Assembly (NCBI GenBank): GCA_947313885.1 | Contig: CAMZNU010000031.1 | Coordinates: 1 to 64,000, forward strand | DNA length: 64,000 bases | Reading direction: 5' to 3' | From: an uncultured Clostridia bacterium | GTDB taxonomy: Bacteria; Bacillota; Clostridia; Lachnospirales; CAMZNU01 | In this document: positions 1-64,000 of the stretch, piece after piece | Layout of the letters: the number at the start of each line of letters is the position of its first letter | How positions within the stretch are numbered: position 1 is the stretch's first letter | Translations under genes and position numbers: made by a program | The notes under the pieces: model-generated | Told to the model about the DNA's origin: nothing | The model's database searches: none | The model's input: the letters and a program-made list of their open reading frames with translations, nothing else

Positions 1-8
1 AAAAATTT

Positions 9-126
9 TCTGGTAATGATGCGTCTTAGGGAAACACCCGTTCCCATACCGAACACGATGGTTAAGCCTAAGACGGCTGATGGTACTTGGTGGGCGACTG
101 CCTGGGAGAGTAAGTGGTTGCCAGAT
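9..126 (+). rRNA. rrf: 5S ribosomal RNA
   Basis: Closing stem ctggtaa/ttgccag plus the conserved 5S core 'aacacccgttcccataccgaacacg' and 'ggtacttggtgggcgactgcctgggagagtaagt'. Confidence 0.93.
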
Positions 127-181
127 TCATTTAAAATTAAAGTAATAAAACAAAATATACTCAACAAGTATGCAAATACTT

Positions 182-254
182 GCCGACGTGGCTCAACTGG
201 CAGAGCAGCTGACTTGTAATCAGCAGGTTATCGGTTCAAGTCCGATCGTCGGCT
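182..254 (+). tRNA. tRNA-Thr (TGT)
   Basis: Acceptor stem gccgacg/cgtcggc, T-loop ggttcaagtcc, anticodon loop cttgtaa; CCA not encoded. Confidence 0.95.
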
Positions 255-260
255 TATTGA

Positions 261-342
261 GGGAGATTTCCCGAGTGGCCAAAGGGGGCAGACTGTAAAT
301 CTGTTAGCTAAGCTTTCGGAGGTTCGAATCCTCCATCTCCCA
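261..342 (+). tRNA. tRNA-Tyr (GTA)
   Basis: Acceptor stem gggagat/atctccc, long variable arm, anticodon loop tgtaaat; CCA not encoded. Confidence 0.95.
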
Positions 343-371
343 TTTTCAATTAATTTAATAGTACAATATGA

Positions 372-444
372 CGCGGGGTGGAGCAGTTGGCAGCTCGTTG
401 GGCTCATAACCCAAAGGTCGTAGGTTCAAGTCCTACCCCCGCAA
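372..444 (+). tRNA. tRNA-fMet (CAT), initiator
   Basis: cgcgggg...ccccgcaa with unpaired C1-A72 typical of initiator tRNA; anticodon loop ctcataa; CCA not encoded. Confidence 0.93.
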
Positions 445-447
445 TTA

Positions 448-483
448 AAAAAAAGACTTAGATAATCATCTAGGTCTTTTTTA
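448..483 (+). terminator. Rho-independent terminator after tRNA cluster
   Basis: Hairpin aagacttagat-aatc-atctaggtctt followed by a T run. Confidence 0.8.
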
Positions 484-621
484 GTAACAATATAGTAATA
501 GTTATTCTCTAATAAAATGTTCGGTATTTTAAAATAATAATGCAAACTAACTATTTGACATTGTCATATAGTTTTAATATATAAATAATTTTGAAGATAG
601 TATAAACTACAGGAGGTTAAC

Positions 622-1515
622 ATGAAAAATAATAGTAATAAGAAATTAATAATGGTTGTAATAGCAATAAGTGTATTGGCAATAATAAGTGTATTAGTAG
701 CAGTAAGTGTAAAAACTTTTAACATAATAGGAGACATAGATGAAACAATGGGAGTAGAAAGTATAGAAGAGGTAGAAGTTAAAATTGGTGACGTAGTAGG
801 TACACATACAATTGTAAATGATAATGAATCAAATAAAACTGTATTAATGTTACATGGGTTCGCTTCATCAAGAGATGAAGTAGGAGAATTATATAAAATA
901 TTAGCAAATGAATTAAGTAAAGAAGGGATAAATTCATTAAGAATAGATTTTAGAGGATATGGCGATACAACAGTACCAAGTTATCAATCAACAATTGATA
1001 CAATGATAGAAGATGCTCAAAATAGTTATAAATTTTTAGAAAATATTGGAGTTGAAGATATAGCTATACAAGGATTTAGTTTAGGAAGTGAAATAGCTAT
1101 ACTAACATTTGCAGAAAATGAGAATGTTAAAAATATGGTATTGTGGTCAGCGCCAGAAGATTTATCTAGTTTAAAAGATGGAATAAGCAATGAGGATTTA
1201 GAAATTGCAAGTACAGAAGGTAAAGTCAATATAGATTTAGGATTTAGAGAAATAGAATTATCAAGAGAGTTTTTTGACAGTTTAGAAAACTATGATATTA
1301 AAGAACAATTTTCTAAGTATAGTAATAATGTAATGTTTATATCGGGAAAAGATGATGATATAAGTGATGCGCCAGAAAATTTAAAAAGAGTAAGTGATAA
1401 TGAAAATATAGAAATACAAATAATACCAAATACAGGACATATATTTAGCGTTTTTGAAAGTGAAGAAGTTTCAAAAGGTGTAATAGAAATAACAGTTAAT
1501 GTATTAAAAAAATAA
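622..1515 (+). CDS. alpha/beta hydrolase, membrane-anchored (N-terminal TM)
   Basis: LHGFASSRDE, nucleophile elbow GFSLGS, C-terminal D/H region (SGKDDD...NTGHIF); RBS aggaggt. Confidence 0.85.
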   Translation: MKNNSNKKLIMVVIAISVLAIISVLVAVSVKTFNIIGDIDETMGVESIEEVEVKIGDVVGTHTIVNDNESNKTVLMLHGFASSRDEVGELYKILANELSKEGINSLRIDFRGYGDTTVPSYQSTIDTMIEDAQNSYKFLENIGVEDIAIQGFSLGSEIAILTFAENENVKNMVLWSAPEDLSSLKDGISNEDLEIASTEGKVNIDLGFREIELSREFFDSLENYDIKEQFSKYSNNVMFISGKDDDISDAPENLKRVSDNENIEIQIIPNTGHIFSVFESEEVSKGVIEITVNVLKK

Positions 1516-1829
1516 TATGTGTAAGTTATGTTATATACTTTTCATTTTAAAAGATATAAAAATGTTATTACTTGGCTATCAATTGTAATGTTATTAAAGC
1601 ATTTGAGTTAGCAAGATTAAAATATATAAACTGGATAAAATTATAGGGTAATTACTAACAATGATAACGGCAAGTAGTATTTCAAAGAATAAGTTTTTTA
1701 GATGCTGTAGTCCATCAAAAATGAACGTATTATATATATGTTTAAAATAGTCTAATAAACATATCCAGCAACATCAAACTATTGGAAATAGATGATGCGA
1801 CTAATTTGTATAAAAATTGTTAATAATAA

Positions 1830-1866
1830 AAAGAAATGACTGAAGTAGTCATTTCTTTTTATTTTA
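1830..1866. terminator. Bidirectional terminator between hydrolase and GntR gene
   Basis: aaaagaaatgac-tgaagta-gtcatttctttttattt. Confidence 0.8.
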
Positions 1867-1874
1867 TTTTATGT

Positions 1875-2510
1875 TTAATATCTAATGTTTTTAAGAAGAG
1901 AATTTCTAGCACCTAGAATATGCTCTTCATTTAATTGCATTGCTAGAGAACAATTTTTTTCATTTAAAGCTTTAAAAATTTGTACATGTTCATCAATAGC
2001 TATAGAAAGTCTAATTTCTGGTGCTAAAGTTTTATTTTTTAACTTATCGATTAAAATATTGTAGGTTGACAACATTTTAATTGATAAATCTAAAGTTAAT
2101 GATTTATATAAAATGGAACTAAATTGTGAAACAGTTGATTTAGCAAGAAGAAAATTTTTGGTATTTAAATATTTTATACAATCATTTATATTATTTTCCA
2201 TTTCTTTTAAAAGTTCATGGTTTTCGATAATTTGCTGTAGCAACATATTTTCTATAGCTATTCTAATATTGAATATTTCTATTATAGTATTATTATCTAC
2301 TTCCATCATTTTAAGACGACCATTTTGCATTCTAATAATTAATCCTTCTTGTTCTAACTTTTTAATAGCTTCGCGTAATGGTGTTCTACTAACTTGAAAT
2401 TTTTCAGCGTATTTAGTTTCAACTAAACACTCTCCAAATTTTATATTATCATTTTTAAATTCTTCAATTATTTTATTATAAATAATATCGCTAACATTTA
2501 CTCTTTTCAA
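1875..2510 (-). CDS. GntR-family (FCD-type) transcriptional regulator, probable CitO-like regulator
   Basis: N-terminal wHTH (CLVETKYAEKFQVSRTPLREAIKKLEQEGLI) and FCD-like C-terminus; divergent from the oad/cit operon. Confidence 0.85.
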   Translation of the reverse strand: MKRVNVSDIIYNKIIEEFKNDNIKFGECLVETKYAEKFQVSRTPLREAIKKLEQEGLIIRMQNGRLKMMEVDNNTIIEIFNIRIAIENMLLQQIIENHELLKEMENNINDCIKYLNTKNFLLAKSTVSQFSSILYKSLTLDLSIKMLSTYNILIDKLKNKTLAPEIRLSIAIDEHVQIFKALNEKNCSLAMQLNEEHILGARNSLLKNIRY

Positions 2511-2653
2511 AATATACCTCCTAAAACAATATTATTATAATTGTACTATAAATATATAATTACTACAAATAAGATAGAAATAAATATAACGTTAAATGTA
2601 CTAAAAATATTGACATATATAGCATTAAAATATATATTATAAATATAGTGTAT

Positions 2654-2665
2654 ATTTGTATACAT
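2654..2665 (+). promoter_or_regulatory. Candidate operator atttgtatacat upstream of oadA
   Basis: Identical 12-mer (inverted) at 11135-11146 upstream of the citrate transporter; just downstream of a TTGACA-type promoter (2610-2615). Confidence 0.5.
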
Positions 2666-2690
2666 TACTTTACGAAAAAAGGAGATGTTT

Positions 2691-4067
2691 ATGAAATTAA
2701 AAATAACAGAAACTGTCATAAGAGACGGACATCAGTCTCTTATAGCTACCAGAATGAAAACAAATGAAATATTACCAATTCTAGAAAAAATGGACAAGGT
2801 AGGATATCACTCTTTAGAAGTGTGGGGTGGAGCAACATTTGATTCTTGTATAAGGTTTTTAGATGAAGATCCTTGGGAAAGATTGAGAGAAATCAAGAAA
2901 AGAGTAAAAAAGACAAAATTACAAATGTTATTAAGAGGTCAGAACTTATTAGGTTATAGACATTATTCTGATGATGTAGTGGAAATTTTTATAAAAAAAT
3001 CAATTGAGAATGGTATTGATATAATAAGAGTTTTTGATGCATTAAATGATTTTAGAAACATAGAAGTATCAGTAAAATCAATTATAAAATATAAAGGTCA
3101 TGCTCAAGGTTGCATAGCTTATACGACTAGTGACGTACATGGTATAGAATATTATGTTGAAAAAGTTAAAGAACTAGAAAAATTAGGAGTACATTCAATA
3201 TGTATAAAAGATATGGCGGGAATATTACTTCCTAATGTTGCATACGACTTAATAAAAAAAATAAAAGAAGTTACGAATTTAGAAATACAATTGCATACAC
3301 ATGCGACAACGGGTATAGCATCGATGTTGTATTTAAGAGCAATTGATGCAGGGATAGACATAATAGATACAGCTATATCGCCATTTTCAGGAGGTACATC
3401 ACAGCCATCTACAGAAGCTTTTGTATATTCGTTAAAAGGAGATAAGAAGGATACTAAATTAAATGTAGAATTGTTATCAGAAATAGCGGATTATTTTAAA
3501 CCTATAAAAGAAAAATATAGAGAAGAAGGAATTTTAAACCCAAAAGTAATGGATGTAGAGCCAAAAACTTTAAAATACCAAGTACCAGGAGGTATGCTAT
3601 CAAATTTATTATCTCAGTTAACCAATCAAAATGCTCAAGATAAATATGAAGATGTTTTAAAAGAAATACCGAAAGTGAGAGAGGATTTAGGATTTCCACC
3701 GTTAGTAACACCGTTATCGCAAATGGTAGGAACACAATCAGTATTTAACGTATTAATGGGAGAACGATATAAAATAGTGCCAAAAGAAATTAAAGATTAT
3801 GTAAAAGGGTTATATGGAATGCCACCAAGGAACATAAGTGATGAAATAAAAATAAAAATAATCGGAGACGATAAGCAAATAACAGAACGACCAGCAAATT
3901 TAATAAAACCAGAATTTGAAAGTTTAAAGTTGGAAATAGGTAAGCTAGCAAAAAGTGATGAAGATATATTAATGTATGCAATGTTTCCAGATATAGGTAA
4001 GGAATTTTTAGAAAAGCGTGAAAATAAAAATACAACTAAAATAATTAAAATGGAAATAGTTGGGTAG
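2691..4067 (+). CDS. oadA: Oxaloacetate decarboxylase alpha subunit (carboxyltransferase domain)
   Basis: ITETVIRDGHQSLIATRMKT, HTHATTGIA, VPGGMLSNL; RBS ggag places the start at 2691 rather than 2685. Confidence 0.92.
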   Translation: MKLKITETVIRDGHQSLIATRMKTNEILPILEKMDKVGYHSLEVWGGATFDSCIRFLDEDPWERLREIKKRVKKTKLQMLLRGQNLLGYRHYSDDVVEIFIKKSIENGIDIIRVFDALNDFRNIEVSVKSIIKYKGHAQGCIAYTTSDVHGIEYYVEKVKELEKLGVHSICIKDMAGILLPNVAYDLIKKIKEVTNLEIQLHTHATTGIASMLYLRAIDAGIDIIDTAISPFSGGTSQPSTEAFVYSLKGDKKDTKLNVELLSEIADYFKPIKEKYREEGILNPKVMDVEPKTLKYQVPGGMLSNLLSQLTNQNAQDKYEDVLKEIPKVREDLGFPPLVTPLSQMVGTQSVFNVLMGERYKIVPKEIKDYVKGLYGMPPRNISDEIKIKIIGDDKQITERPANLIKPEFESLKLEIGKLAKSDEDILMYAMFPDIGKEFLEKRENKNTTKIIKMEIVG

Positions 4068-4076
4068 GAGGTAAAA

Positions 4077-4391
4077 ATGTTTGGAGAGTATATAACAATA
4101 TTAGAATCATTGTATATAATGTTTGTGTCAATAACGATAGTATTTGGAACATTAGTAGTAATAGCATTAATACTATATAGTTTTAAATTTATATTTGAAG
4201 AAGAAGATATTAGTAAAAAAGACAACAATACAAAAAAAATAGAAGTTAAAAAAGAAAAAAGAACTTTTGTTAACATGGAAGAATTAGTAGAAGATGAGGA
4301 AAAATTAGTAGCATCGATAGTATGCACTATAGAAGCTAACAAAGAAGATGAAGATAAAACATATAAAATAACTAATATAAGAGAAATATAA
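4077..4391 (+). CDS. OadG-family decarboxylase gamma chain
   Basis: Small single-TM protein between oadA and the BCCP gene; acidic C-terminal half. Confidence 0.75.
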   Translation: MFGEYITILESLYIMFVSITIVFGTLVVIALILYSFKFIFEEEDISKKDNNTKKIEVKKEKRTFVNMEELVEDEEKLVASIVCTIEANKEDEDKTYKITNIREI

Positions 4392-4403
4392 GAGGAGAAA
4401 AAA

Positions 4404-4775
4404 ATGAAAAAAATATATAAAATAAAAATAAATTCAAAAGTGTATGAAGTAGAGTTAGAAGAAGTTAAAGAAGTAGAGGGAAATATAGAAAGCAGTTCAA
4501 AAGCGAAAGTAAAAGAACCGACAACTAATAAAATAGCTACAAAAGGTGGGGAAGGTGTAGAAGATGTTACATCACCAATGCCAGGAAATGTATTTAGATT
4601 AGAAGTAAAAGTAGGAGATAGAGTTAAAAAGGATCAAGTAGTAGTTATATTAGAGGCTATGAAAATGGAAGCAGAAGTAATATCACCTTGTGACGGTGTA
4701 GTAGAATCTATAGTATCACCAAATGGTACAGCTGTAGAATTAGGTGATGTTATTTTAACGATAAATAGGGGGTAA
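4404..4775 (+). CDS. Biotin/lipoyl carrier protein of decarboxylase complex (BCCP)
   Basis: Biotinylation motif EAMKMEAEV in VTSPMPGNVFRLEVKVGDRVKKDQVVVILEAMKMEAEV. Confidence 0.92.
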   Translation: MKKIYKIKINSKVYEVELEEVKEVEGNIESSSKAKVKEPTTNKIATKGGEGVEDVTSPMPGNVFRLEVKVGDRVKKDQVVVILEAMKMEAEVISPCDGVVESIVSPNGTAVELGDVILTINRG

Positions 4776-4777
4776 AA

Positions 4778-5890
4778 ATGTTACAATATTTTAGTGATTT
4801 TATTATTAATACAGGGTTTGCCCAAATAACGTTAAACCAGATAATAGTTTTATCTATAGCCTGTATATTTTTATATTTAGCGATAGGAAGAGGTTACGAA
4901 CCGTATTTATTAATACCTATAGCATTTGGTATGTTGCTAGCAAATTTTCCGATGACGGGAATAACAGATGAGGGTGGTTTATTAAACATATTGTATTTAG
5001 GTACTAAGTATGGAATATACCCACCATTAATATTTTTGTGTGTAGGGATGAGTACAGATTTTGGACCAATGATAGCAAACCCAATAAGTATATTATTAGG
5101 TGCGGCGGCACAATTTGGTATATTTTTAGCATTAATATTAGCGGTGGCATTAGGGTTTACAGGACCAGAAGCGGCGGCAGTAGCTAGTATGGGTGGAGCA
5201 GATGGACCGACGGCAATATTTTTAACGAGTAAATTAGCAGATCATTTATTAGGACCAGTAGCATTAGCGGCATATTCATATATGGCGTTAGTACCGATAA
5301 TACAGCCACCAATTATAAAACTTTTAACGACAAAAGAAGAAAGACAAATTAAAATGGTGCAATCAAGAAAAGTATCTACAAAAGAAAAAATAATGTTTCC
5401 AATAGTAGTATCATTTTTAGTTATATTATTGTTACCAACATCAGCACCATTAATAGGAATGTTAATGTTTGGTAATTTATTAAAAGAATCAAAATTAGTT
5501 CCAAAATTAGTTGATGCAGGGACAAATTCATTAATGTATACGATAACGATATTATTAGGATTAACAGTAGGTTCAACGGCTGTAGCGGATACGTTTTTAA
5601 ATCCACAGACTTTAAAAATAATAGCAATAGGATTATTTGCATTTTCTGTAGGTACGGCATGTGGTGTTATATTTGGTAAAATATTATGTAAAATTACAAA
5701 AGGTAAGATAAACCCAATGATAGGTGCAGCGGGAGTATCAGCAGTACCGATGGCGGCGAGGGTAGTGCAAAAAGTAGGACAAGAAGAAAACCCATCAAAT
5801 TTTTTATTAATGCATGCAATGGGTCCAAATGTAGCGGGAGTTATAGGTTCAGCAATAGCAGCTGGAATATTATTAAATATATTCGGTTAA
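4778..5890 (+). CDS. oadB: Na+-translocating decarboxylase beta subunit
   Basis: Multi-TM; GVGMSTDFGPMIANP-like, MGGADGPTAIF, AAGVSAVPMAARVVQ, HAMGPNVAGVIGSA. Confidence 0.93.
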   Translation: MLQYFSDFIINTGFAQITLNQIIVLSIACIFLYLAIGRGYEPYLLIPIAFGMLLANFPMTGITDEGGLLNILYLGTKYGIYPPLIFLCVGMSTDFGPMIANPISILLGAAAQFGIFLALILAVALGFTGPEAAAVASMGGADGPTAIFLTSKLADHLLGPVALAAYSYMALVPIIQPPIIKLLTTKEERQIKMVQSRKVSTKEKIMFPIVVSFLVILLLPTSAPLIGMLMFGNLLKESKLVPKLVDAGTNSLMYTITILLGLTVGSTAVADTFLNPQTLKIIAIGLFAFSVGTACGVIFGKILCKITKGKINPMIGAAGVSAVPMAARVVQKVGQEENPSNFLLMHAMGPNVAGVIGSAIAAGILLNIFG

Positions 5891-5925
5891 TTATATAGGT
5901 ACTTAAAAGGGTAGGAGGAAAAAAT

Positions 5926-6807
5926 ATGAAGGAAAAAGAACTTTGTAGAACGATGTTATTTTGTCCAGCAACAAATCCAAAATTATATTTAGATGCACCA
6001 ACGTTTGAACCAGACAGTATAATTTTTGATTTAGAAGATGCGGTAAAATACGACGAAAAGGATTCGGCGAGGGAATTGTTAGCAGAAGCATTAAAATTTT
6101 TAGAATTTGGGAAGGTTGAAATTTATGCGAGGATAAATCCGTTGTACACAGAATTTGGGGAAATTGATGTGAGGAGATTAGTGCCAGCGGGATTAAGAAA
6201 AATGAGATTACCGATGTGCGAGAGTAAAGAGCAGGTTATAGAATTGTCTAAATTATTAGAAGAAGTAGAAAAGGAAAATGGAATAGAAGTAGGAAGTTGT
6301 AAAATACAAGCGTCATTGGAAACACCGTTGGGGGTTAAAAATGCATACGAAATAGCGAAGGCGAGTGAAAGAATCATATCTATTTCATTTGGTGCAGAAG
6401 ATTACACAAGATTGTTAGGAGTGGATAGGACAAAAGATGGTTCGGAATTATTTTTTGCTAGAACACAAATAGCTAACGTAGCAAGTATAGCGGGAATAAA
6501 TGCAATAGATACTGTTTGGGCTGATTTTAATGATGTAGAAGGGTTTAAAAAAGAGGCTAAATTTGGTAAGCAGTTAGGATTTGCGGGAAAATCGTGTATA
6601 CATCCATCGCAAATAGAAGTAGTGCATAAAGTTTTCACACCTACCGATGAAGAAATCGAAAAATCAATAATAATTTTAGATGCGGTAAAAAAAGCGGGTA
6701 TAGAAAAAGGTGGAGTAATAAAAGTAAATGGTAAGATGGTAGATATACCAGTTATAGAAAAAGCTAGAAGAATAGTAACGCTAGCAAAAGGTGCGGGTAA
6801 AATTTAG
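5926..6807 (+). CDS. citE: Citrate lyase beta subunit (citryl-CoA lyase)
   Basis: FCPATNPKLYLDAPTFEPDSIIFDLEDAV, SFGAEDYTRLLGVDRT, GFAGKSCIHPSQI. Confidence 0.95.
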   Translation: MKEKELCRTMLFCPATNPKLYLDAPTFEPDSIIFDLEDAVKYDEKDSARELLAEALKFLEFGKVEIYARINPLYTEFGEIDVRRLVPAGLRKMRLPMCESKEQVIELSKLLEEVEKENGIEVGSCKIQASLETPLGVKNAYEIAKASERIISISFGAEDYTRLLGVDRTKDGSELFFARTQIANVASIAGINAIDTVWADFNDVEGFKKEAKFGKQLGFAGKSCIHPSQIEVVHKVFTPTDEEIEKSIIILDAVKKAGIEKGGVIKVNGKMVDIPVIEKARRIVTLAKGAGKI

Positions 6808-6817
6808 GGAGGAAGCT

Positions 6818-8374
6818 ATGGATAAAACGGTAAGAAATAAAGTAAATATCGAAATACCAGAATATATAGAAGGCTATGGCAAAGTAAAGCCGTATGCAGG
6901 TGCTTTTGAAACAGAACCTACAGGTAATAAATTTGCGCCAAAAATAAAAGCTTTTAAAAATGGTGAGGAAAAGATATTAAAAACGTTACGTGAAGGAATT
7001 GAAAAAAGTGGATTAAAAGATGGTATGACAATATCGTTTCACCACCACTTAAGAAATGGGGATTATGTATTAAATTTAGTAATGAAAGAAATAGAAAAGT
7101 TAAAAATAAAAGATTTAACAATAATAGCATCTAGTTTAACAAAAGCACATGAACCGTTGCTAGAAAATATAAAAAATGGTACAGTAACTAGTTTACATAC
7201 ATCAGGGTTACGAGGTAAAATAGCGGAAGAGATTTCGAGAAATGGCATTATGGAGAAACCAGTAATATTTAGAAGTCATGGAGGACGAGCAAGAGCTATA
7301 GAGTCAGGAGAAGTTAAAATAGATGTAGCATTTATAGGAGCGCCTATTTGTGACACTATGGGCAATATGAATGGTAAGGAGGGAGTTAGTGCATTTGGTG
7401 CAATAGGATATGCTATGGCAGATGTTAAATATGCAAATTACGTAATAGCGCTTACAGATAATATAGTACCATTTCCATTAAATGATATATCAATATCTAT
7501 GGATTATATAGATTCTATAGTGGAAGTAGAAAGTATAGGAGACCCAACAAAAATAGCAACAGGAGCAACAAGAATAACGAAGAATCCAAATGATTTATTA
7601 ATAGCAAAAAAGGCATCAGAAGTTTTAATAGCGACGAAAAAAGTTAAAAATGGTTTTTCATTTCAGGCGGGAAGTGGAGGAGCAAGTTTAGCGGTATGTA
7701 AATATTTAAGAGAGTACATGGAAGAAAATGATATAAAAGGATCTTTTGCATCAGGAGGAATAACAGCATATTTAGTTGAATTATTAGAAGCGAATTTATT
7801 TGAAAGTTTGTTAGATACGCAAACATTTGATGGTGAGGCGGCAAACTCTTTAGTAAGAAATAAAAACCATATAGAAATGAGTGCATCAATGTATGCAAAC
7901 CCGCATAATAAGGGATGTGTGGCACACCAATTAGATTTAATGATATTATCATGTACAGAAATAGATGTTAATTTTAATATAAATTCATTAACGGCATCAA
8001 CAGGAGTAATAATGGGGGCAATAGGTGGTGCACCAGATACGGCGGCAGGGGCGGATATAACTGTAGTAGTAGCACCCTCAATGCGTTCAAGATTACCAAT
8101 AATTTTAGATAAAGTAACAAATGTAATAACACCAGGAGATACAATAGATGTATTAGTAACAGAGAGGGGAATATGTGTAAATCCGTTAAGAGGAGATATA
8201 AAGAAATTATTAGAAGAAGCTAATATAGAAATTAAGGATATAAGAGAATTAAAAGAAGAAATAACAAAAATAACAAAAGTACCAAAAAGTAATGAATATG
8301 AAGATAAAATAATTGGGGTAATAGAATATCGCGATGGAACGGTAATGGATACGATTAAGCAAATAAAAATGTAA
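6818..8374 (+). CDS. citF: Citrate lyase alpha subunit (citrate CoA-transferase)
   Basis: SFHHHLRNGDYVLN, GAPICDTMGN, GGAPDTAAGAD; RBS gggagg places the start at 6818, not the longer ORF at 6791. Confidence 0.94.
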   Translation: MDKTVRNKVNIEIPEYIEGYGKVKPYAGAFETEPTGNKFAPKIKAFKNGEEKILKTLREGIEKSGLKDGMTISFHHHLRNGDYVLNLVMKEIEKLKIKDLTIIASSLTKAHEPLLENIKNGTVTSLHTSGLRGKIAEEISRNGIMEKPVIFRSHGGRARAIESGEVKIDVAFIGAPICDTMGNMNGKEGVSAFGAIGYAMADVKYANYVIALTDNIVPFPLNDISISMDYIDSIVEVESIGDPTKIATGATRITKNPNDLLIAKKASEVLIATKKVKNGFSFQAGSGGASLAVCKYLREYMEENDIKGSFASGGITAYLVELLEANLFESLLDTQTFDGEAANSLVRNKNHIEMSASMYANPHNKGCVAHQLDLMILSCTEIDVNFNINSLTASTGVIMGAIGGAPDTAAGADITVVVAPSMRSRLPIILDKVTNVITPGDTIDVLVTERGICVNPLRGDIKKLLEEANIEIKDIRELKEEITKITKVPKSNEYEDKIIGVIEYRDGTVMDTIKQIKM

Positions 8375-8376
8375 AT

Positions 8377-9690
8377 ATGGATATACGATTAAAAATATTA
8401 GAAGACAGAGAAAAAAGGATTGAAAAAGTACGTGAAGTATTAAGAGAAGAAAAAAAATTAGTAATTACGATAAAGTCTAATATATGTGGAAATGAAAAAA
8501 ATATAAAGGAGACAAATGTATTACTAAGTTATTTTATAAGTGAAGTAAAGAGGAAGTTTAAAGTAAGAGAATACATGAAACATTATAGCTATGACGGTAA
8601 TTATTATATTTTGGTATTAGAAAATGAAAAAGATGAGAAACATGTAAAAAAAGAGCTTATAAAATTAGAAAATTGTAAAGTTGGAAGATTGATAGACTTA
8701 GATTTATATAAAGATGGGTTTAGGTCTATATCAAGATTAGAATTAGGGTTTGAGAAAAGAAAATGTTTAATATGTAATGGAGATTATAATGTATGTAGTA
8801 AGGAAAAAAAACATACAGTGGAAGAAATAATTGTAAAATCAAAAAGTATAGTGCAAGAATTTTTAATAGAAGAAATTAAAAGTATAGCAAAAAATAGTTT
8901 AATGGAAGAAGTGGAAGCGGATCCAAAATTTGGATTAGTAACGAGAAAAAGTAGCGGTAGACATGAAAATATGGATATAGATACTTTTAAAAAGAGCATA
9001 TTAAACCTAGAAAAAAGTATAGAACAATATTTAGAAGAAGGGTTTAAAATAGATAAAAATAGTTTTAAAAAATTAAGGCTAATAGGAATTAAAGCAGAAA
9101 AGAGAATGTTAGAAGCTACAAACGATGTTAATACGCATAAAGGGGCAATATTTATATTAGGGATATTATTACCTAGTGTATTAAACAATGTTTATAATGG
9201 AAAAGAGTTTAAGGAAATAAAAAATAAAGTTCAAATGTTAACAGTAGATATTTTTGAAGATTTTAAAAATATAGAAAGTAAAGAGAAGTTAACGTATGGA
9301 GAAAAAGTATATAAAAAATATGGAATAAATGGAATACGTGGTGAAACGCATAGAGGATTACCGATAGCTTTTGAAGGTGTAGAAAAATTTTCTAACTATG
9401 AAGGTAATAGAAATGATTTAGTAATAAACATTTTATTATTTGTAATGGAGAGGTTAGATGATACGGTAATATTGCATAGAAATGACATAAACATGTTAGA
9501 GTACGTTAAAGATGTAGGAAAAGAAATAAATAAATTAGGTGGATATGAAACTGATATAGGCAAAAAACTAGCATTTAAATATACGAAGAAGTTTATAGAA
9601 TTGAATATTTCGCCAGGAGGTAGTGCAGACATTACAATGTCTATATTGTTATTATTAAAAATAAAAGAGAGATTTTATAAGGTGGAATAG
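8377..9690 (+). CDS. citXG: CitX-CitG fusion (apo-citrate lyase transferase / triphosphoribosyl-dephospho-CoA synthase)
   Basis: N-terminal CitX-like (ILEDREKRIEKVR...CLICNGDYNVCSK) and CitG-like C-terminus (GLVTRKSSGRHENMD, THKGAIFILG, GGSADITMS). Confidence 0.88.
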   Translation: MDIRLKILEDREKRIEKVREVLREEKKLVITIKSNICGNEKNIKETNVLLSYFISEVKRKFKVREYMKHYSYDGNYYILVLENEKDEKHVKKELIKLENCKVGRLIDLDLYKDGFRSISRLELGFEKRKCLICNGDYNVCSKEKKHTVEEIIVKSKSIVQEFLIEEIKSIAKNSLMEEVEADPKFGLVTRKSSGRHENMDIDTFKKSILNLEKSIEQYLEEGFKIDKNSFKKLRLIGIKAEKRMLEATNDVNTHKGAIFILGILLPSVLNNVYNGKEFKEIKNKVQMLTVDIFEDFKNIESKEKLTYGEKVYKKYGINGIRGETHRGLPIAFEGVEKFSNYEGNRNDLVINILLFVMERLDDTVILHRNDINMLEYVKDVGKEINKLGGYETDIGKKLAFKYTKKFIELNISPGGSADITMSILLLLKIKERFYKVE

Positions 9691-9692
9691 CT

Positions 9693-10721
9693 ATGTATTA
9701 TGAAAAAGTACTGTTAAACACTAAGAAGCAACTAGTTGAATATCAAAATTTATTAGAAGCTGCAGGCTTAAAGTATGAGGAAAAAAAGTACAAGTTAGGT
9801 GTGTATTTAAATAAAGAATTAGTAGGTGGAATAAGTTTTGAAGAAAATTGTATTTTACAATTAGTAGTGAGGGAAGAGTTTAAGGGAAAAGGAATAAGTA
9901 ATATTTTAATTTCAGAAGTTATAAAATATGCATTTACCATAAATATTTTTCATTTATTCGTATATACAAAACCAGATAATGAAAAACAGTTTAACGATCT
10001 AGGATTTCATACGATAATAAAAGTAGATAACGTAGTTTTTTTAGAAAATAAAAGAAATGGTATAGTAGATTATTGTAAAGAATTAGAAAGTAAAAAAGTA
10101 GCAGGAGAAAAAATAGGATCGTTAGTAATGAATTTAAACCCTATAACATTGGGTCATAAATATTTAATAGATAAAGCGTTAGAGAGATGTGATCATGTGC
10201 ATATATTTGTAGTTAAGGAAAATAAGTCAGTATTTGAATATGAAGATAGATATAGGTTATTGAAAGAAGTAGTTAAAGATTATGAAGATGTTACAGTGCA
10301 TAATGGTAGTGAATATATTATATCGACGGCAACATTTCCAACTTATTTTATAAAGAGTGAGGAATGTATATCAGATGCCTATGCTAAGTTAGATACTAAT
10401 ATATTTGGAAAATATATTAGTAAGGCGCTTAATATTAACTATAGGTATGTAGGGACAGAACCATACTGTAAGACAACGAATGTATATAATAAAAACTTAA
10501 AAGAAGAACTACCTAAATATGGCGTAGTAGTGGAAGAAATAAGTAGAATAGAAATAGAGAGTAATACTATTAGTGCATCTAAAGTACGTGAATTAATAAA
10601 AAAAGGCGAGGTAGAAGAAAGTTATAAATTTCTGCCAAATGCAACGAAGGAATTTTTAAAAACAGAAAAAGGTAAGGCAACAATAAAAAAAATAGAAGGT
10701 AGCGGAATAAGAAGACATTAA
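9693..10721 (+). CDS. citC: [Citrate (pro-3S)-lyase] ligase
   Basis: N-terminal GNAT-like domain plus nucleotidyltransferase (GSLVMNLNPITLGHKYLIDKA; SASKVRELIKKGE). Confidence 0.92.
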   Translation: MYYEKVLLNTKKQLVEYQNLLEAAGLKYEEKKYKLGVYLNKELVGGISFEENCILQLVVREEFKGKGISNILISEVIKYAFTINIFHLFVYTKPDNEKQFNDLGFHTIIKVDNVVFLENKRNGIVDYCKELESKKVAGEKIGSLVMNLNPITLGHKYLIDKALERCDHVHIFVVKENKSVFEYEDRYRLLKEVVKDYEDVTVHNGSEYIISTATFPTYFIKSEECISDAYAKLDTNIFGKYISKALNINYRYVGTEPYCKTTNVYNKNLKEELPKYGVVVEEISRIEIESNTISASKVRELIKKGEVEESYKFLPNATKEFLKTEKGKATIKKIEGSGIRRH

Positions 10722-10734
10722 AAGGGAGGTACAT

Positions 10735-11010
10735 ATGGAAATTTTAAGACCGTCAATAGTAGGAAGTGTAGAATCAAATGATATACTTATCCAAATAGAA
10801 AAAGGTAACGGAATAAAAATAAATTTAGAAAGTTCTGTTAAAAAACAATATGGAGAAGATATAGAAAAAGTTATAATAGACACATTAAAGGAATTAAATG
10901 TAAAAAATGCACAAATAACAGCAACAGATAAAGGAGCATTAGATTTTACTATTGTAGCTAGAATGAAAACAGTAATAAAAAGAGCGACAAAAAAAGGTGA
11001 TGTTGCATAA
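10735..11010 (+). CDS. citD: Citrate lyase gamma subunit (acyl carrier protein)
   Basis: 91 aa; GSVESNDILIQIE, ITATDKGALDFTIVARMKT, in a cit operon. Confidence 0.92.
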   Translation: MEILRPSIVGSVESNDILIQIEKGNGIKINLESSVKKQYGEDIEKVIIDTLKELNVKNAQITATDKGALDFTIVARMKTVIKRATKKGDVA

Positions 11011-11134
11011 AAAAATAAAAACGGATAATAATATGTATATATATTAAAAGTACATAAGTATATATATAGACGAAATTAAACAAAATTGTTGATAATAGTT
11101 TAATAACGTTATATTATAAGATTGTGTTGTACAT

Positions 11135-11146
11135 ATGTATACAAAT
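11135..11146 (-). promoter_or_regulatory. Candidate operator (atttgtatacat on minus strand) upstream of citrate transporter
   Basis: Exact inverted copy of 2654-2665, in the only other long intergenic gap of the locus. Confidence 0.5.
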
Positions 11147-11166
11147 TATAAAAAATAGGAGGATTT

Positions 11167-12528
11167 ATGAAAAATCTTAATTTAAAAGGGATACCATTTA
11201 TAACATTTGCATTTTTATTAGTAATATCAATATTTCTAATGTATATGCCAGTTTATGAGTATGGTGATAATGGAGCAATAGAAAATGTAGTTTACGGTGG
11301 GTACATAAGAAATAACTTTTTAATAAGTTTTTCTTTACTAGCGGTATTTGGTATTTTATTTGGAGAAATAGGAAACAGAATACCAATATGGAATAAATAT
11401 ATTGGAGGAGGAACAATATTAGTATTTTTTGTTGCTTCAATTTTTTCAACTTACGGATTATTACCAGAAACATTTTTAGATACAACAAAAGTATTTTATA
11501 ATAAGTCACCAGTTAGATTTTTAGAATTATTTATACCAGCGTTAATAGTTGGATCTGTTTTAACAGTAAATAGAAAAATTTTATTAAAATCTATTAAAGG
11601 ATACTTACCATTAATAATTATAGGTGTTATAGGAGCTACAGTTGCGGGTTCAATAGTTGGGTTATTATTTGGAAAAAGTATAGGAGAAATTTTATCTAAC
11701 TATGTATTACCAATTATGGGTGGAGGAACAGGAGCAGGAGCTATTCCAATGGCAGAAATGTGGCAATCAGCAAACGGTGCAACGGAAGAAGCAACTAAAA
11801 ACTGGTTAGCATTTTCTTTATCTATATTAACAATAGCTAATATATTTGCTATATTAACAGGAGCATTATTAAATGTACTAGGACAAAAGAAACCAGATTT
11901 AACAGGTAACGGTCAATTGTTAATGGACGATGAAGATGGAACGAAAATTGAAAAAGAAGCATGGGAAGATGTAAAAGCGACACAAGAAACATTTACAGGA
12001 GCATTAATATTTACAGGTATTTTATTTGCTTTTTCTCATTTCATATCAGAAATTTGGGAACAGTTTGTACCAGCATTTTCATTACATCGTTTAGCAGTAT
12101 TAGTTATTTTAGTAATTTTTATGAACGTGTTAAACATTGTACCAGACGTTGTTAAATCAGGTGCAAAATCAATGCAAACATTTTTTGTTAAAAATACATT
12201 ATGGATATTAATGGCGGCAGTAGGAATGTCTACAAACTTCCAAGAAATTATAGATGCATTTACACCAGCAAATGCACTAATAGCATTAGCAATAGTATTA
12301 GGTGCTACTGTATCAATAATGTTCACAGCTAAAATATTTAAATTCTATCCGATAGAAGCAGCAATATCAGCAGGGCTATGTATGGCTAACCGTGGTGGTA
12401 GTGGAGATATAGCGGTATTAGGTGCAGCAGATAGAATGGTACTTATTTCTTTTGCGCAAATATCATCACGTATAGGTGGTGCTATGATGTTAATAACAGC
12501 TAGTATTTTATTTGGAATGTTCTCATAG
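11167..12528 (+). CDS. 2-hydroxycarboxylate transporter family (citrate/malate symporter)
   Basis: Polytopic; 2HCT-like signatures (LPIMGGGTGAGAIPMAEMW; GLCMANRGGSGDIAVLGAADRM). Confidence 0.92.
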   Translation: MKNLNLKGIPFITFAFLLVISIFLMYMPVYEYGDNGAIENVVYGGYIRNNFLISFSLLAVFGILFGEIGNRIPIWNKYIGGGTILVFFVASIFSTYGLLPETFLDTTKVFYNKSPVRFLELFIPALIVGSVLTVNRKILLKSIKGYLPLIIIGVIGATVAGSIVGLLFGKSIGEILSNYVLPIMGGGTGAGAIPMAEMWQSANGATEEATKNWLAFSLSILTIANIFAILTGALLNVLGQKKPDLTGNGQLLMDDEDGTKIEKEAWEDVKATQETFTGALIFTGILFAFSHFISEIWEQFVPAFSLHRLAVLVILVIFMNVLNIVPDVVKSGAKSMQTFFVKNTLWILMAAVGMSTNFQEIIDAFTPANALIALAIVLGATVSIMFTAKIFKFYPIEAAISAGLCMANRGGSGDIAVLGAADRMVLISFAQISSRIGGAMMLITASILFGMFS

Positions 12529-12565
12529 AAAATATTAAAACAAATAAAATAATAAAATAATAAAA

Positions 12566-12608
12566 AAGATGACTACGTATTATAAATATACGCAGTCATC
12601 TTTTTTAT
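12566..12608 (+). terminator. Rho-independent terminator of citrate locus
   Basis: gatgactacgtat-tataaat-atacgcagtcatc-tttttt. Confidence 0.88.
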
Positions 12609-12736
12609 TGCATTGTAAAATGAGAATATCATAACATGTGTTAAATGCAATTAAATAAAATATAATTAATTGATGTAAATAGTAATATAAAAATATATAA
12701 TAGTACTATAAACTAAATAAATTATTAGGGGGACAT

Positions 12737-15055
12737 ATGGGAAAAGAAATAAGATGTTACGATTTTACAAAAGAAATAAAAGAAACAGAAGAAGCATTTA
12801 ATAAATATATTAATAAAAGAAAAGAAGGACAGTATAAAACTACTATAGGTAAAAAAGAAAATAAAAACGGAAAAAACGTAATAAAAGTTACCCATGAATA
12901 TGAAACATACATTGATGAAATCACTTATGTATATAAAACAAGTGATGAAGTAAATAAAATATTTAATGAAGGTGGGGATATAAACATAAATGGGTGTTTT
13001 ATAGAAAAATTTAAATATAAAAGGGAAAAAAATAGAAAAGAAATAACAGAGTTACGAGCAGGAGCTTGCCTATGGAATGGAGACACATCATTTATAAATT
13101 TAAACATAACTAAAGGTGATAAATATTTTAATAATTCAATTTTTTTAGGTGTGGCAAGTTTTAGAGGAGTTAGGTTTGGAAAAGGAAATATAAATTTTGA
13201 AGAATCAGAATTTGAAGGAAAAGCAGACTTTAGTTTTGCAATATTTGAAAAAGGAAGAAAAAGCTTTAAATCATCAAAATTTCAAAAAGTAAATTTTAAA
13301 CAAACAGATTTTGGAGAAGGAAATATAAGTTTTGATGAAGCAGAATTTGAAGGAAAAGCAGACTTTAGTTTTGCAAAATTCAGAGAAGGACAAAAAATCT
13401 TTGCTTTCGCAAAATTTCAAGAAGTAAGTTTTCAAGAAACAGATTTTGGAGAAGGAAAAATAAGTTTTGATGAAGCAGAATTTGAAGGAAAAGCAGACTT
13501 TAGCTACGCCACGTTCGGAGAAGGACAAAAAAGCTTTACTTTATCAAAATTTCAAGAAGTAAGTTTTCAAGAAACAGATTTCGGAAAAGGAAATATATTT
13601 TTAGATGAAGCAGAATTTGAAGAAAAAGCAGACTTTAGCTACGCCATATTTGGAGAAGGACAAAAAAGCTTTACTTTAGCAAAATTTCAAGAAGTAAGTT
13701 TTCAAGAAACAGACTTTGGGAAAGGAAATATATTTTTAGATGAAGCAGAATTTGAAGAAAAAGCAGATTTTAGCCACGCAAAATTCGGAGAAGGAGAAAA
13801 AAACTTTAAATTAGCAAAATTTCAAGAAGTAAGTTTTAAAGAAACAGATTTTGGGAAAGGAGAAATAAGTTTTGATGAAGCAGAATTTGAAGAAAAAGCA
13901 GATTTTAGCCACGCAAAATTCGGAGAAGGAAATGTAATATTTGAAAAATCAGAATTTGAAGGAAAAGCAGATTTTAGCCACGCGATATTTGAAAAAGGTA
14001 TAAAAAACTTTACATTAGCAAAATTTAAAGAAGTTGATTTTATACAGACAAGTTTCGGAGAAGGAAATGTAATATTTGAAAAATCAGAATTTGAAGGAAA
14101 AGCAGATTTTAGTTTAGCAATATTTGAGAAAGGTATAAAAAATTTCAGTTTAACAAAATTTAAAGAAGTAACTTTTCTAAGAACAGATTTTGGAGAAGAG
14201 GATATATATTTTACAGGAACTATATTTAGCGAATCGCCAGAAATGAAATATACGAAATTTACTCGTGGTATAACAATATTTACAAATATAAAATGCGAAA
14301 AACTATATTTTTATAATGCAGAAATATACCAATTAGAATTTATAACATTAGAAATAGAAAAAATAAGTTTTGATGAATGTATATTTAAAGATAATTGTTT
14401 ATATCGTTTTAGGGATACACCAAAAACAAAAACAGAAACTTTAGAAATTAAATACTCTATAATAGAAAAAGTATTGAATTTAAAAAGTGTAGAATATGAA
14501 AAATTAACGTTAGAAGGTACAACTATATTAGGGGAGTTACATTTAGAACTTAAAGAATGTAAACATGGAATAGAAAATTATAAAAATCCTACAGATAAAA
14601 ATGAAATACAAAAAAACAATATAAGCAAAAAAAATCAATATAATATATTAAAAGAAAATTTCCGTAAACAAGGTAAATATGAAGAAGAATGGATATCACA
14701 TTTTGAATTTTCAAAATATGATATGGAAACTAGTTCATGGCTTGGTAAAAAACCTAAACTATGGATTTCAGAAGTAGTAGGAAAACATGGAACTAATCCA
14801 ATGGAAGTACTTGGTGTAGCTATATTTATTATAGTAGCATTCGGATTTATATTTAGCTTTATGTATATAGAAAATGGTTATATGAAAAATATTCCTAGTG
14901 GAATGTACTTTAGTGGAATAACTTTTCTTACTATAGGGTATGGCGATATATCACCATATGGTATATTTGAATTATTAACAGTACTAGAAGGTTTTTTAGG
15001 AATAACAACAATGTCATATTTCTTAGTAGTATTATCAAAAAAAGTATTAAAATAA
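12737..15055 (+). CDS. Pentapeptide-like beta-helix repeat protein fused to a C-terminal 2-TM potassium-channel pore module
   Basis: Repeats ADFS.AxF..G.K.F..AKFQEVSFQETDFGEGNISFDEAEFEGK; C-terminus has two TM segments around GITFLTIGYGDISPYG (K+ selectivity filter). Confidence 0.85.
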   Translation: MGKEIRCYDFTKEIKETEEAFNKYINKRKEGQYKTTIGKKENKNGKNVIKVTHEYETYIDEITYVYKTSDEVNKIFNEGGDININGCFIEKFKYKREKNRKEITELRAGACLWNGDTSFINLNITKGDKYFNNSIFLGVASFRGVRFGKGNINFEESEFEGKADFSFAIFEKGRKSFKSSKFQKVNFKQTDFGEGNISFDEAEFEGKADFSFAKFREGQKIFAFAKFQEVSFQETDFGEGKISFDEAEFEGKADFSYATFGEGQKSFTLSKFQEVSFQETDFGKGNIFLDEAEFEEKADFSYAIFGEGQKSFTLAKFQEVSFQETDFGKGNIFLDEAEFEEKADFSHAKFGEGEKNFKLAKFQEVSFKETDFGKGEISFDEAEFEEKADFSHAKFGEGNVIFEKSEFEGKADFSHAIFEKGIKNFTLAKFKEVDFIQTSFGEGNVIFEKSEFEGKADFSLAIFEKGIKNFSLTKFKEVTFLRTDFGEEDIYFTGTIFSESPEMKYTKFTRGITIFTNIKCEKLYFYNAEIYQLEFITLEIEKISFDECIFKDNCLYRFRDTPKTKTETLEIKYSIIEKVLNLKSVEYEKLTLEGTTILGELHLELKECKHGIENYKNPTDKNEIQKNNISKKNQYNILKENFRKQGKYEEEWISHFEFSKYDMETSSWLGKKPKLWISEVVGKHGTNPMEVLGVAIFIIVAFGFIFSFMYIENGYMKNIPSGMYFSGITFLTIGYGDISPYGIFELLTVLEGFLGITTMSYFLVVLSKKVLK
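13195..14207 (+). repeat. Intragenic tandem repeat, ~135 bp (45 aa) unit, about 7.5 units
   Basis: Repeated gatgaagcagaatttgaaggaaaagcagactttag... blocks; one unit is cut to 23 codons. Confidence 0.88.
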
Positions 15056-15253
15056 CTTATATAAAACACATAACATAATTTTATAATGTTAACTACTGTA
15101 AATTATATAGACAGTACATAAATAAATATTATTATATACTATGGGAAACAATTTAAATTAAGAAAATAAAAGATAATAATCGTTACTTTAAAAGACTTAT
15201 AAATTAAAGAGGGTAGAAAGTATAAAAAATAAAAAAACAACATTGTAAAAAAT

Positions 15254-15385
15254 ATGCACATTGTAGTATCTGGTGATATTATGAGAGAGTCAGAACCAAT
15301 GGTTATTGAAAAAAATGCAGATAAAAGTATCTACAAAGACGGTCGATTTTTTGGTGTTATGTTAACCGAATATGAAAATAATTAA
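15254..15385 (+). pseudogene. 43-codon ORF, possible gene relic
   Basis: MHIVVSGDIMRESEPMVIEKNADKSIYKDGRFFGVMLTEYENN; non-repetitive composition but no clear RBS and in an ORF-poor region. Confidence 0.3.
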
Positions 15386-15744
15386 TAAAAAATATAAGAA
15401 AATAATGTAATATAAAAAAATAGAAATGATATAACTATAGGTGAAAAAGAAAAAACTAAATTGCTACTAAAGGGTATTCTAACATATTTGAGATTTTCAA
15501 TATGGGAGAGGGAATAGACTATATATTAGCAAAGATATTAGAAATAATATTTGGATAAAACATTAAAGAAGGCGAAGTAAGTTAAAGAAATAATATAATA
15601 AAATAGTAGTTTATAAAACAGAAGGTATAGTAATAGATGGAGTATTATTATCTTTTGTTATTGAAGTATGTAAAAGTTTGTGTGATTTTTACTATCATAT
15701 TTTTAAATCTATATTATAGCAAATATTTAGAGATGGGAGAAAAC

Positions 15745-15888
15745 ATGGAATATGAAATATATGGAGTAGATACGGGGTTTACTGTAGCGGAGTTTTTTGC
15801 TATAGGGTTATTTATAACATTTGTAGTACTTATAATATATTTGTTAATTAAAGCATTAAAGAAATGTATAAAAGCGTTATATAAATAG
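15745..15888 (+). CDS. Small single-TM protein (47 aa from the RBS-supported start)
   Basis: gggagaaaac-ATG; MEYEIYGVDTGFTVAEFFAIGLFITFVVLIIYLLIKALKKCIKALYK. ORF track gives a longer start at 15637. Confidence 0.5.
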   Translation: MEYEIYGVDTGFTVAEFFAIGLFITFVVLIIYLLIKALKKCIKALYK

Positions 15889-16035
15889 ATGACAAACAAA
15901 AAAACAGTTAGAATATATTAGTATTTATATTATTAGGTAACAAAACAGAAGAAATAAACTATATAAAAACATATGATGAGCATATTTAAGTAAAAAGAAG
16001 AGTGCGAAGATGATAAGGAAATAAATATATTTATT

Positions 16036-16065
16036 CAAAAAAAAGAGCTTTCAGCTCTTTTTTTA
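16036..16065 (+). terminator. Rho-independent terminator
   Basis: aaaagagct-ttc-agctcttttttt. Confidence 0.8.
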
Positions 16066-16103
16066 TATACAAAACCAAATAATGTAAAAAATATGTTGAA
16101 AAT

Positions 16104-16143
16104 TTATAAATAAGTATATATACTTATAAATAAGTATATATAC
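16104..16143 (+). repeat. Perfect tandem 20-bp direct repeat, candidate operator
   Basis: (ttataaataagtatatatac)x2; includes the palindrome aagtatatatactt. Confidence 0.6.
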
Positions 16144-16182
16144 CAATAAGGAAAATTATTGTGTATATAGGAGGGTTTTATC

Positions 16183-16917
16183 ATGAAAAGAAATCAATTA
16201 AAAAGATTAAAAGTGGTGGCGCTAGTACCAATGACATTAATAGGAGCATTAGGGGGGAATGTAAAAATATATGCTAAAGAAGGGGATGGAGTACAACAAA
16301 AAATGGCAGTAGTGCAATTAAAAAAAGTACCAGATGGAATGGAATTAGAAGATATAACAGAAGAAGAACAAAAAGAAATATTCAATAATTTACATAAAGA
16401 GCCAGAAGAAATAACAGATATAAAAATAATAGAAGTAGAAGAAATACCAGACGATGTAAAAGTAGTAGAAGTAGAAGAACAAAAAGCAAATGAGTTTGTA
16501 GAAAAAGTAGAGAACTTTAAAAGTGATAACGAATATAAAGCAACTGAAGTAGTAGTAGAGTATAAATCAAAACGATTACTTAGGAGTTATATAAAGGACG
16601 ATTTTAAAGTTGGATATATAAGTGGGGCAAATTACTGGACAAGAGCAGATGAGCTAACAATAAAAGAAGGAACATCAGTAGTTTTTTTAGCAAATATGAA
16701 ACTAGGAGAAAAATATGGAATAGAAGGAACGCTAAATAATACGAAGGTAGTAGAACAAAAATTTTATAATAAAAAGGGTAAAAAAATGAAACCATATGTA
16801 ACAGAAAAAGTAAAGCATTTAGTATATGAAATAGTAGATCCTTATGGACGAAAAGAGACAGTAATTATACGTGAAATAATATATGGTTATGGTAGTATAG
16901 AAATAGCGTATAAATAG
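16183..16917 (+). CDS. Exported protein of unknown function
   Basis: Signal-peptide-like N-terminus MKRNQLKRLKVVALVPMTLIGALGGNVKIYAKE; RBS ggaggg. Confidence 0.65.
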   Translation: MKRNQLKRLKVVALVPMTLIGALGGNVKIYAKEGDGVQQKMAVVQLKKVPDGMELEDITEEEQKEIFNNLHKEPEEITDIKIIEVEEIPDDVKVVEVEEQKANEFVEKVENFKSDNEYKATEVVVEYKSKRLLRSYIKDDFKVGYISGANYWTRADELTIKEGTSVVFLANMKLGEKYGIEGTLNNTKVVEQKFYNKKGKKMKPYVTEKVKHLVYEIVDPYGRKETVIIREIIYGYGSIEIAYK

Positions 16918-16966
16918 AAATAACTAAATATTATTAGAATGTAAAAAAGAAGGTGAAAAAATTAAA

Positions 16967-17338
16967 ATGGAAAAACTAGCAAAAATATTAACAAAACTAG
17001 CAAAAGTAACAACGGTATTAAGTATAGTAACAATTTTACTAACGACGATTACTGTAAAATTTATTATACCAATAAGTAGAGAGACGCATGTAATGACGTT
17101 TAGAAATACAGGTATGGGTTTACTTGTTATTGGAAATTCAAATGGTACAAAAACAACTTTAAAAGAAGATGGTACAGTAATTATAAAAAATCCAAATGGT
17201 GAAGAAATAATTTTAGAAAAAAAATATACGCAAGAAGATGTAGAGCATAGTTATAGCGGAGTAAATAAAATCAAAAATGGTAAAGATGTAGAGATGATTA
17301 AATTGGATGGTAAAGTGATAGAGTTTGAAATATTTTAA
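16967..17338 (+). CDS. Membrane-anchored small protein of unknown function
   Basis: N-terminal TM, then a short beta-rich ectodomain (TTLKEDGTVIIKNPNGEEIILEKKY). Confidence 0.6.
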   Translation: MEKLAKILTKLAKVTTVLSIVTILLTTITVKFIIPISRETHVMTFRNTGMGLLVIGNSNGTKTTLKEDGTVIIKNPNGEEIILEKKYTQEDVEHSYSGVNKIKNGKDVEMIKLDGKVIEFEIF

Positions 17339-17360
17339 AAGTTAGAAAGGGAATTAAATT

Positions 17361-17879
17361 ATGGGTAAGGAATATGATGAGAATATAATGAAAATAATAT
17401 TAATTGTATCATATATAATATTATTAATAATGGGTACAACCCATTATGTTTCTAATATCGAAGAGATAGAAGTATACGATTCAAAGTATGTAAGAGAAAT
17501 AAAAACAGATGAAGGAATAATATCTTTAGTTCGAAATGCTACTTTTTTAAAAATAACAGAGCCGTCTGGTAGGATAGTATATATTACTAAACAGTATGAC
17601 GAGATACCTATTGTTAGACGCGGAATAAGTAGGTTGTTTAGAGAAAAGTTATTAGGAGAAACAGTATTAATATTAGAAACAAACGGTGAAAAAAAGAAAA
17701 TAGATATAGATGGAACAACATATTTATATGATGTAGATGGGATAGGAAGTATAACAAAAATAGAAGTAGATGGAACGACAAGTATAAAGTACCAAAATGG
17801 AGATATATTGCATTTAAAAGAGAAAAGACAACCTATTACAGTTATAAAAAATGAAGATGAGACAGTAACGTTCAAATAA
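17361..17879 (+). CDS. Membrane-anchored small protein, possibly paralogous to preceding gene
   Basis: N-terminal TM plus DGTTYLYDVDG/DGTTSIKYQNGDILHLKEK beta-hairpin-like repeats. Confidence 0.6.
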   Translation: MGKEYDENIMKIILIVSYIILLIMGTTHYVSNIEEIEVYDSKYVREIKTDEGIISLVRNATFLKITEPSGRIVYITKQYDEIPIVRRGISRLFREKLLGETVLILETNGEKKKIDIDGTTYLYDVDGIGSITKIEVDGTTSIKYQNGDILHLKEKRQPITVIKNEDETVTFK

Positions 17880-17903
17880 TAAATAATAGCATAAAATATT
17901 TAC

Positions 17904-17940
17904 TATAGAGATAAAACTCTATAATAAATATTTTTTTTGT
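17904..17940 (+). terminator. Probable terminator
   Basis: tatagag-ataaaa-ctctata followed by a T8 tract. Confidence 0.65.
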
Positions 17941-18132
17941 AAAAAAATAAATAAAAAAATAGGTAGATAAAGCTTATAATAACGTTATGAAAAAATTAAA
18001 AAGTGACGTTAAGAGTAGAAAAAATAAATTTAATTTAAACAATCAAAATAAATTAAGAAAGCAAAATGCAATAAAATAAATATAAAATTTATAATATATA
18101 TGATATAATTTAAAATGAATGGATGTGATTAG

Positions 18133-19236
18133 ATGATAAAATATGAAAACGATTTATTAGAAATTAAAAAATATGAAAAAATAATAGATGAGTTAGAAAT
18201 AAAATTAAAAATAGAAGAAAAGAGAAATAAAATTTTAGAAATCGAGAAAGAGGTGGAGAAAGATGGTTTTTGGAATGACGTAAATAATTCTCAAAAAATG
18301 ATGCAACAATTAAAAGAATTAAAAGGTGTAGTAACTAATTATAATAAATTAGAAGAAGAATTAATTGAAACAATTGAGCTTTTTGAAATGTCCTTAGAAG
18401 AGGAAGATAAAGAAACTATAAAAGAATGTTTAAGTATGCACAAACAATTTTTAAAAAAATACGAAAAAATAGAAATGGAAAGTACGTTTACAGGAAAATA
18501 CGATAAAAATAATTGTATAATAACGTTACATGCAGGAGCTGGTGGAACAGAAAGTTGCGACTGGGTAAGTATGTTGTTACGAATGTATACAAGATTTATT
18601 GAAAAAAATAATATGAAAAAAGAAATAATAGATTATTTAAGTGGAGAAGAAGCGGGAATAAAATCAGTATCATTTGAAGTTACAGGCGAGAATTGTTATG
18701 GACTTTTAAAAAGTGAAAAAGGTGTTCATAGACTAGTTAGAATATCGCCATTTGATACAGCAGGTAAGAGGCATACATCATTTGCAGGGTGTGAAGTATT
18801 ACCCGTTATAGATGAAGATATGACTATAGAGATAAAAACTGAGGAGTTAAAAATAGATACGTATAGAGCAAGTGGTGCAGGTGGGCAACATATAAATACT
18901 ACAGATTCAGCAATAAGAATAACACACCTACCTACAAATACAGTAGTACAATGCCAAAGTCAAAGATCTCAAATAAAAAATAAAGAACAAGGATTAAAAA
19001 TGTTAAAAGCTAAATTATTTGAGTTAAAAGAAAAAGAAAATATAGAAAAAATATCAGGAATAAGAGGAAATGTAGGAAGTAATGGTTTTGGTAGTCAAAT
19101 AAGATCCTATGTAATGCATCCGTATAGTATGGTAAAAGATCATAGGACGAATTATGAAATAGGAAATGTGCAAAGTGTATTAGATGGAGATATAGGTGAG
19201 TTCATATCAGAATATTTAAAAAATGTAAAAGAGTAA
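18133..19236 (+). CDS. prfB: Peptide chain release factor 2
   Basis: LHAGAGGTESCDWVSMLLRMY, TYRASGAGGQHINTTDSAIRITHLPT; continuous ORF. Confidence 0.95.
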   Translation: MIKYENDLLEIKKYEKIIDELEIKLKIEEKRNKILEIEKEVEKDGFWNDVNNSQKMMQQLKELKGVVTNYNKLEEELIETIELFEMSLEEEDKETIKECLSMHKQFLKKYEKIEMESTFTGKYDKNNCIITLHAGAGGTESCDWVSMLLRMYTRFIEKNNMKKEIIDYLSGEEAGIKSVSFEVTGENCYGLLKSEKGVHRLVRISPFDTAGKRHTSFAGCEVLPVIDEDMTIEIKTEELKIDTYRASGAGGQHINTTDSAIRITHLPTNTVVQCQSQRSQIKNKEQGLKMLKAKLFELKEKENIEKISGIRGNVGSNGFGSQIRSYVMHPYSMVKDHRTNYEIGNVQSVLDGDIGEFISEYLKNVKE

Positions 19237-19247
19237 AAGGTGGATAA

Positions 19248-20237
19248 ATGAAAGAACTTAAAATAACAAGTCAAAATAAAGGGCAAAGACTAGACAAATT
19301 TTTATTAAAATTTTTAAATAAGGGGACAAAAGCCTTTGTATATAAAATGTTAAGAAAGAAAAATATTAAATTAAATGGTAAAAAAGCTACTGGGAACGAA
19401 ATATTAAAAAATGAAGATATAGTTACGTTGTATTTAGCAGATGATACGATAAATAAGTTTAGGACGGTGCAAACTAATTATAGACAATATAAAAAATTAG
19501 ATGTTAGAAGTATAGTGCTAGAAGATGAAAATATTTTAATAATAAATAAAAATCAAGGGGTGGCAGTGCATTCATCTACAAGTGATGAAGGTGAGAACAC
19601 TTTAATTAATAGTGTAATAAATCATTTAATAGAAAATAAAAGTTATGATGTAGAAAGTAGTGTAGGATTTAGACCAGCTGTGTGCAATAGATTAGATGTA
19701 AATACAAGTGGATTAGTAACAGTAGGAAAAAATTTAGAAACAGTGCAACAATTAAATGAAATGTTTAAAACAAGAGAAGTAGATAAATATTATATAACGA
19801 TAGTAGTAGGTAAATTAGAAGGTAAAAAAAGATTAGAAGGATACCACAACAAAAATAATGATACAAATGAAGTAGTAATAAGAGAAAATAGCGGTGGAAA
19901 AGAAGGGGAAAAGAAAGTAATAACAGAATATGAAGTTTTAAAAAATAATGATAATTATTCTTTAGTGAGAGTTAAATTAATAACAGGAAGATCACACCAA
20001 ATAAGAGCACATTTAAAACTTATAGGACATCCTATAATAGGTGATAGAAAATATGGAGATACAGAAGAAAATAAGAAAATAAAACAAAAATACGGATTAA
20101 GTAATCAATTGTTACATGGAGAATATTTAAAATTTAAAGAAAATAAAGGTATTTTAAAATATTTAGGTGGTGAGGAAATAAAAGCATTAAAGCCAGAAAT
20201 ATTTAGAAAAATAGAACTAGGAATATTTAAACGATAA
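19248..20237 (+). CDS. RluA-family 23S rRNA pseudouridine synthase with S4 domain
   Basis: S4-like N-terminus; catalytic RLDVNTSGLV; GRSHQIRAHLKLIGHPIIGDRKYG. Confidence 0.92.
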   Translation: MKELKITSQNKGQRLDKFLLKFLNKGTKAFVYKMLRKKNIKLNGKKATGNEILKNEDIVTLYLADDTINKFRTVQTNYRQYKKLDVRSIVLEDENILIINKNQGVAVHSSTSDEGENTLINSVINHLIENKSYDVESSVGFRPAVCNRLDVNTSGLVTVGKNLETVQQLNEMFKTREVDKYYITIVVGKLEGKKRLEGYHNKNNDTNEVVIRENSGGKEGEKKVITEYEVLKNNDNYSLVRVKLITGRSHQIRAHLKLIGHPIIGDRKYGDTEENKKIKQKYGLSNQLLHGEYLKFKENKGILKYLGGEEIKALKPEIFRKIELGIFKR

Positions 20238-20275
20238 AAAAAGCGAAGATTATATCTTCGCTTTTTTTTATCGTT
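20236..20275. terminator. Bidirectional terminator between convergent genes
   Basis: aaaaaaagcgaagat-tat-atcttcgctttttttt; overlaps the 3' end of the minus-strand gene. Confidence 0.85.
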
Positions 20276-20666
20276 TAAAGTTGATACCAAAAACTCCGCC
20301 TACACCACCTGTTAAAATCATTAATAATATTAAAAAGAATGACTTACCATCTACAGAAAAAGCTTCTGAAAAAACAAAAGCTATAAATAATAAAATAAGT
20401 GAGTAAAGAAGTCCAGATAGAAGACCCCACAAAAGACCGCGACTAGATGAATTTTTAGCAGTATCAAAACCGCCGATAAAAACTGCAAAAACAGTTATTA
20501 AAGTCACAATAACACCAATATTATTACCAGAAATCTGTGTATAAGTAAGAAGTGCTGCATATGCTATAAAGCCAATAACGGTTATTGCGTATGCGATAAG
20601 GGTGCTAAATAATAAAACCTTTCCGTTGCCATTAGTACTAAATAAATTTAAATATGTAGTTTTCAT
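20268..20666 (-). CDS. TIGR04086-like four-TM membrane protein
   Basis: Four hydrophobic segments; GGFDTAKNSSSRGLLWGLLSGLLY, ends GGVGGVFGINFKR. Confidence 0.75.
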   Translation of the reverse strand: MKTTYLNLFSTNGNGKVLLFSTLIAYAITVIGFIAYAALLTYTQISGNNIGVIVTLITVFAVFIGGFDTAKNSSSRGLLWGLLSGLLYSLILLFIAFVFSEAFSVDGKSFFLILLMILTGGVGGVFGINFKR

Positions 20667-20963
20667 AAATATCTCCTTAAAAGTTAATAATATAGTGTAC
20701 GAGTTTAAAAGGGATAATATGACAATTAAATAAAAATGTAAAAATATATTAGTTATGAAATTATAAATTTGAAAATAGAGATAGTTTATAACGGTTAATT
20801 TAAAAAAGTGAGAAATTTAATTATTATAAGAAAAGAAGTAGTATTCAAAAATAAAATATTTAAAAGCAAAGCAAAATTAATTTATAAGACATGTGAAATA
20901 AATTAATGTGGATATCTAAATAAAAATGCAAAAAGAGTAAAATAAATAATAAAAATTTATATA

Positions 20964-21713
20964 TTAATAACTCCACGGCGTAAAATAATGTTCTAAAAAA
21001 TCAACAAAAACAAACAATATAAAACCTATAGAACTTAAAATAACTATGCCAGTGTACATATTTAAATAATTAGCCATTTGGAAACAGTCCATAATATAAT
21101 AACCTAGTCCATATTTAGTACCAAAATTTTCAGTGAAAAAAAGTACAGATATACCAGTACCTACAGCGATTTTAAGACTAACAAAAATTTGCTTAGCAAT
21201 AATAGGTAAAATAACTACATAAAAAACTTTTAACTTGCTAACACCAATAACTTTTAGAAAATGAAAATTATTAGGTGGAATATTAATTATAGCACTGCGA
21301 ATAGAAGTAATAATTTGAAAAACTATAATTAAAACGATCATAACAATTTTTGATATTTCGCCGATTCCGAGGGTTAAAACTACAATTGGTAATAAAGATA
21401 ATTTAGGAACGGGATAAGTTAAATATAATATAGGTGTAAAAATGTTATCAAATTTTTTATTAAGCCCCATGAGAACACCAAAAAAAGTACCGATTAAAAT
21501 AGAAAATAAAATACCTAAAAATATTCTAGTAAGGCTAAAATACAAATGTATATAAGTTTCTTTATTAGATAAAAAAACAGGGATTTGAGCAAAAACATCA
21601 AAAGGGCTTTGAACAATTTTAGAATCTAACATTAAAAAAAGCATAAACCAAAATAAGGTTAGAATAGGCAAAGCAATAAAAATACCATAATATTTATTTT
21701 TCAAATTTTGCAT
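20964..21713 (-). CDS. ABC transporter permease (SsuC/TauC/ThiX-like)
   Basis: BPD_transp_1-type permease; translationally close to the ATPase gene. Confidence 0.85.
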   Translation of the reverse strand: MQNLKNKYYGIFIALPILTLFWFMLFLMLDSKIVQSPFDVFAQIPVFLSNKETYIHLYFSLTRIFLGILFSILIGTFFGVLMGLNKKFDNIFTPILYLTYPVPKLSLLPIVVLTLGIGEISKIVMIVLIIVFQIITSIRSAIINIPPNNFHFLKVIGVSKLKVFYVVILPIIAKQIFVSLKIAVGTGISVLFFTENFGTKYGLGYYIMDCFQMANYLNMYTGIVILSSIGFILFVFVDFLEHYFTPWSY

Positions 21714-21728
21714 ACTGTGATATTCCTC

Positions 21729-22442
21729 CTAAGTGAGTCCAAAAATGTTACGAATAATTTTAGTTTGAGATATAAAATAATCATCATAACGATTTAGACC
21801 TTTGTTGTTTGTAAAAGTTTTAGAAATAGAAGCAGGCGAACCGTGGAATATAAAAATGTTATCACCTAAAAAAACGGCTTCTTCTATACTGTGAGTAATT
21901 AGAATAGTAGTACAGTTAATAGTTTTTAAATAGTCTAATAAAAACTTTTGAGAATTTTCACGGCTAAAAGAATCTAAAGCGGAAAAAGGTTCATCTAATA
22001 AAAATAAGTCAGGCTTTGTAACGATGCTTCTAAGAAGTGAAACGGTTTGTTTTTGACCACCGCTTAAAGTGTCGGGATATTTATGAATAAAATCAGTTAA
22101 TGAAAAAAAACCAATAAGTTTTAAAACTTCATCTTTATTTATAGGTTGTTTACGTAATTTAAGACCAAGTATAATATTTTCATAAACAGTTTTAAAATTA
22201 TAAAGATCGTAATGCTGTGTTGACATAGCAATATTAATATTTTTATTAACTATAGGAATTTCGTTAAAAGTTATATCACCTGTAAAATCTATAAGATTAG
22301 CGATAGAATTTAAAACACTAGTTTTACCACAGCCGGTACGACCGAGAAAAATAGAAATAGAACCAGACTTCATATTTAAATTGAGGTCTTTTATGACGTG
22401 GTTTTTATTGTAGTGGATGTTTAAATTTTTAATATTTAGCAT
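21729..22442 (-). CDS. ABC transporter ATP-binding protein (nitrate/sulfonate/thiamine-precursor type)
   Basis: Walker A GRTGCGKTS, signature LSGGQKQ, Walker B LFLLDEPF. Confidence 0.92.
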   Translation of the reverse strand: MLNIKNLNIHYNKNHVIKDLNLNMKSGSISIFLGRTGCGKTSVLNSIANLIDFTGDITFNEIPIVNKNINIAMSTQHYDLYNFKTVYENIILGLKLRKQPINKDEVLKLIGFFSLTDFIHKYPDTLSGGQKQTVSLLRSIVTKPDLFLLDEPFSALDSFSRENSQKFLLDYLKTINCTTILITHSIEEAVFLGDNIFIFHGSPASISKTFTNNKGLNRYDDYFISQTKIIRNIFGLT

Positions 22443-22609
22443 ATGTACCTCCTTTTATTGTGTAAATTATAGCAATATATTTTTTTTATGGCAAACTTCA
22501 AATAAATGTACAAATTATAAAATTCTACAATGTTGCAATTTGCATAAAAGAAGTTTATAATTTTATTAGAAAATATATTTAACTATTTCAATGGGAAGGT
22601 GGTATAGAA

Positions 22610-23905
22610 ATGAATTTTATAACGGATATGATAAATTTTATTTATGAAAGCCCGACGGCGTTTCACACGACAGAAAATGTAAAAAAAAGTTTAGAAAAAG
22701 CAGGATATGAAAAAATATTAGAAAAAGATAAATGGGATTTAAAAACAGGTGGAAAATATTTTGTAACTAAACATGATAGTAGTGTAATAGCTTTTGAAGT
22801 AGGGGAAGATATTAAAACAAATGGTTTTCAATTAATAGGCGCACATACAGATGCACCGTCTTTTAAAATAAAAGGAGAGACTTCGATAATAGATAGTAAT
22901 AATTATATAAAATTAAATACAGAAGTTTATGGAGGACCTATATTAAATACGTGGTTTGATAGACCGTTATCAATAGCGGGAAAAGTATTTTTAAAAGGAA
23001 GTGATTCATTAAATCCAATAGAAAAAATAGTTAATATAAATAAGCCAATAGTATTAATACCAAATTTAGCAATCCATATGAATAGAGAAGTAAATGACGG
23101 AATGAAATATGACCCAGCAAAAAACACGTTACCGATAATAGGATTAGTGGAAGAAAAATTAGAGAAAGATGATTATATTTTAAATATATTAAAAGACGAG
23201 TTAAAAATAAATAAAGAAGATATATTAGAATTCGAATTATTTTTATACGGATATGAAAAAGGTATGTTAGTAGGATTGAATGAAGAATTTGTATTATCAA
23301 GTAGATTAGATGATGTGTCTATGGTTTATAGTGGTTTAAAATCTTTATTAGAAAGTGGAAAAAGTAAGGCAACAAAAGTATTAGTATGTTTTGACCATGA
23401 AGAAATAGGAAGCATGACAGCAGAAGGAGCAAATTCTAATTTATTAGGAAACATATTAGAAAGAATAGTAATAGGTACAGGGGATAAAGATACAGAGAGT
23501 TTGTATAGAGCGTTATCAAATTCATTAATGTTATCGGCAGATTTAGCTCATGCCCATCATCCGAATTTTCCAGAAAAAACGGATATAACATTAAAACCGT
23601 TAATGGGAAAAGGTTTAGTAATAAAACATAGTGCAGGAAGAAAATATGCAACTAATGGGTATATAGCATCAGTAATGAAAAGTTTATGTAATGAGAATAA
23701 AATAGAGTCACAACCATATGTGAACAAATCGAATATAAGAGGTGGTTCAACGATAGGACCAGCTATACAAAGTAAATTAAATATACCAGTAGTTGATATA
23801 GGGACGGCAGTATTTGGTATGCATTCAATAATGGAAACAGGAAGTGTAAAAGATTTTGAACAGTTACAATTATTGTTCACAAAATTTTATGAATTAAAAA
23901 AGTAA
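22610..23905 (+). CDS. M18-family aminopeptidase
   Basis: GAHTDAPSFKIK, FDHEEIGSMTAEGANS, SADLAHAHHPNFPEK. Confidence 0.94.
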   Translation: MNFITDMINFIYESPTAFHTTENVKKSLEKAGYEKILEKDKWDLKTGGKYFVTKHDSSVIAFEVGEDIKTNGFQLIGAHTDAPSFKIKGETSIIDSNNYIKLNTEVYGGPILNTWFDRPLSIAGKVFLKGSDSLNPIEKIVNINKPIVLIPNLAIHMNREVNDGMKYDPAKNTLPIIGLVEEKLEKDDYILNILKDELKINKEDILEFELFLYGYEKGMLVGLNEEFVLSSRLDDVSMVYSGLKSLLESGKSKATKVLVCFDHEEIGSMTAEGANSNLLGNILERIVIGTGDKDTESLYRALSNSLMLSADLAHAHHPNFPEKTDITLKPLMGKGLVIKHSAGRKYATNGYIASVMKSLCNENKIESQPYVNKSNIRGGSTIGPAIQSKLNIPVVDIGTAVFGMHSIMETGSVKDFEQLQLLFTKFYELKK

Positions 23906-23922
23906 AAATAAATAAGAAAAAA

Positions 23923-23954
23923 AATAAACCATAGACATAGTGCTATGGTTTATT
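23923..23954 (+). promoter_or_regulatory. Hairpin abutting the prmA Shine-Dalgarno (terminator/attenuator candidate)
   Basis: aataaaccatag-acatagtg-ctatggtttatt, then taaaggag SD. Confidence 0.55.
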
Positions 23955-23968
23955 TAAAGGAGATAAAT

Positions 23969-24946
23969 ATGGAATGGTTACAATGTAAAGTTAAAACCAC
24001 AACAGAAGGAACAGATGCTATAGGAAATTTGTTAATAGAACAAGGAGTGGAAGGATTTCAAATAGAAGACAAAAAAGATTTAGAAAATTTTTTAACGTCA
24101 GAAGAGGCGAAAAATTGGGATTATGTAGATGAAGATTTAGTAAAAGGAGTTGATGATGGAGTTTGTACATTAACATTTTATTTAAGTCAAGACCCATGTG
24201 GACATGACATATTAATGTCAGTGAAGACGGCGTTAGAAAATATAAAAAATATTGATATAGGTATAGATGTAGGTAGTTTAAAATTAAGTGAAGTAGATGT
24301 AGATGATGAAGATTGGAAAAACAAATGGAAAAAATATTATAAGACTTTTAAGATTGGGGAAAGTGTATTAGTAAAACCGATGTGGGAGGAATATGAGAAA
24401 AAAGAAGGAGAAGTAGTATTTACGATAAATCCAGGACACGTATTTGGAACGGGGTTACATCATACGACAAGATTGTGTATAGAATCGTTAGAAAAATATA
24501 TAACAACAGAAAGTGAAGTATTAGATTTAGGTTGTGGTAGTGGAATATTATCGATAGTGAGTTTGTTGTTAGGTGGAAAAAATGCATTTGCAGTAGACAT
24601 AGATAAAAATGCGATAAACATAGCATATGAAAATGCAAAACTTAATAGAATAGATAAAAACACATATACAGTTAAAGCAGGTGATGTATTAAATGATAAT
24701 GAATTAAAAAAAGAAGTATGTGTAAAAAAATATGATGTAGTAGTAGCGAACATAGTAGCAGATATAATAATGGGAATAAGAGGATTTGTAAAAGAAGTTA
24801 TAAAAGAAGATGGGGTATTTATATCATCAGGAATAATAGAAGAAAGAGCAGAGGAAGTAAAAAATAAATTAGAAGAAGAAGGATTTAAAATAGAAAAAGT
24901 AATTTATAAAGAAGGGTGGGCATCAATAGTTGCCAAGGTGAAATAA
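23969..24946 (+). CDS. prmA: Ribosomal protein L11 methyltransferase
   Basis: INPGHVFGTGLHHTTRLCIESLE, VLDLGCGSGILSI, VVANIVADI; RBS aaaggag supports the start at 23969. Confidence 0.95.
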   Translation: MEWLQCKVKTTTEGTDAIGNLLIEQGVEGFQIEDKKDLENFLTSEEAKNWDYVDEDLVKGVDDGVCTLTFYLSQDPCGHDILMSVKTALENIKNIDIGIDVGSLKLSEVDVDDEDWKNKWKKYYKTFKIGESVLVKPMWEEYEKKEGEVVFTINPGHVFGTGLHHTTRLCIESLEKYITTESEVLDLGCGSGILSIVSLLLGGKNAFAVDIDKNAINIAYENAKLNRIDKNTYTVKAGDVLNDNELKKEVCVKKYDVVVANIVADIIMGIRGFVKEVIKEDGVFISSGIIEERAEEVKNKLEEEGFKIEKVIYKEGWASIVAKVK

Positions 24947-25680
24947 TGCCACGATTTTTTGTAGAAGAAATAGGAATAGAAAGTATAAAAATAAAAGGTG
25001 ATGATGCAAAACATATTAATAATGTTTTAAGACATAAAGTAGGAGATAAAATAGAAATAAGTGATGGTGTAGGTATGGATTATAATTGCATCATTGAGAA
25101 AATGAGTAAAAAAGAAATAGTATGTAAAATACAAAGTAAAGAAAAAAACAAAAGTGAGCCGAAAATAGAAGTTAAGTTATATCAATGTATGCCAAAAAAA
25201 ACAAAGATGGATTTAATAATACAAAAAACAGTAGAGTTAGGGGTAAGTGAAATAATTCCATTTGTAAGTGAGTTTACAGTAGTGAAGTTAAATGAAAAAA
25301 CGGCTAATAAAGTTGAGAGATATGGAAAAATATCAGAAACGGCTAGTAAACAAAGTGGTAGGGGAAAAATACCGATTATAAAAACCCCTGTAACATTTAA
25401 AGAGGCTATAGAACAAAGTAAAAATAATGATTTAAATATATTAGCCTATGAAAAAGAATTAAAAATAGGACTAAAGGAAGTAATAAAAAAAATAGAAAAT
25501 AAAGATGAGATAAAAAAAATAGGAATATTTGTAGGATCAGAAGGTGGATTTACAGAAGAAGAAATAGAGTATGCAAAAAATAAGGGTTTAAAAGTAATTA
25601 CATTAGGTAATAGGATTTTAAGAACGGAGACAGCGGGGATAGTGTTAGTTAATTTAATAGTATATGAATTTGACAAATAG
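24946..25680 (+). CDS. rsmE: 16S rRNA (uracil1498-N3)-methyltransferase
   Basis: MPRFFVEE, DAKHINNVLRHKVGD, IGIFVGSEGGFTEEEI, LGNRILRTETA; TAATG stop-start overlap with prmA. Confidence 0.94.
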   Translation: MPRFFVEEIGIESIKIKGDDAKHINNVLRHKVGDKIEISDGVGMDYNCIIEKMSKKEIVCKIQSKEKNKSEPKIEVKLYQCMPKKTKMDLIIQKTVELGVSEIIPFVSEFTVVKLNEKTANKVERYGKISETASKQSGRGKIPIIKTPVTFKEAIEQSKNNDLNILAYEKELKIGLKEVIKKIENKDEIKKIGIFVGSEGGFTEEEIEYAKNKGLKVITLGNRILRTETAGIVLVNLIVYEFDK

Positions 25681-25690
25681 GAGTGATGGG

Positions 25691-26830
25691 ATGATATATT
25701 TTGATAATGCAGCATCAAGTAAAATATGTGATGAAGCTATGGAAGAATTTCAAAGAGTAGGACAAGTTGTTTATGGTAACCCCCATGCAAAAAGTAAAAT
25801 GGGAATGATGGCAGAAGAGGAAGTAAAAAGATCTATAGAAATTTTAGCGAGAGGGTTAAAATGTAATGAAGATGAATTGGTAATTACATCATGCGCTACA
25901 GAATCTAACAATATGTTTTTAAGAGGAGTAGTTAAAAGATATAAAAGAAAAGGCAACCATATAATAACCCAAAAATCAGAACATTCAGCAGTAAAAAGTG
26001 TAGCAAAACAATTAGAAAACGAAGGTGTAGAAGTTACGTATTTAGATGTAGATGAAAAAGGAGTAATAAGTATACAACAGCTAAAAGAGTCGTTAAAAGA
26101 AAATACGATATTAGTTAGTATAATGCATGTAAATAATGAAACAGGTGCAATAATGCCTATAGAAGAAATAGTTAGTGAAGTAAAAAAATATAACAAAGAA
26201 ATATTAGTACATGTAGATGGAGTACAATCGTTTGGAAAACTAGATGTTAATTTTAGAAAACTAAATATAGATGGTTATAGTTTTACGGGACATAAAATCC
26301 ATGCACCAAAAGGTGTAGGAGGATTAATAATAAAAGACGGTGTAAAAGTTGAGTCGTTAATATATGGCGGAAATCACCAAAATGGAAGAAGAGCAGGAAC
26401 AGTAAACGTATCGGGTGTAGCAAGTTTAGCAAAAGCTTTTGAAACGTGGGAAAAAAATAAAGATGAGTACACAGTAAAAGTTGGGGAAGTAAAAAAAGAA
26501 TTATTAAAATTATTAGATGAATTAGATGGAGTAGTAGTAAATGGTAATTTAGAAAATAGTAGTAACTACTTATTAAATTTAAGTTTTGAACATATAAGAG
26601 GTGAAGTATTATTACATGGATTATCAGAATTAGAAATATATGTTTCTACAGGTACATCGTGTAATAGTACAGGTACAGGAATGTTAACTACTTATGGGTA
26701 TAGTAAAGAAAGAATATTAGGATCTGTAAGATTTGGATTAAGTAGATATAACACAGTAGAAGAAGCAAGAGAAACCGTAGAGGAAATAAAAAAATTAGTT
26801 GGTACACTTAGAAAGTTTAAAAAAAGATAA
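25691..26830 (+). CDS. Cysteine desulfurase (NifS/IscS-like, partner of ThiI)
   Basis: MIYFDNAASSKI, ATESNNMFLRG, HVDGVQSFGKLDV, GHKIHAPKGVGG, STGTSCNS; followed by thiI. Confidence 0.93.
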   Translation: MIYFDNAASSKICDEAMEEFQRVGQVVYGNPHAKSKMGMMAEEEVKRSIEILARGLKCNEDELVITSCATESNNMFLRGVVKRYKRKGNHIITQKSEHSAVKSVAKQLENEGVEVTYLDVDEKGVISIQQLKESLKENTILVSIMHVNNETGAIMPIEEIVSEVKKYNKEILVHVDGVQSFGKLDVNFRKLNIDGYSFTGHKIHAPKGVGGLIIKDGVKVESLIYGGNHQNGRRAGTVNVSGVASLAKAFETWEKNKDEYTVKVGEVKKELLKLLDELDGVVVNGNLENSSNYLLNLSFEHIRGEVLLHGLSELEIYVSTGTSCNSTGTGMLTTYGYSKERILGSVRFGLSRYNTVEEARETVEEIKKLVGTLRKFKKR

Positions 26831-26844
26831 GATTAGGAGACAGC

Positions 26845-28020
26845 ATGAAAAAGGTTCTTGTAATTAAATATGGAGAAATAGCATTAAGAGGTAAAAACAG
26901 AGGTATGTTTGAAAATAAATTAATATTAAACATAAGAAAAAATGTAGATAATTTAGGTAATTTTTATATAGTACGTGAGCAAGGACGTTTTATATTAGAA
27001 AATACAGAAGGGGATATTGACTTTGAAGAAATAATACCAAGAGTGGAAGTTGTATTAGGAGTAATAGGAATTGCAAAAGGGTATTGTGTAGAAGAAAAAA
27101 ATATTGACGTTATAAGAGAATCGGCGTTAGAAATAATGAAAATAGAACATGGTGATGAAAAGAAAACATTTAAAGTAGTGACGAAAAGAGCGGATAAACA
27201 ATTTCATTTAAAATCTAATGAAATATCAATGGACGTAGGTGGGTATATATTTGAAAACATGGAAAATATGGATGTAGACGTTAAAAATCCAAAAACGATT
27301 TTAAACATAGAAATAAGAACAAAAGTATATATATCAACAGACGTTATAAAAACTTTAGGAGGTCTACCGTATGGTAGTGCAGGTAAAGGGATATTACTTT
27401 TATCGGGAGGTATAGATAGCCCAGTAGCAGGATTTTTAATGGCAAGAAGAGGTGTAGAAATAATATGTGTGTATTTCCATAGTCCGCCATACACATCAGA
27501 AAGAGCTAAACAAAAAGTTAAAGATTTAGCAAAAAGATTATCACATTTTACAGGTGGCATAAAATTGTATGTAGTGCCATTTACGGAAACCCAATTGTAT
27601 TTATATGAAAATGTTCCACCAGAAAAAATGACGATATTGTTAAAAAGAGCGATGTTAAGAATATCAGAAAAAATAGCGGAAAAAGAAAAAGCGTTAGGAT
27701 TAGTAGTGGGAGATAGTGTAGGGCAAGTAGCGAGTCAGACGTTACAAAGTATACATGCTATAAGTTCTGTTGTGGATATACCGATATATAGACCGCTAGC
27801 AAGTTATGATAAACAAGATATAATTAATTTAGCGATTAAACTTAAAACTTATGAAATATCAAATAGACCATATGAAGATTGCTGTACGATATTTTTAGCA
27901 GACCATCCAGAAACAAAACCAAAAAAATCTATAATAGAATCAATAGATAGAAATTTAAATGTAGGAATAGATGAATTAGAAAACAAGGCTATAAAAAATT
28001 CAGAAATAGTAAAATATTAA
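26845..28020 (+). CDS. thiI: tRNA 4-thiouridine sulfurtransferase
   Basis: [44 protein letters not shown]. Confidence 0.95.
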
Positions 28021-28048
28021 TAGAAAATATAGTAAAAGGAGAGATAGC

Positions 28049-29440
28049 ATGAAAGATGTAGAGAAGTCATTTGAGAAAATAGTAGCTATGGCAAAAAATA
28101 GAGGTTTTGTATTTGCGGGATCGGAAATATATGGAGGGTTAGCAAATACGTGGGATTATGGACCGTTAGGAGTTGAGTTAAAAAATAATGTTAAAAAAGC
28201 GTGGTGGCAAAAATTTATAACAGAGCAAAAAAATGTGGTTGGATTAGATAGTTCAATATTAATGAATAAAGATGTGTGGATTGCATCAGGACATGTAGGT
28301 GGATTTTCAGATCCATTAATGGATTGTAAAGAATGTAAAGAAAGATTTAGAGCGGATAAAATAATAGAAGACGATATGTTTAAAAAAGGTATAGATGGCG
28401 TAGCTGACGGTATGACTAATGAAGAAATGGTAAAATATATTGAAGATAATAAATTAGTATGTCCGTCATGTGGTGAGCAAAACTATACAGACATAAGAGA
28501 ATTTAATTTAATGTTTAAAACAAGTGCAGGAGTTACAGAAGATAGTAAAAATACAATTTATTTAAGACCAGAGACGGCACAAGGAATATTTGTAAACTTT
28601 AAAAATGTGCAAAGAACTACTAGAAAAAAAATACCGTTTGGAATAGGGCAAATAGGTAAATCATTTAGAAATGAAATAACACCAGGAAATTTTATTTTTA
28701 GAACGAGAGAGTTTGAGCAAATGGAGATGGAATTTTTTTGTGAACCAGATACAATTAAAGAATGGCATAAATATTGGAAAAATTTTTGTTTTAATTGGTT
28801 ATTATCATTAGGTATAAAAGAAGAAAATATAAGAATGCGTGAGCATGGAACAGATGAGCTATCGCATTATAGTGAGTCAACAGCAGATATTGAATATAAA
28901 TTCCCGTTTGGATTTGGTGAGCTTTGGGGAATTGCTGATAGAGGTAATTTTGACCTTAAAAGTCATCAAGAAAGTTCAAAAGTAGATTTAACATATTTTG
29001 ACCAAGAAAAGAATGAAAAATATTTACCTCATGTAATAGAACCAGCATTAGGATTAGATAGAGCAGTATTAGCATTTTTATTTGATGCATATGACGAAGA
29101 AGAAATTGGGGAAAATGATACAAGAATAGTTTTAAGATTTAGTAATGCACTAGCACCTATAAAAGTTGGTATTTTACCATTATCGAAAAAATTATCAGAT
29201 GAAGCGGTAGAAATATTTAACACGTTATCAAAACATTTCACTTGTGAGTTTGATGAAACAGGATCGATAGGTAAAAGATATAGAAGGTTTGATGAAATAG
29301 GAACACCGTATTGTATAACATATGATTTTGAAAGTAGAGAAGATAACACAGTAACGATACGTGATAGAGATACGATGGAACAAGTTAGAGTGGCAATAAA
29401 TGAATTAGAACAATACTTTATAGAAAAAATGAAGTTTTAA
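28049..29440 (+). CDS. glyQS: Glycyl-tRNA synthetase (single-chain, class II)
   Basis: [55 protein letters not shown]. Confidence 0.96.
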
Positions 29441-29442
29441 AC

Positions 29443-29478
29443 AAAAAAGCTAACTAAATTATTTAGTTAGCTTTTTTG
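29443..29478 (+). terminator. Rho-independent terminator
   Basis: aaaaaagctaactaaat-t-atttagttagctttttt. Confidence 0.88.
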
Positions 29479-29708
29479 TTTGTAAGTATAAATAAAATGA
29501 CAGAGGGAAAATATATTTTCAAATAGAATAATAAATAATAAAGGTGAGAATAGAGGATAGTATTATACATTAACAATAAAGAGAAATGAGTTTAAAAAGG
29601 TATAACAATAAGTTTAAAATAAAAAATGATATAAATTTGAAAATAAAAAGGAATTTATGAAAATATATAGAATAGTAAATAGTAATGGAAGAAGAGAGGA
29701 GGAACAAT

Positions 29709-31454
29709 TTGTTCTTTTCAGACGAAATATTAGAAGAAGTACGAAATTCAAACAATATAAAAGATATAATAAGTAGTTATTTAAAATTAACACCAAAAGG
29801 AGGAGGATATTTTGGATTATGCCCATTTCACAATGAAAAAACGCCGTCATTTAGTGTAAATGAAAGTAAGCAGTTGTATCACTGTTTTGGGTGTGGTGAA
29901 AGTGGTAACGTAATAACATTTATAATGAAAATAGAAAATTATGACTTTATAGATGCGGTAAAACATTTAGCTAACATAGCAAGAATAGACCTTGAAGAGA
30001 TAAAAAACACCAATAAAGATGATTATGTTAAAAGACATAACGAAAAAAAAGAGTTATTAGAAATACATAAGTTATCAGGACGATATTACTACGATAAATT
30101 GCAAAGCAAGGAAGGTGTACAATGTAGGGATTACATAAAAAAAAGGAGTATAGTACTAAGCACCCAACGTAAATATGGATTAGGATACTCTAAAGTAGGG
30201 AAAAGTAATTTACATAAATATTTATTAGAGAAAGGGTATACAAATGAATTATTGTTAAAAAGTGGTTTAATAATAAAAAAAGATGATAAGTATTATGATA
30301 GATTCTTTAATAGACTAATGTTTCCAATATTTAACGTAAGAGGTGACATAGTAGGATTTGGTGGACGCGTGATTGATAATAACATGCCAAAATATTTAAA
30401 TTCTCCAGAAACTATTTTATTTAACAAGAGTAAAATATTATATAATTTAAATTTTGCAATCAAGAAAAACACGGAAAATTTTATATTAGTTGAAGGTTAT
30501 TTAGATGTAATAGCGATGGAGCAAAGTGGGATAACAAATTCGATAGCTACATTAGGTACAGCGTTTAACAATGAGCATATGAAAATACTAAAAAGGTATG
30601 CAAAAAAGATAACGATACTATTTGATAATGATGACGCTGGGATAAAAGCTACATTAAAAACAATAGGCTTATTAGTTAAATCTGATATAAAAGTAAAAGT
30701 ACTTTTATTAAACAATGCAAAAGATCCAGATGAATATATTAAAAAATTTGGAGCGATGAAATTAAAAGAAGAGTTAAAAAATGCAAAACCATATGTATTA
30801 TTTAAAATTGAAACATTAAAAAATAAATATGATATAAAAAATTTAGATGAGAAAATAGAGTTTATAAAAGAAACAGTTAAAATTTTAAGTAGTGTTGAAA
30901 GTAGTGCTGAAAGGGAAATATATATAAAGGAAGTAGCAAGGATAACGGGTATAGCAGGAGAATCTTTAAAAGAGGACATAAAAGAAGGAAAAGTTGTAAA
31001 TAATAAAGTGAGTAAATTTGTAAACATAAAAAAAGAGAGTGAAAATATAAAAAATAATTTCCAACGAAAGGAAAATGTAGAAAATATATTAAACATGTTA
31101 ATCTGTAAACCGTTATTAATACATAAAGTAAAAGATATTTTAAAAGAGGAATACATAATTGATGATGATTATAGAAAAGCGTTAAAAATAATATTTACAA
31201 ATGAAGAAAACTTAACACCAAGCTTTGTAGTTAGTAATTTTTATGAAATAGAAAAGCAAAAAAAAATATCTAAAATATTTAACACAGATATTGAATTTTC
31301 AAATAAAGAAATAGAAAAAGCACTAAATGATCAGTTAAAAACAGTATTAGAAAGTTACATTAAAACGAAGAGCAATGCAATAAAAAAGATAGAGGACTTA
31401 AAAGAAATGAATAAATTAAAACAAAAGATAAAAAATATGTATATTAAACTATAA
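29709..31454 (+). CDS. dnaG: DNA primase
   Basis: GLCPFHNEKTPSFSVNESKQLYHCFGCGESGNVI zinc motif, LVEGYLDVIA, LFDNDDAG. AGGAGG-6 nt-TTG argues for a TTG start at 29709. Confidence 0.93.
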   Translation: MFFSDEILEEVRNSNNIKDIISSYLKLTPKGGGYFGLCPFHNEKTPSFSVNESKQLYHCFGCGESGNVITFIMKIENYDFIDAVKHLANIARIDLEEIKNTNKDDYVKRHNEKKELLEIHKLSGRYYYDKLQSKEGVQCRDYIKKRSIVLSTQRKYGLGYSKVGKSNLHKYLLEKGYTNELLLKSGLIIKKDDKYYDRFFNRLMFPIFNVRGDIVGFGGRVIDNNMPKYLNSPETILFNKSKILYNLNFAIKKNTENFILVEGYLDVIAMEQSGITNSIATLGTAFNNEHMKILKRYAKKITILFDNDDAGIKATLKTIGLLVKSDIKVKVLLLNNAKDPDEYIKKFGAMKLKEELKNAKPYVLFKIETLKNKYDIKNLDEKIEFIKETVKILSSVESSAEREIYIKEVARITGIAGESLKEDIKEGKVVNNKVSKFVNIKKESENIKNNFQRKENVENILNMLICKPLLIHKVKDILKEEYIIDDDYRKALKIIFTNEENLTPSFVVSNFYEIEKQKKISKIFNTDIEFSNKEIEKALNDQLKTVLESYIKTKSNAIKKIEDLKEMNKLKQKIKNMYIKL

Positions 31455-31486
31455 ATATTGTGAATACTTTTAGAGAGGAAGATTAA

Positions 31487-32608
31487 ATGCTAAAAAAATT
31501 TGAAGAAAAAATAATATTAAAAGATTTAGAAAATAGTGTATTATCAGCTAGAATAGATGAATTAGCGTTAATAGCAAAAAAAAGTAAAAACATATTAGAA
31601 AATAAAGAGGTGTTAAGTTATTTAGTGGATTTAGATTTAGGGAAAGAAGAATACGACTATGTTTATAAAAATTTAATAAAAAGAAAAGTTGAAATTTTAA
31701 AAGAATCCGATGAGGAAGATGATACATCAGAAAAAGTTATAAAGCAAAATATTAAAGAAATGATGGCAACAACGACAGCAAATATCGATGATCATGTTAA
31801 AATGTATTTAAAAGAAATCGGAAAGGTGCAATTATTATCAGCGACAGAAGAAATCGAACTAGCTAAAAAAGTTGTGTTAGGTGATGAAGAAAGTAAAAAA
31901 AGATTAGCTGAGGCAAACTTAAGGTTAGTTGTTAGTATTGCTAAAAAGTATATAGGTCGTGGAATGTTATTTCTAGATTTAATACAAGAAGGTAATTTAG
32001 GATTAATAAAAGCTGTTGAGAAGTTTGATCATACTAAAGGGTTTAAGTTTAGTACATATGCTACTTGGTGGATAAGACAAGCTATTACGAGAGCGATAGC
32101 GGATCAATCGAGAACTATTAGGATTCCTGTGCATATGGTAGAAACTATTAATAAATTAATACGTGTTTCAAGAGAGCAGTTACAAATATTAGGAAGAGAA
32201 GCAACAATAGAAGAGATAGCAAGAGAAATGCAAATATCAAGTGAAAAAGTAAGAGAAATAATGAAAATTGCACAAGAGCCAGTATCTTTAGAAACGCCGA
32301 TAGGAGAGGAGGAAGATAGTCACTTAGGAGATTTTATATCAGATGAAATAACGCCATCACCAGAGGACGTAGCTACGTATGTGTTGTTACGTGAGCAACT
32401 AATGGAAGTATTAGACACATTAACTGATAGGGAAAAAAGAGTTCTTAAATTGAGATTTGGATTAGAGGATGGAAAGCCTAGAACATTAGAAGAAGTTGGA
32501 AAAGAATTTTTGGTAACTAGAGAAAGAATAAGACAAATAGAAGCGAAAGCTTTAAGAAAATTAAGACATCCGACGAGGAGTAGAAAATTGAAAGATTATG
32601 TTGAGTAA
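31487..32608 (+). CDS. rpoD: Housekeeping RNA polymerase sigma factor
   Basis: [74 protein letters not shown]; sigma-4 helix. Confidence 0.97.
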
Positions 32609-32693
32609 GAGTATGTGACTTTATCACACATATAAAAAACTATTTAATGTATAATAAAATAATAAAATATAATTTAAATTGAAGGAGGATATT

Positions 32694-33002
32694 ATGGCTG
32701 TAGAAATATTAAATGAGGGTAATTTTGAAGAAAAAATAAAAAGTGCAACAAAACCTGTAATTGTAGATTTTTATGCAGATTGGTGTGGACCTTGTAAAAT
32801 GGTAGCACCTGTTTTTGAGGACATAGCTGCAAATAATAGCGAAGTACAAATATACAAAGTAGATGTAGATAAAGCATCTGGGATAGCTAGTAAATATGGT
32901 GTTATGAACATACCAACGATTATATGTTTTAAAGATGGTGAAATTCATAAGAAGCAAGTTGGTGCGGTACCAAAAGATGCTATTTTAGAATTAGCAAAGT
33001 AA
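32694..33002 (+). CDS. trxA: Thioredoxin
   Basis: DFYADWCGPCKMVAP; RBS ggagg supports the start at 32694. Confidence 0.95.
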   Translation: MAVEILNEGNFEEKIKSATKPVIVDFYADWCGPCKMVAPVFEDIAANNSEVQIYKVDVDKASGIASKYGVMNIPTIICFKDGEIHKKQVGAVPKDAILELAK

Positions 33003-33007
33003 ACATA

Positions 33008-33066
33008 AAAGAATAATAAAAAAGATAGATTACAATGAATTGTAATCTATCTTTTTTATTATTCTT
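33008..33066. terminator. Long bidirectional terminator between trxA and PBP gene
   Basis: agaataataaaaaagatagattacaat-g-aattgtaatctatcttttttattattct near-perfect inverted repeat. Confidence 0.88.
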
Positions 33067-33082
33067 TTATATGTAAAAAATA

Positions 33083-35842
33083 TTAAGTAAGTTCATCTAC
33101 TAAGTTAAAATCATCAATAAATTCAGGGTCAACATTTTCAGGTGGTGGAGGTATTAAATTATCCTCCTCAACAAGTTCATCTTCATCAACAAGTTCATCT
33201 TCCTCAACAAGTTCATCGATGATATTATTGTTATTAAAATCCTCATCAATAGATGGAAAGATTAAATCCGAATCATTATTAAAGAAACCATCATTGTCAA
33301 AAAAATCATAACTAGTATGAACGTTACAAAATTCAGTAGGACGTTCATATTTAGCGTCTAAAACCACAGTCGAATAATTAGAGACATAAGAATATTTATT
33401 AGAGAAATCATTATCTTTATCTAAAACCACAACATTCTTAACTAAATTAGTAGGACAAAATTTACTAGCTAATAGCCCAGTAGATGTATCTATACGTGCG
33501 ATACCATGGGTTTTTTCGATAGTAGTTGGGACAAATCTTTTATTAAAAATTTCACTTACAATTCTGTTACCACGAGGATCTTTAGATGTATATTCATTAG
33601 GAAGAAGTCCAGAATCTAAAGATACATTTTCATTTACGATGCCACTAGGTCTAGAAAAGTTTTTGTTCGGAAGTTCTTTTTCTGTGTGGATACGCTCCAT
33701 AATATGACGCCATAAATTTTTACTAACATTTTTATCACCAACAATAGGTTTAGGTTGATCATATCCATATAATACGGTAGCAGTATAGTATGGTGTAAAG
33801 CCAGAGAAAATTAAATCTTTACTATCAGATGTAGTACCTGTTTTTCCAGCGATAGACATGTTGCTAAAACTAGCTCCGATTCCAGTACCGCGGGTAACAA
33901 CATCAATCATAGTGCTGGTGAGCAAATAAGCGGTTTCAGGAGATATAACTTGTTTAGGCGCAATGTCATTAGAAAGAATTAAAACGTTATTGTGGTCATA
34001 AACATTTGTATAAAAATAAGGTTTGTTGTAAGTACCATAGTTAGCGATAGCAGTGAATGCACCAGTAAGTTCTAAATTGCTTACTCCGTCAGTAATGCCA
34101 CCTAGAGCTAAAGATGGTGTTTTATCAGTAAAAATTTGTCCATTTGAAGAATAGCTCTCTACGAGAGATGTAAACCCAAAATTTTCTAAATAGGCGAAAG
34201 AAGTGTTTACGCCAATGAGTTCAAGTCCACGGACAGCAAGAGTATTTATTGAACGGTATATACCACGTCTAGCAGTAGTAAGCCCTTCGTAAGTGTGACT
34301 CCAGTTTTTAATTGTATGTTCATCTTTGTCGGCTGGTAACGGTACGTCATCTATAGTTGAGCCAGGTGATAACAATCCAAGGTCAAAAGCAGGTGCATAA
34401 ACCGATAATATTTTAAATACAGATCCTGGTTGTCTAAGGGATTGAGTAGCTCTATTTAGAGAACGGTTGGCAGTTTTTTCGCCACGACCGCCGACAACAC
34501 CTTTGACCGCACCTGTGGAATTCTCAATAACAAGAAAAGAGGATTGAGGTTGAACTGTAGGGGTTATATCTTCGGCTATAATAATATCGTTAGCACCTAA
34601 TAAATTTTTTTGGACATCAGAAATAAAATCTTCTATTTCTGATGAGTTTTTAATAGTTCCTTTTCTTTCATAATGCTTAACATCGTTTGTAATAGTATTT
34701 TTCACAGAAATAAAATATTGCAAATCTATTTCAAATTGGTTTTCTGGGAAAAAAGAGTTATCTAAATAAGTTTCTTCTAATATAGATTGAATTTTAAGAT
34801 CTATGGGTATTTCAATAGTAAGCCCACCATTGTAAACTAACCTAGAAGCGTCAGAAGAAGTGTATCCGATGGCAACAAGATCGTCTACAACATTTTTAAT
34901 AACTTGATCAGTATAATAACTGTAAGTCGACGTTTCTTCTTCGACTACTTTACGAGATTCATAAATTCTAGTGTACACGCCACCGTCTTTCAGATCGTTT
35001 TTGGCAACAATGTAATCATCCGAGTTAATAAGCTCTTGCTCTAACATATAATCAAGTACAGTTTCGGCACGGACTTGATTAAGGGTTGGATTTACGTTAG
35101 GCGATAATTTAGATGGAAATTGTGTAATACTGGCAATTACAGCACTTTCAGATAGAGTTAAGTCGGAAACATCCTTATCAAAATAGAAAGTAGATGCTGT
35201 ACGTACACCGTTAAGACCGTTACCAAGTGCAATTTCGTTTAAATATAATTCTAAAATATGTTGTTTTGCATCTAACTTAGAACCTAATGTATCTATTAAA
35301 TCATTTTCGAATTGTATAGCAAGATATTGTTCTTGAAGTTTAGAAACGACATTATTACTAGTTAAGTTACGTGCATTTTTTATAAGTTGCTGAGTGATCG
35401 TACTAGCTCCAGAAGTTGACTTACCTGTAATAGTAGTATAAATAGCACGAGTAAGTCCTTTAACATCTATGCCATTGTGAGAATAAAACCTAGAATCTTC
35501 GATAGCGATAAAAGCGTTTTGAAGATGTAAAGGTATATAATCAAGAGTAACATAAATTCGTTTTTCGCTAGCGTCTAACATTTGGTAAAGTTCTTTAGTG
35601 TCATCACTGACAATTTGTGAAGAATAAATATCCGGTTGAATAGAAGTTGCTTGTAAAGTTGGAGCGTTTTTAAGAATGCCAAGATAGACGCCAGCAAGAG
35701 CGCCAATTGCAGAAAAAACTAAAATAAGAGATAAGGCTATAATTAGTTTTTTAAGAATCAAATTGGCTTTAGATTTTACTTTAGTTGTATTTGATGTCAT
35801 TTTTTTTATATTTTTATTATTATTTTTTTTAGAGTAGTTCAT
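33083..35842 (-). CDS. Class A penicillin-binding protein (PBP1A family)
   Basis: Transglycosylase motifs AIEDSRFYSHNGID, GASTITQQLIKN; transpeptidase SIAGKTGTTSDSKD; acidic low-complexity C-terminus. Confidence 0.93.
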   Translation of the reverse strand: MNYSKKNNNKNIKKMTSNTTKVKSKANLILKKLIIALSLILVFSAIGALAGVYLGILKNAPTLQATSIQPDIYSSQIVSDDTKELYQMLDASEKRIYVTLDYIPLHLQNAFIAIEDSRFYSHNGIDVKGLTRAIYTTITGKSTSGASTITQQLIKNARNLTSNNVVSKLQEQYLAIQFENDLIDTLGSKLDAKQHILELYLNEIALGNGLNGVRTASTFYFDKDVSDLTLSESAVIASITQFPSKLSPNVNPTLNQVRAETVLDYMLEQELINSDDYIVAKNDLKDGGVYTRIYESRKVVEEETSTYSYYTDQVIKNVVDDLVAIGYTSSDASRLVYNGGLTIEIPIDLKIQSILEETYLDNSFFPENQFEIDLQYFISVKNTITNDVKHYERKGTIKNSSEIEDFISDVQKNLLGANDIIIAEDITPTVQPQSSFLVIENSTGAVKGVVGGRGEKTANRSLNRATQSLRQPGSVFKILSVYAPAFDLGLLSPGSTIDDVPLPADKDEHTIKNWSHTYEGLTTARRGIYRSINTLAVRGLELIGVNTSFAYLENFGFTSLVESYSSNGQIFTDKTPSLALGGITDGVSNLELTGAFTAIANYGTYNKPYFYTNVYDHNNVLILSNDIAPKQVISPETAYLLTSTMIDVVTRGTGIGASFSNMSIAGKTGTTSDSKDLIFSGFTPYYTATVLYGYDQPKPIVGDKNVSKNLWRHIMERIHTEKELPNKNFSRPSGIVNENVSLDSGLLPNEYTSKDPRGNRIVSEIFNKRFVPTTIEKTHGIARIDTSTGLLASKFCPTNLVKNVVVLDKDNDFSNKYSYVSNYSTVVLDAKYERPTEFCNVHTSYDFFDNDGFFNNDSDLIFPSIDEDFNNNNIIDELVEEDELVDEDELVEEDNLIPPPPENVDPEFIDDFNLVDELT

Positions 35843-35955
35843 AAATACCTCCGTGATATATTATTTCAATTAAAAATTTTAATAATTGTATCATAAAAAA
35901 AGTAATTTAAGTATCTTATTTATATTTTTTTAATAGTATAAAAGTAGGTGATTAT

Positions 35956-36615
35956 ATGAGAATAGTGAGAAAAAATAATAATAAAAAAAATAGTATTAAA
36001 AAAAAAATAATAAAATTCTGTGGGATTTTATTTTTATTAACGTGGCTGTTAATAATTACGATGCAATATGTAGATAATAAATTATTGCCATATGTTTTAG
36101 TCATAGTAGATAACTACATAAAAAATGATTTAAATATAGAAGTATCAAAAAGTGTCTTAAATACAGTTAGTGAGAATAATATAAGTATGGATGAAATATA
36201 TAATCTAAGAACTGATATAGATGGGAATGTAAAATCTTTAGAAGTTAATACAATAAAAATGAATGAATTATGTGCAGAGATAGCACAGGATTTATCAGAA
36301 GATTTAATGGAAATAGAAGATAAGTTAATAGAATTACCGTTAGGTATAATATCAGATGTAGAAGTATTGTCAAACTTAGGACCAACATATAAAATATGGG
36401 TTATGGCAGTTGGGAATGTAGAAGTAAGCTATAAAACAGATTTTACAACAGCGGGATATAACCAATCGCATTTTAAATTAGGACTAGAGATAAAAATAGA
36501 AGTTCAATTAGCGAACCCATTAAGAAAAGAAAGTATAGAAGTAATACGAGAAGTTGGGTTAGTAAATACAATAATTAATGGTGACGTTCCAAGCTTTTAT
36601 TCTGGTAGCTATTAA
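35956..36615 (+). CDS. yunB: Sporulation protein YunB-like
   Basis: N-terminal TM; ELPLGIISDVEVLSNLGPTYKI, TAGYNQSHFKLGLEIKIEVQLANPL. Confidence 0.85.
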   Translation: MRIVRKNNNKKNSIKKKIIKFCGILFLLTWLLIITMQYVDNKLLPYVLVIVDNYIKNDLNIEVSKSVLNTVSENNISMDEIYNLRTDIDGNVKSLEVNTIKMNELCAEIAQDLSEDLMEIEDKLIELPLGIISDVEVLSNLGPTYKIWVMAVGNVEVSYKTDFTTAGYNQSHFKLGLEIKIEVQLANPLRKESIEVIREVGLVNTIINGDVPSFYSGSY

Positions 36616-36879
36616 TATATTGTAGCACATGTAATAATTATAAAATGCTATAGCTGTTAATTTATAAAAATGGAACATAATATGAATACAAAAGAGAAAT
36701 AAAAAGATAAGTGAATTAAAAGTTATGAAAGTTAAAAAGGTAAATTAAAAAGATATTAAGTTTTAGGTAAAAGTACAAACAAGTGGAAATTTATTAATAG
36801 GTCAAATAAACTTAAATAATAAAACACAATAAAAACAACTAGCTATTATTTTAAATAGTTAAGGATACAATAAAAAAAT

Positions 36880-37025
36880 ATAAAGCGAGAAGCTGATTTC
36901 TGTATTTTACAGGAGTTAGCTTCTTTAAATTCTATTGATATCTAAAGTTATAATAATAATTCATGTAGTCGTTTATTAAATACTTTTCATTTTCACTATC
37001 TGCTATAAAATGCAACTTGATCCGT
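36880..37025 (-). pseudogene. IS3-family (IS150-like) transposase OrfB C-terminal relic
   Basis: Minus-strand frame reads ...ENEKYLINDYMNYYYNFRYQ*NLKKLTPVKYRNQLLAF, matching the RYQWNLKKMTPVxYRNxLL type of IS3 C-terminus with W converted to TAG. Confidence 0.75.
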
Positions 37026-37136
37026 TATTGCCTTTAGAGTAATTTTTTTTAATATTTATTTGTTCTTAAATTTTCAACTTCATTTTTGGTAAACAATACT
37101 TCACTAATACCCTCAAATCATTATAGTCTAGTGCAT

Positions 37137-37190
37137 AAAAAAAGAACTTATATCAATAGACTTTTTTAGTGTCTATTATATAGGTTCCAA
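37137..37190 (-). terminator. Terminator of the S1-protein gene (possibly derived from IS3-type terminal repeats)
   Basis: Minus strand: ggaacctatataatagac-actaaaaaa-gtctattgatataagttc-ttttttt. Confidence 0.65.
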
Positions 37191-37215
37191 TTTAAAAAAA
37201 ACTTTTATTTTTTAT

Positions 37216-37608
37216 TTAACGGCGTTTAATACGTTTATTTAAAGTTGTTTGAGTTTCATTTGATGATTTTAGCCATGTGCTAAGTTTATCTTCAAAACTT
37301 CCAGGTATAACATCGTCTTTTGAAGATTTTTTATTTGCAAATTTCTTTTGTACAGGCTTTTCAGTAGCATCTTTAATAGAAAGAGATATGCGATTAGTTT
37401 TTTCTTCAATAGAAAGAACTTTAACCATAACTACATCATCAACTTTAACAGCATCATTAATATCTTTAATAAATTTATGAGATACTTGAGAAATGTGAAC
37501 GAGTCCAGATTTTTTATTGGGTAAAAGTACGAGAGCTGTATACGGGTTAACTTTAGTAACAGTGCCAGAAACGATAGTACCTACTTTAACTTCTTCTAAA
37601 TTAGACAT
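37216..37608 (-). CDS. S1 RNA-binding domain protein (YugI/GSP13-like)
   Basis: VGTIVSGTVTKVNPYTALVLLPNKKSGLVHISQVSHKFIKDINDAVKVDDVVMVKVLSIEEKTNRISLSIK. Confidence 0.88.
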   Translation of the reverse strand: MSNLEEVKVGTIVSGTVTKVNPYTALVLLPNKKSGLVHISQVSHKFIKDINDAVKVDDVVMVKVLSIEEKTNRISLSIKDATEKPVQKKFANKKSSKDDVIPGSFEDKLSTWLKSSNETQTTLNKRIKRR

Positions 37609-37682
37609 TTAATAATTCTCCTATAATTTAATGTTATAATAGTATCATAGTAAATATACAAAAACAATAAAAGGGAGATAAT

Positions 37683-39041
37683 ATGAGCAGAAAAAAAATA
37701 CGAGAATATGAAGAAATAGAAATAAAAGGGTTTAAGTTCCCAAATAACGGGATATGTTACGTAAATGATAGAGAAGTAAAAATAAAAAATGCCATTCCAG
37801 GGCAGATAGTAGATATAAGGGTTAAAAAAAGTAGAAAAGGAGATAAAGGGCAAGTAATTAATTTAAGAAAAAAATCAGAAATGGAAATAGAACCTGTATG
37901 TGAAGATTTTGGTATGTGCGGAGGGTGTACGTTTCAACATATAAAATATGAAGATGAATTAAAAATAAAAGAAAAAATGGTACTAGGTTTATTTCAAAAT
38001 ATAGAAATAGGGGAATACTTAGGAATAAATGAATCACCAACATCAGAACAATATAGAAATAAAATGGAATATTCATTTGGTGATGAAAGTAAAGAAGGAG
38101 AGCTAGCGTTAGGAATGAGAAAAAGAAATAGTTACTATGAAGTTGTAACATCTAAAAAATGTAACATAGTAGATAACGATTATAGAACTATATTAACATC
38201 AGTTCTTGAATATTTTAAAAATAGTGGAGAAACTTTTTACCATAAAAATAAACAAACAGGATGTCTACGACATTTATTAGTGAGAAAAGGTGACAACACA
38301 GGTGAAATTATAATAGGGCTTGTAACTAAATATGGATTAGATGAAAAATTATTAGAAGGTTTTAAAAAGATTTTATTAGATTTGACTTTAAAAAGTGAAA
38401 TAAAAGGGATTTATAACATAGTAAATAAAGGTGTTGCCGATGTTGTACAAGCAGATGAATTAAATATATTATATGGAGATACATTTTTTTATGAAAAATT
38501 ATTAGATTTAAAATTTAAAGTAAATATTTTTTCTTTCTTCCAGACAAATTCAAAAGGTGCAGAGGCGTTATATGAAATAGTAAATGATTTTATAGGTGAT
38601 ACAAAAGATAAAACTATTTTTGATTTATATTGTGGAACGGGAACAATATCACAAATAGTTTCAAAACGAGCTAAAAAAGTAATAGGAGTTGAAATAGTTG
38701 AAGAAGCAATAAAAGATGCTAAAGAAAATTGTAAAATAAACAATATAACTAATGTAGATTTTATATGCGGTGACGTTTTAAAAGTTATAGAGGAAATAAA
38801 AGATAAACCAGACATTATAATATTAGATCCACCAAGAAATGGCATTCATGAAAAAGCATTAAACATAATAATAAATTATGGAGTTAAAAATATAATATAC
38901 GTATCATGTAAACCAACATCATTACTTAGAGATATAGAAATATTTAATAAAAATGGTTATGAAGTTAAAAAATTACAATTACAAGATATGTTTCCAAAAA
39001 CTTACCATGTGGAAACTGTTGTGTTATTAGAGAAAAAATAA
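37683..39041 (+). CDS. 23S rRNA (uracil-5-)-methyltransferase, RlmD/RlmCD-type (TRAM + FeS)
   Basis: CEDFGMCGGCTFQHI, FFQTNSKGAEALY, DLYCGTGTIS, LDPPRNGIHEKAL, YVSCKPTSLLRD. Confidence 0.93.
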   Translation: MSRKKIREYEEIEIKGFKFPNNGICYVNDREVKIKNAIPGQIVDIRVKKSRKGDKGQVINLRKKSEMEIEPVCEDFGMCGGCTFQHIKYEDELKIKEKMVLGLFQNIEIGEYLGINESPTSEQYRNKMEYSFGDESKEGELALGMRKRNSYYEVVTSKKCNIVDNDYRTILTSVLEYFKNSGETFYHKNKQTGCLRHLLVRKGDNTGEIIIGLVTKYGLDEKLLEGFKKILLDLTLKSEIKGIYNIVNKGVADVVQADELNILYGDTFFYEKLLDLKFKVNIFSFFQTNSKGAEALYEIVNDFIGDTKDKTIFDLYCGTGTISQIVSKRAKKVIGVEIVEEAIKDAKENCKINNITNVDFICGDVLKVIEEIKDKPDIIILDPPRNGIHEKALNIIINYGVKNIIYVSCKPTSLLRDIEIFNKNGYEVKKLQLQDMFPKTYHVETVVLLEKK

Positions 39042-39114
39042 AGTGAACTTGTAAGTAATATTTACAAGTTCAAGGTAAGCCCCACACCTAAATATTTAGG
39101 CGTGGGGCTTTTTA
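39042..39114 (+). terminator. Two consecutive hairpins; the second is a strong terminator
   Basis: gaacttgta-agtaatat-tacaagttc then agccccacaccta-aatatt-taggcgtggggcttttt. Confidence 0.85.
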
Positions 39115-39174
39115 AGGAATTTTTTACAATTATGTGATAAAATATATAAAATAACTTGTAGATAGGAGGTAAAT

Positions 39175-41148
39175 ATGGAAAATGTAGATTTAGAATTAGA
39201 AAAAGAGTTTGTTGAGTGGATGAAAAAAGGAAAGAAGAATGGTGAACTTTATGTAAAAAGCACAATAACGGAGTATTGCAGGGAAATTAAAAATTTATAT
39301 AGCGTATATAAAATAGAGGGAATATTACAAAATAGAAATTTGTTTAATGTTGATTCAGCAGAACAAGTAGAAAAATTAATAAGCATAAATAAGAACACAA
39401 CAGAATTAAATGATAATGATAAAAAAAGATATAGCTATTTAATATCACCAATAAATAAATATTTAGAGTTTTTAAAATCTAGAGAAACAATAAATAAAAA
39501 AGGTACGTATGAGTGGACAACATTTTATGAAATATTTGCAAAAAGATTATTAGATTATAAAAACAATAGAGGAGAATTAATAGAAAAAATTAATTCGGCA
39601 TATAACTTAATGGAAGAAGCAACTATACAAAACCCATTAATAATAAAGGATAAAGAGGTAAAAGATATTTGTCCATTTACTATATTTGGATTTTTTAATA
39701 AAGGAATTACAGATGAAAATAGAATATTAACAATAAAAAAGCTCACAGAAGTTTTAAATATAGAAGAGGAAGCACCTACATCATTTATAGGTATACCAAA
39801 AAAAAATAACATAAGTGCATTTTTTTTTGAGAATGAAGAAAAAAGAGGAGAAGAAGATATAAATAACTTATGGGAAATGTTTGAAATTGCAATTAAGTTA
39901 TCAGAAAATTACACAGGAGAAAACAAACAAAAATTTATAGAGGTATATGATAAAGTAATAACACAGAACAAAGTTAGTTGGAGTATTACAACAGGGATGT
40001 ATTGGATAAAACCATGGAGTTATTTAACATTAGATAGTAATACTAGAAAAAAATTAAGAAAAAAATTAAATATAGAAATTAAAGAAAGTAAAATATGTGA
40101 CGGTACGGAGTATATTAGATTAGTAGAATTATTAAAAGAGAATTTTAAAGATGAAAATTATGAAGTTCATTCATTTCCAGAGTTATCACATAAATCTTGG
40201 AATGAAAAGACGGAGATAGATGAAGTTTATAACATAGATGAATTACATGAACTAGAAGAAAACAAAGTATACGAAGATTATACAAAAGAAAATTTATTAT
40301 TAGAGTCGTTTATAGATGCAGAAGAGTATGACACTATAAAGAATCTTATAATTAGAAAGAAAAATATTATTTTAAAAGGGGTGGCAGGAGTAGGAAAAAC
40401 GTATATAGCAAAAAGGTTAGCATATTCTTTAATAGGTAAAAAAGATACATCTAAAATTAAGATGATTCAATTTCATCAAAGTTATTCATATGAAGATTTT
40501 ATTATGGGATATAGACCGTGTGAAACGGGATTTGAACTTAAAACAGGACCGTTTTATGATTTTAGTAAATTAGCATCAGAAAATCCAGATGAAAAATATT
40601 TCTTTATAATAGATGAAATTAACCGCGGTAATATGAGTAAAATTTTTGGTGAATTAATGATGCTTATAGAAAGCGACAAACGTGGCGAGGAATTAACTCT
40701 AACTTATGATGATAAACCTTTTTCAGTTCCAGAAAATTTATACATGATAGGTATGATGAATACAGCAGATAGAAGTTTAACTATGATAGATTATGCATTA
40801 AGAAGAAGATTTAGTTTTTTTGAGCTACAACCAGCGTTTAGAAAAGATAAGTTTAAAAAAGAACTTTTAGAACGTGGTGTAAGTGAACATATGATAAATA
40901 AAATAAATTCAAAAATAAGTGATATTAATGATGAAATAGTTAAAGATGTTAACTTAGGAAAAGGGTTTAGAATAGGACATAGCTATTTCTGTGATTATGA
41001 CAATGGAATACGAAAAGGTGATGTAAAGAAATGGTATGAAGAAATAATTAAATATGAAATAAAACCTCTTTTAGAAGAATATTGGTTTGACGATGAAAGT
41101 AAAGCGTTAGAATCTATTAAAGAGTTATTAGGAAATGCAGATGAGTAG
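39175..41148 (+). CDS. mcrB: McrB-like AAA+ NTPase subunit of methyl-directed restriction system
   Basis: GVAGVGKTYIAKRLAYSLIG, IQFHQSYSYEDFIMGYRP, FIIDEINRGNMSKIFGELMMLIE, GMMNTADRSLTMIDYALRRRF. Confidence 0.93.
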   Translation: MENVDLELEKEFVEWMKKGKKNGELYVKSTITEYCREIKNLYSVYKIEGILQNRNLFNVDSAEQVEKLISINKNTTELNDNDKKRYSYLISPINKYLEFLKSRETINKKGTYEWTTFYEIFAKRLLDYKNNRGELIEKINSAYNLMEEATIQNPLIIKDKEVKDICPFTIFGFFNKGITDENRILTIKKLTEVLNIEEEAPTSFIGIPKKNNISAFFFENEEKRGEEDINNLWEMFEIAIKLSENYTGENKQKFIEVYDKVITQNKVSWSITTGMYWIKPWSYLTLDSNTRKKLRKKLNIEIKESKICDGTEYIRLVELLKENFKDENYEVHSFPELSHKSWNEKTEIDEVYNIDELHELEENKVYEDYTKENLLLESFIDAEEYDTIKNLIIRKKNIILKGVAGVGKTYIAKRLAYSLIGKKDTSKIKMIQFHQSYSYEDFIMGYRPCETGFELKTGPFYDFSKLASENPDEKYFFIIDEINRGNMSKIFGELMMLIESDKRGEELTLTYDDKPFSVPENLYMIGMMNTADRSLTMIDYALRRRFSFFELQPAFRKDKFKKELLERGVSEHMINKINSKISDINDEIVKDVNLGKGFRIGHSYFCDYDNGIRKGDVKKWYEEIIKYEIKPLLEEYWFDDESKALESIKELLGNADE

Positions 41149-42190
41149 TAGTTTAAAAATTCCTATAAAAAATATATATTATATGCTTTGTTATGGGTGG
41201 GACATATTAGAAGAAAAGGATAATATACGTACAGGCGAAGAAGAGTTTGACAATATATATAACTTACTTGGAAAAATTTATATTAAAAGAGTAAACAGTT
41301 TAATTAAAAGAGGAGTTAAAAAAGAATATATTGAACAAACAGAGGCAATTGGAATAATTAAAGGAAAAATAAATGTACAACAAACAATAAACGGACAGTA
41401 TTTGCAAAAAGGAAAAATAGTTTGTACATATGATGAGTTTTCAGAAAATATTAAGTTAAACCAAATTATAAAAACAACAATTAACATTTTAATAAAAGCA
41501 CCGAAGTTAGATAAAGAAACGAGGGACGAGCTGTTAAAAGTAAGGATATATTTTTCAAACATAGAAGAAATAACATTATCTAATAGATTATTTGGAACAC
41601 CTACATATAATAAAAATGATTCAAATTATAAAATGTTAATAAATATTAGTGAGTTAATTTATAATGGGCTAATTGCAAATGAAGACGGTAATAAATTAGT
41701 ATTTTCGGATTTCATAAAAGAAAATAAAATGCCAACACTGTATGAGAAATTTGTTTTAAATTTTTATAAGGAGCATTTAGACAACAAAACTTATAAAGTT
41801 CATGCACCAATAATAAAATGGAAAATAGATAATGATATGTCAGAAGAAGATAGATCATTATTGCCACAGATGAGAACGGACATAGTAATAGAAAATAAAG
41901 AAAAAAATACCCAACTAATAATAGATACTAAGTACTATTTAAAAACATTAGTAACTAATAATAAAGGAGATAAAGAAAAAGTTAGAACAAGCCATTTATT
42001 TCAAATGTTCGCCTATATAAATAATAGTAAATTTCAGGGACATATAGACGGATTGTTATTATACCCTACAGTGAATAAAGAAATAGATATTAATTTTCCG
42101 ATAGATGGTAAAAACATTAAGGTGACAACTCTTAATTTAAATGGAGACTTTAAAGAAATAAAAAATAAACTATTATCAATTGTAGATTAG
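41135..42190 (+). CDS. mcrC: McrC-like nuclease subunit
   Basis: IPIKNIYYMLCYGW start, PD-(D/E)xK-like TDIVIENKEKNTQLIIDTKYY; overlaps the 3' end of mcrB. Confidence 0.9.
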   Translation: MQMSSSLKIPIKNIYYMLCYGWDILEEKDNIRTGEEEFDNIYNLLGKIYIKRVNSLIKRGVKKEYIEQTEAIGIIKGKINVQQTINGQYLQKGKIVCTYDEFSENIKLNQIIKTTINILIKAPKLDKETRDELLKVRIYFSNIEEITLSNRLFGTPTYNKNDSNYKMLINISELIYNGLIANEDGNKLVFSDFIKENKMPTLYEKFVLNFYKEHLDNKTYKVHAPIIKWKIDNDMSEEDRSLLPQMRTDIVIENKEKNTQLIIDTKYYLKTLVTNNKGDKEKVRTSHLFQMFAYINNSKFQGHIDGLLLYPTVNKEIDINFPIDGKNIKVTTLNLNGDFKEIKNKLLSIVD

Positions 42191-42225
42191 ATAAAATAAA
42201 ATAAGAACATCAAATAAGAAATGTA

Positions 42226-42255
42226 TTGATTATGATACTATATATATGATATAAT
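42226..42255 (+). promoter_or_regulatory. Sigma-A-type promoter for RNA1
   Basis: TTGATT - 18 bp - TATAAT, predicted TSS near 42260. Confidence 0.65.
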
Positions 42256-42258
42256 AAA

Positions 42259-42340
42259 TTAACCGTTAAGAGGCGTGGTGCAAGCCCTATTCCTAATATC
42301 TTACATGCGGGAACTTGGATGGTATACCATCCTTTTTTTT
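42259..42340 (+). ncRNA. RNA1: abiF-associated pseudoknot small RNA (candidate RNA antitoxin), self-terminated
   Basis: Interleaved pairings aacc(42261-42264)..ggt(42277-42279) and ggc(42272-42274)..gcc(42284-42286); terminator ggatgg-tata-ccatcc-T8; homologous to 43350-43437. Confidence 0.8.
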
Positions 42341-42356
42341 GTTTAGGGGGAAATAA

Positions 42357-43334
42357 ATGAATGTAAATAAATCTGAAAATATAGATAAACCACTAAATAT
42401 TGATGATCAAATTAAGTTAATGGAAAAACAAGTTGTATTTATAAAAGACGAAGAAAATGATATGAGGGAATTTTTAAATTATGCGGGTTATTTTAGAGTT
42501 AGTACATATAGTAAATACTTATTGTCACATACTAGTAATTTAAAAGAGAAACCAAATCAAGAACTATTATTTAAAGTATATAATTTTGACAGTGAACTGA
42601 GAAAGTTATTTTTTTTATATTGTAAAAAAGCAGAAATACAAATAAAGAGTCATATTGCAAATGCAGTTTCTTTAAAATTAAACGATCCAGTTTTTTATTT
42701 AAATGATGGTTACTATACAAAAGGAAATGATAAGAAGAAAAGCAAGAGTCGTAAAAAGATTAAAAAGGATAAATATAATAAATTTAAAGAAAAAATTGAT
42801 AAAAGTGAAGAAAAATTGCGAAAAAACAATAAAAGGTATCCAGAATTCAAGGTATATCTAAAGGGTGAAGAAAAAGATAAAAATAAAATACCAGCTTGGG
42901 CAGCCTTTTCATATTTTGAATTTGGAACTATAAATAATATATATAAATATCTTAGAGGGGATTTAAAAAAAAGAGTTCTGATTTATGGATATTCAAGAAA
43001 AAAGTATAAAAAAACAACGGCTCTATCTATGAATACATGGTTAGATGCTATTAAAAACTTAAGAAATACTTGTGCACATCATAATAAATTAATAGGTAGA
43101 ACATCATCAATTGTGAAACTAGATAGTGCGGTAGATGACAAAGAGACATTACCTAAAAACACAGATTTATTTTCACAAATTTACGCACTAAAGAAAGTAT
43201 TAAACGTTAAAGATGGTGAAAGTTTAAAAGTAGAACTTAGGGAATGTATAGATAATGCAGAATTTGATATTTATGCATTTAATATTTTGCCAAAAGAATG
43301 GGAAGAATTATTTGATAGAATAAAAAAATTATAA
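42357..43334 (+). CDS. abiF: Abi_2-family (AbiD/AbiF-like) HEPN-type abortive infection protein
   Basis: N-terminus LNIDDQIKLMEKQVVFIKDEENDMREFLNYAGYFRVSTYSKYLL; FDSELRKLFFLYCKKAEIQIKSHIANA; WAAFSYFEFGTINNIYKYL; HEPN RX4H = R236-NTCA-H241. Confidence 0.88.
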   Translation: MNVNKSENIDKPLNIDDQIKLMEKQVVFIKDEENDMREFLNYAGYFRVSTYSKYLLSHTSNLKEKPNQELLFKVYNFDSELRKLFFLYCKKAEIQIKSHIANAVSLKLNDPVFYLNDGYYTKGNDKKKSKSRKKIKKDKYNKFKEKIDKSEEKLRKNNKRYPEFKVYLKGEEKDKNKIPAWAAFSYFEFGTINNIYKYLRGDLKKRVLIYGYSRKKYKKTTALSMNTWLDAIKNLRNTCAHHNKLIGRTSSIVKLDSAVDDKETLPKNTDLFSQIYALKKVLNVKDGESLKVELRECIDNAEFDIYAFNILPKEWEELFDRIKKL

Positions 43335-43349
43335 TGGAATATAATATTA

Positions 43350-43437
43350 ATAACCACTAGAAGGCACGGTTAATGCCCTAATCCAAATATTCTACATGTG
43401 GGGGAGATAAGACTATATGTTTTATCTCTTTTTTTTA
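43350..43437 (+). ncRNA. RNA2: second, diverged copy of the abiF-associated pseudoknot RNA
   Basis: aacc(43352-43355)..ggtt(43368-43371) and ggc(43363-43365)..gcc(43375-43377); shared core gcccta.tcc.aatat..tacatg.ggg; own terminator gagataa...ttatctc-T8. Confidence 0.8.
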
Positions 43438-43460
43438 TGCAAATAAAAAATCATAGATAA

Positions 43461-43525
43461 AACTTAATTTAAATGGATGTTTTAAAGAAATTAAAAATCA
43501 TATATTATCCCTAAATAATGAAGAA
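43461..43525 (+). pseudogene. mcrC C-terminal tail relic (duplicate of the 3' end of mcrC)
   Basis: cttaatttaaatgga-tgt-tttaaagaaattaaaaat matches mcrC cttaatttaaatgga-gac-tttaaagaaataaaaaat; LNLNGCFKEIKNHILSLN vs LNLNGDFKEIKNKLLSIVD. Confidence 0.8.
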
Positions 43526-43578
43526 AATACTATAATAATGTATAATATAATAAAAAATACAAAAGAAAGGAAAATTAT

Positions 43579-46435
43579 ATGACAGAAAACAAAAACTATG
43601 ATGATGAAAATAAAACCTCTAATACTATTAATTACGAGTTTCAAAGTTTAACACCAGTGGAAGATGTTGAAAAAATGGAAGGGTATAACGAGGCGTTAGA
43701 TAATATTTTTAAAAAACCAGAATTAAAAAATATAGCAATAACAGGTGGGTACGGATCTGGTAAAAGCAGTATTGTAAAAACCTATGAAAAAAATAGTGAT
43801 GGAAAAAAAATATGTATATGTATCTCTTGCACAATTTGAAGAAGATGGAGAAACCAAAGCCAAAGCAAAAATAGAGAAAGATAAAACAGAAGACAAAATA
43901 AATGATGCGATAGATGAAAAAGAAGAAATAGAAATAGAAAAAAAGTTAATCAACCAGATAATACACCAGATAGAAAGAGAAAATATTAATCAAGCACATT
44001 TCAATGTAAAAGAACATATGAATAAAAAAACAATGTGGTGTTATAGCATTTGGATAACTATATATATATTGATGATATCGTATATATTAAACCTAAGTGA
44101 AAAATTAAAAATGATAGTAGTGATAAACATAGGTGAACAATCAAAATTAAACTATATTACTTACATTGTAGTAATAGCATTAACAATATTCTTTATATAT
44201 AAAATAATAAAAGCCCAAAAAGAAGGTGGTATTTTAAAAAAAATATCTGTAGGTAACAATGAAATAGAAACAAAAGAAAATGCTCCAGAATCATACTTTG
44301 ATAAATATTTAAATGAAGTAATTTACATATTTAAAAATTCAGAAATTGACGTCGTTGTATTTGAGGATATAGATAGATTTGATAACAAAAGAATATTTAA
44401 TAGACTTATGGAAATAAACAAGTTAATAAATGCAAAAAATAAAAAAGATAAAGAGCCTATAAGATTTTTCTATTTAGTGCGTGATGAATTATTTACAGTA
44501 GATGATAAAACAAAGTTTTTTGATTTTATCATACCGATAATACCCGTAGTACATGGATCAAATGCACATGTAAAATTTAGAAATTTTTTACCTAAAGAAG
44601 AAAATAATAACATTGAAGAAAGGTTTTTAAGGAATGTCTCTTTGTATATAAACAACATGCGAATTATAAGAAATATTTGTAATGAGTATATAATATATAA
44701 AGAGCAATTAAAGGATAAAAAAAGTTTAGAAGAAAATAAATTATTTGCAATGGTAGTTTATAAAAATATGCTACCTGAAGATTTTGCAAAGTTGCAAAAT
44801 GGGGAAGGCTTATTAGTAACATTATTTAGAGAAAAAGAGGAAGAAAGAGAAAGAGAAAAAGAAAGTGCAGAAACAAGAGAAAGAGAAATAAGAGAAAGAG
44901 AACTAAGAGAAAGAGAACTAAGGGAAATAGAAAGAAAAAAAGAATATAAATATTACCCACTATTAAAATTTATAGTTGATAAAGGTTATATAAGTAAAGA
45001 CTATGAAAATTACATAGCATATTTTTATGAAGGTAAATTAACATTTAGAGACGAAGAATTTATAAAAAGTATTAGACGAAAAGACTCTAAACCATATAAT
45101 TACAAGTTAAATAACCCAGAGGGTATAATAGAACTATTATATGATGAAGATTTTAAACAAGATGAAATTTTAAATATAGATCTACTTCTACATTTAGGAA
45201 AACATTATGAAGAAACAAACAAATATGAGAATGAAAAATATAAAAATATTATTGAAGTAGCTAGTAAACGTGGAAACGAATACTTTATATTTAATTATAT
45301 GGACAATCATGTGAATATATGGCTATTCATAAAAAAACTATATCAATTTGATGAAGATATATATGAAAAAATAATAGGTTGTGAAAATAAGAAAGACTAC
45401 TCAAACTATATATATAAAAAAACAAAATATATAATGTATTCAATAATTTTCATGGAACACGAAGTAATAGATATAGAACCAGTAGTTGAAAATTACATTG
45501 CAGAGCATGCACAAAAAGAATATGAATTGTATATAAAATATATTAGAGGTAATGAATTAAAAGGTAGTGAATTAGACGAGTTAGTAAAAAGTAATTACGT
45601 ACCAGATGAGTTTAAAGTTATATTGTTAGACAGCAATGAAGATGCCGAAAATTTAAAATATATTAGTAATACTTTTAAAATATATCAATTGATAAAATTA
45701 GAAAATTATGAAAAAATTGAAAATATTCAATTTTTATTAGAGTTATATTATGAATTTGAAGAAAAAGAAATATCAATAGATACAGAAGAATATGCATCTA
45801 AAGTAAGAAAAACAAAAAAAGACATACTTAAAATAAGTAAAAAAATAAATGAATCTAGAGATGAATTTGAAAACACACAAAAATATATAATTGAGTTAGA
45901 AAATATAGGGAATTATATAAAAGCGCTAGATGATGAAAGTATAGCAATTAATCTCCTAGCATATAAAATAATTAGAAAAAATATAGAACAAATAATTAAA
46001 GGTGATTTTAAATGCACTATGGATTTATTAGAAAGATTAATAGAAGATGGCGAAGTTGATACTAATGATAAGATTAAAATATTTACAAAGAAAAAACAAC
46101 AAAAATATATAAATGTAGAAAAGTTAAGTAGTAAGTTAATGAAAGCTGTAGGTAATAAAGAGTATATGAGTAAAAACAAGAAAGGTTCGCTAAAGGTTAT
46201 TTATGGAAAAGATGATAAATATATTTTAACTAAAGGTAGTAAAATGAAAAATTTGGATGAGACAAGAAAAAAACTATCAGAATATATAAAGCTAGGGAAA
46301 GTAAAAGAAACACAAAGTGAACTAATAGCAATGGAAGAATTAGAATTTAACACTCCTACGGAAGTGGAAAAAGTATTATCGGGAAAAGGCGTAAATGGCT
46401 GGACACAATTTGAAGGTTTAAATGATACTAGATAA
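43579..46435 (+). pseudogene. Large YobI-like P-loop NTPase with TM segments, split by a +1 frameshift in an A8 tract (ORFs 43579-43839 and 43784-46435)
   Basis: ORF1 carries Walker A GGYGSGKSS; ORF2 continues YVYVSLAQFEEDGE... with Walker B-like VVVFEDIDRFD. Removing one A at 43803-43810 fuses them (...NSDGKKYVYVSLAQFEED...). Confidence 0.82.
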
Positions 46436-46502
46436 ATAGGAAAAAGTTTGTCCAAAAGAAAATAGATGATATAATAAACTTCAAACCCATAAGGAGGAAA
46501 AA

Positions 46503-46733
46503 ATGAAAAAAATAAAGATATATACATTTACAACATGTGGATATTGTATTATGGCAAAAAGAGTTCTTGACGACAATAAAATAAGTTATGAGGAAGAAGT
46601 AATAACACGTGATGAAGTCCGAGAGTTAGCGAAAAAGACAAAAAGTATAACAGTACCCCAAATATTTGTAGACGATGAATTTATAGGTGGTTATACAGAA
46701 TTAATAGAATACGGTGTTGATAAGTTGAAATAA
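46503..46733 (+). CDS. Glutaredoxin
   Basis: YTFTTCGYCIMAKRVLDDN, TVPQIFVDDEFIGGYTEL. Confidence 0.92.
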   Translation: MKKIKIYTFTTCGYCIMAKRVLDDNKISYEEEVITRDEVRELAKKTKSITVPQIFVDDEFIGGYTELIEYGVDKLK

Positions 46734-46734
46734 A

Positions 46735-46775
46735 AAATCTGCTAAGTAAAATTACTTAGCAGATTTTTTATTTCA
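46735..46775 (+). terminator. Rho-independent terminator
   Basis: aaaaaatctgctaagtaa-aa-ttacttagcagatttttt. Confidence 0.88.
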
Positions 46776-46848
46776 ACTTATTTAATTTTATTTACTTTTT
46801 TTTATTACTTATATTTTATCATTTAGATTTAAAATTTAAACGTACTAA

Positions 46849-48036
46849 TTAATCTAACTCTTTCATTGTAGAAATAATAATATCAATAGCTTTATCAAGT
46901 TCATCATAAGATAGGCTATCAGAAATTTGTAAACGAACGCGAGCTTCACCTTCTGGAACTACAGGGAAACCAAACCCAGTAGTATATAATCCTTTTTCCA
47001 TCATCAAGTTAGCGGCTTTAATAGCACGACTAGTAGGACCAACGATAAGAGGGATAATAGCACTATCACCTTCTAAAGGAGTAAGCCCAGCTTCTTTAAT
47101 TTTATTTCTAGTATAAGTAGTTTTCTCCATAAGAGAAGTAACGATGTTAGGATTTTCGTCTAAAAACTTAATAGCATTTAAAGCTATTGAAGATAAGACA
47201 GGTGGAAGAGCATTAGAAAATAAGTGAGGTCTACTTTTTTGAATAAGTAGTTCACAAACGTCTTTAGTACTTGCGATAAATCCACCACCAGCCCCGCCAA
47301 GAGCTTTACCAAAAGTACCAGAAATAATATCAACACCAGAAGTTACGTTATGGTACTCCATAGTACCGCGACCAGTTTTACCGATAACACCAGTGCTATG
47401 ACTATCATCAACCATAAGTAAGGCACCGTATTTATCAGTGAGTTTAATTATTTCAGGTAATAAAGCTATGTCACCTTCCATAGAAAAAACGCCATCAGTT
47501 ACGACTAAAACAGTAGAACTATCTTTACTGTTAATTAATTGTTCTTCTAAAGAAGCCATATCAGAATGTTTATAAACTTTTTTATTAACTTTTTTTCCAA
47601 CAAGACGGCAACCGTCGATAATGCTAGCATGATTTAGTTCATCAGAAATAACGGTATCACCGGCATTAAGAAGAGCGGGGATAACAGCGGTATTAGCAGA
47701 CCAACAAGAAGTGTAAGTAAGACTAGCTTCCATATTTAAAAACTTAGCTAAAGATTGTTCTAAATCTCTATGGATATCATAAGTACCGCATATAAATCTA
47801 ACACTAGAAGCACCAAGCCCGTATTTATCGATAGATTTTTTAGCTTCGTCTTTAATAAATTGGTTATTAGAAAGACCGATGTAATTATTAGAACACATAA
47901 CTATAGAATTTGGGTAATGTTCGATATCAACAGTGCCTTTCATAGCATCTTGTAAATGACGTAAATGTTTGTAAGTACCAGCATTTTCTAAATCTTGTAA
48001 AGTATTTCTTAAATTTTTATAAAAATCAGTTTTCAT
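46849..48036 (-). CDS. kbl: Glycine C-acetyltransferase (2-amino-3-ketobutyrate CoA ligase)
   Basis: VMCSNNYIGLSN, LMVDDSHSTGVIGKTGRGTMEY, SGTFGKALGGAGGGFIA; next to tdh. Confidence 0.94.
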   Translation of the reverse strand: MKTDFYKNLRNTLQDLENAGTYKHLRHLQDAMKGTVDIEHYPNSIVMCSNNYIGLSNNQFIKDEAKKSIDKYGLGASSVRFICGTYDIHRDLEQSLAKFLNMEASLTYTSCWSANTAVIPALLNAGDTVISDELNHASIIDGCRLVGKKVNKKVYKHSDMASLEEQLINSKDSSTVLVVTDGVFSMEGDIALLPEIIKLTDKYGALLMVDDSHSTGVIGKTGRGTMEYHNVTSGVDIISGTFGKALGGAGGGFIASTKDVCELLIQKSRPHLFSNALPPVLSSIALNAIKFLDENPNIVTSLMEKTTYTRNKIKEAGLTPLEGDSAIIPLIVGPTSRAIKAANLMMEKGLYTTGFGFPVVPEGEARVRLQISDSLSYDELDKAIDIIISTMKELD

Positions 48037-48045
48037 AATGTCCTC

Positions 48046-49074
48046 CTAATCCCATTCTAAAATAATTTTTCCACAATTTCCTTTTTCCATGAGGTCAAAA
48101 CCTTTTTGGAAGTCTTCGAATTTAAAAGTGTGTGTAATAACAGGAGATAAATCAAGACCTGTTTCTAATAAATCTTGCATTTGGTACCAAGTTTTGAACA
48201 TTTCACGTCCGTATATACCTTTTAAATTTAATGCACCAAAAACGATTTTATTCCAATCTACTTGAACGTCAGGTTTTTGAATAGCTAAAAGCGAAATATT
48301 ACCACCGATAGCCATAGATTCAATCATGTCATTAAAGGCAAAAGGATTACCAGACATTTCAAGACCTACATCAAAACCGTCAATATTTAATTGTTTAGCT
48401 TTATCTGTAATAGAAGAAGAAGATACATCAACAACATGAAGGCCAACTTTTTTAGCTAGTTCAATTCTGTAAGGGTTAACATCGGTAATTATAACATTTT
48501 TAGCACGTAAGTGTTTAGCGATCATACCAGCCATAATACCGATAGGTCCAGCACCTGTAACTAAAACATTTTTACCGAACACATCGTAAGATAAAGTAGT
48601 ATGAACAGCATTACCAAAAGGGTCAAAAATGCTATAAACAGAATCATCTATAGAATCTATACATTTCCAAACGTTATCGTAAGGAAGTTTAACGTATTCA
48701 GCAAAAGAGCCGTTAATGTTAACACCTATAGAAGATGTAGCTTTGCATAAGTGTTTAGATCCTGTACGGCAATGACGACAAGAACCGCAAACGGTATGTC
48801 CTTCACCAGTTACTTTATCTCCAATAGAAAAGCCGTGTACGTTAGAGCCAATTTCAACGATAGTACCAACGTATTCATGTCCGATAGTCATACCAACAGG
48901 AATAGTATTTTTAGCCCATTCATCCCATAGGTATATGTGTAAATCTGTTCCACATATAGCCATTTTAGAAACTTTGATAAGAACGTCGTTATCTCCTATG
49001 GTAGGTTTATCAACATTTTCAAGCCATATTCCTTTTTTAGGAAACTTTTTAGTAAGAGCTTTCATTTTAGCCAT
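48046..49074 (-). CDS. tdh: L-threonine 3-dehydrogenase
   Basis: AICGTDLHIYLWDEWAKNTIPVGMTIGHEYVG, VTGAGPIGIMAG. Confidence 0.95.
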   Translation of the reverse strand: MAKMKALTKKFPKKGIWLENVDKPTIGDNDVLIKVSKMAICGTDLHIYLWDEWAKNTIPVGMTIGHEYVGTIVEIGSNVHGFSIGDKVTGEGHTVCGSCRHCRTGSKHLCKATSSIGVNINGSFAEYVKLPYDNVWKCIDSIDDSVYSIFDPFGNAVHTTLSYDVFGKNVLVTGAGPIGIMAGMIAKHLRAKNVIITDVNPYRIELAKKVGLHVVDVSSSSITDKAKQLNIDGFDVGLEMSGNPFAFNDMIESMAIGGNISLLAIQKPDVQVDWNKIVFGALNLKGIYGREMFKTWYQMQDLLETGLDLSPVITHTFKFEDFQKGFDLMEKGNCGKIILEWD

Positions 49075-49160
49075 AATATCCTCCTAATTAATTGTAGTTA
49101 TGTAGTAATAATAACATATTAAAGGAAAAATACAAGAAAAAACGTTGTAAATAAAACATA

Positions 49161-49214
49161 AATAGCCGTAAAAAAAAAAGAACACTATGTGTTCCTTTTT
49201 TTTACGGCTATTTA
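49161..49214 (-). terminator. Hairpin overlapping the end of the degV-like gene
   Basis: aaatagccgtaaaaaaaaaagaacac-tat-gtgttccttttttttacggctattt. Confidence 0.75.
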
Positions 49215-50071
49215 TTAATTATAACTATTCCAAAAGCTGTAGGACCTACGTGTGATCCTATAGTAACACCGATTCGTGAAATAGGTAAAACTTGTTTAAT
49301 ATTGTAAACGTTAGCGAGTTCATCTTTAAGGTCATCAGCATAAGATTCAAAGCCTGAGTATACTAAAATGAATTCTGTTTTATTTGAGTTATTGTTAGCT
49401 TCAACAGCTTTTTTAGCAAGATATCCGTAAGATTTTTTTAATTTACGAACTTTGCTAATAGGTTTTAATACGCCATCTTTAAATTGTATGACAGGTTTTA
49501 TGTCGAACATAGAGCCTAAAAAACCAGATGCTACGTTAAGACGTCCACCTTTAATAAGATGAGTTAAAGAATCAACGACAAAATAAACGTCGATTTTAGT
49601 TTTAAAAATTTCGATATCAGCAGTATTTTCTTCAAGGGTTAGACCGTTATTAAGATTAGTTAAAGCACGTTTAACTATATAGCCTTGTGCAACACTTGCT
49701 TGCATAGAATCAATGATGTTAATTTTAGCATCTGGGTATTGTTCAAGGACTATAGATTTAGCAGTAGATGCACTTTGAAAAGAACCGCTTAAACTAGATG
49801 ATAAACAAATACATAAAACATCAAGACCATTTTGTACATTTTTTAAAAAGATTTCTTCATAATCACCAACAGAAGGTAAAGATGTTTTAGGTGCATTGGA
49901 GTTAGAAGCAAGTTTCAAATAAAATTCGCCTAGAGTGAAATCTCTAAGTTCATAATCATAGTCGATATTGTTAAAAGAAATTGAAAACGGTATGCAATCA
50001 ATATCATTTGCATTATAAAAATCCAGACTCAAGTCAGCCGACGAATCGCAAAGCAATTTATATTTTCTCAT
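49208..50071 (-). CDS. DegV-family fatty-acid-binding protein
   Basis: LLCDSSADLSLDF, TSLPSVGDYEEIF, LSSSLSGSFQSA, VDSLTHLIKGGRL, IGVTIGSHVGPTAFGIV. Confidence 0.93.
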   Translation of the reverse strand: MRKYKLLCDSSADLSLDFYNANDIDCIPFSISFNNIDYDYELRDFTLGEFYLKLASNSNAPKTSLPSVGDYEEIFLKNVQNGLDVLCICLSSSLSGSFQSASTAKSIVLEQYPDAKINIIDSMQASVAQGYIVKRALTNLNNGLTLEENTADIEIFKTKIDVYFVVDSLTHLIKGGRLNVASGFLGSMFDIKPVIQFKDGVLKPISKVRKLKKSYGYLAKKAVEANNNSNKTEFILVYSGFESYADDLKDELANVYNIKQVLPISRIGVTIGSHVGPTAFGIVIINK

Positions 50072-50090
50072 AATTCACCTCATAATAATA

Positions 50091-50170
50091 ATTTAATAAT
50101 TTAATAATTTAATAATTTAATAATTTAATAATTTAATAATTTAATAATTTAATAATTTAATAATTTAATA
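50091..50170 (-). repeat. Octanucleotide tandem repeat, 10 units (plus-strand aatttaat)
   Basis: ttt triplets recur every 8 bp from 50092 to 50164, immediately upstream of the degV RBS. Confidence 0.92.
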
Positions 50171-50196
50171 ATAATTTGTTAAATGTTTTTTGTCAA
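50168..50196 (-). promoter_or_regulatory. Predicted sigma-A promoter for degV; the -10 lies at the edge of the octamer array
   Basis: Minus strand TTGACA (50196-50191) - 17 bp - TATTAT (50173-50168). Confidence 0.6.
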
Positions 50197-50210
50197 TGCA
50201 TGTAAAATTT

Positions 50211-51086
50211 TTATAAAGAATTTATAATGTGTTTTACGATGAAATATTCTACATTAGTGTTATTAAGTTCATTAATGGCAGCAAAGTGAGCATTAGAATT
50301 AACTTCACAAACTATTGGCATACCATTTTCACCAATGAGAATATCAACGCCAGCAAAATCAAGATCTAAGACGTTGCAAACATGAATAGCTAAATTCATT
50401 TCTTCTTTAGTAGGAGAATATGAAAAAGCATTACCGCCATTTGCAATATTAGCACGAAAATCACCAGAGTCATTTTTACGTAGCATAGATGCAACAACTT
50501 CACCACCAACAACATAAAGACGTAAGTCTTTACCAAAGCTAGATTTAATAAATTGTTGTGCTAGTACAGGATTAGGAGAAATTGACTTTAAAATTTCACA
50601 AACATCATGTACAGTATGTGCAAGATGAACTTGGAGACCAAAAGAGCCAAAAGTTTCTTTAATAATTAACGGTAGCCCGAGATCATTTACAATATTTTTT
50701 ATGAAAGGTTTATCAGAATAGTCAACGGTAAAAAAAGACTTAGGGATAAGGATAGATTTGGGTATGTTTATTTCATTTTTAAAAAGTTCTAAATAAGTTA
50801 AAAATTTATTATCACAAATAGAAATAGCTTTGGATGAGTTAAAAGTTCTAACGCCTCTATCTTCTATCATAGCACAAAGGTCTGTATCTTTATCCCAGAA
50901 CAGAACAAAATCAATATTATTTAAAAAATCATGATCTGAATTATCATATAGCTTACATAAAAAATCCGAATTAGATTTAATAGAAATAGATATATTAAAT
51001 TTTTTAAAAGCTAGCTTTAAACTAGAAATAAGAGATGTAAAAGAACTTGAATCATTAAAAGTATTTTGAATTATAATACCATTCAT
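50211..51086 (-). CDS. RimK-like ATP-grasp ligase
   Basis: LPLIIKETFGSFGLQVHL, VLAQQFIKSSFGKDLRLYVVGGEVVASMLR, DFAGVDILIGENGMPIVCEVNSNAHF. Confidence 0.88.
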   Translation of the reverse strand: MNGIIIQNTFNDSSSFTSLISSLKLAFKKFNISISIKSNSDFLCKLYDNSDHDFLNNIDFVLFWDKDTDLCAMIEDRGVRTFNSSKAISICDNKFLTYLELFKNEINIPKSILIPKSFFTVDYSDKPFIKNIVNDLGLPLIIKETFGSFGLQVHLAHTVHDVCEILKSISPNPVLAQQFIKSSFGKDLRLYVVGGEVVASMLRKNDSGDFRANIANGGNAFSYSPTKEEMNLAIHVCNVLDLDFAGVDILIGENGMPIVCEVNSNAHFAAINELNNTNVEYFIVKHIINSL

Positions 51087-51162
51087 AGTATCCTCCTTAA
51101 GAATTGTATAAAAATATGTTACAATAGTGAATGAAAATAGACAAGAAAAAAAGAGGTATATT

Positions 51163-53247
51163 ATGGAAAAAATTTTAGTGATAGCCGAAAAACCGTCGGT
51201 AGCTAGAGATATAGGTAAAGTATTAAAAAGTACAACTAAAGGAAATGGTTGCTTGGTAGGTGAAAAATATATAATTACATGGGCGATAGGACATTTAGTA
51301 ACGTTATGTGATCCTGATGATTATGATGAAAAATTAAAAAGGTGGAAAAGAGAGACGTTACCGATAATGCCGAAGGATATAAAATTAAAAGCGATACCAA
51401 GGACAAGAGAGCAATTAAGTATTATATATAAATTAATTAAAAGCGAAGAAATTGATAAAATAATATGTGCAACAGATAGTGGGAGAGAAGGTGAATTAAT
51501 ATTTAGGTATATATATGAAATATCTAAAACGAAAAAACCTTTTAAAAGATTATGGATATCTAGCATGACGACAAAGGCAATAAAAGATGGTTTTGACAAT
51601 TTAAAAGATGGTAAAGAATATGATAATTTGTATTACAGTGCTAAATGTAGATCGGAAGCGGATTGGTTAGTAGGTATAAATAGTACAAGAGCATACACGT
51701 TAAAATATAATGCGTTATTAAGTATAGGAAGAGTTCAAACGCCAACATTAAATTTAATAGTAGAAAGAACAAAAGAAATAAAAGATTTTAAAAGCAAAGT
51801 GTATTATGAAGTTATGAGTAAATATGAGGAATTTAGTGGTAAATTAGTAGATGAAAAATTAAAAACCAAAAAAATAGATAAAGAAGATGAAGCAGAGCAA
51901 ATAGTATTAAATTGTAATGGTAAAAATGGAAAAGTAGAAAGTATAAAAAAAGAAGAGAAAAAACAAGTACCGCCATTGTTATATGATTTAACGGAATTAC
52001 AAATAGATAGTAATAAAAAATATGGGTATACAGCGAAAAAAACATTAGAAGTAGCTCAGAATTTGTATGAAAAAAGAAAATTAATAACCTATCCAAGAAC
52101 AGATAGTAAATTTTTAAGTACGGATATGAAAAGTGGGTTAATGAAAGTAATAAAAAGTGTGAAAGTAGATCCATATATAGAGTATGTAGAATATTTAGAA
52201 GGATTAGATAGATTAAAAATAACAAAAAGAATAATTAATGATAGTAAAATTACAGATCACCACGCTATAATACCAACAGGTAAAAAACCTAATATGCAAA
52301 TATTAGGAGTAGAGGAAAGAAGAATATATGATTTAATAGTAAGAAGATTTATAAGTGTGTTTTATGATAATTATAAATATGACGTAACGACAGTCATAAT
52401 AAATATAAATAATAATTTATTTGAAAGTAAAGGAATTGTAGTACAGGAACTAGGGTTTAATGAAGTGTATAAAATATTTAAAAGTAAGAAAAAAACAACA
52501 AAAGAAGAGGAGTTACCGAAGCTAGAAAAAGGAAAAGATATAAAAGTAAAAAAAATAAGTAAAGAAAAAAAAGAAACCAAACCGCCAAAGTACTTTACAG
52601 AGGCGACGTTATTATCATCTATGGAGAATGCGGGACGTTTAGTAGAGGATGAAAAATTAAAAGAGATGTTAAAAGAGTCGGGATTAGGAACACCAGCAAC
52701 AAGAGCAAGTATAATAGAAAGATTAATAAGTGTGAAATATTTGCAAAGAAAAGGGAAAAACCTAATAGCTACAGAAAAAGGAATAAAAGTAATAGAAGTA
52801 GTTCCAAAAGAATTAAAATCACCAGAGACGACAGGTAGGTGGGAAAAAGGTTTAAATTCTATAAGTAAGGGAGAAATGGAAGTAGATAAATTTATGGGAA
52901 GTATAAGAAGATTTGTTAAGTATATAATAGAAGAAAGTGATAAAAATATAGGCATACAATTTGAGGAGGAAAACAAATTCACAAGAAGTAAGGGACTTGG
53001 TAAATGTCCTAAATGTAGTGGAACTATATTAGAAAACAGAAAAGCTTATTTTTGTTCCAGATGGAAAAATAATTGCAAAATAAGTATTTGGAAAAATGGT
53101 TTAGAGAAAGAAGGAATAGAGATAAATAATAAATTTATAAAAGAATTATTAAAAAAAGGCAAGGTTGAAGTTGTGAAAAATGAACATATAGATGTTATAG
53201 AGTTAGAAAGTAATTTAACGGGAAGACTTATAATAAGTAAAAAATAA
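51163..53247 (+). CDS. topB: DNA topoisomerase III
   Basis: ILVIAEKPSVARDIGKVL, CATDSGREGELIFRYIY, SIGRVQTPTLNLIVER, TYPRTDSKFL; C-terminal zinc ribbon; start refined from 51127. Confidence 0.94.
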   Translation: MEKILVIAEKPSVARDIGKVLKSTTKGNGCLVGEKYIITWAIGHLVTLCDPDDYDEKLKRWKRETLPIMPKDIKLKAIPRTREQLSIIYKLIKSEEIDKIICATDSGREGELIFRYIYEISKTKKPFKRLWISSMTTKAIKDGFDNLKDGKEYDNLYYSAKCRSEADWLVGINSTRAYTLKYNALLSIGRVQTPTLNLIVERTKEIKDFKSKVYYEVMSKYEEFSGKLVDEKLKTKKIDKEDEAEQIVLNCNGKNGKVESIKKEEKKQVPPLLYDLTELQIDSNKKYGYTAKKTLEVAQNLYEKRKLITYPRTDSKFLSTDMKSGLMKVIKSVKVDPYIEYVEYLEGLDRLKITKRIINDSKITDHHAIIPTGKKPNMQILGVEERRIYDLIVRRFISVFYDNYKYDVTTVIININNNLFESKGIVVQELGFNEVYKIFKSKKKTTKEEELPKLEKGKDIKVKKISKEKKETKPPKYFTEATLLSSMENAGRLVEDEKLKEMLKESGLGTPATRASIIERLISVKYLQRKGKNLIATEKGIKVIEVVPKELKSPETTGRWEKGLNSISKGEMEVDKFMGSIRRFVKYIIEESDKNIGIQFEEENKFTRSKGLGKCPKCSGTILENRKAYFCSRWKNNCKISIWKNGLEKEGIEINNKFIKELLKKGKVEVVKNEHIDVIELESNLTGRLIISKK

Positions 53248-53317
53248 ATTTGTATAGTATTGAATATAAAAGTGTTAAGTGATATAATACATTAAATTTT
53301 AGGAGGAAACGGAAACT

Positions 53318-53857
53318 ATGAAAAATATAAAAAGAGTAATAATAATGAGTGTATCAATATTAGGATTAAGTTATGCTACGGTTTTTGCAATGGGAACAGG
53401 TACGCCAGGAAGCACATTAGATCCTGTAGTATCAAAAAGTTACGTTGATAAAGAAATAGGTAGAGTGTTAGAAATGGTAATGGAATTAAAAATAGACAGT
53501 AACGATAGAGAAGATAGAGAAGATAGAGAAGATAGAGAAGATAGAGAAGATAGAGAAGATAGAGAAAATAGAGAAGTACCTAACGTTATGTATAGACCAG
53601 TGCAATTATTTAGAAACCAATTATTAATTGGAGGAGAAGGTACAGAAATAATATTGAGATCAGGAAGTGCAATAGGATATACAGAAGTTGCGAATGGATT
53701 AACAAATATAACAGCTGGCAAAGATATTTTAACAGGTGAAAAAATAGAAAAAGATAATCTATTAATAGTGCCAAGAAATGATAACAGAGGAATATTAATA
53801 ACATCGGATATAGGATGGGTGTTAGTGCGTGGGGAGCATAGAATTATAGATAGATAA
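53318..53857 (+). CDS. Exported protein with (DRE)n tandem-repeat linker
   Basis: Signal peptide MKNIKRVIIMSVSILGLSYATVFA; DRE x7 + NRE; C-terminal domain ...LLIVPRNDNRGILI. Confidence 0.75.
   Translation: MKNIKRVIIMSVSILGLSYATVFAMGTGTPGSTLDPVVSKSYVDKEIGRVLEMVMELKIDSNDREDREDREDREDREDREDRENREVPNVMYRPVQLFRNQLLIGGEGTEIILRSGSAIGYTEVANGLTNITAGKDILTGEKIEKDNLLIVPRNDNRGILITSDIGWVLVRGEHRIIDR
53504..53575 (+). repeat. 9-bp tandem repeat (gatagagaa)x7 plus one aatagagaa
   Basis: Directly read; in frame. Confidence 0.97.
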
Positions 53858-53894
53858 AACTTTTGTTAAAGAAAACATTTTTTAAGGAGTAAAA

Positions 53895-54611
53895 ATGAAG
53901 ACAAAAATATTAAATATATTTTTTGATACATATAATATGGAAGAGGCTGTAGAGAAGGGAAATGAGTTATTAGAAAGTGAAGGAGGGAAGTACATAGTAA
54001 CACCGAATCCAGAGATGTGCATGATAGCACGTAAAAATTTAGAATTTAGAAATATATTAAATGTAGCGGATATGGTATTACCAGATGGGATAGGAATAGT
54101 GTTTGCATCATACTTAAATAAGATAAAGGTAAAAGAGCGAGTTGCGGGATTCGATTTTGCAAAGGCGTTATTAAAAAGCCATAGAAAAGAAAAATTAAGA
54201 GTATATTTATTAGGTGGGAAAAAAGGTGTTGCTGAAAAAGCGAAAAAAAATATAGAGAGGAAATATAAAGATGTAGAAGTAGTTGGGTGTAGAAATGGGT
54301 ACTTTAATGAAACGGAAGAAATAGAAATAATAAAAACAATAAGAAAGTTAAAAGTTGATTTATTATTAGTGGGACTAGGGATGGAGAAGCAAGAAAAATT
54401 TATATTTTATAATAAAGGAAAACTCGGAAGTAAATTAAGTATAGGAGTAGGTGGTTCGATAGATGTGTTTGCAGGAAAAGTAAATAGAGCACCAGAAATA
54501 TTTATTAAATATAACATAGAATGGTTTTATAGACTAGCAATGCAACCAACAAGAATAAAGAGAACATTACAAATACCACTATTTATATTAGAGATTATAT
54601 TTGATAAATAA
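53895..54611 (+). CDS. WecG/TagA/CpsF-family glycosyltransferase
   Basis: VTPNPEMCMIARKN, LPDGIGIVFASYL, RVAGFDF, LLVGLGMEKQEKFI, GVGGSIDVFAGKVNRAPEIF. Confidence 0.93.
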   Translation: MKTKILNIFFDTYNMEEAVEKGNELLESEGGKYIVTPNPEMCMIARKNLEFRNILNVADMVLPDGIGIVFASYLNKIKVKERVAGFDFAKALLKSHRKEKLRVYLLGGKKGVAEKAKKNIERKYKDVEVVGCRNGYFNETEEIEIIKTIRKLKVDLLLVGLGMEKQEKFIFYNKGKLGSKLSIGVGGSIDVFAGKVNRAPEIFIKYNIEWFYRLAMQPTRIKRTLQIPLFILEIIFDK

Positions 54612-54621
54612 AGGAGAAAAA

Positions 54622-55527
54622 ATGAACAAAGAAGGTGCAATGGACAAATCTATCGATAAAGATGTTATAGTAGATTATTTAAATATAGTTTTAGGAGCGA
54701 TATTTGTAGCTTTTAGTACGATGATATTTTTCAAACCAGCGGGGATTGTAATAGGAGGAGTATCAGGACTTAGTATTATAGTTGAGCAATTAACAGGTTC
54801 TGTTATGGACGAAGGGATTCCAGTTTGGTTAACAAACATTGTAATGAACATACCGCTATTTATATTAGGAGCTAAAGTAATTGGTAAAAAATTTTTTAGA
54901 AGAAGTTTATTTGGGTTCATAGTAAGTACGATAGTTTTTTATTTTTTAGGTTATGTTAATTTAAATCCTATAGATGAATTTTTAATAACTATAATAGGAA
55001 GTGTTGGGGTAGGGTTAGGAGTTGCATTAGCAAACAAGTCGTCGGGTTCATTAGGAGGCACGGAGTTGTTAGCGGTAATAATTAAGAAGTATTACCCACA
55101 CATTCCAGTAAATAAAATATTAATGTATATAGATGTAGTAATTATAACGGTAGGTATATATATATTTGGAGTTGAGAAAGGATTATATGCATTAATAGCG
55201 GCGTATTTAGTGGGAAAAACTTTTGGTGCCGTGTTAGAAGGTTTAACATTTGCAAAAACAATATATATAGTAACTAGTAACCCTATTGATGTTTCAAAAG
55301 AGTTAATGGAAAAATTAAATAGAGGAGTAACAGGGTTACATGGAACGGGAATGTATACAAAGCAAGACAAAACAGTATTATTTACAGTAATAGCCCCAAG
55401 ACAAATAACGATGCTTAAAAAAATAACGGAAGAAATAGACGAAAATGCATTTATAATAATAACAGATGCAAAAGAAGTTTTAGGATATGGATTTGATAAA
55501 AAAGTTCCAAAAAAAAATAATATATAG
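54622..55527 (+). CDS. YitT-family membrane protein (DUF2179 C-terminus)
   Basis: FFKPAGIVIGGVSGLSIIVEQL, GSLGGTELLAVIIKK, ITDAKEVLGYGF; start refined to 54622. Confidence 0.9.
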   Translation: MNKEGAMDKSIDKDVIVDYLNIVLGAIFVAFSTMIFFKPAGIVIGGVSGLSIIVEQLTGSVMDEGIPVWLTNIVMNIPLFILGAKVIGKKFFRRSLFGFIVSTIVFYFLGYVNLNPIDEFLITIIGSVGVGLGVALANKSSGSLGGTELLAVIIKKYYPHIPVNKILMYIDVVIITVGIYIFGVEKGLYALIAAYLVGKTFGAVLEGLTFAKTIYIVTSNPIDVSKELMEKLNRGVTGLHGTGMYTKQDKTVLFTVIAPRQITMLKKITEEIDENAFIIITDAKEVLGYGFDKKVPKKNNI

Positions 55528-55690
55528 GTAAAATAAATATGTTGGCGTAAAATGTGTACAAAATATTTTTAAAAATGAATAAAGGAAAAAAAATATATAA
55601 ATAAATGTAAAAAATTTGTTACTAACAAATATATAAAATAAAAGAAAAAGAGTGTATAATAGTTATGAAAACATTTAATAGGAGGAAAAT

Positions 55691-56803
55691 ATGGCTAGTG
55701 TAGAATTAAAAAACATAGAAAAGAAATATGATAATGGGTTTATAGCGGTACCAGATTTCAGCTTAGACATTAAAGATAAGGAATTTGTTATATTTGTAGG
55801 ACCATCAGGTTGTGGTAAATCTACAACGCTAAGAATGATAGCGGGACTAGAAGAAATAACGGGAGGTCAGTTATTAATAGACGGTAAAGTTGTAAATGAT
55901 ACACCACCAAAAGATAGAGATATAGCAATGGTATTTCAGAACTATGCACTGTATCCGCATATGACAGTATTTGATAATATGGCATTTGGTTTAAAGCTTA
56001 GAAAAATGCCAAAAGATGAAATAAAAGAAAAAGTTACAGATGCAGCAAAAATATTAGGAATAGAAGAACTATTAGAAAGAAAACCAAAAGCATTATCAGG
56101 AGGACAAAGACAACGTGTGGCAATGGGTCGAGCAATAGTTAGAAGTCCAAAAGTATTTTTAATGGATGAACCGTTATCGAACTTAGATGCTAAATTACGT
56201 GTGCAAATGAGAACAGAGATTTCAAAATTACACAATAAATTAAAAGCTACATTTGTATATGTAACTCATGATCAAACAGAAGCTATGACATTAGGAACGA
56301 GAATAGTAGTTTTAAAAGATGGATATATTCAACAAGTAGATTCTCCGCAAAATTTATATAACAAACCAAACAATTTATTTGTAGCAGGGTTTATAGGTTC
56401 ACCACAAATGAACTTTTTAGACGTAACAGCAATAGAAGAAAACGGCAATATATCATTAGACTTTGGAGATTATAAAATTAAATTACCAGCTACAAAAGGA
56501 AATATTATAAAAGAAAAAGGATATATTGGAAAAGAAGTAACATTAGGAATAAGACCAGAAGATTTACACGACGAGCAAGCATTTGTATCAACGTCAAAAG
56601 AAAGTGTAATAAAATGTAAAGTAGACGTAACAGAAATGTTAGGAGCAGAAGTGTTTTTATATATGACAGTAAAAGGTCAATCAATAACAGCAAGAGTAGA
56701 CCCAAGAACTAATGCAAAAGTTGATGATGAAGTAGAAGTAGCAATAGATGTAAACAGAATTCATATTTTTGATAAAGAAACAGGACTTACAATAACAAAC
56801 TAA
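55691..56803 (+). CDS. Sugar ABC transporter ATP-binding protein (MsmX/UgpC/MalK type)
   Basis: VGPSGCGKSTTLRMIAGLEEITGG, LSGGQRQRVAMGRAIVR, FLMDEPLSNLDAKLR, C-terminal TOBE-like region. Confidence 0.94.
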   Translation: MASVELKNIEKKYDNGFIAVPDFSLDIKDKEFVIFVGPSGCGKSTTLRMIAGLEEITGGQLLIDGKVVNDTPPKDRDIAMVFQNYALYPHMTVFDNMAFGLKLRKMPKDEIKEKVTDAAKILGIEELLERKPKALSGGQRQRVAMGRAIVRSPKVFLMDEPLSNLDAKLRVQMRTEISKLHNKLKATFVYVTHDQTEAMTLGTRIVVLKDGYIQQVDSPQNLYNKPNNLFVAGFIGSPQMNFLDVTAIEENGNISLDFGDYKIKLPATKGNIIKEKGYIGKEVTLGIRPEDLHDEQAFVSTSKESVIKCKVDVTEMLGAEVFLYMTVKGQSITARVDPRTNAKVDDEVEVAIDVNRIHIFDKETGLTITN

Positions 56804-56818
56804 AATAGTATAAATAAA

Positions 56819-56843
56819 AAATGCGAAAGCGTTTTTTTATTTA
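56819..56843 (+). terminator. Short terminator
   Basis: aaatgc-gaaa-gcgttttttt. Confidence 0.65.
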
Positions 56844-56875
56844 TTAAAAAAATTAAAAAGTTTTGAAAAAAGTGT

Positions 56876-56901
56876 TAAGTATTTATATTTAAATCCGATA
56901 T
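56876..56901 (+). promoter_or_regulatory. SigD (sigma-28)-type flagellin promoter
   Basis: TAAG-N15-CCGATAT, near the TAAA-N15-GCCGATAT consensus, upstream of flagellin. Confidence 0.75.
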
Positions 56902-56978
56902 AAAAAAGTGAAGGAAACTTCGATGTAAATTATTTTAAGACTAAAGGAATAGTCTAACAGTCCAAGGAGGATATTATT

Positions 56979-57812
56979 ATGAGTAACATGGTAGTTAACA
57001 CAAACATATTAGCACTAAATTCACACAGAGCATTAAAAAACGTAGGTAACATGCAATCAAAAGCATCAGCAAGATTATCAACAGGAGAAAGAATAAATTC
57101 AGCTGCTGATGATGCTGCAGGACTTGCAATATCTGAAAAAATGAGATCACAAATAAGAGGTCTTGACATGGCATCAAAAAATGCTCAAGATGGTATTTCA
57201 ATGATCCAAACAGCAGAAGGTGGATTAACAGAAATAGACAACATGGTACAAAGAGTAAGAGAGTTAACAGTACAAGCAGCAAATGATACAAACACAGATA
57301 ATGATAGAGCAAAAATTGATAAAGAAGTTATGGCATTAGGTACAGAAATAGAAGCTATGGCAGGTAGAGTAGAATTTAATACAAAAGTTTTATTAGATGG
57401 GTCATTATCAAATGAACAAGAGTTCCAAATCGGAGCAAACAAAGGTCAATTAGTAAAATTAGATTTAACAACAAATTATAAAGAGATAGGTACAAACATA
57501 CAAGGTTTAACAACTTCAGGTTCAACTGCATCAGCAATATCAGATACATTAGAAGGTATAGATACTCACTTAGAAACAGTAGTAAATGGTAGAGCTGATT
57601 TAGGTGCATTACAAAACAGACTTGAGTACACAATTAAATCATTAGACGTATCAAGTGAAAACTTATCAGCATCAGAGTCAAGAATAAGAGATACAGATAT
57701 GGCTAAAGAAATGATGAACTTAACAAAAGCAAATGTATTACAACAAGCAGCAACAAATATGTTAGGTCAAGCAAACCAAGCACCACAAAACGTATTACAA
57801 TTATTAGTATAA
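56979..57812 (+). CDS. hag: Flagellin
   Basis: MVVNTNILALNSHRALKNV...RLSTGERINSAADDAAGLAISEKMRSQIRGL; C-terminal RIRDTDMAKEMMNLTKANVLQQAATNMLGQANQAPQNVLQLL. Confidence 0.97.
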   Translation: MSNMVVNTNILALNSHRALKNVGNMQSKASARLSTGERINSAADDAAGLAISEKMRSQIRGLDMASKNAQDGISMIQTAEGGLTEIDNMVQRVRELTVQAANDTNTDNDRAKIDKEVMALGTEIEAMAGRVEFNTKVLLDGSLSNEQEFQIGANKGQLVKLDLTTNYKEIGTNIQGLTTSGSTASAISDTLEGIDTHLETVVNGRADLGALQNRLEYTIKSLDVSSENLSASESRIRDTDMAKEMMNLTKANVLQQAATNMLGQANQAPQNVLQLLV

Positions 57813-57814
57813 GT

Positions 57815-57844
57815 AAAAAACCTATTTTATAGGTTTTTTTTTGT
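57815..57844 (+). terminator. Flagellin terminator
   Basis: aaaaaacctat-ttt-ataggttttttttt. Confidence 0.88.
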
Positions 57845-57913
57845 AAGAAAATAAATTAAATAAAAAAAGTAGGTAATAATAATATAGATAATATAAAACT
57901 GTGAGGAAAGTAA

Positions 57914-58222
57914 ATGCAAAAATTTAAAGCAACTATAAAAGATACGTATAAAAAAAGTGAAGTACTAATAAGAGAGGTAGAAGAACAGGTATTTGAAAAC
58001 AATGATATAAATGTAAGAGTAATAGAAGAAATTGTACTAGGTGTATCAAAAATGTTAGTAGTGTTAGATGAAATATTAGAAGAAGAAATGAAAAATAGAA
58101 TAAAAAATAATTTAAAAGATATGTTAGACGGTTGTGAAAAAGGAGATTATGTATTAATACGAGACAGTTTAAAATATAATATAAGTATATTTCTAAGTCA
58201 ATTATTAGAAACTTTAGAATAG
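57914..58222 (+). CDS. Small alpha-helical acidic protein between hag and maf, function unknown
   Basis: 102 aa ORF, 9 nt before maf start codon; MQKFKATIKDTYKKSEVLIREVEEQVFENNDINVR... Confidence 0.6.
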   Translation: MQKFKATIKDTYKKSEVLIREVEEQVFENNDINVRVIEEIVLGVSKMLVVLDEILEEEMKNRIKNNLKDMLDGCEKGDYVLIRDSLKYNISIFLSQLLETLE

Positions 58223-58231
58223 GAGAAAGCT

Positions 58232-64000: not shown

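Follow-up and report, generated by a model that had tools for sequence, protein, structure and literature searches.

AbiF toxins restrained by RNA are the closest described systems. AbiFCd of Clostridioides difficile phi027 is held by RCd22, an RNA that binds it directly and acts both in cis and in trans; the RCd22 transcript ends at a terminator before abiFCd, attenuating the gene, and within its RNQCAH motif AbiFCd needs R202 and H207 for toxicity (PMC12373285). The dimer of another member, PbAbiF, is described as carrying two RNAs (PMC12373285, PMC12737573). According to a review (PMC12737573), AbiF has also been reported to be the ancestor of RNA-targeting Cas13, and its RNA a guide-RNA forerunner. 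In ToxIN and the other classical type III toxin–antitoxin systems, too, an RNA antitoxin is paired with a protein toxin (PMC12373285).

We analyzed a stretch of 64,000 nucleotides from an uncultured Clostridia bacterium (contig CAMZNU010000031.1, positions 1–64,000), referred to below as the window. It very probably encodes a HEPN-RNase toxin, AbiF, together with a small RNA that neutralises it and is encoded twice, by the separate genes RNA1 and RNA2 that flank abiF. The locus resembles AbiFCd/RCd22 in its Abi_2 HEPN protein, in an upstream ncRNA with a putative promoter of its own and a terminator before the gene, in two RNA motifs per toxin gene, and in a stem closing over a short hairpin. 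However, both motifs of RCd22 are in one upstream transcript, whereas here there is one motif on each side of the gene; the RNA sequence is unlike RF03085 (abiF RNA), and the matched part of the proteins shows about 21% identity (phiC2). The two flanking RNA genes may play the part of the double motif in the single RCd22 transcript. Two RNAs per gene would fit both the two RNAs of the PbAbiF dimer and the two motifs of RCd22. As in type III systems, more than one copy of the RNA motif was found at the toxin gene, namely two copies, one on each side and not in tandem. The toxin family differs from that of ToxIN, and neither the pseudoknot nor the tandem repeats of ToxI were seen at the locus.

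No Rfam 15 family matched RNA1 or RNA2 at any threshold tried. With E values allowed up to 10, RF03085 matched neither the window nor any of 12 related loci that carry these RNAs, and it scored 37.6 bits on the positive control, phiC2; neither RF03085 nor the covariance model (CM) of the new RNA finds the other's members. Judged by eye, the new RNA and RF03085 appear to have in common an outer stem, a short inner hairpin, which is invariant, and a longer internal strand on the 3′ side, whose last letters ahead of the stem are CAAAU and one further base; the new RNA differs in its stem, split into 4 + 5 bp with a 3-nt bulge, and in its length of 48 nt against 37. This plan, common to both by eye, likely reflects common descent or common binding. 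The toxin family is a known one, and RNA1 and RNA2 look like a variant of the AbiF RNA antitoxins unlisted in Rfam. An RNA class that covariation supports and Rfam lacks, tied to a coherent AbiF clade, would widen the set of AbiF antitoxins.

The AbiF protein and its neighbourhood

The gene abiF (42357–43334), preceded by a probable ribosome binding site, AGGGGG (42345–42350), encodes a protein of 325 aa; the gene, this site, both RNAs and their promoters and terminators all lie on the + strand. The protein matched PF07751 (Abi_2) with 115.2 bits against a cut-off of 25.6 (E 5.6e-33) and AbiD with E 3.7e-45. Its HEPN R-polar-xxxH motif is RNTCAH (R236–H241), and R236, N237, C239 and H241 are invariant across 17 relatives. 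The best match in both sequence and fold was PbAbiF bound to its ncRNA (PDB 8vz6): the sequence matched with E 4.9e-13, aligning RNTCAH with RNSCCH, and the predicted model (pLDDT 88) matched with E 7.2e-9 and TM 0.69/0.75, 8vz6 being the only solved structure matched by the model; the two proteins are 19% identical. Profile, HEPN motif and AbiF fold agree in placing the protein in the Abi_2/AbiD-F family.

Genes of McrBC were found on one side of abiF and a frameshifted YobI/Tmn-like P-loop ATPase on the other. The ATPase is present as two overlapping frames (43579–43839 and 43784–46435), which match consecutive parts of PF20693; the split is a frameshift or a sequencing error. The 3′ end of the mcrC-like gene (42131–42177) is copied after RNA2 (43463–43509; 47 bp, 85% identical), so that the RNA1–abiF–RNA2 cassette is flanked by direct repeats, as if it had been inserted as a unit. 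A second, distant AbiF, 23% identical to the window AbiF, is encoded elsewhere in the same genome (contig C8, 75613–76461; loci L010 and L011 of genome G000), and no RNA of the RNA1/RNA2 type was found near it.

Two RNA genes around abiF

Alignment of both flanks of abiF revealed, directly 3′ of the gene, a homologous second copy, RNA2, which had been absent from the earlier note on this DNA. The core of RNA1 occupies positions 42263–42310 (CM score 54.3 bits, supported by covariation) and that of RNA2 positions 43354–43401 (68.2 bits, supported by alignment to the RNA1 side of abiF).

Genome contigs searched by protein alignment gave no matches; the DNA pattern of the core was used instead and was followed by a covariance model, yielding 125 matches in 97 sources, the weakest two of them partial. 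Both RNAs were present at 29 loci, and where both cores are full-length (26 loci) the RNA starts are 1066–1096 nt apart. Only the upstream RNA was found in four loci with enough flank (L049, L054, L098 and L101). A protein search of viral contigs yielded two prophages with abiF 57–59% identical to that of the window and an RNA on each side; in both, abiF sits between genes that we named by eye as terminase and portal genes. An RNA-independent sample was obtained by an AbiF protein search of 397 genomes (the family of the host of L115) and of viral contigs: RNA was present on both sides in 8/8 cases, namely five genomes besides the host of L115 and three viral contigs. RNA and protein distances over the 26 loci were correlated (Mantel r 0.53 with the upstream RNAs and 0.65 with the downstream ones, p 0.0005), a pattern that is expected of partners but would also arise from shared descent. 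Weak CM matches from a class-wide scan (E 1e-6 to 1e-2, L032–L043) had no AbiF nearby and look like chance.

The conservation of the −10 element, core and terminator gives good support to RNA1 as a short, self-terminating structured RNA reaching from just 5′ of its stem to before abiF. Its proposed promoter, TTGATT-N18-TATAAT (42226–42255), is present, with TG before the −10. As a single match it does not exceed chance in AT-rich DNA (9 such matches found against 11.5 expected from shuffles); its −10, however, recurs in relatives, since a −10 of at least 5/6 stands at the RNA1 position in 24/34 upstream homologues against 3% of control positions. The intrinsic terminator (42317–42340) consists, as reported earlier, of ggatgg-tata-ccatcc (42317–42332) and T8 (42333–42340), and ends 16 nt before the abiF ATG (42357). 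It recurs in relatives: a terminator follows 34/34 upstream copies against 26% of controls. The hairpin is also conserved in sequence in the upstream copies, as G(A/G)ATGG...CCAT(T/C)C, being found in 32/35 upstream tails against 0/32 downstream tails, and a role beyond termination is possible. RNA2 is preceded by a −10-like TATAAT (43340–43345), 8 nt before the core and without a good −35; a −10 of at least 5/6 was present in 29/32 downstream homologues against 4% of controls, and a clear −35 in 8/32 downstream copies. The intrinsic terminator of RNA2 (43400–43437) is not conserved in sequence between loci. Comparison of homologous sequences has shown support for the stem, the two-sided arrangement, the −10 elements and the terminators.

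Fold of the RNA core

The core alignment, 48 nt long, is nearly gapless, and supports for RNA1 a bulged stem-loop: P1a, CCRY/GYGG (42263–42266/42307–42310), and P1b, GGAA/UUCC (42267–42271/42299–42303), separated by a 3-nt bulge (42304–42306), would close over a GGC/GCC hairpin, P2 (42272–42274/42284–42286), with an internal-loop strand at 42287–42298. In RNA2 the corresponding elements are P1a (43354–43357/43398–43401), P1b (43358–43362/43390–43394) and P2 (43363–43365/43375–43377). Across 94 distinct homologues, the 5′ CC has its partner at the far 3′ end. The covariation score of P1 was 0.294 in 12 homologues, against at most 0.145 when the stem was slid, and 0.201 in the 94 distinct sequences, against at most 0.092, with six pairs changed on both sides. 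Such changes include core pairs 3–46 (G-C/A-U), 4–45 (U-G/U-A/C-G), 7–39 (G-C/A-U) and 8–38 (A-U/G-C). A structure-free scan of all column pairs ranked 8–38 first and placed 7–39, 3–46 and 4–45 within the top eight; some other top-ranked column pairs share a column with P1 pairs and reflect composition. In 52 distinct abiF-linked sequences, P1a and P1b retain their eight core pairs in 416/416 cells, with repeated compensatory changes; pair 5–41, the innermost at the bulge, is formed in only 24/91 scorable sequences. Partition function calculations gave pair probabilities of 0.98–0.99 for P1a and 0.67–0.95 for P1b in RNA1, and of 0.94–0.99 for P1 in RNA2. The folding energy of single copies was no better than that of shuffles (z from −1.33 to +0.52), and the structure therefore rests on covariation.

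RNA1 had instead been read in the earlier note as an H-type pseudoknot in which AACC (42261–42264) pairs with GGT of GGTG (42277–42280) and GGC (42272–42274) with GCC (42284–42286), a fold that would perhaps be like ToxI. These letters are present and able to pair, and most of 12 homologues could form ACC/GGU if the register is shifted by one; yet no pair of the AACC/GGT helix changed on both sides in the 12 homologues in either of two registers, and its A-U pair fails in 10/12 in the register of RNA1. An interleaved 3 + 3 bp pair of equal quality arose in 545/1000 dinucleotide shuffles of the 82 nt; it arose in 35/2000 random stretches of the AT-rich window, where it is rarer presumably owing to fewer G and C. 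Since the covarying stem uses the 5′ CC and part of the stretch that had been called conserved and single-stranded, that stem and AACC/GGT are mutually exclusive. We regard the H-type pseudoknot as highly improbable; the interleaved helices of a ToxI-like pseudoknot were not supported. Part of the supposedly single-stranded stretch is the 3′ strand of P1, while a conserved single strand on the 3′ side, UCCAAAUA, stands. The supported fold leaves room for the GGC/GCC helix, but this helix never varies, so its pairing is putative. P2, the loop GG and the strand CC are all invariant, which makes the inner fold tentative, and the inner pairing given by RNAalifold differs from the GGC/GCC hairpin. 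With P1 as described, the loop GG (42277–42278) could pair with the invariant CC (42292–42293) to form a small nested pseudoknot, which would refine the bulged stem-loop and leave its proposed function as it is. All 86 of 86 distinct cores have this GG and this CC, and the next pair is G-U in 74/86; the same invariance offers no variation to judge by and may reflect protein contact, and both RNAalifold and the MFE structure favour other inner pairings, so we regard this refinement as possible but rather doubtful.

Role of the RNAs and copies without AbiF

The window protein being an Abi_2 HEPN protein whose model matches RNA-bound PbAbiF, RNA1 and RNA2 are most likely AbiF antitoxins, a role suggested by the characterised relatives. 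We propose that each RNA begins at the A just before CC and folds into a 9-bp bulged closing stem over the GGC/GCC hairpin, with the conserved single strand on its 3′ side. By analogy, one RNA would bind to each subunit of the AbiF dimer, blocking the RNase, and little read-through into abiF would pass the upstream terminator; activation of AbiF by infection or stress is assumed to proceed through loss of the RNA. The upstream RNA might alternatively be a cis-acting leader or attenuator of abiF only, and not a trans-acting antitoxin. Its terminator does lie directly before the start codon, its hairpin sequence is conserved in upstream copies only, and RCd22 likewise attenuates abiFCd. A purely cis-acting role is nevertheless unlikely in view of the second copy 3′ of the gene, which is unable to attenuate abiF, of the orphan copies that exist without abiF, and of RCd22 itself, which acts in trans. 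As an antitoxin usually present on both sides of abiF, the RNA class would offer a clean test of toxin recognition and of the reason for two copies.

Many copies of the RNA had no AbiF in the examined flank. These orphans, among them L018, L019, L021, L068, L077, L114, L116 and L123, lie in prophages and chromosomes with their structure intact: P1 is kept in 97–98% of cells in orphan cores, and terminators follow 46/52 copies of the unassigned class, which includes contig-edge copies, against 20% of controls. A search of whole host genomes (21 genomes for 22 loci, two of which are in one genome; several of the assemblies, being metagenome bins, may lack part of the genome) found no AbiF homologue at E 1e-10 for 21/22 loci, the single exception being a distant AbiF match, while AbiF was found in all six control genomes with paired copies. 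As the orphans show, the link between the RNA and this toxin is not universal. They could be remnants or unrelated regulators, or serve as shields against AbiF, and they raise the question of whether phages protect themselves with the antitoxin in this way. That copies without a cognate AbiF are stand-alone antitoxins disarming AbiF from rival prophages or mobile elements, as a counter-defence or anti-addiction RNA, is a tentative idea to which we give less than even weight.

No common neighbour gene of the orphans was found beyond prophage genes and small groups, one of which we take to be an ORF6N-like family. In two related viral contigs (L128, 934–981; L130, 9964–10011), the place of abiF ahead of the portal gene is taken by one RNA, which comes after genes for a 125-aa protein and, as judged by eye, an RNase H-like protein.

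Follow-up and report, generated by a model that had tools for sequence, protein, structure and literature searches.

The window, i.e. the whole 64,000-nt stretch of DNA that was analysed, carries an abiF gene (42357..43334, +) with related structured RNAs on both sides, RNA1 upstream and RNA2 downstream. The gene encodes a 325-residue Abi_2 protein with a HEPN motif, RNTCAH, at residues 236-241; the protein matches PF07751 (E=5.6e-33), is called AbiD by PADLOC, and has an RNxxxH motif of which R236 and H241 are invariant in seven homologues. Its sole significant solved relative, both by sequence (E=2.8e-16) and by fold (E=4.3e-8, TM 0.63/0.68, for a model with pLDDT 69.7), is PbAbiF (PDB 8vz6), with 19% identity in a fold alignment that compares the proteins alone. 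The solved form of PbAbiF is reportedly dimeric and contains two RNAs. RNA1 comprises a core (42259..42313, +) and a terminator (42317..42332, +), the latter formed by GGATGG/CCATCC past a short spacer and followed by a T run; a putative promoter (42226..42255, +; TTGATT-18-TATAAT with TG before the -10 element), called by consensus match only, precedes it. The locus thus combines the features expected of an AbiF type III system, i.e. an Abi_2/HEPN protein with RNxxxH, the AbiF fold, and an upstream structured RNA with promoter and terminator. RNA2 begins 16 nt past the abiF stop codon; its core (43350..43404, +) contains the stems P1 (CCAC/GTGG) and P2 (AGAA/TTCT) and a GGC/GCC hairpin, and its terminator (43400..43432, extending to about 43437, +), the first one 3' of abiF, is a long stem that abuts P1, with a TATAT loop and a T run.

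Past RNA2 lies a degenerate 54-nt copy (43456..43509, +) of the mcrC 3' end (42124-42177; 81% identity), so that an mcrC tail borders the RNA1-abiF-RNA2 cassette on either side, as though the cassette had arisen there by insertion or duplication. An McrB-like AAA protein and McrC are encoded directly upstream of the cassette (39175-42190), and a YobI/Tmn-like NTPase is encoded downstream in two separate frames (43579-43839 and 43784-46435), the break in an A run being either a true frameshift or an error of sequencing, such that mcrBC, abiF and the NTPase gene make up a small defence island.

The identity of RNA2 was assessed with R2, a covariance model built from 23 homologues, from which both window RNAs were left out to avoid circularity. 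When searched against the whole 1.55-Mb genome, R2 gave RNA2 as the best match (64.8 bits, E=1.4e-14) and RNA1 as the second (43.5 bits, E=1.8e-8); the third-best match had an E value of only 7.75, and nothing else in this genome was convincing. RNA1 scored 56.1 bits with model R1, and the core pattern matches the window at RNA1 and RNA2 and nowhere else, where none is expected by chance. The second RNA copy originally predicted at 43350-43404 is borne out by these matches and by the RNA's own terminator; RNA2 is a genuine second copy of the putative AbiF antitoxin RNA. The predicted GGC/GCC hairpin is present in both RNAs, and both terminator stems exist and differ, as proposed. The term 'orphan' suits RNA2-like copies found elsewhere, but not RNA2 itself, which sits directly 3' of abiF.

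A nearly ungapped alignment reveals a two-part outer stem, P1 (columns 5-8/49-52) and P2 (columns 10-13/41-44), enclosing the GGC/GCC hairpin, with a one-sided 3' linker of 12 nt that contains CCnAATAT. Across 28 sequences P1 and P2 are 97-100% paired with 18 doubly changed cells, 99.0% of cells pair overall and 5 pairs are altered on both sides, a degree of pairing matched by none of 500 shuffles. In a home-made, tree-aware covariation test in the manner of R-scape, in which all column pairs were ranked, the top three pairs all belong to P1/P2, the best being 7-50 (E=0.025), which alone among them is significant, followed by pairs with E values of 0.85 and 1.7. No variation is seen across the copies in the pairs of the GGC/GCC hairpin or in the GG and CC of the core, in part because the DNA pattern with which the viral copies were collected demanded them; P1 and P2 lie outside that pattern. 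An invariant GG/CC pseudoknot (columns 19-20/34-35) is possible from the alignment. The outer stem, which is the strongly compensated helix, was absent from the original prediction, and the AACC/GGTT helix named there finds no support, with 68% of cells pairing in 22 homologues, no better than in shuffles, and nothing from its pairs in the tree-aware test; its formation would exclude that of the genuine CCAC/GTGG outer stem. RNA1 and RNA2 differ at 14 positions of the 49-column core, and the claim that these are mainly unpaired was wrong: seven lie in paired columns and all keep pairing, the changes being G7-C50 to A-U, U8-G49 to C-G, A11-U43 to G-C and G12-C42 to A-U. The proposed selection on structure is supported by the ranking of P1/P2, but for a helix other than the one named.

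The window RNAs resemble the Rfam family RF03085, reportedly described by Weinberg in 2017, in having an outer stem around a 3-bp hairpin, a one-sided 3' linker and a position upstream of abiF. Rfam scans at gathering and relaxed thresholds nevertheless returned no abiF match for the window RNAs; RF03085 itself gave none in the RNA1-RNA2 region at E values up to 10 or in the homologous loci L051, L055 and L023 at E values up to 5, whereas L006 scored 32 bits in the same scan. RF03085 is 37 nt in length, in contrast to the window RNAs with their two-part stem and 12-nt linker with CCnAAUAU. This comparison suggests that the window RNAs form a sister family of RF03085 that is tied to one AbiF clade.

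A close known parallel is AbiF-RCd22 of the Clostridioides difficile prophage phi027 (PMC12373285), which likewise has an Abi_2/HEPN toxin, an upstream RNA with a promoter, a terminator between the RNA and the toxin gene, two RNA motifs per locus and phage-borne copies. RCd22, the gene of which precedes abiF, neutralises the toxin both in cis and in trans, a function that needs its stem but not the sequence of that stem (PMC12373285). Both RCd22 motifs (33 and 35 nt, RF03085) are within one upstream RNA (PMC12373285), whereas the window has one RNA on each side of abiF with a core unmatched by RF03085.

Dual copies are not confined to the window, as the order RNA1-abiF-RNA2 recurs in at least three viral contigs (L019, L020 and L051; counts from the viral collection are lower bounds), the AbiF proteins of which are 51-59% identical to that of the window. 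RNA2 is intact in these three further abiF loci, i.e. it is not degenerate in all relatives. The clade has eight abiF loci listed besides that of the window, and in five of these (L016, L017, L018, L129 and L274) only the upstream RNA is present, so RNA2 is dispensable. In L129 a second Abi_2-like protein is, by eye, apparently encoded just upstream of the RNA-abiF pair.

The upstream and downstream copies end differently. By a classification defined only after the sequences had been inspected, all nine upstream copies have a type 1 3' end, in which a short spacer precedes the terminator stem, and all four downstream copies have a type 2 end, in which a longer stem, often with a TATAT loop, follows directly past P1. 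A promoter ends 6-8 nt before the RNA in all seven upstream copies tested, and none of the downstream or solo copies tested is preceded by a full hexamer pair. The best promoter-like site of the window region is that of RNA1, with no such site before RNA2; a perfect TATAAT that is suitably spaced from RNA2 but lacks a matching -35 element makes a weak RNA2 promoter possible. Because no full promoter precedes RNA2 and the window region has only two terminators, those of RNA1 and RNA2, the simplest reading is that the abiF mRNA ends in RNA2, and from its sequence context RNA2 is probably made in this way.

RNA1 and RNA2 of the window also have in common four core states (columns 10, 21, 44 and 46) that occur in no other copy, the most of any among 276 pairs, although, since columns 10 and 44 pair mutually, these represent about three events rather than four. 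The private states may have arisen because both RNAs adapted to a single AbiF, or because gene conversion exchanged sequence between them.

We consider it reasonably likely that RNA2 is a second antitoxin RNA of an AbiF type III toxin-antitoxin (abortive infection) system, coupled to the toxin mRNA. This reading is based on the observation that the RNAs have a common fold, that the gene order is conserved, that two types of 3' end exist, that RNA2 lacks a promoter-like site and that the window pair has private core states; from it we infer binding by AbiF, release from the mRNA and neutralisation by RNA2. In the proposed mechanism RNA1 would be transcribed from its own promoter and end at its own terminator, and read-through into abiF would yield a message that terminates in RNA2. 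Each toxin mRNA would thus bear an antitoxin unit, with the RNA2 terminator closing the operon, and AbiF, which probably works as a dimeric HEPN RNase, would be kept inactive by binding RNA2 in the manner of RNA1; by analogy with RCd22, both RNAs should have this effect. The original prediction had offered three roles for RNA2, among which a second antitoxin fares best. An RNA of different specificity is disfavoured by the four private core states that the window RNAs have in common, and a decoy, though a better fit for the toxin-free phage copies described below, is less so for RNA2.

The RNA is found apart from the toxin in at least 13 viral contigs, which lack AbiF of this clade nearby. A whole-contig AbiF search of 12 of these gave no match in 11 and a distant one in L034; as the contigs may be fragments or prophages, such absence does not prove a lytic anti-AbiF phage. 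Within the order, 8 of 392 genomes, counting that of the window, have the RNA, an AbiF of this clade is present in one of the nine other RNA-bearing genomes (G840), and seven further genomes carry the RNA without abiF; G355, which seems to hold the same prophage as viral contig L036, was not counted twice. Weak genome matches inside coding genes (L057 and L058) were set aside.

The toxin-free copies recur at particular places in phage genomes. In the 152.9-kb contig of L040 the RNA is flanked by tRNA-Arg and tRNA-Tyr, and phage L194, about 90-97% identical over this stretch, lacks a 118-nt segment that holds just the RNA, which implies that the RNA was gained or lost by itself. It is likewise found past tRNA-Asp in an 18-tRNA cluster (L093) and before tRNA-Gly (L025). 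In L023, L034 and L036 it lies between the terminase and portal genes at the end of variable cargo, with a protein of RNase H domain encoded there in both L023 and L034 and different genes in L036; the same site is occupied by RNA1-abiF-RNA2 in L019 and L020 and is nearly empty in close relatives, e.g. L286 and L288. Among 80 contigs of relatives collected by terminase the RNA was present in two, both already known, and it was present in none of 80 collected by portal protein. Large named phages with related terminases (Sundance, PJN02, BcoS-136, 949, phiL47, E3 and others) yielded no convincing copy, the best E value being 0.09, and nucleotide searches of named phage records with the solo RNAs found nothing convincing. 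This rarity among relatives implies that the RNA is accessory cargo and not a core phage RNA.

These copies bear on a different account of RNA2, i.e. that it is a phage-type solo antitoxin RNA, either pre-existing at the insertion site or added beside RNA1-abiF, which would be uncoupled from abiF expression and would counter AbiF in trans or safeguard the element upon abiF loss. RNA2 has its type 2 end and TATAT loop stem in common with the phage solo copies L023, L026, L034, L035 and L036, the same 3' end occurs past a darT-like gene in L056, and solo RNAs are more numerous than abiF-adjacent ones. L279, in which a type 1 RNA (1501-1555) is followed by about 10 codons of a deleted abiF and then by unrelated sequence, reads as a locus in which the toxin is lost and the RNA kept. 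The order is, however, retained in four diverged loci, and this, together with the private core states of the window pair, argues for a lasting partnership with AbiF, such that we regard this origin as unlikely.

It is more doubtful still that RNA2 serves abiF chiefly as a structured element for termination or for the 3' end of its mRNA, which AbiF would cleave so as to eliminate its own mRNA, a form of negative autoregulation with little antitoxin output. Its start so close to the abiF stop codon and its provision of the first terminator there are consistent with such a role, as is the cleavage and processing by AbiF of its RNA, according to a review (PMC12737573), but a mere terminator needs no 55-nt core, and that of RNA2 is as conserved as in the upstream copies. 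That RNA2 is a non-functional relic of tandem duplication, to which the duplicated mcrC tail and the split NTPase gene downstream might point, is very improbable, given that RNA2 fits the family model better than RNA1 (64.8 versus 43.5 bits) and that all its stem differences preserve pairing.

Viruses may carry the solo RNA to disarm AbiF, with the phage RNA acting in trans against AbiF of the host. We see the chances as evenly balanced that the intact, toxin-free AbiF antitoxin RNAs represent a phage counter-defence made of RNA only, with RNA2 being the same element beside the toxin. The configuration of an RNA in a phage without the defence protein is found for the solo copies and not for RNA2. 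A precedent is pseudo-ToxI, a type III antitoxin RNA carried by phage PhiTE, by which the toxin of the host is suppressed (PMC3475682); it concerns another toxin family, and expansion was needed because the copy in the wild-type phage was not complete (PMC3475682), whereas the solo copies here look intact. Racr, the RNA anti-CRISPRs, are likewise solitary phage RNAs that mimic the RNA partner of a defence nuclease (PMC10651486), although they mimic CRISPR repeats, whereas the solo copies resemble a toxin's antitoxin. Should the solo copies block AbiF, abortive infection would have natural inhibitors made of RNA, comparable with RNA anti-CRISPRs. The part of the literature covered contains no description of phages with solo AbiF RNAs, and their novelty is provisional.

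AbiF is the proposed ancestor of Cas13, which raises the question of the route from the AbiF RNA to guide RNAs. With one copy to either side of the toxin gene and others alone in phages, the RNA family provides material for testing how antitoxin RNAs gain independence from their genes. Type 1 copies followed by other sequence are also found in L275 and L277. The type 2 copy in L056 (1501-1553), in which the 5' stem arm is damaged, overlaps the 3' end of the darT-like gene, which, by eye from the translation, adjoins a darG-like gene.
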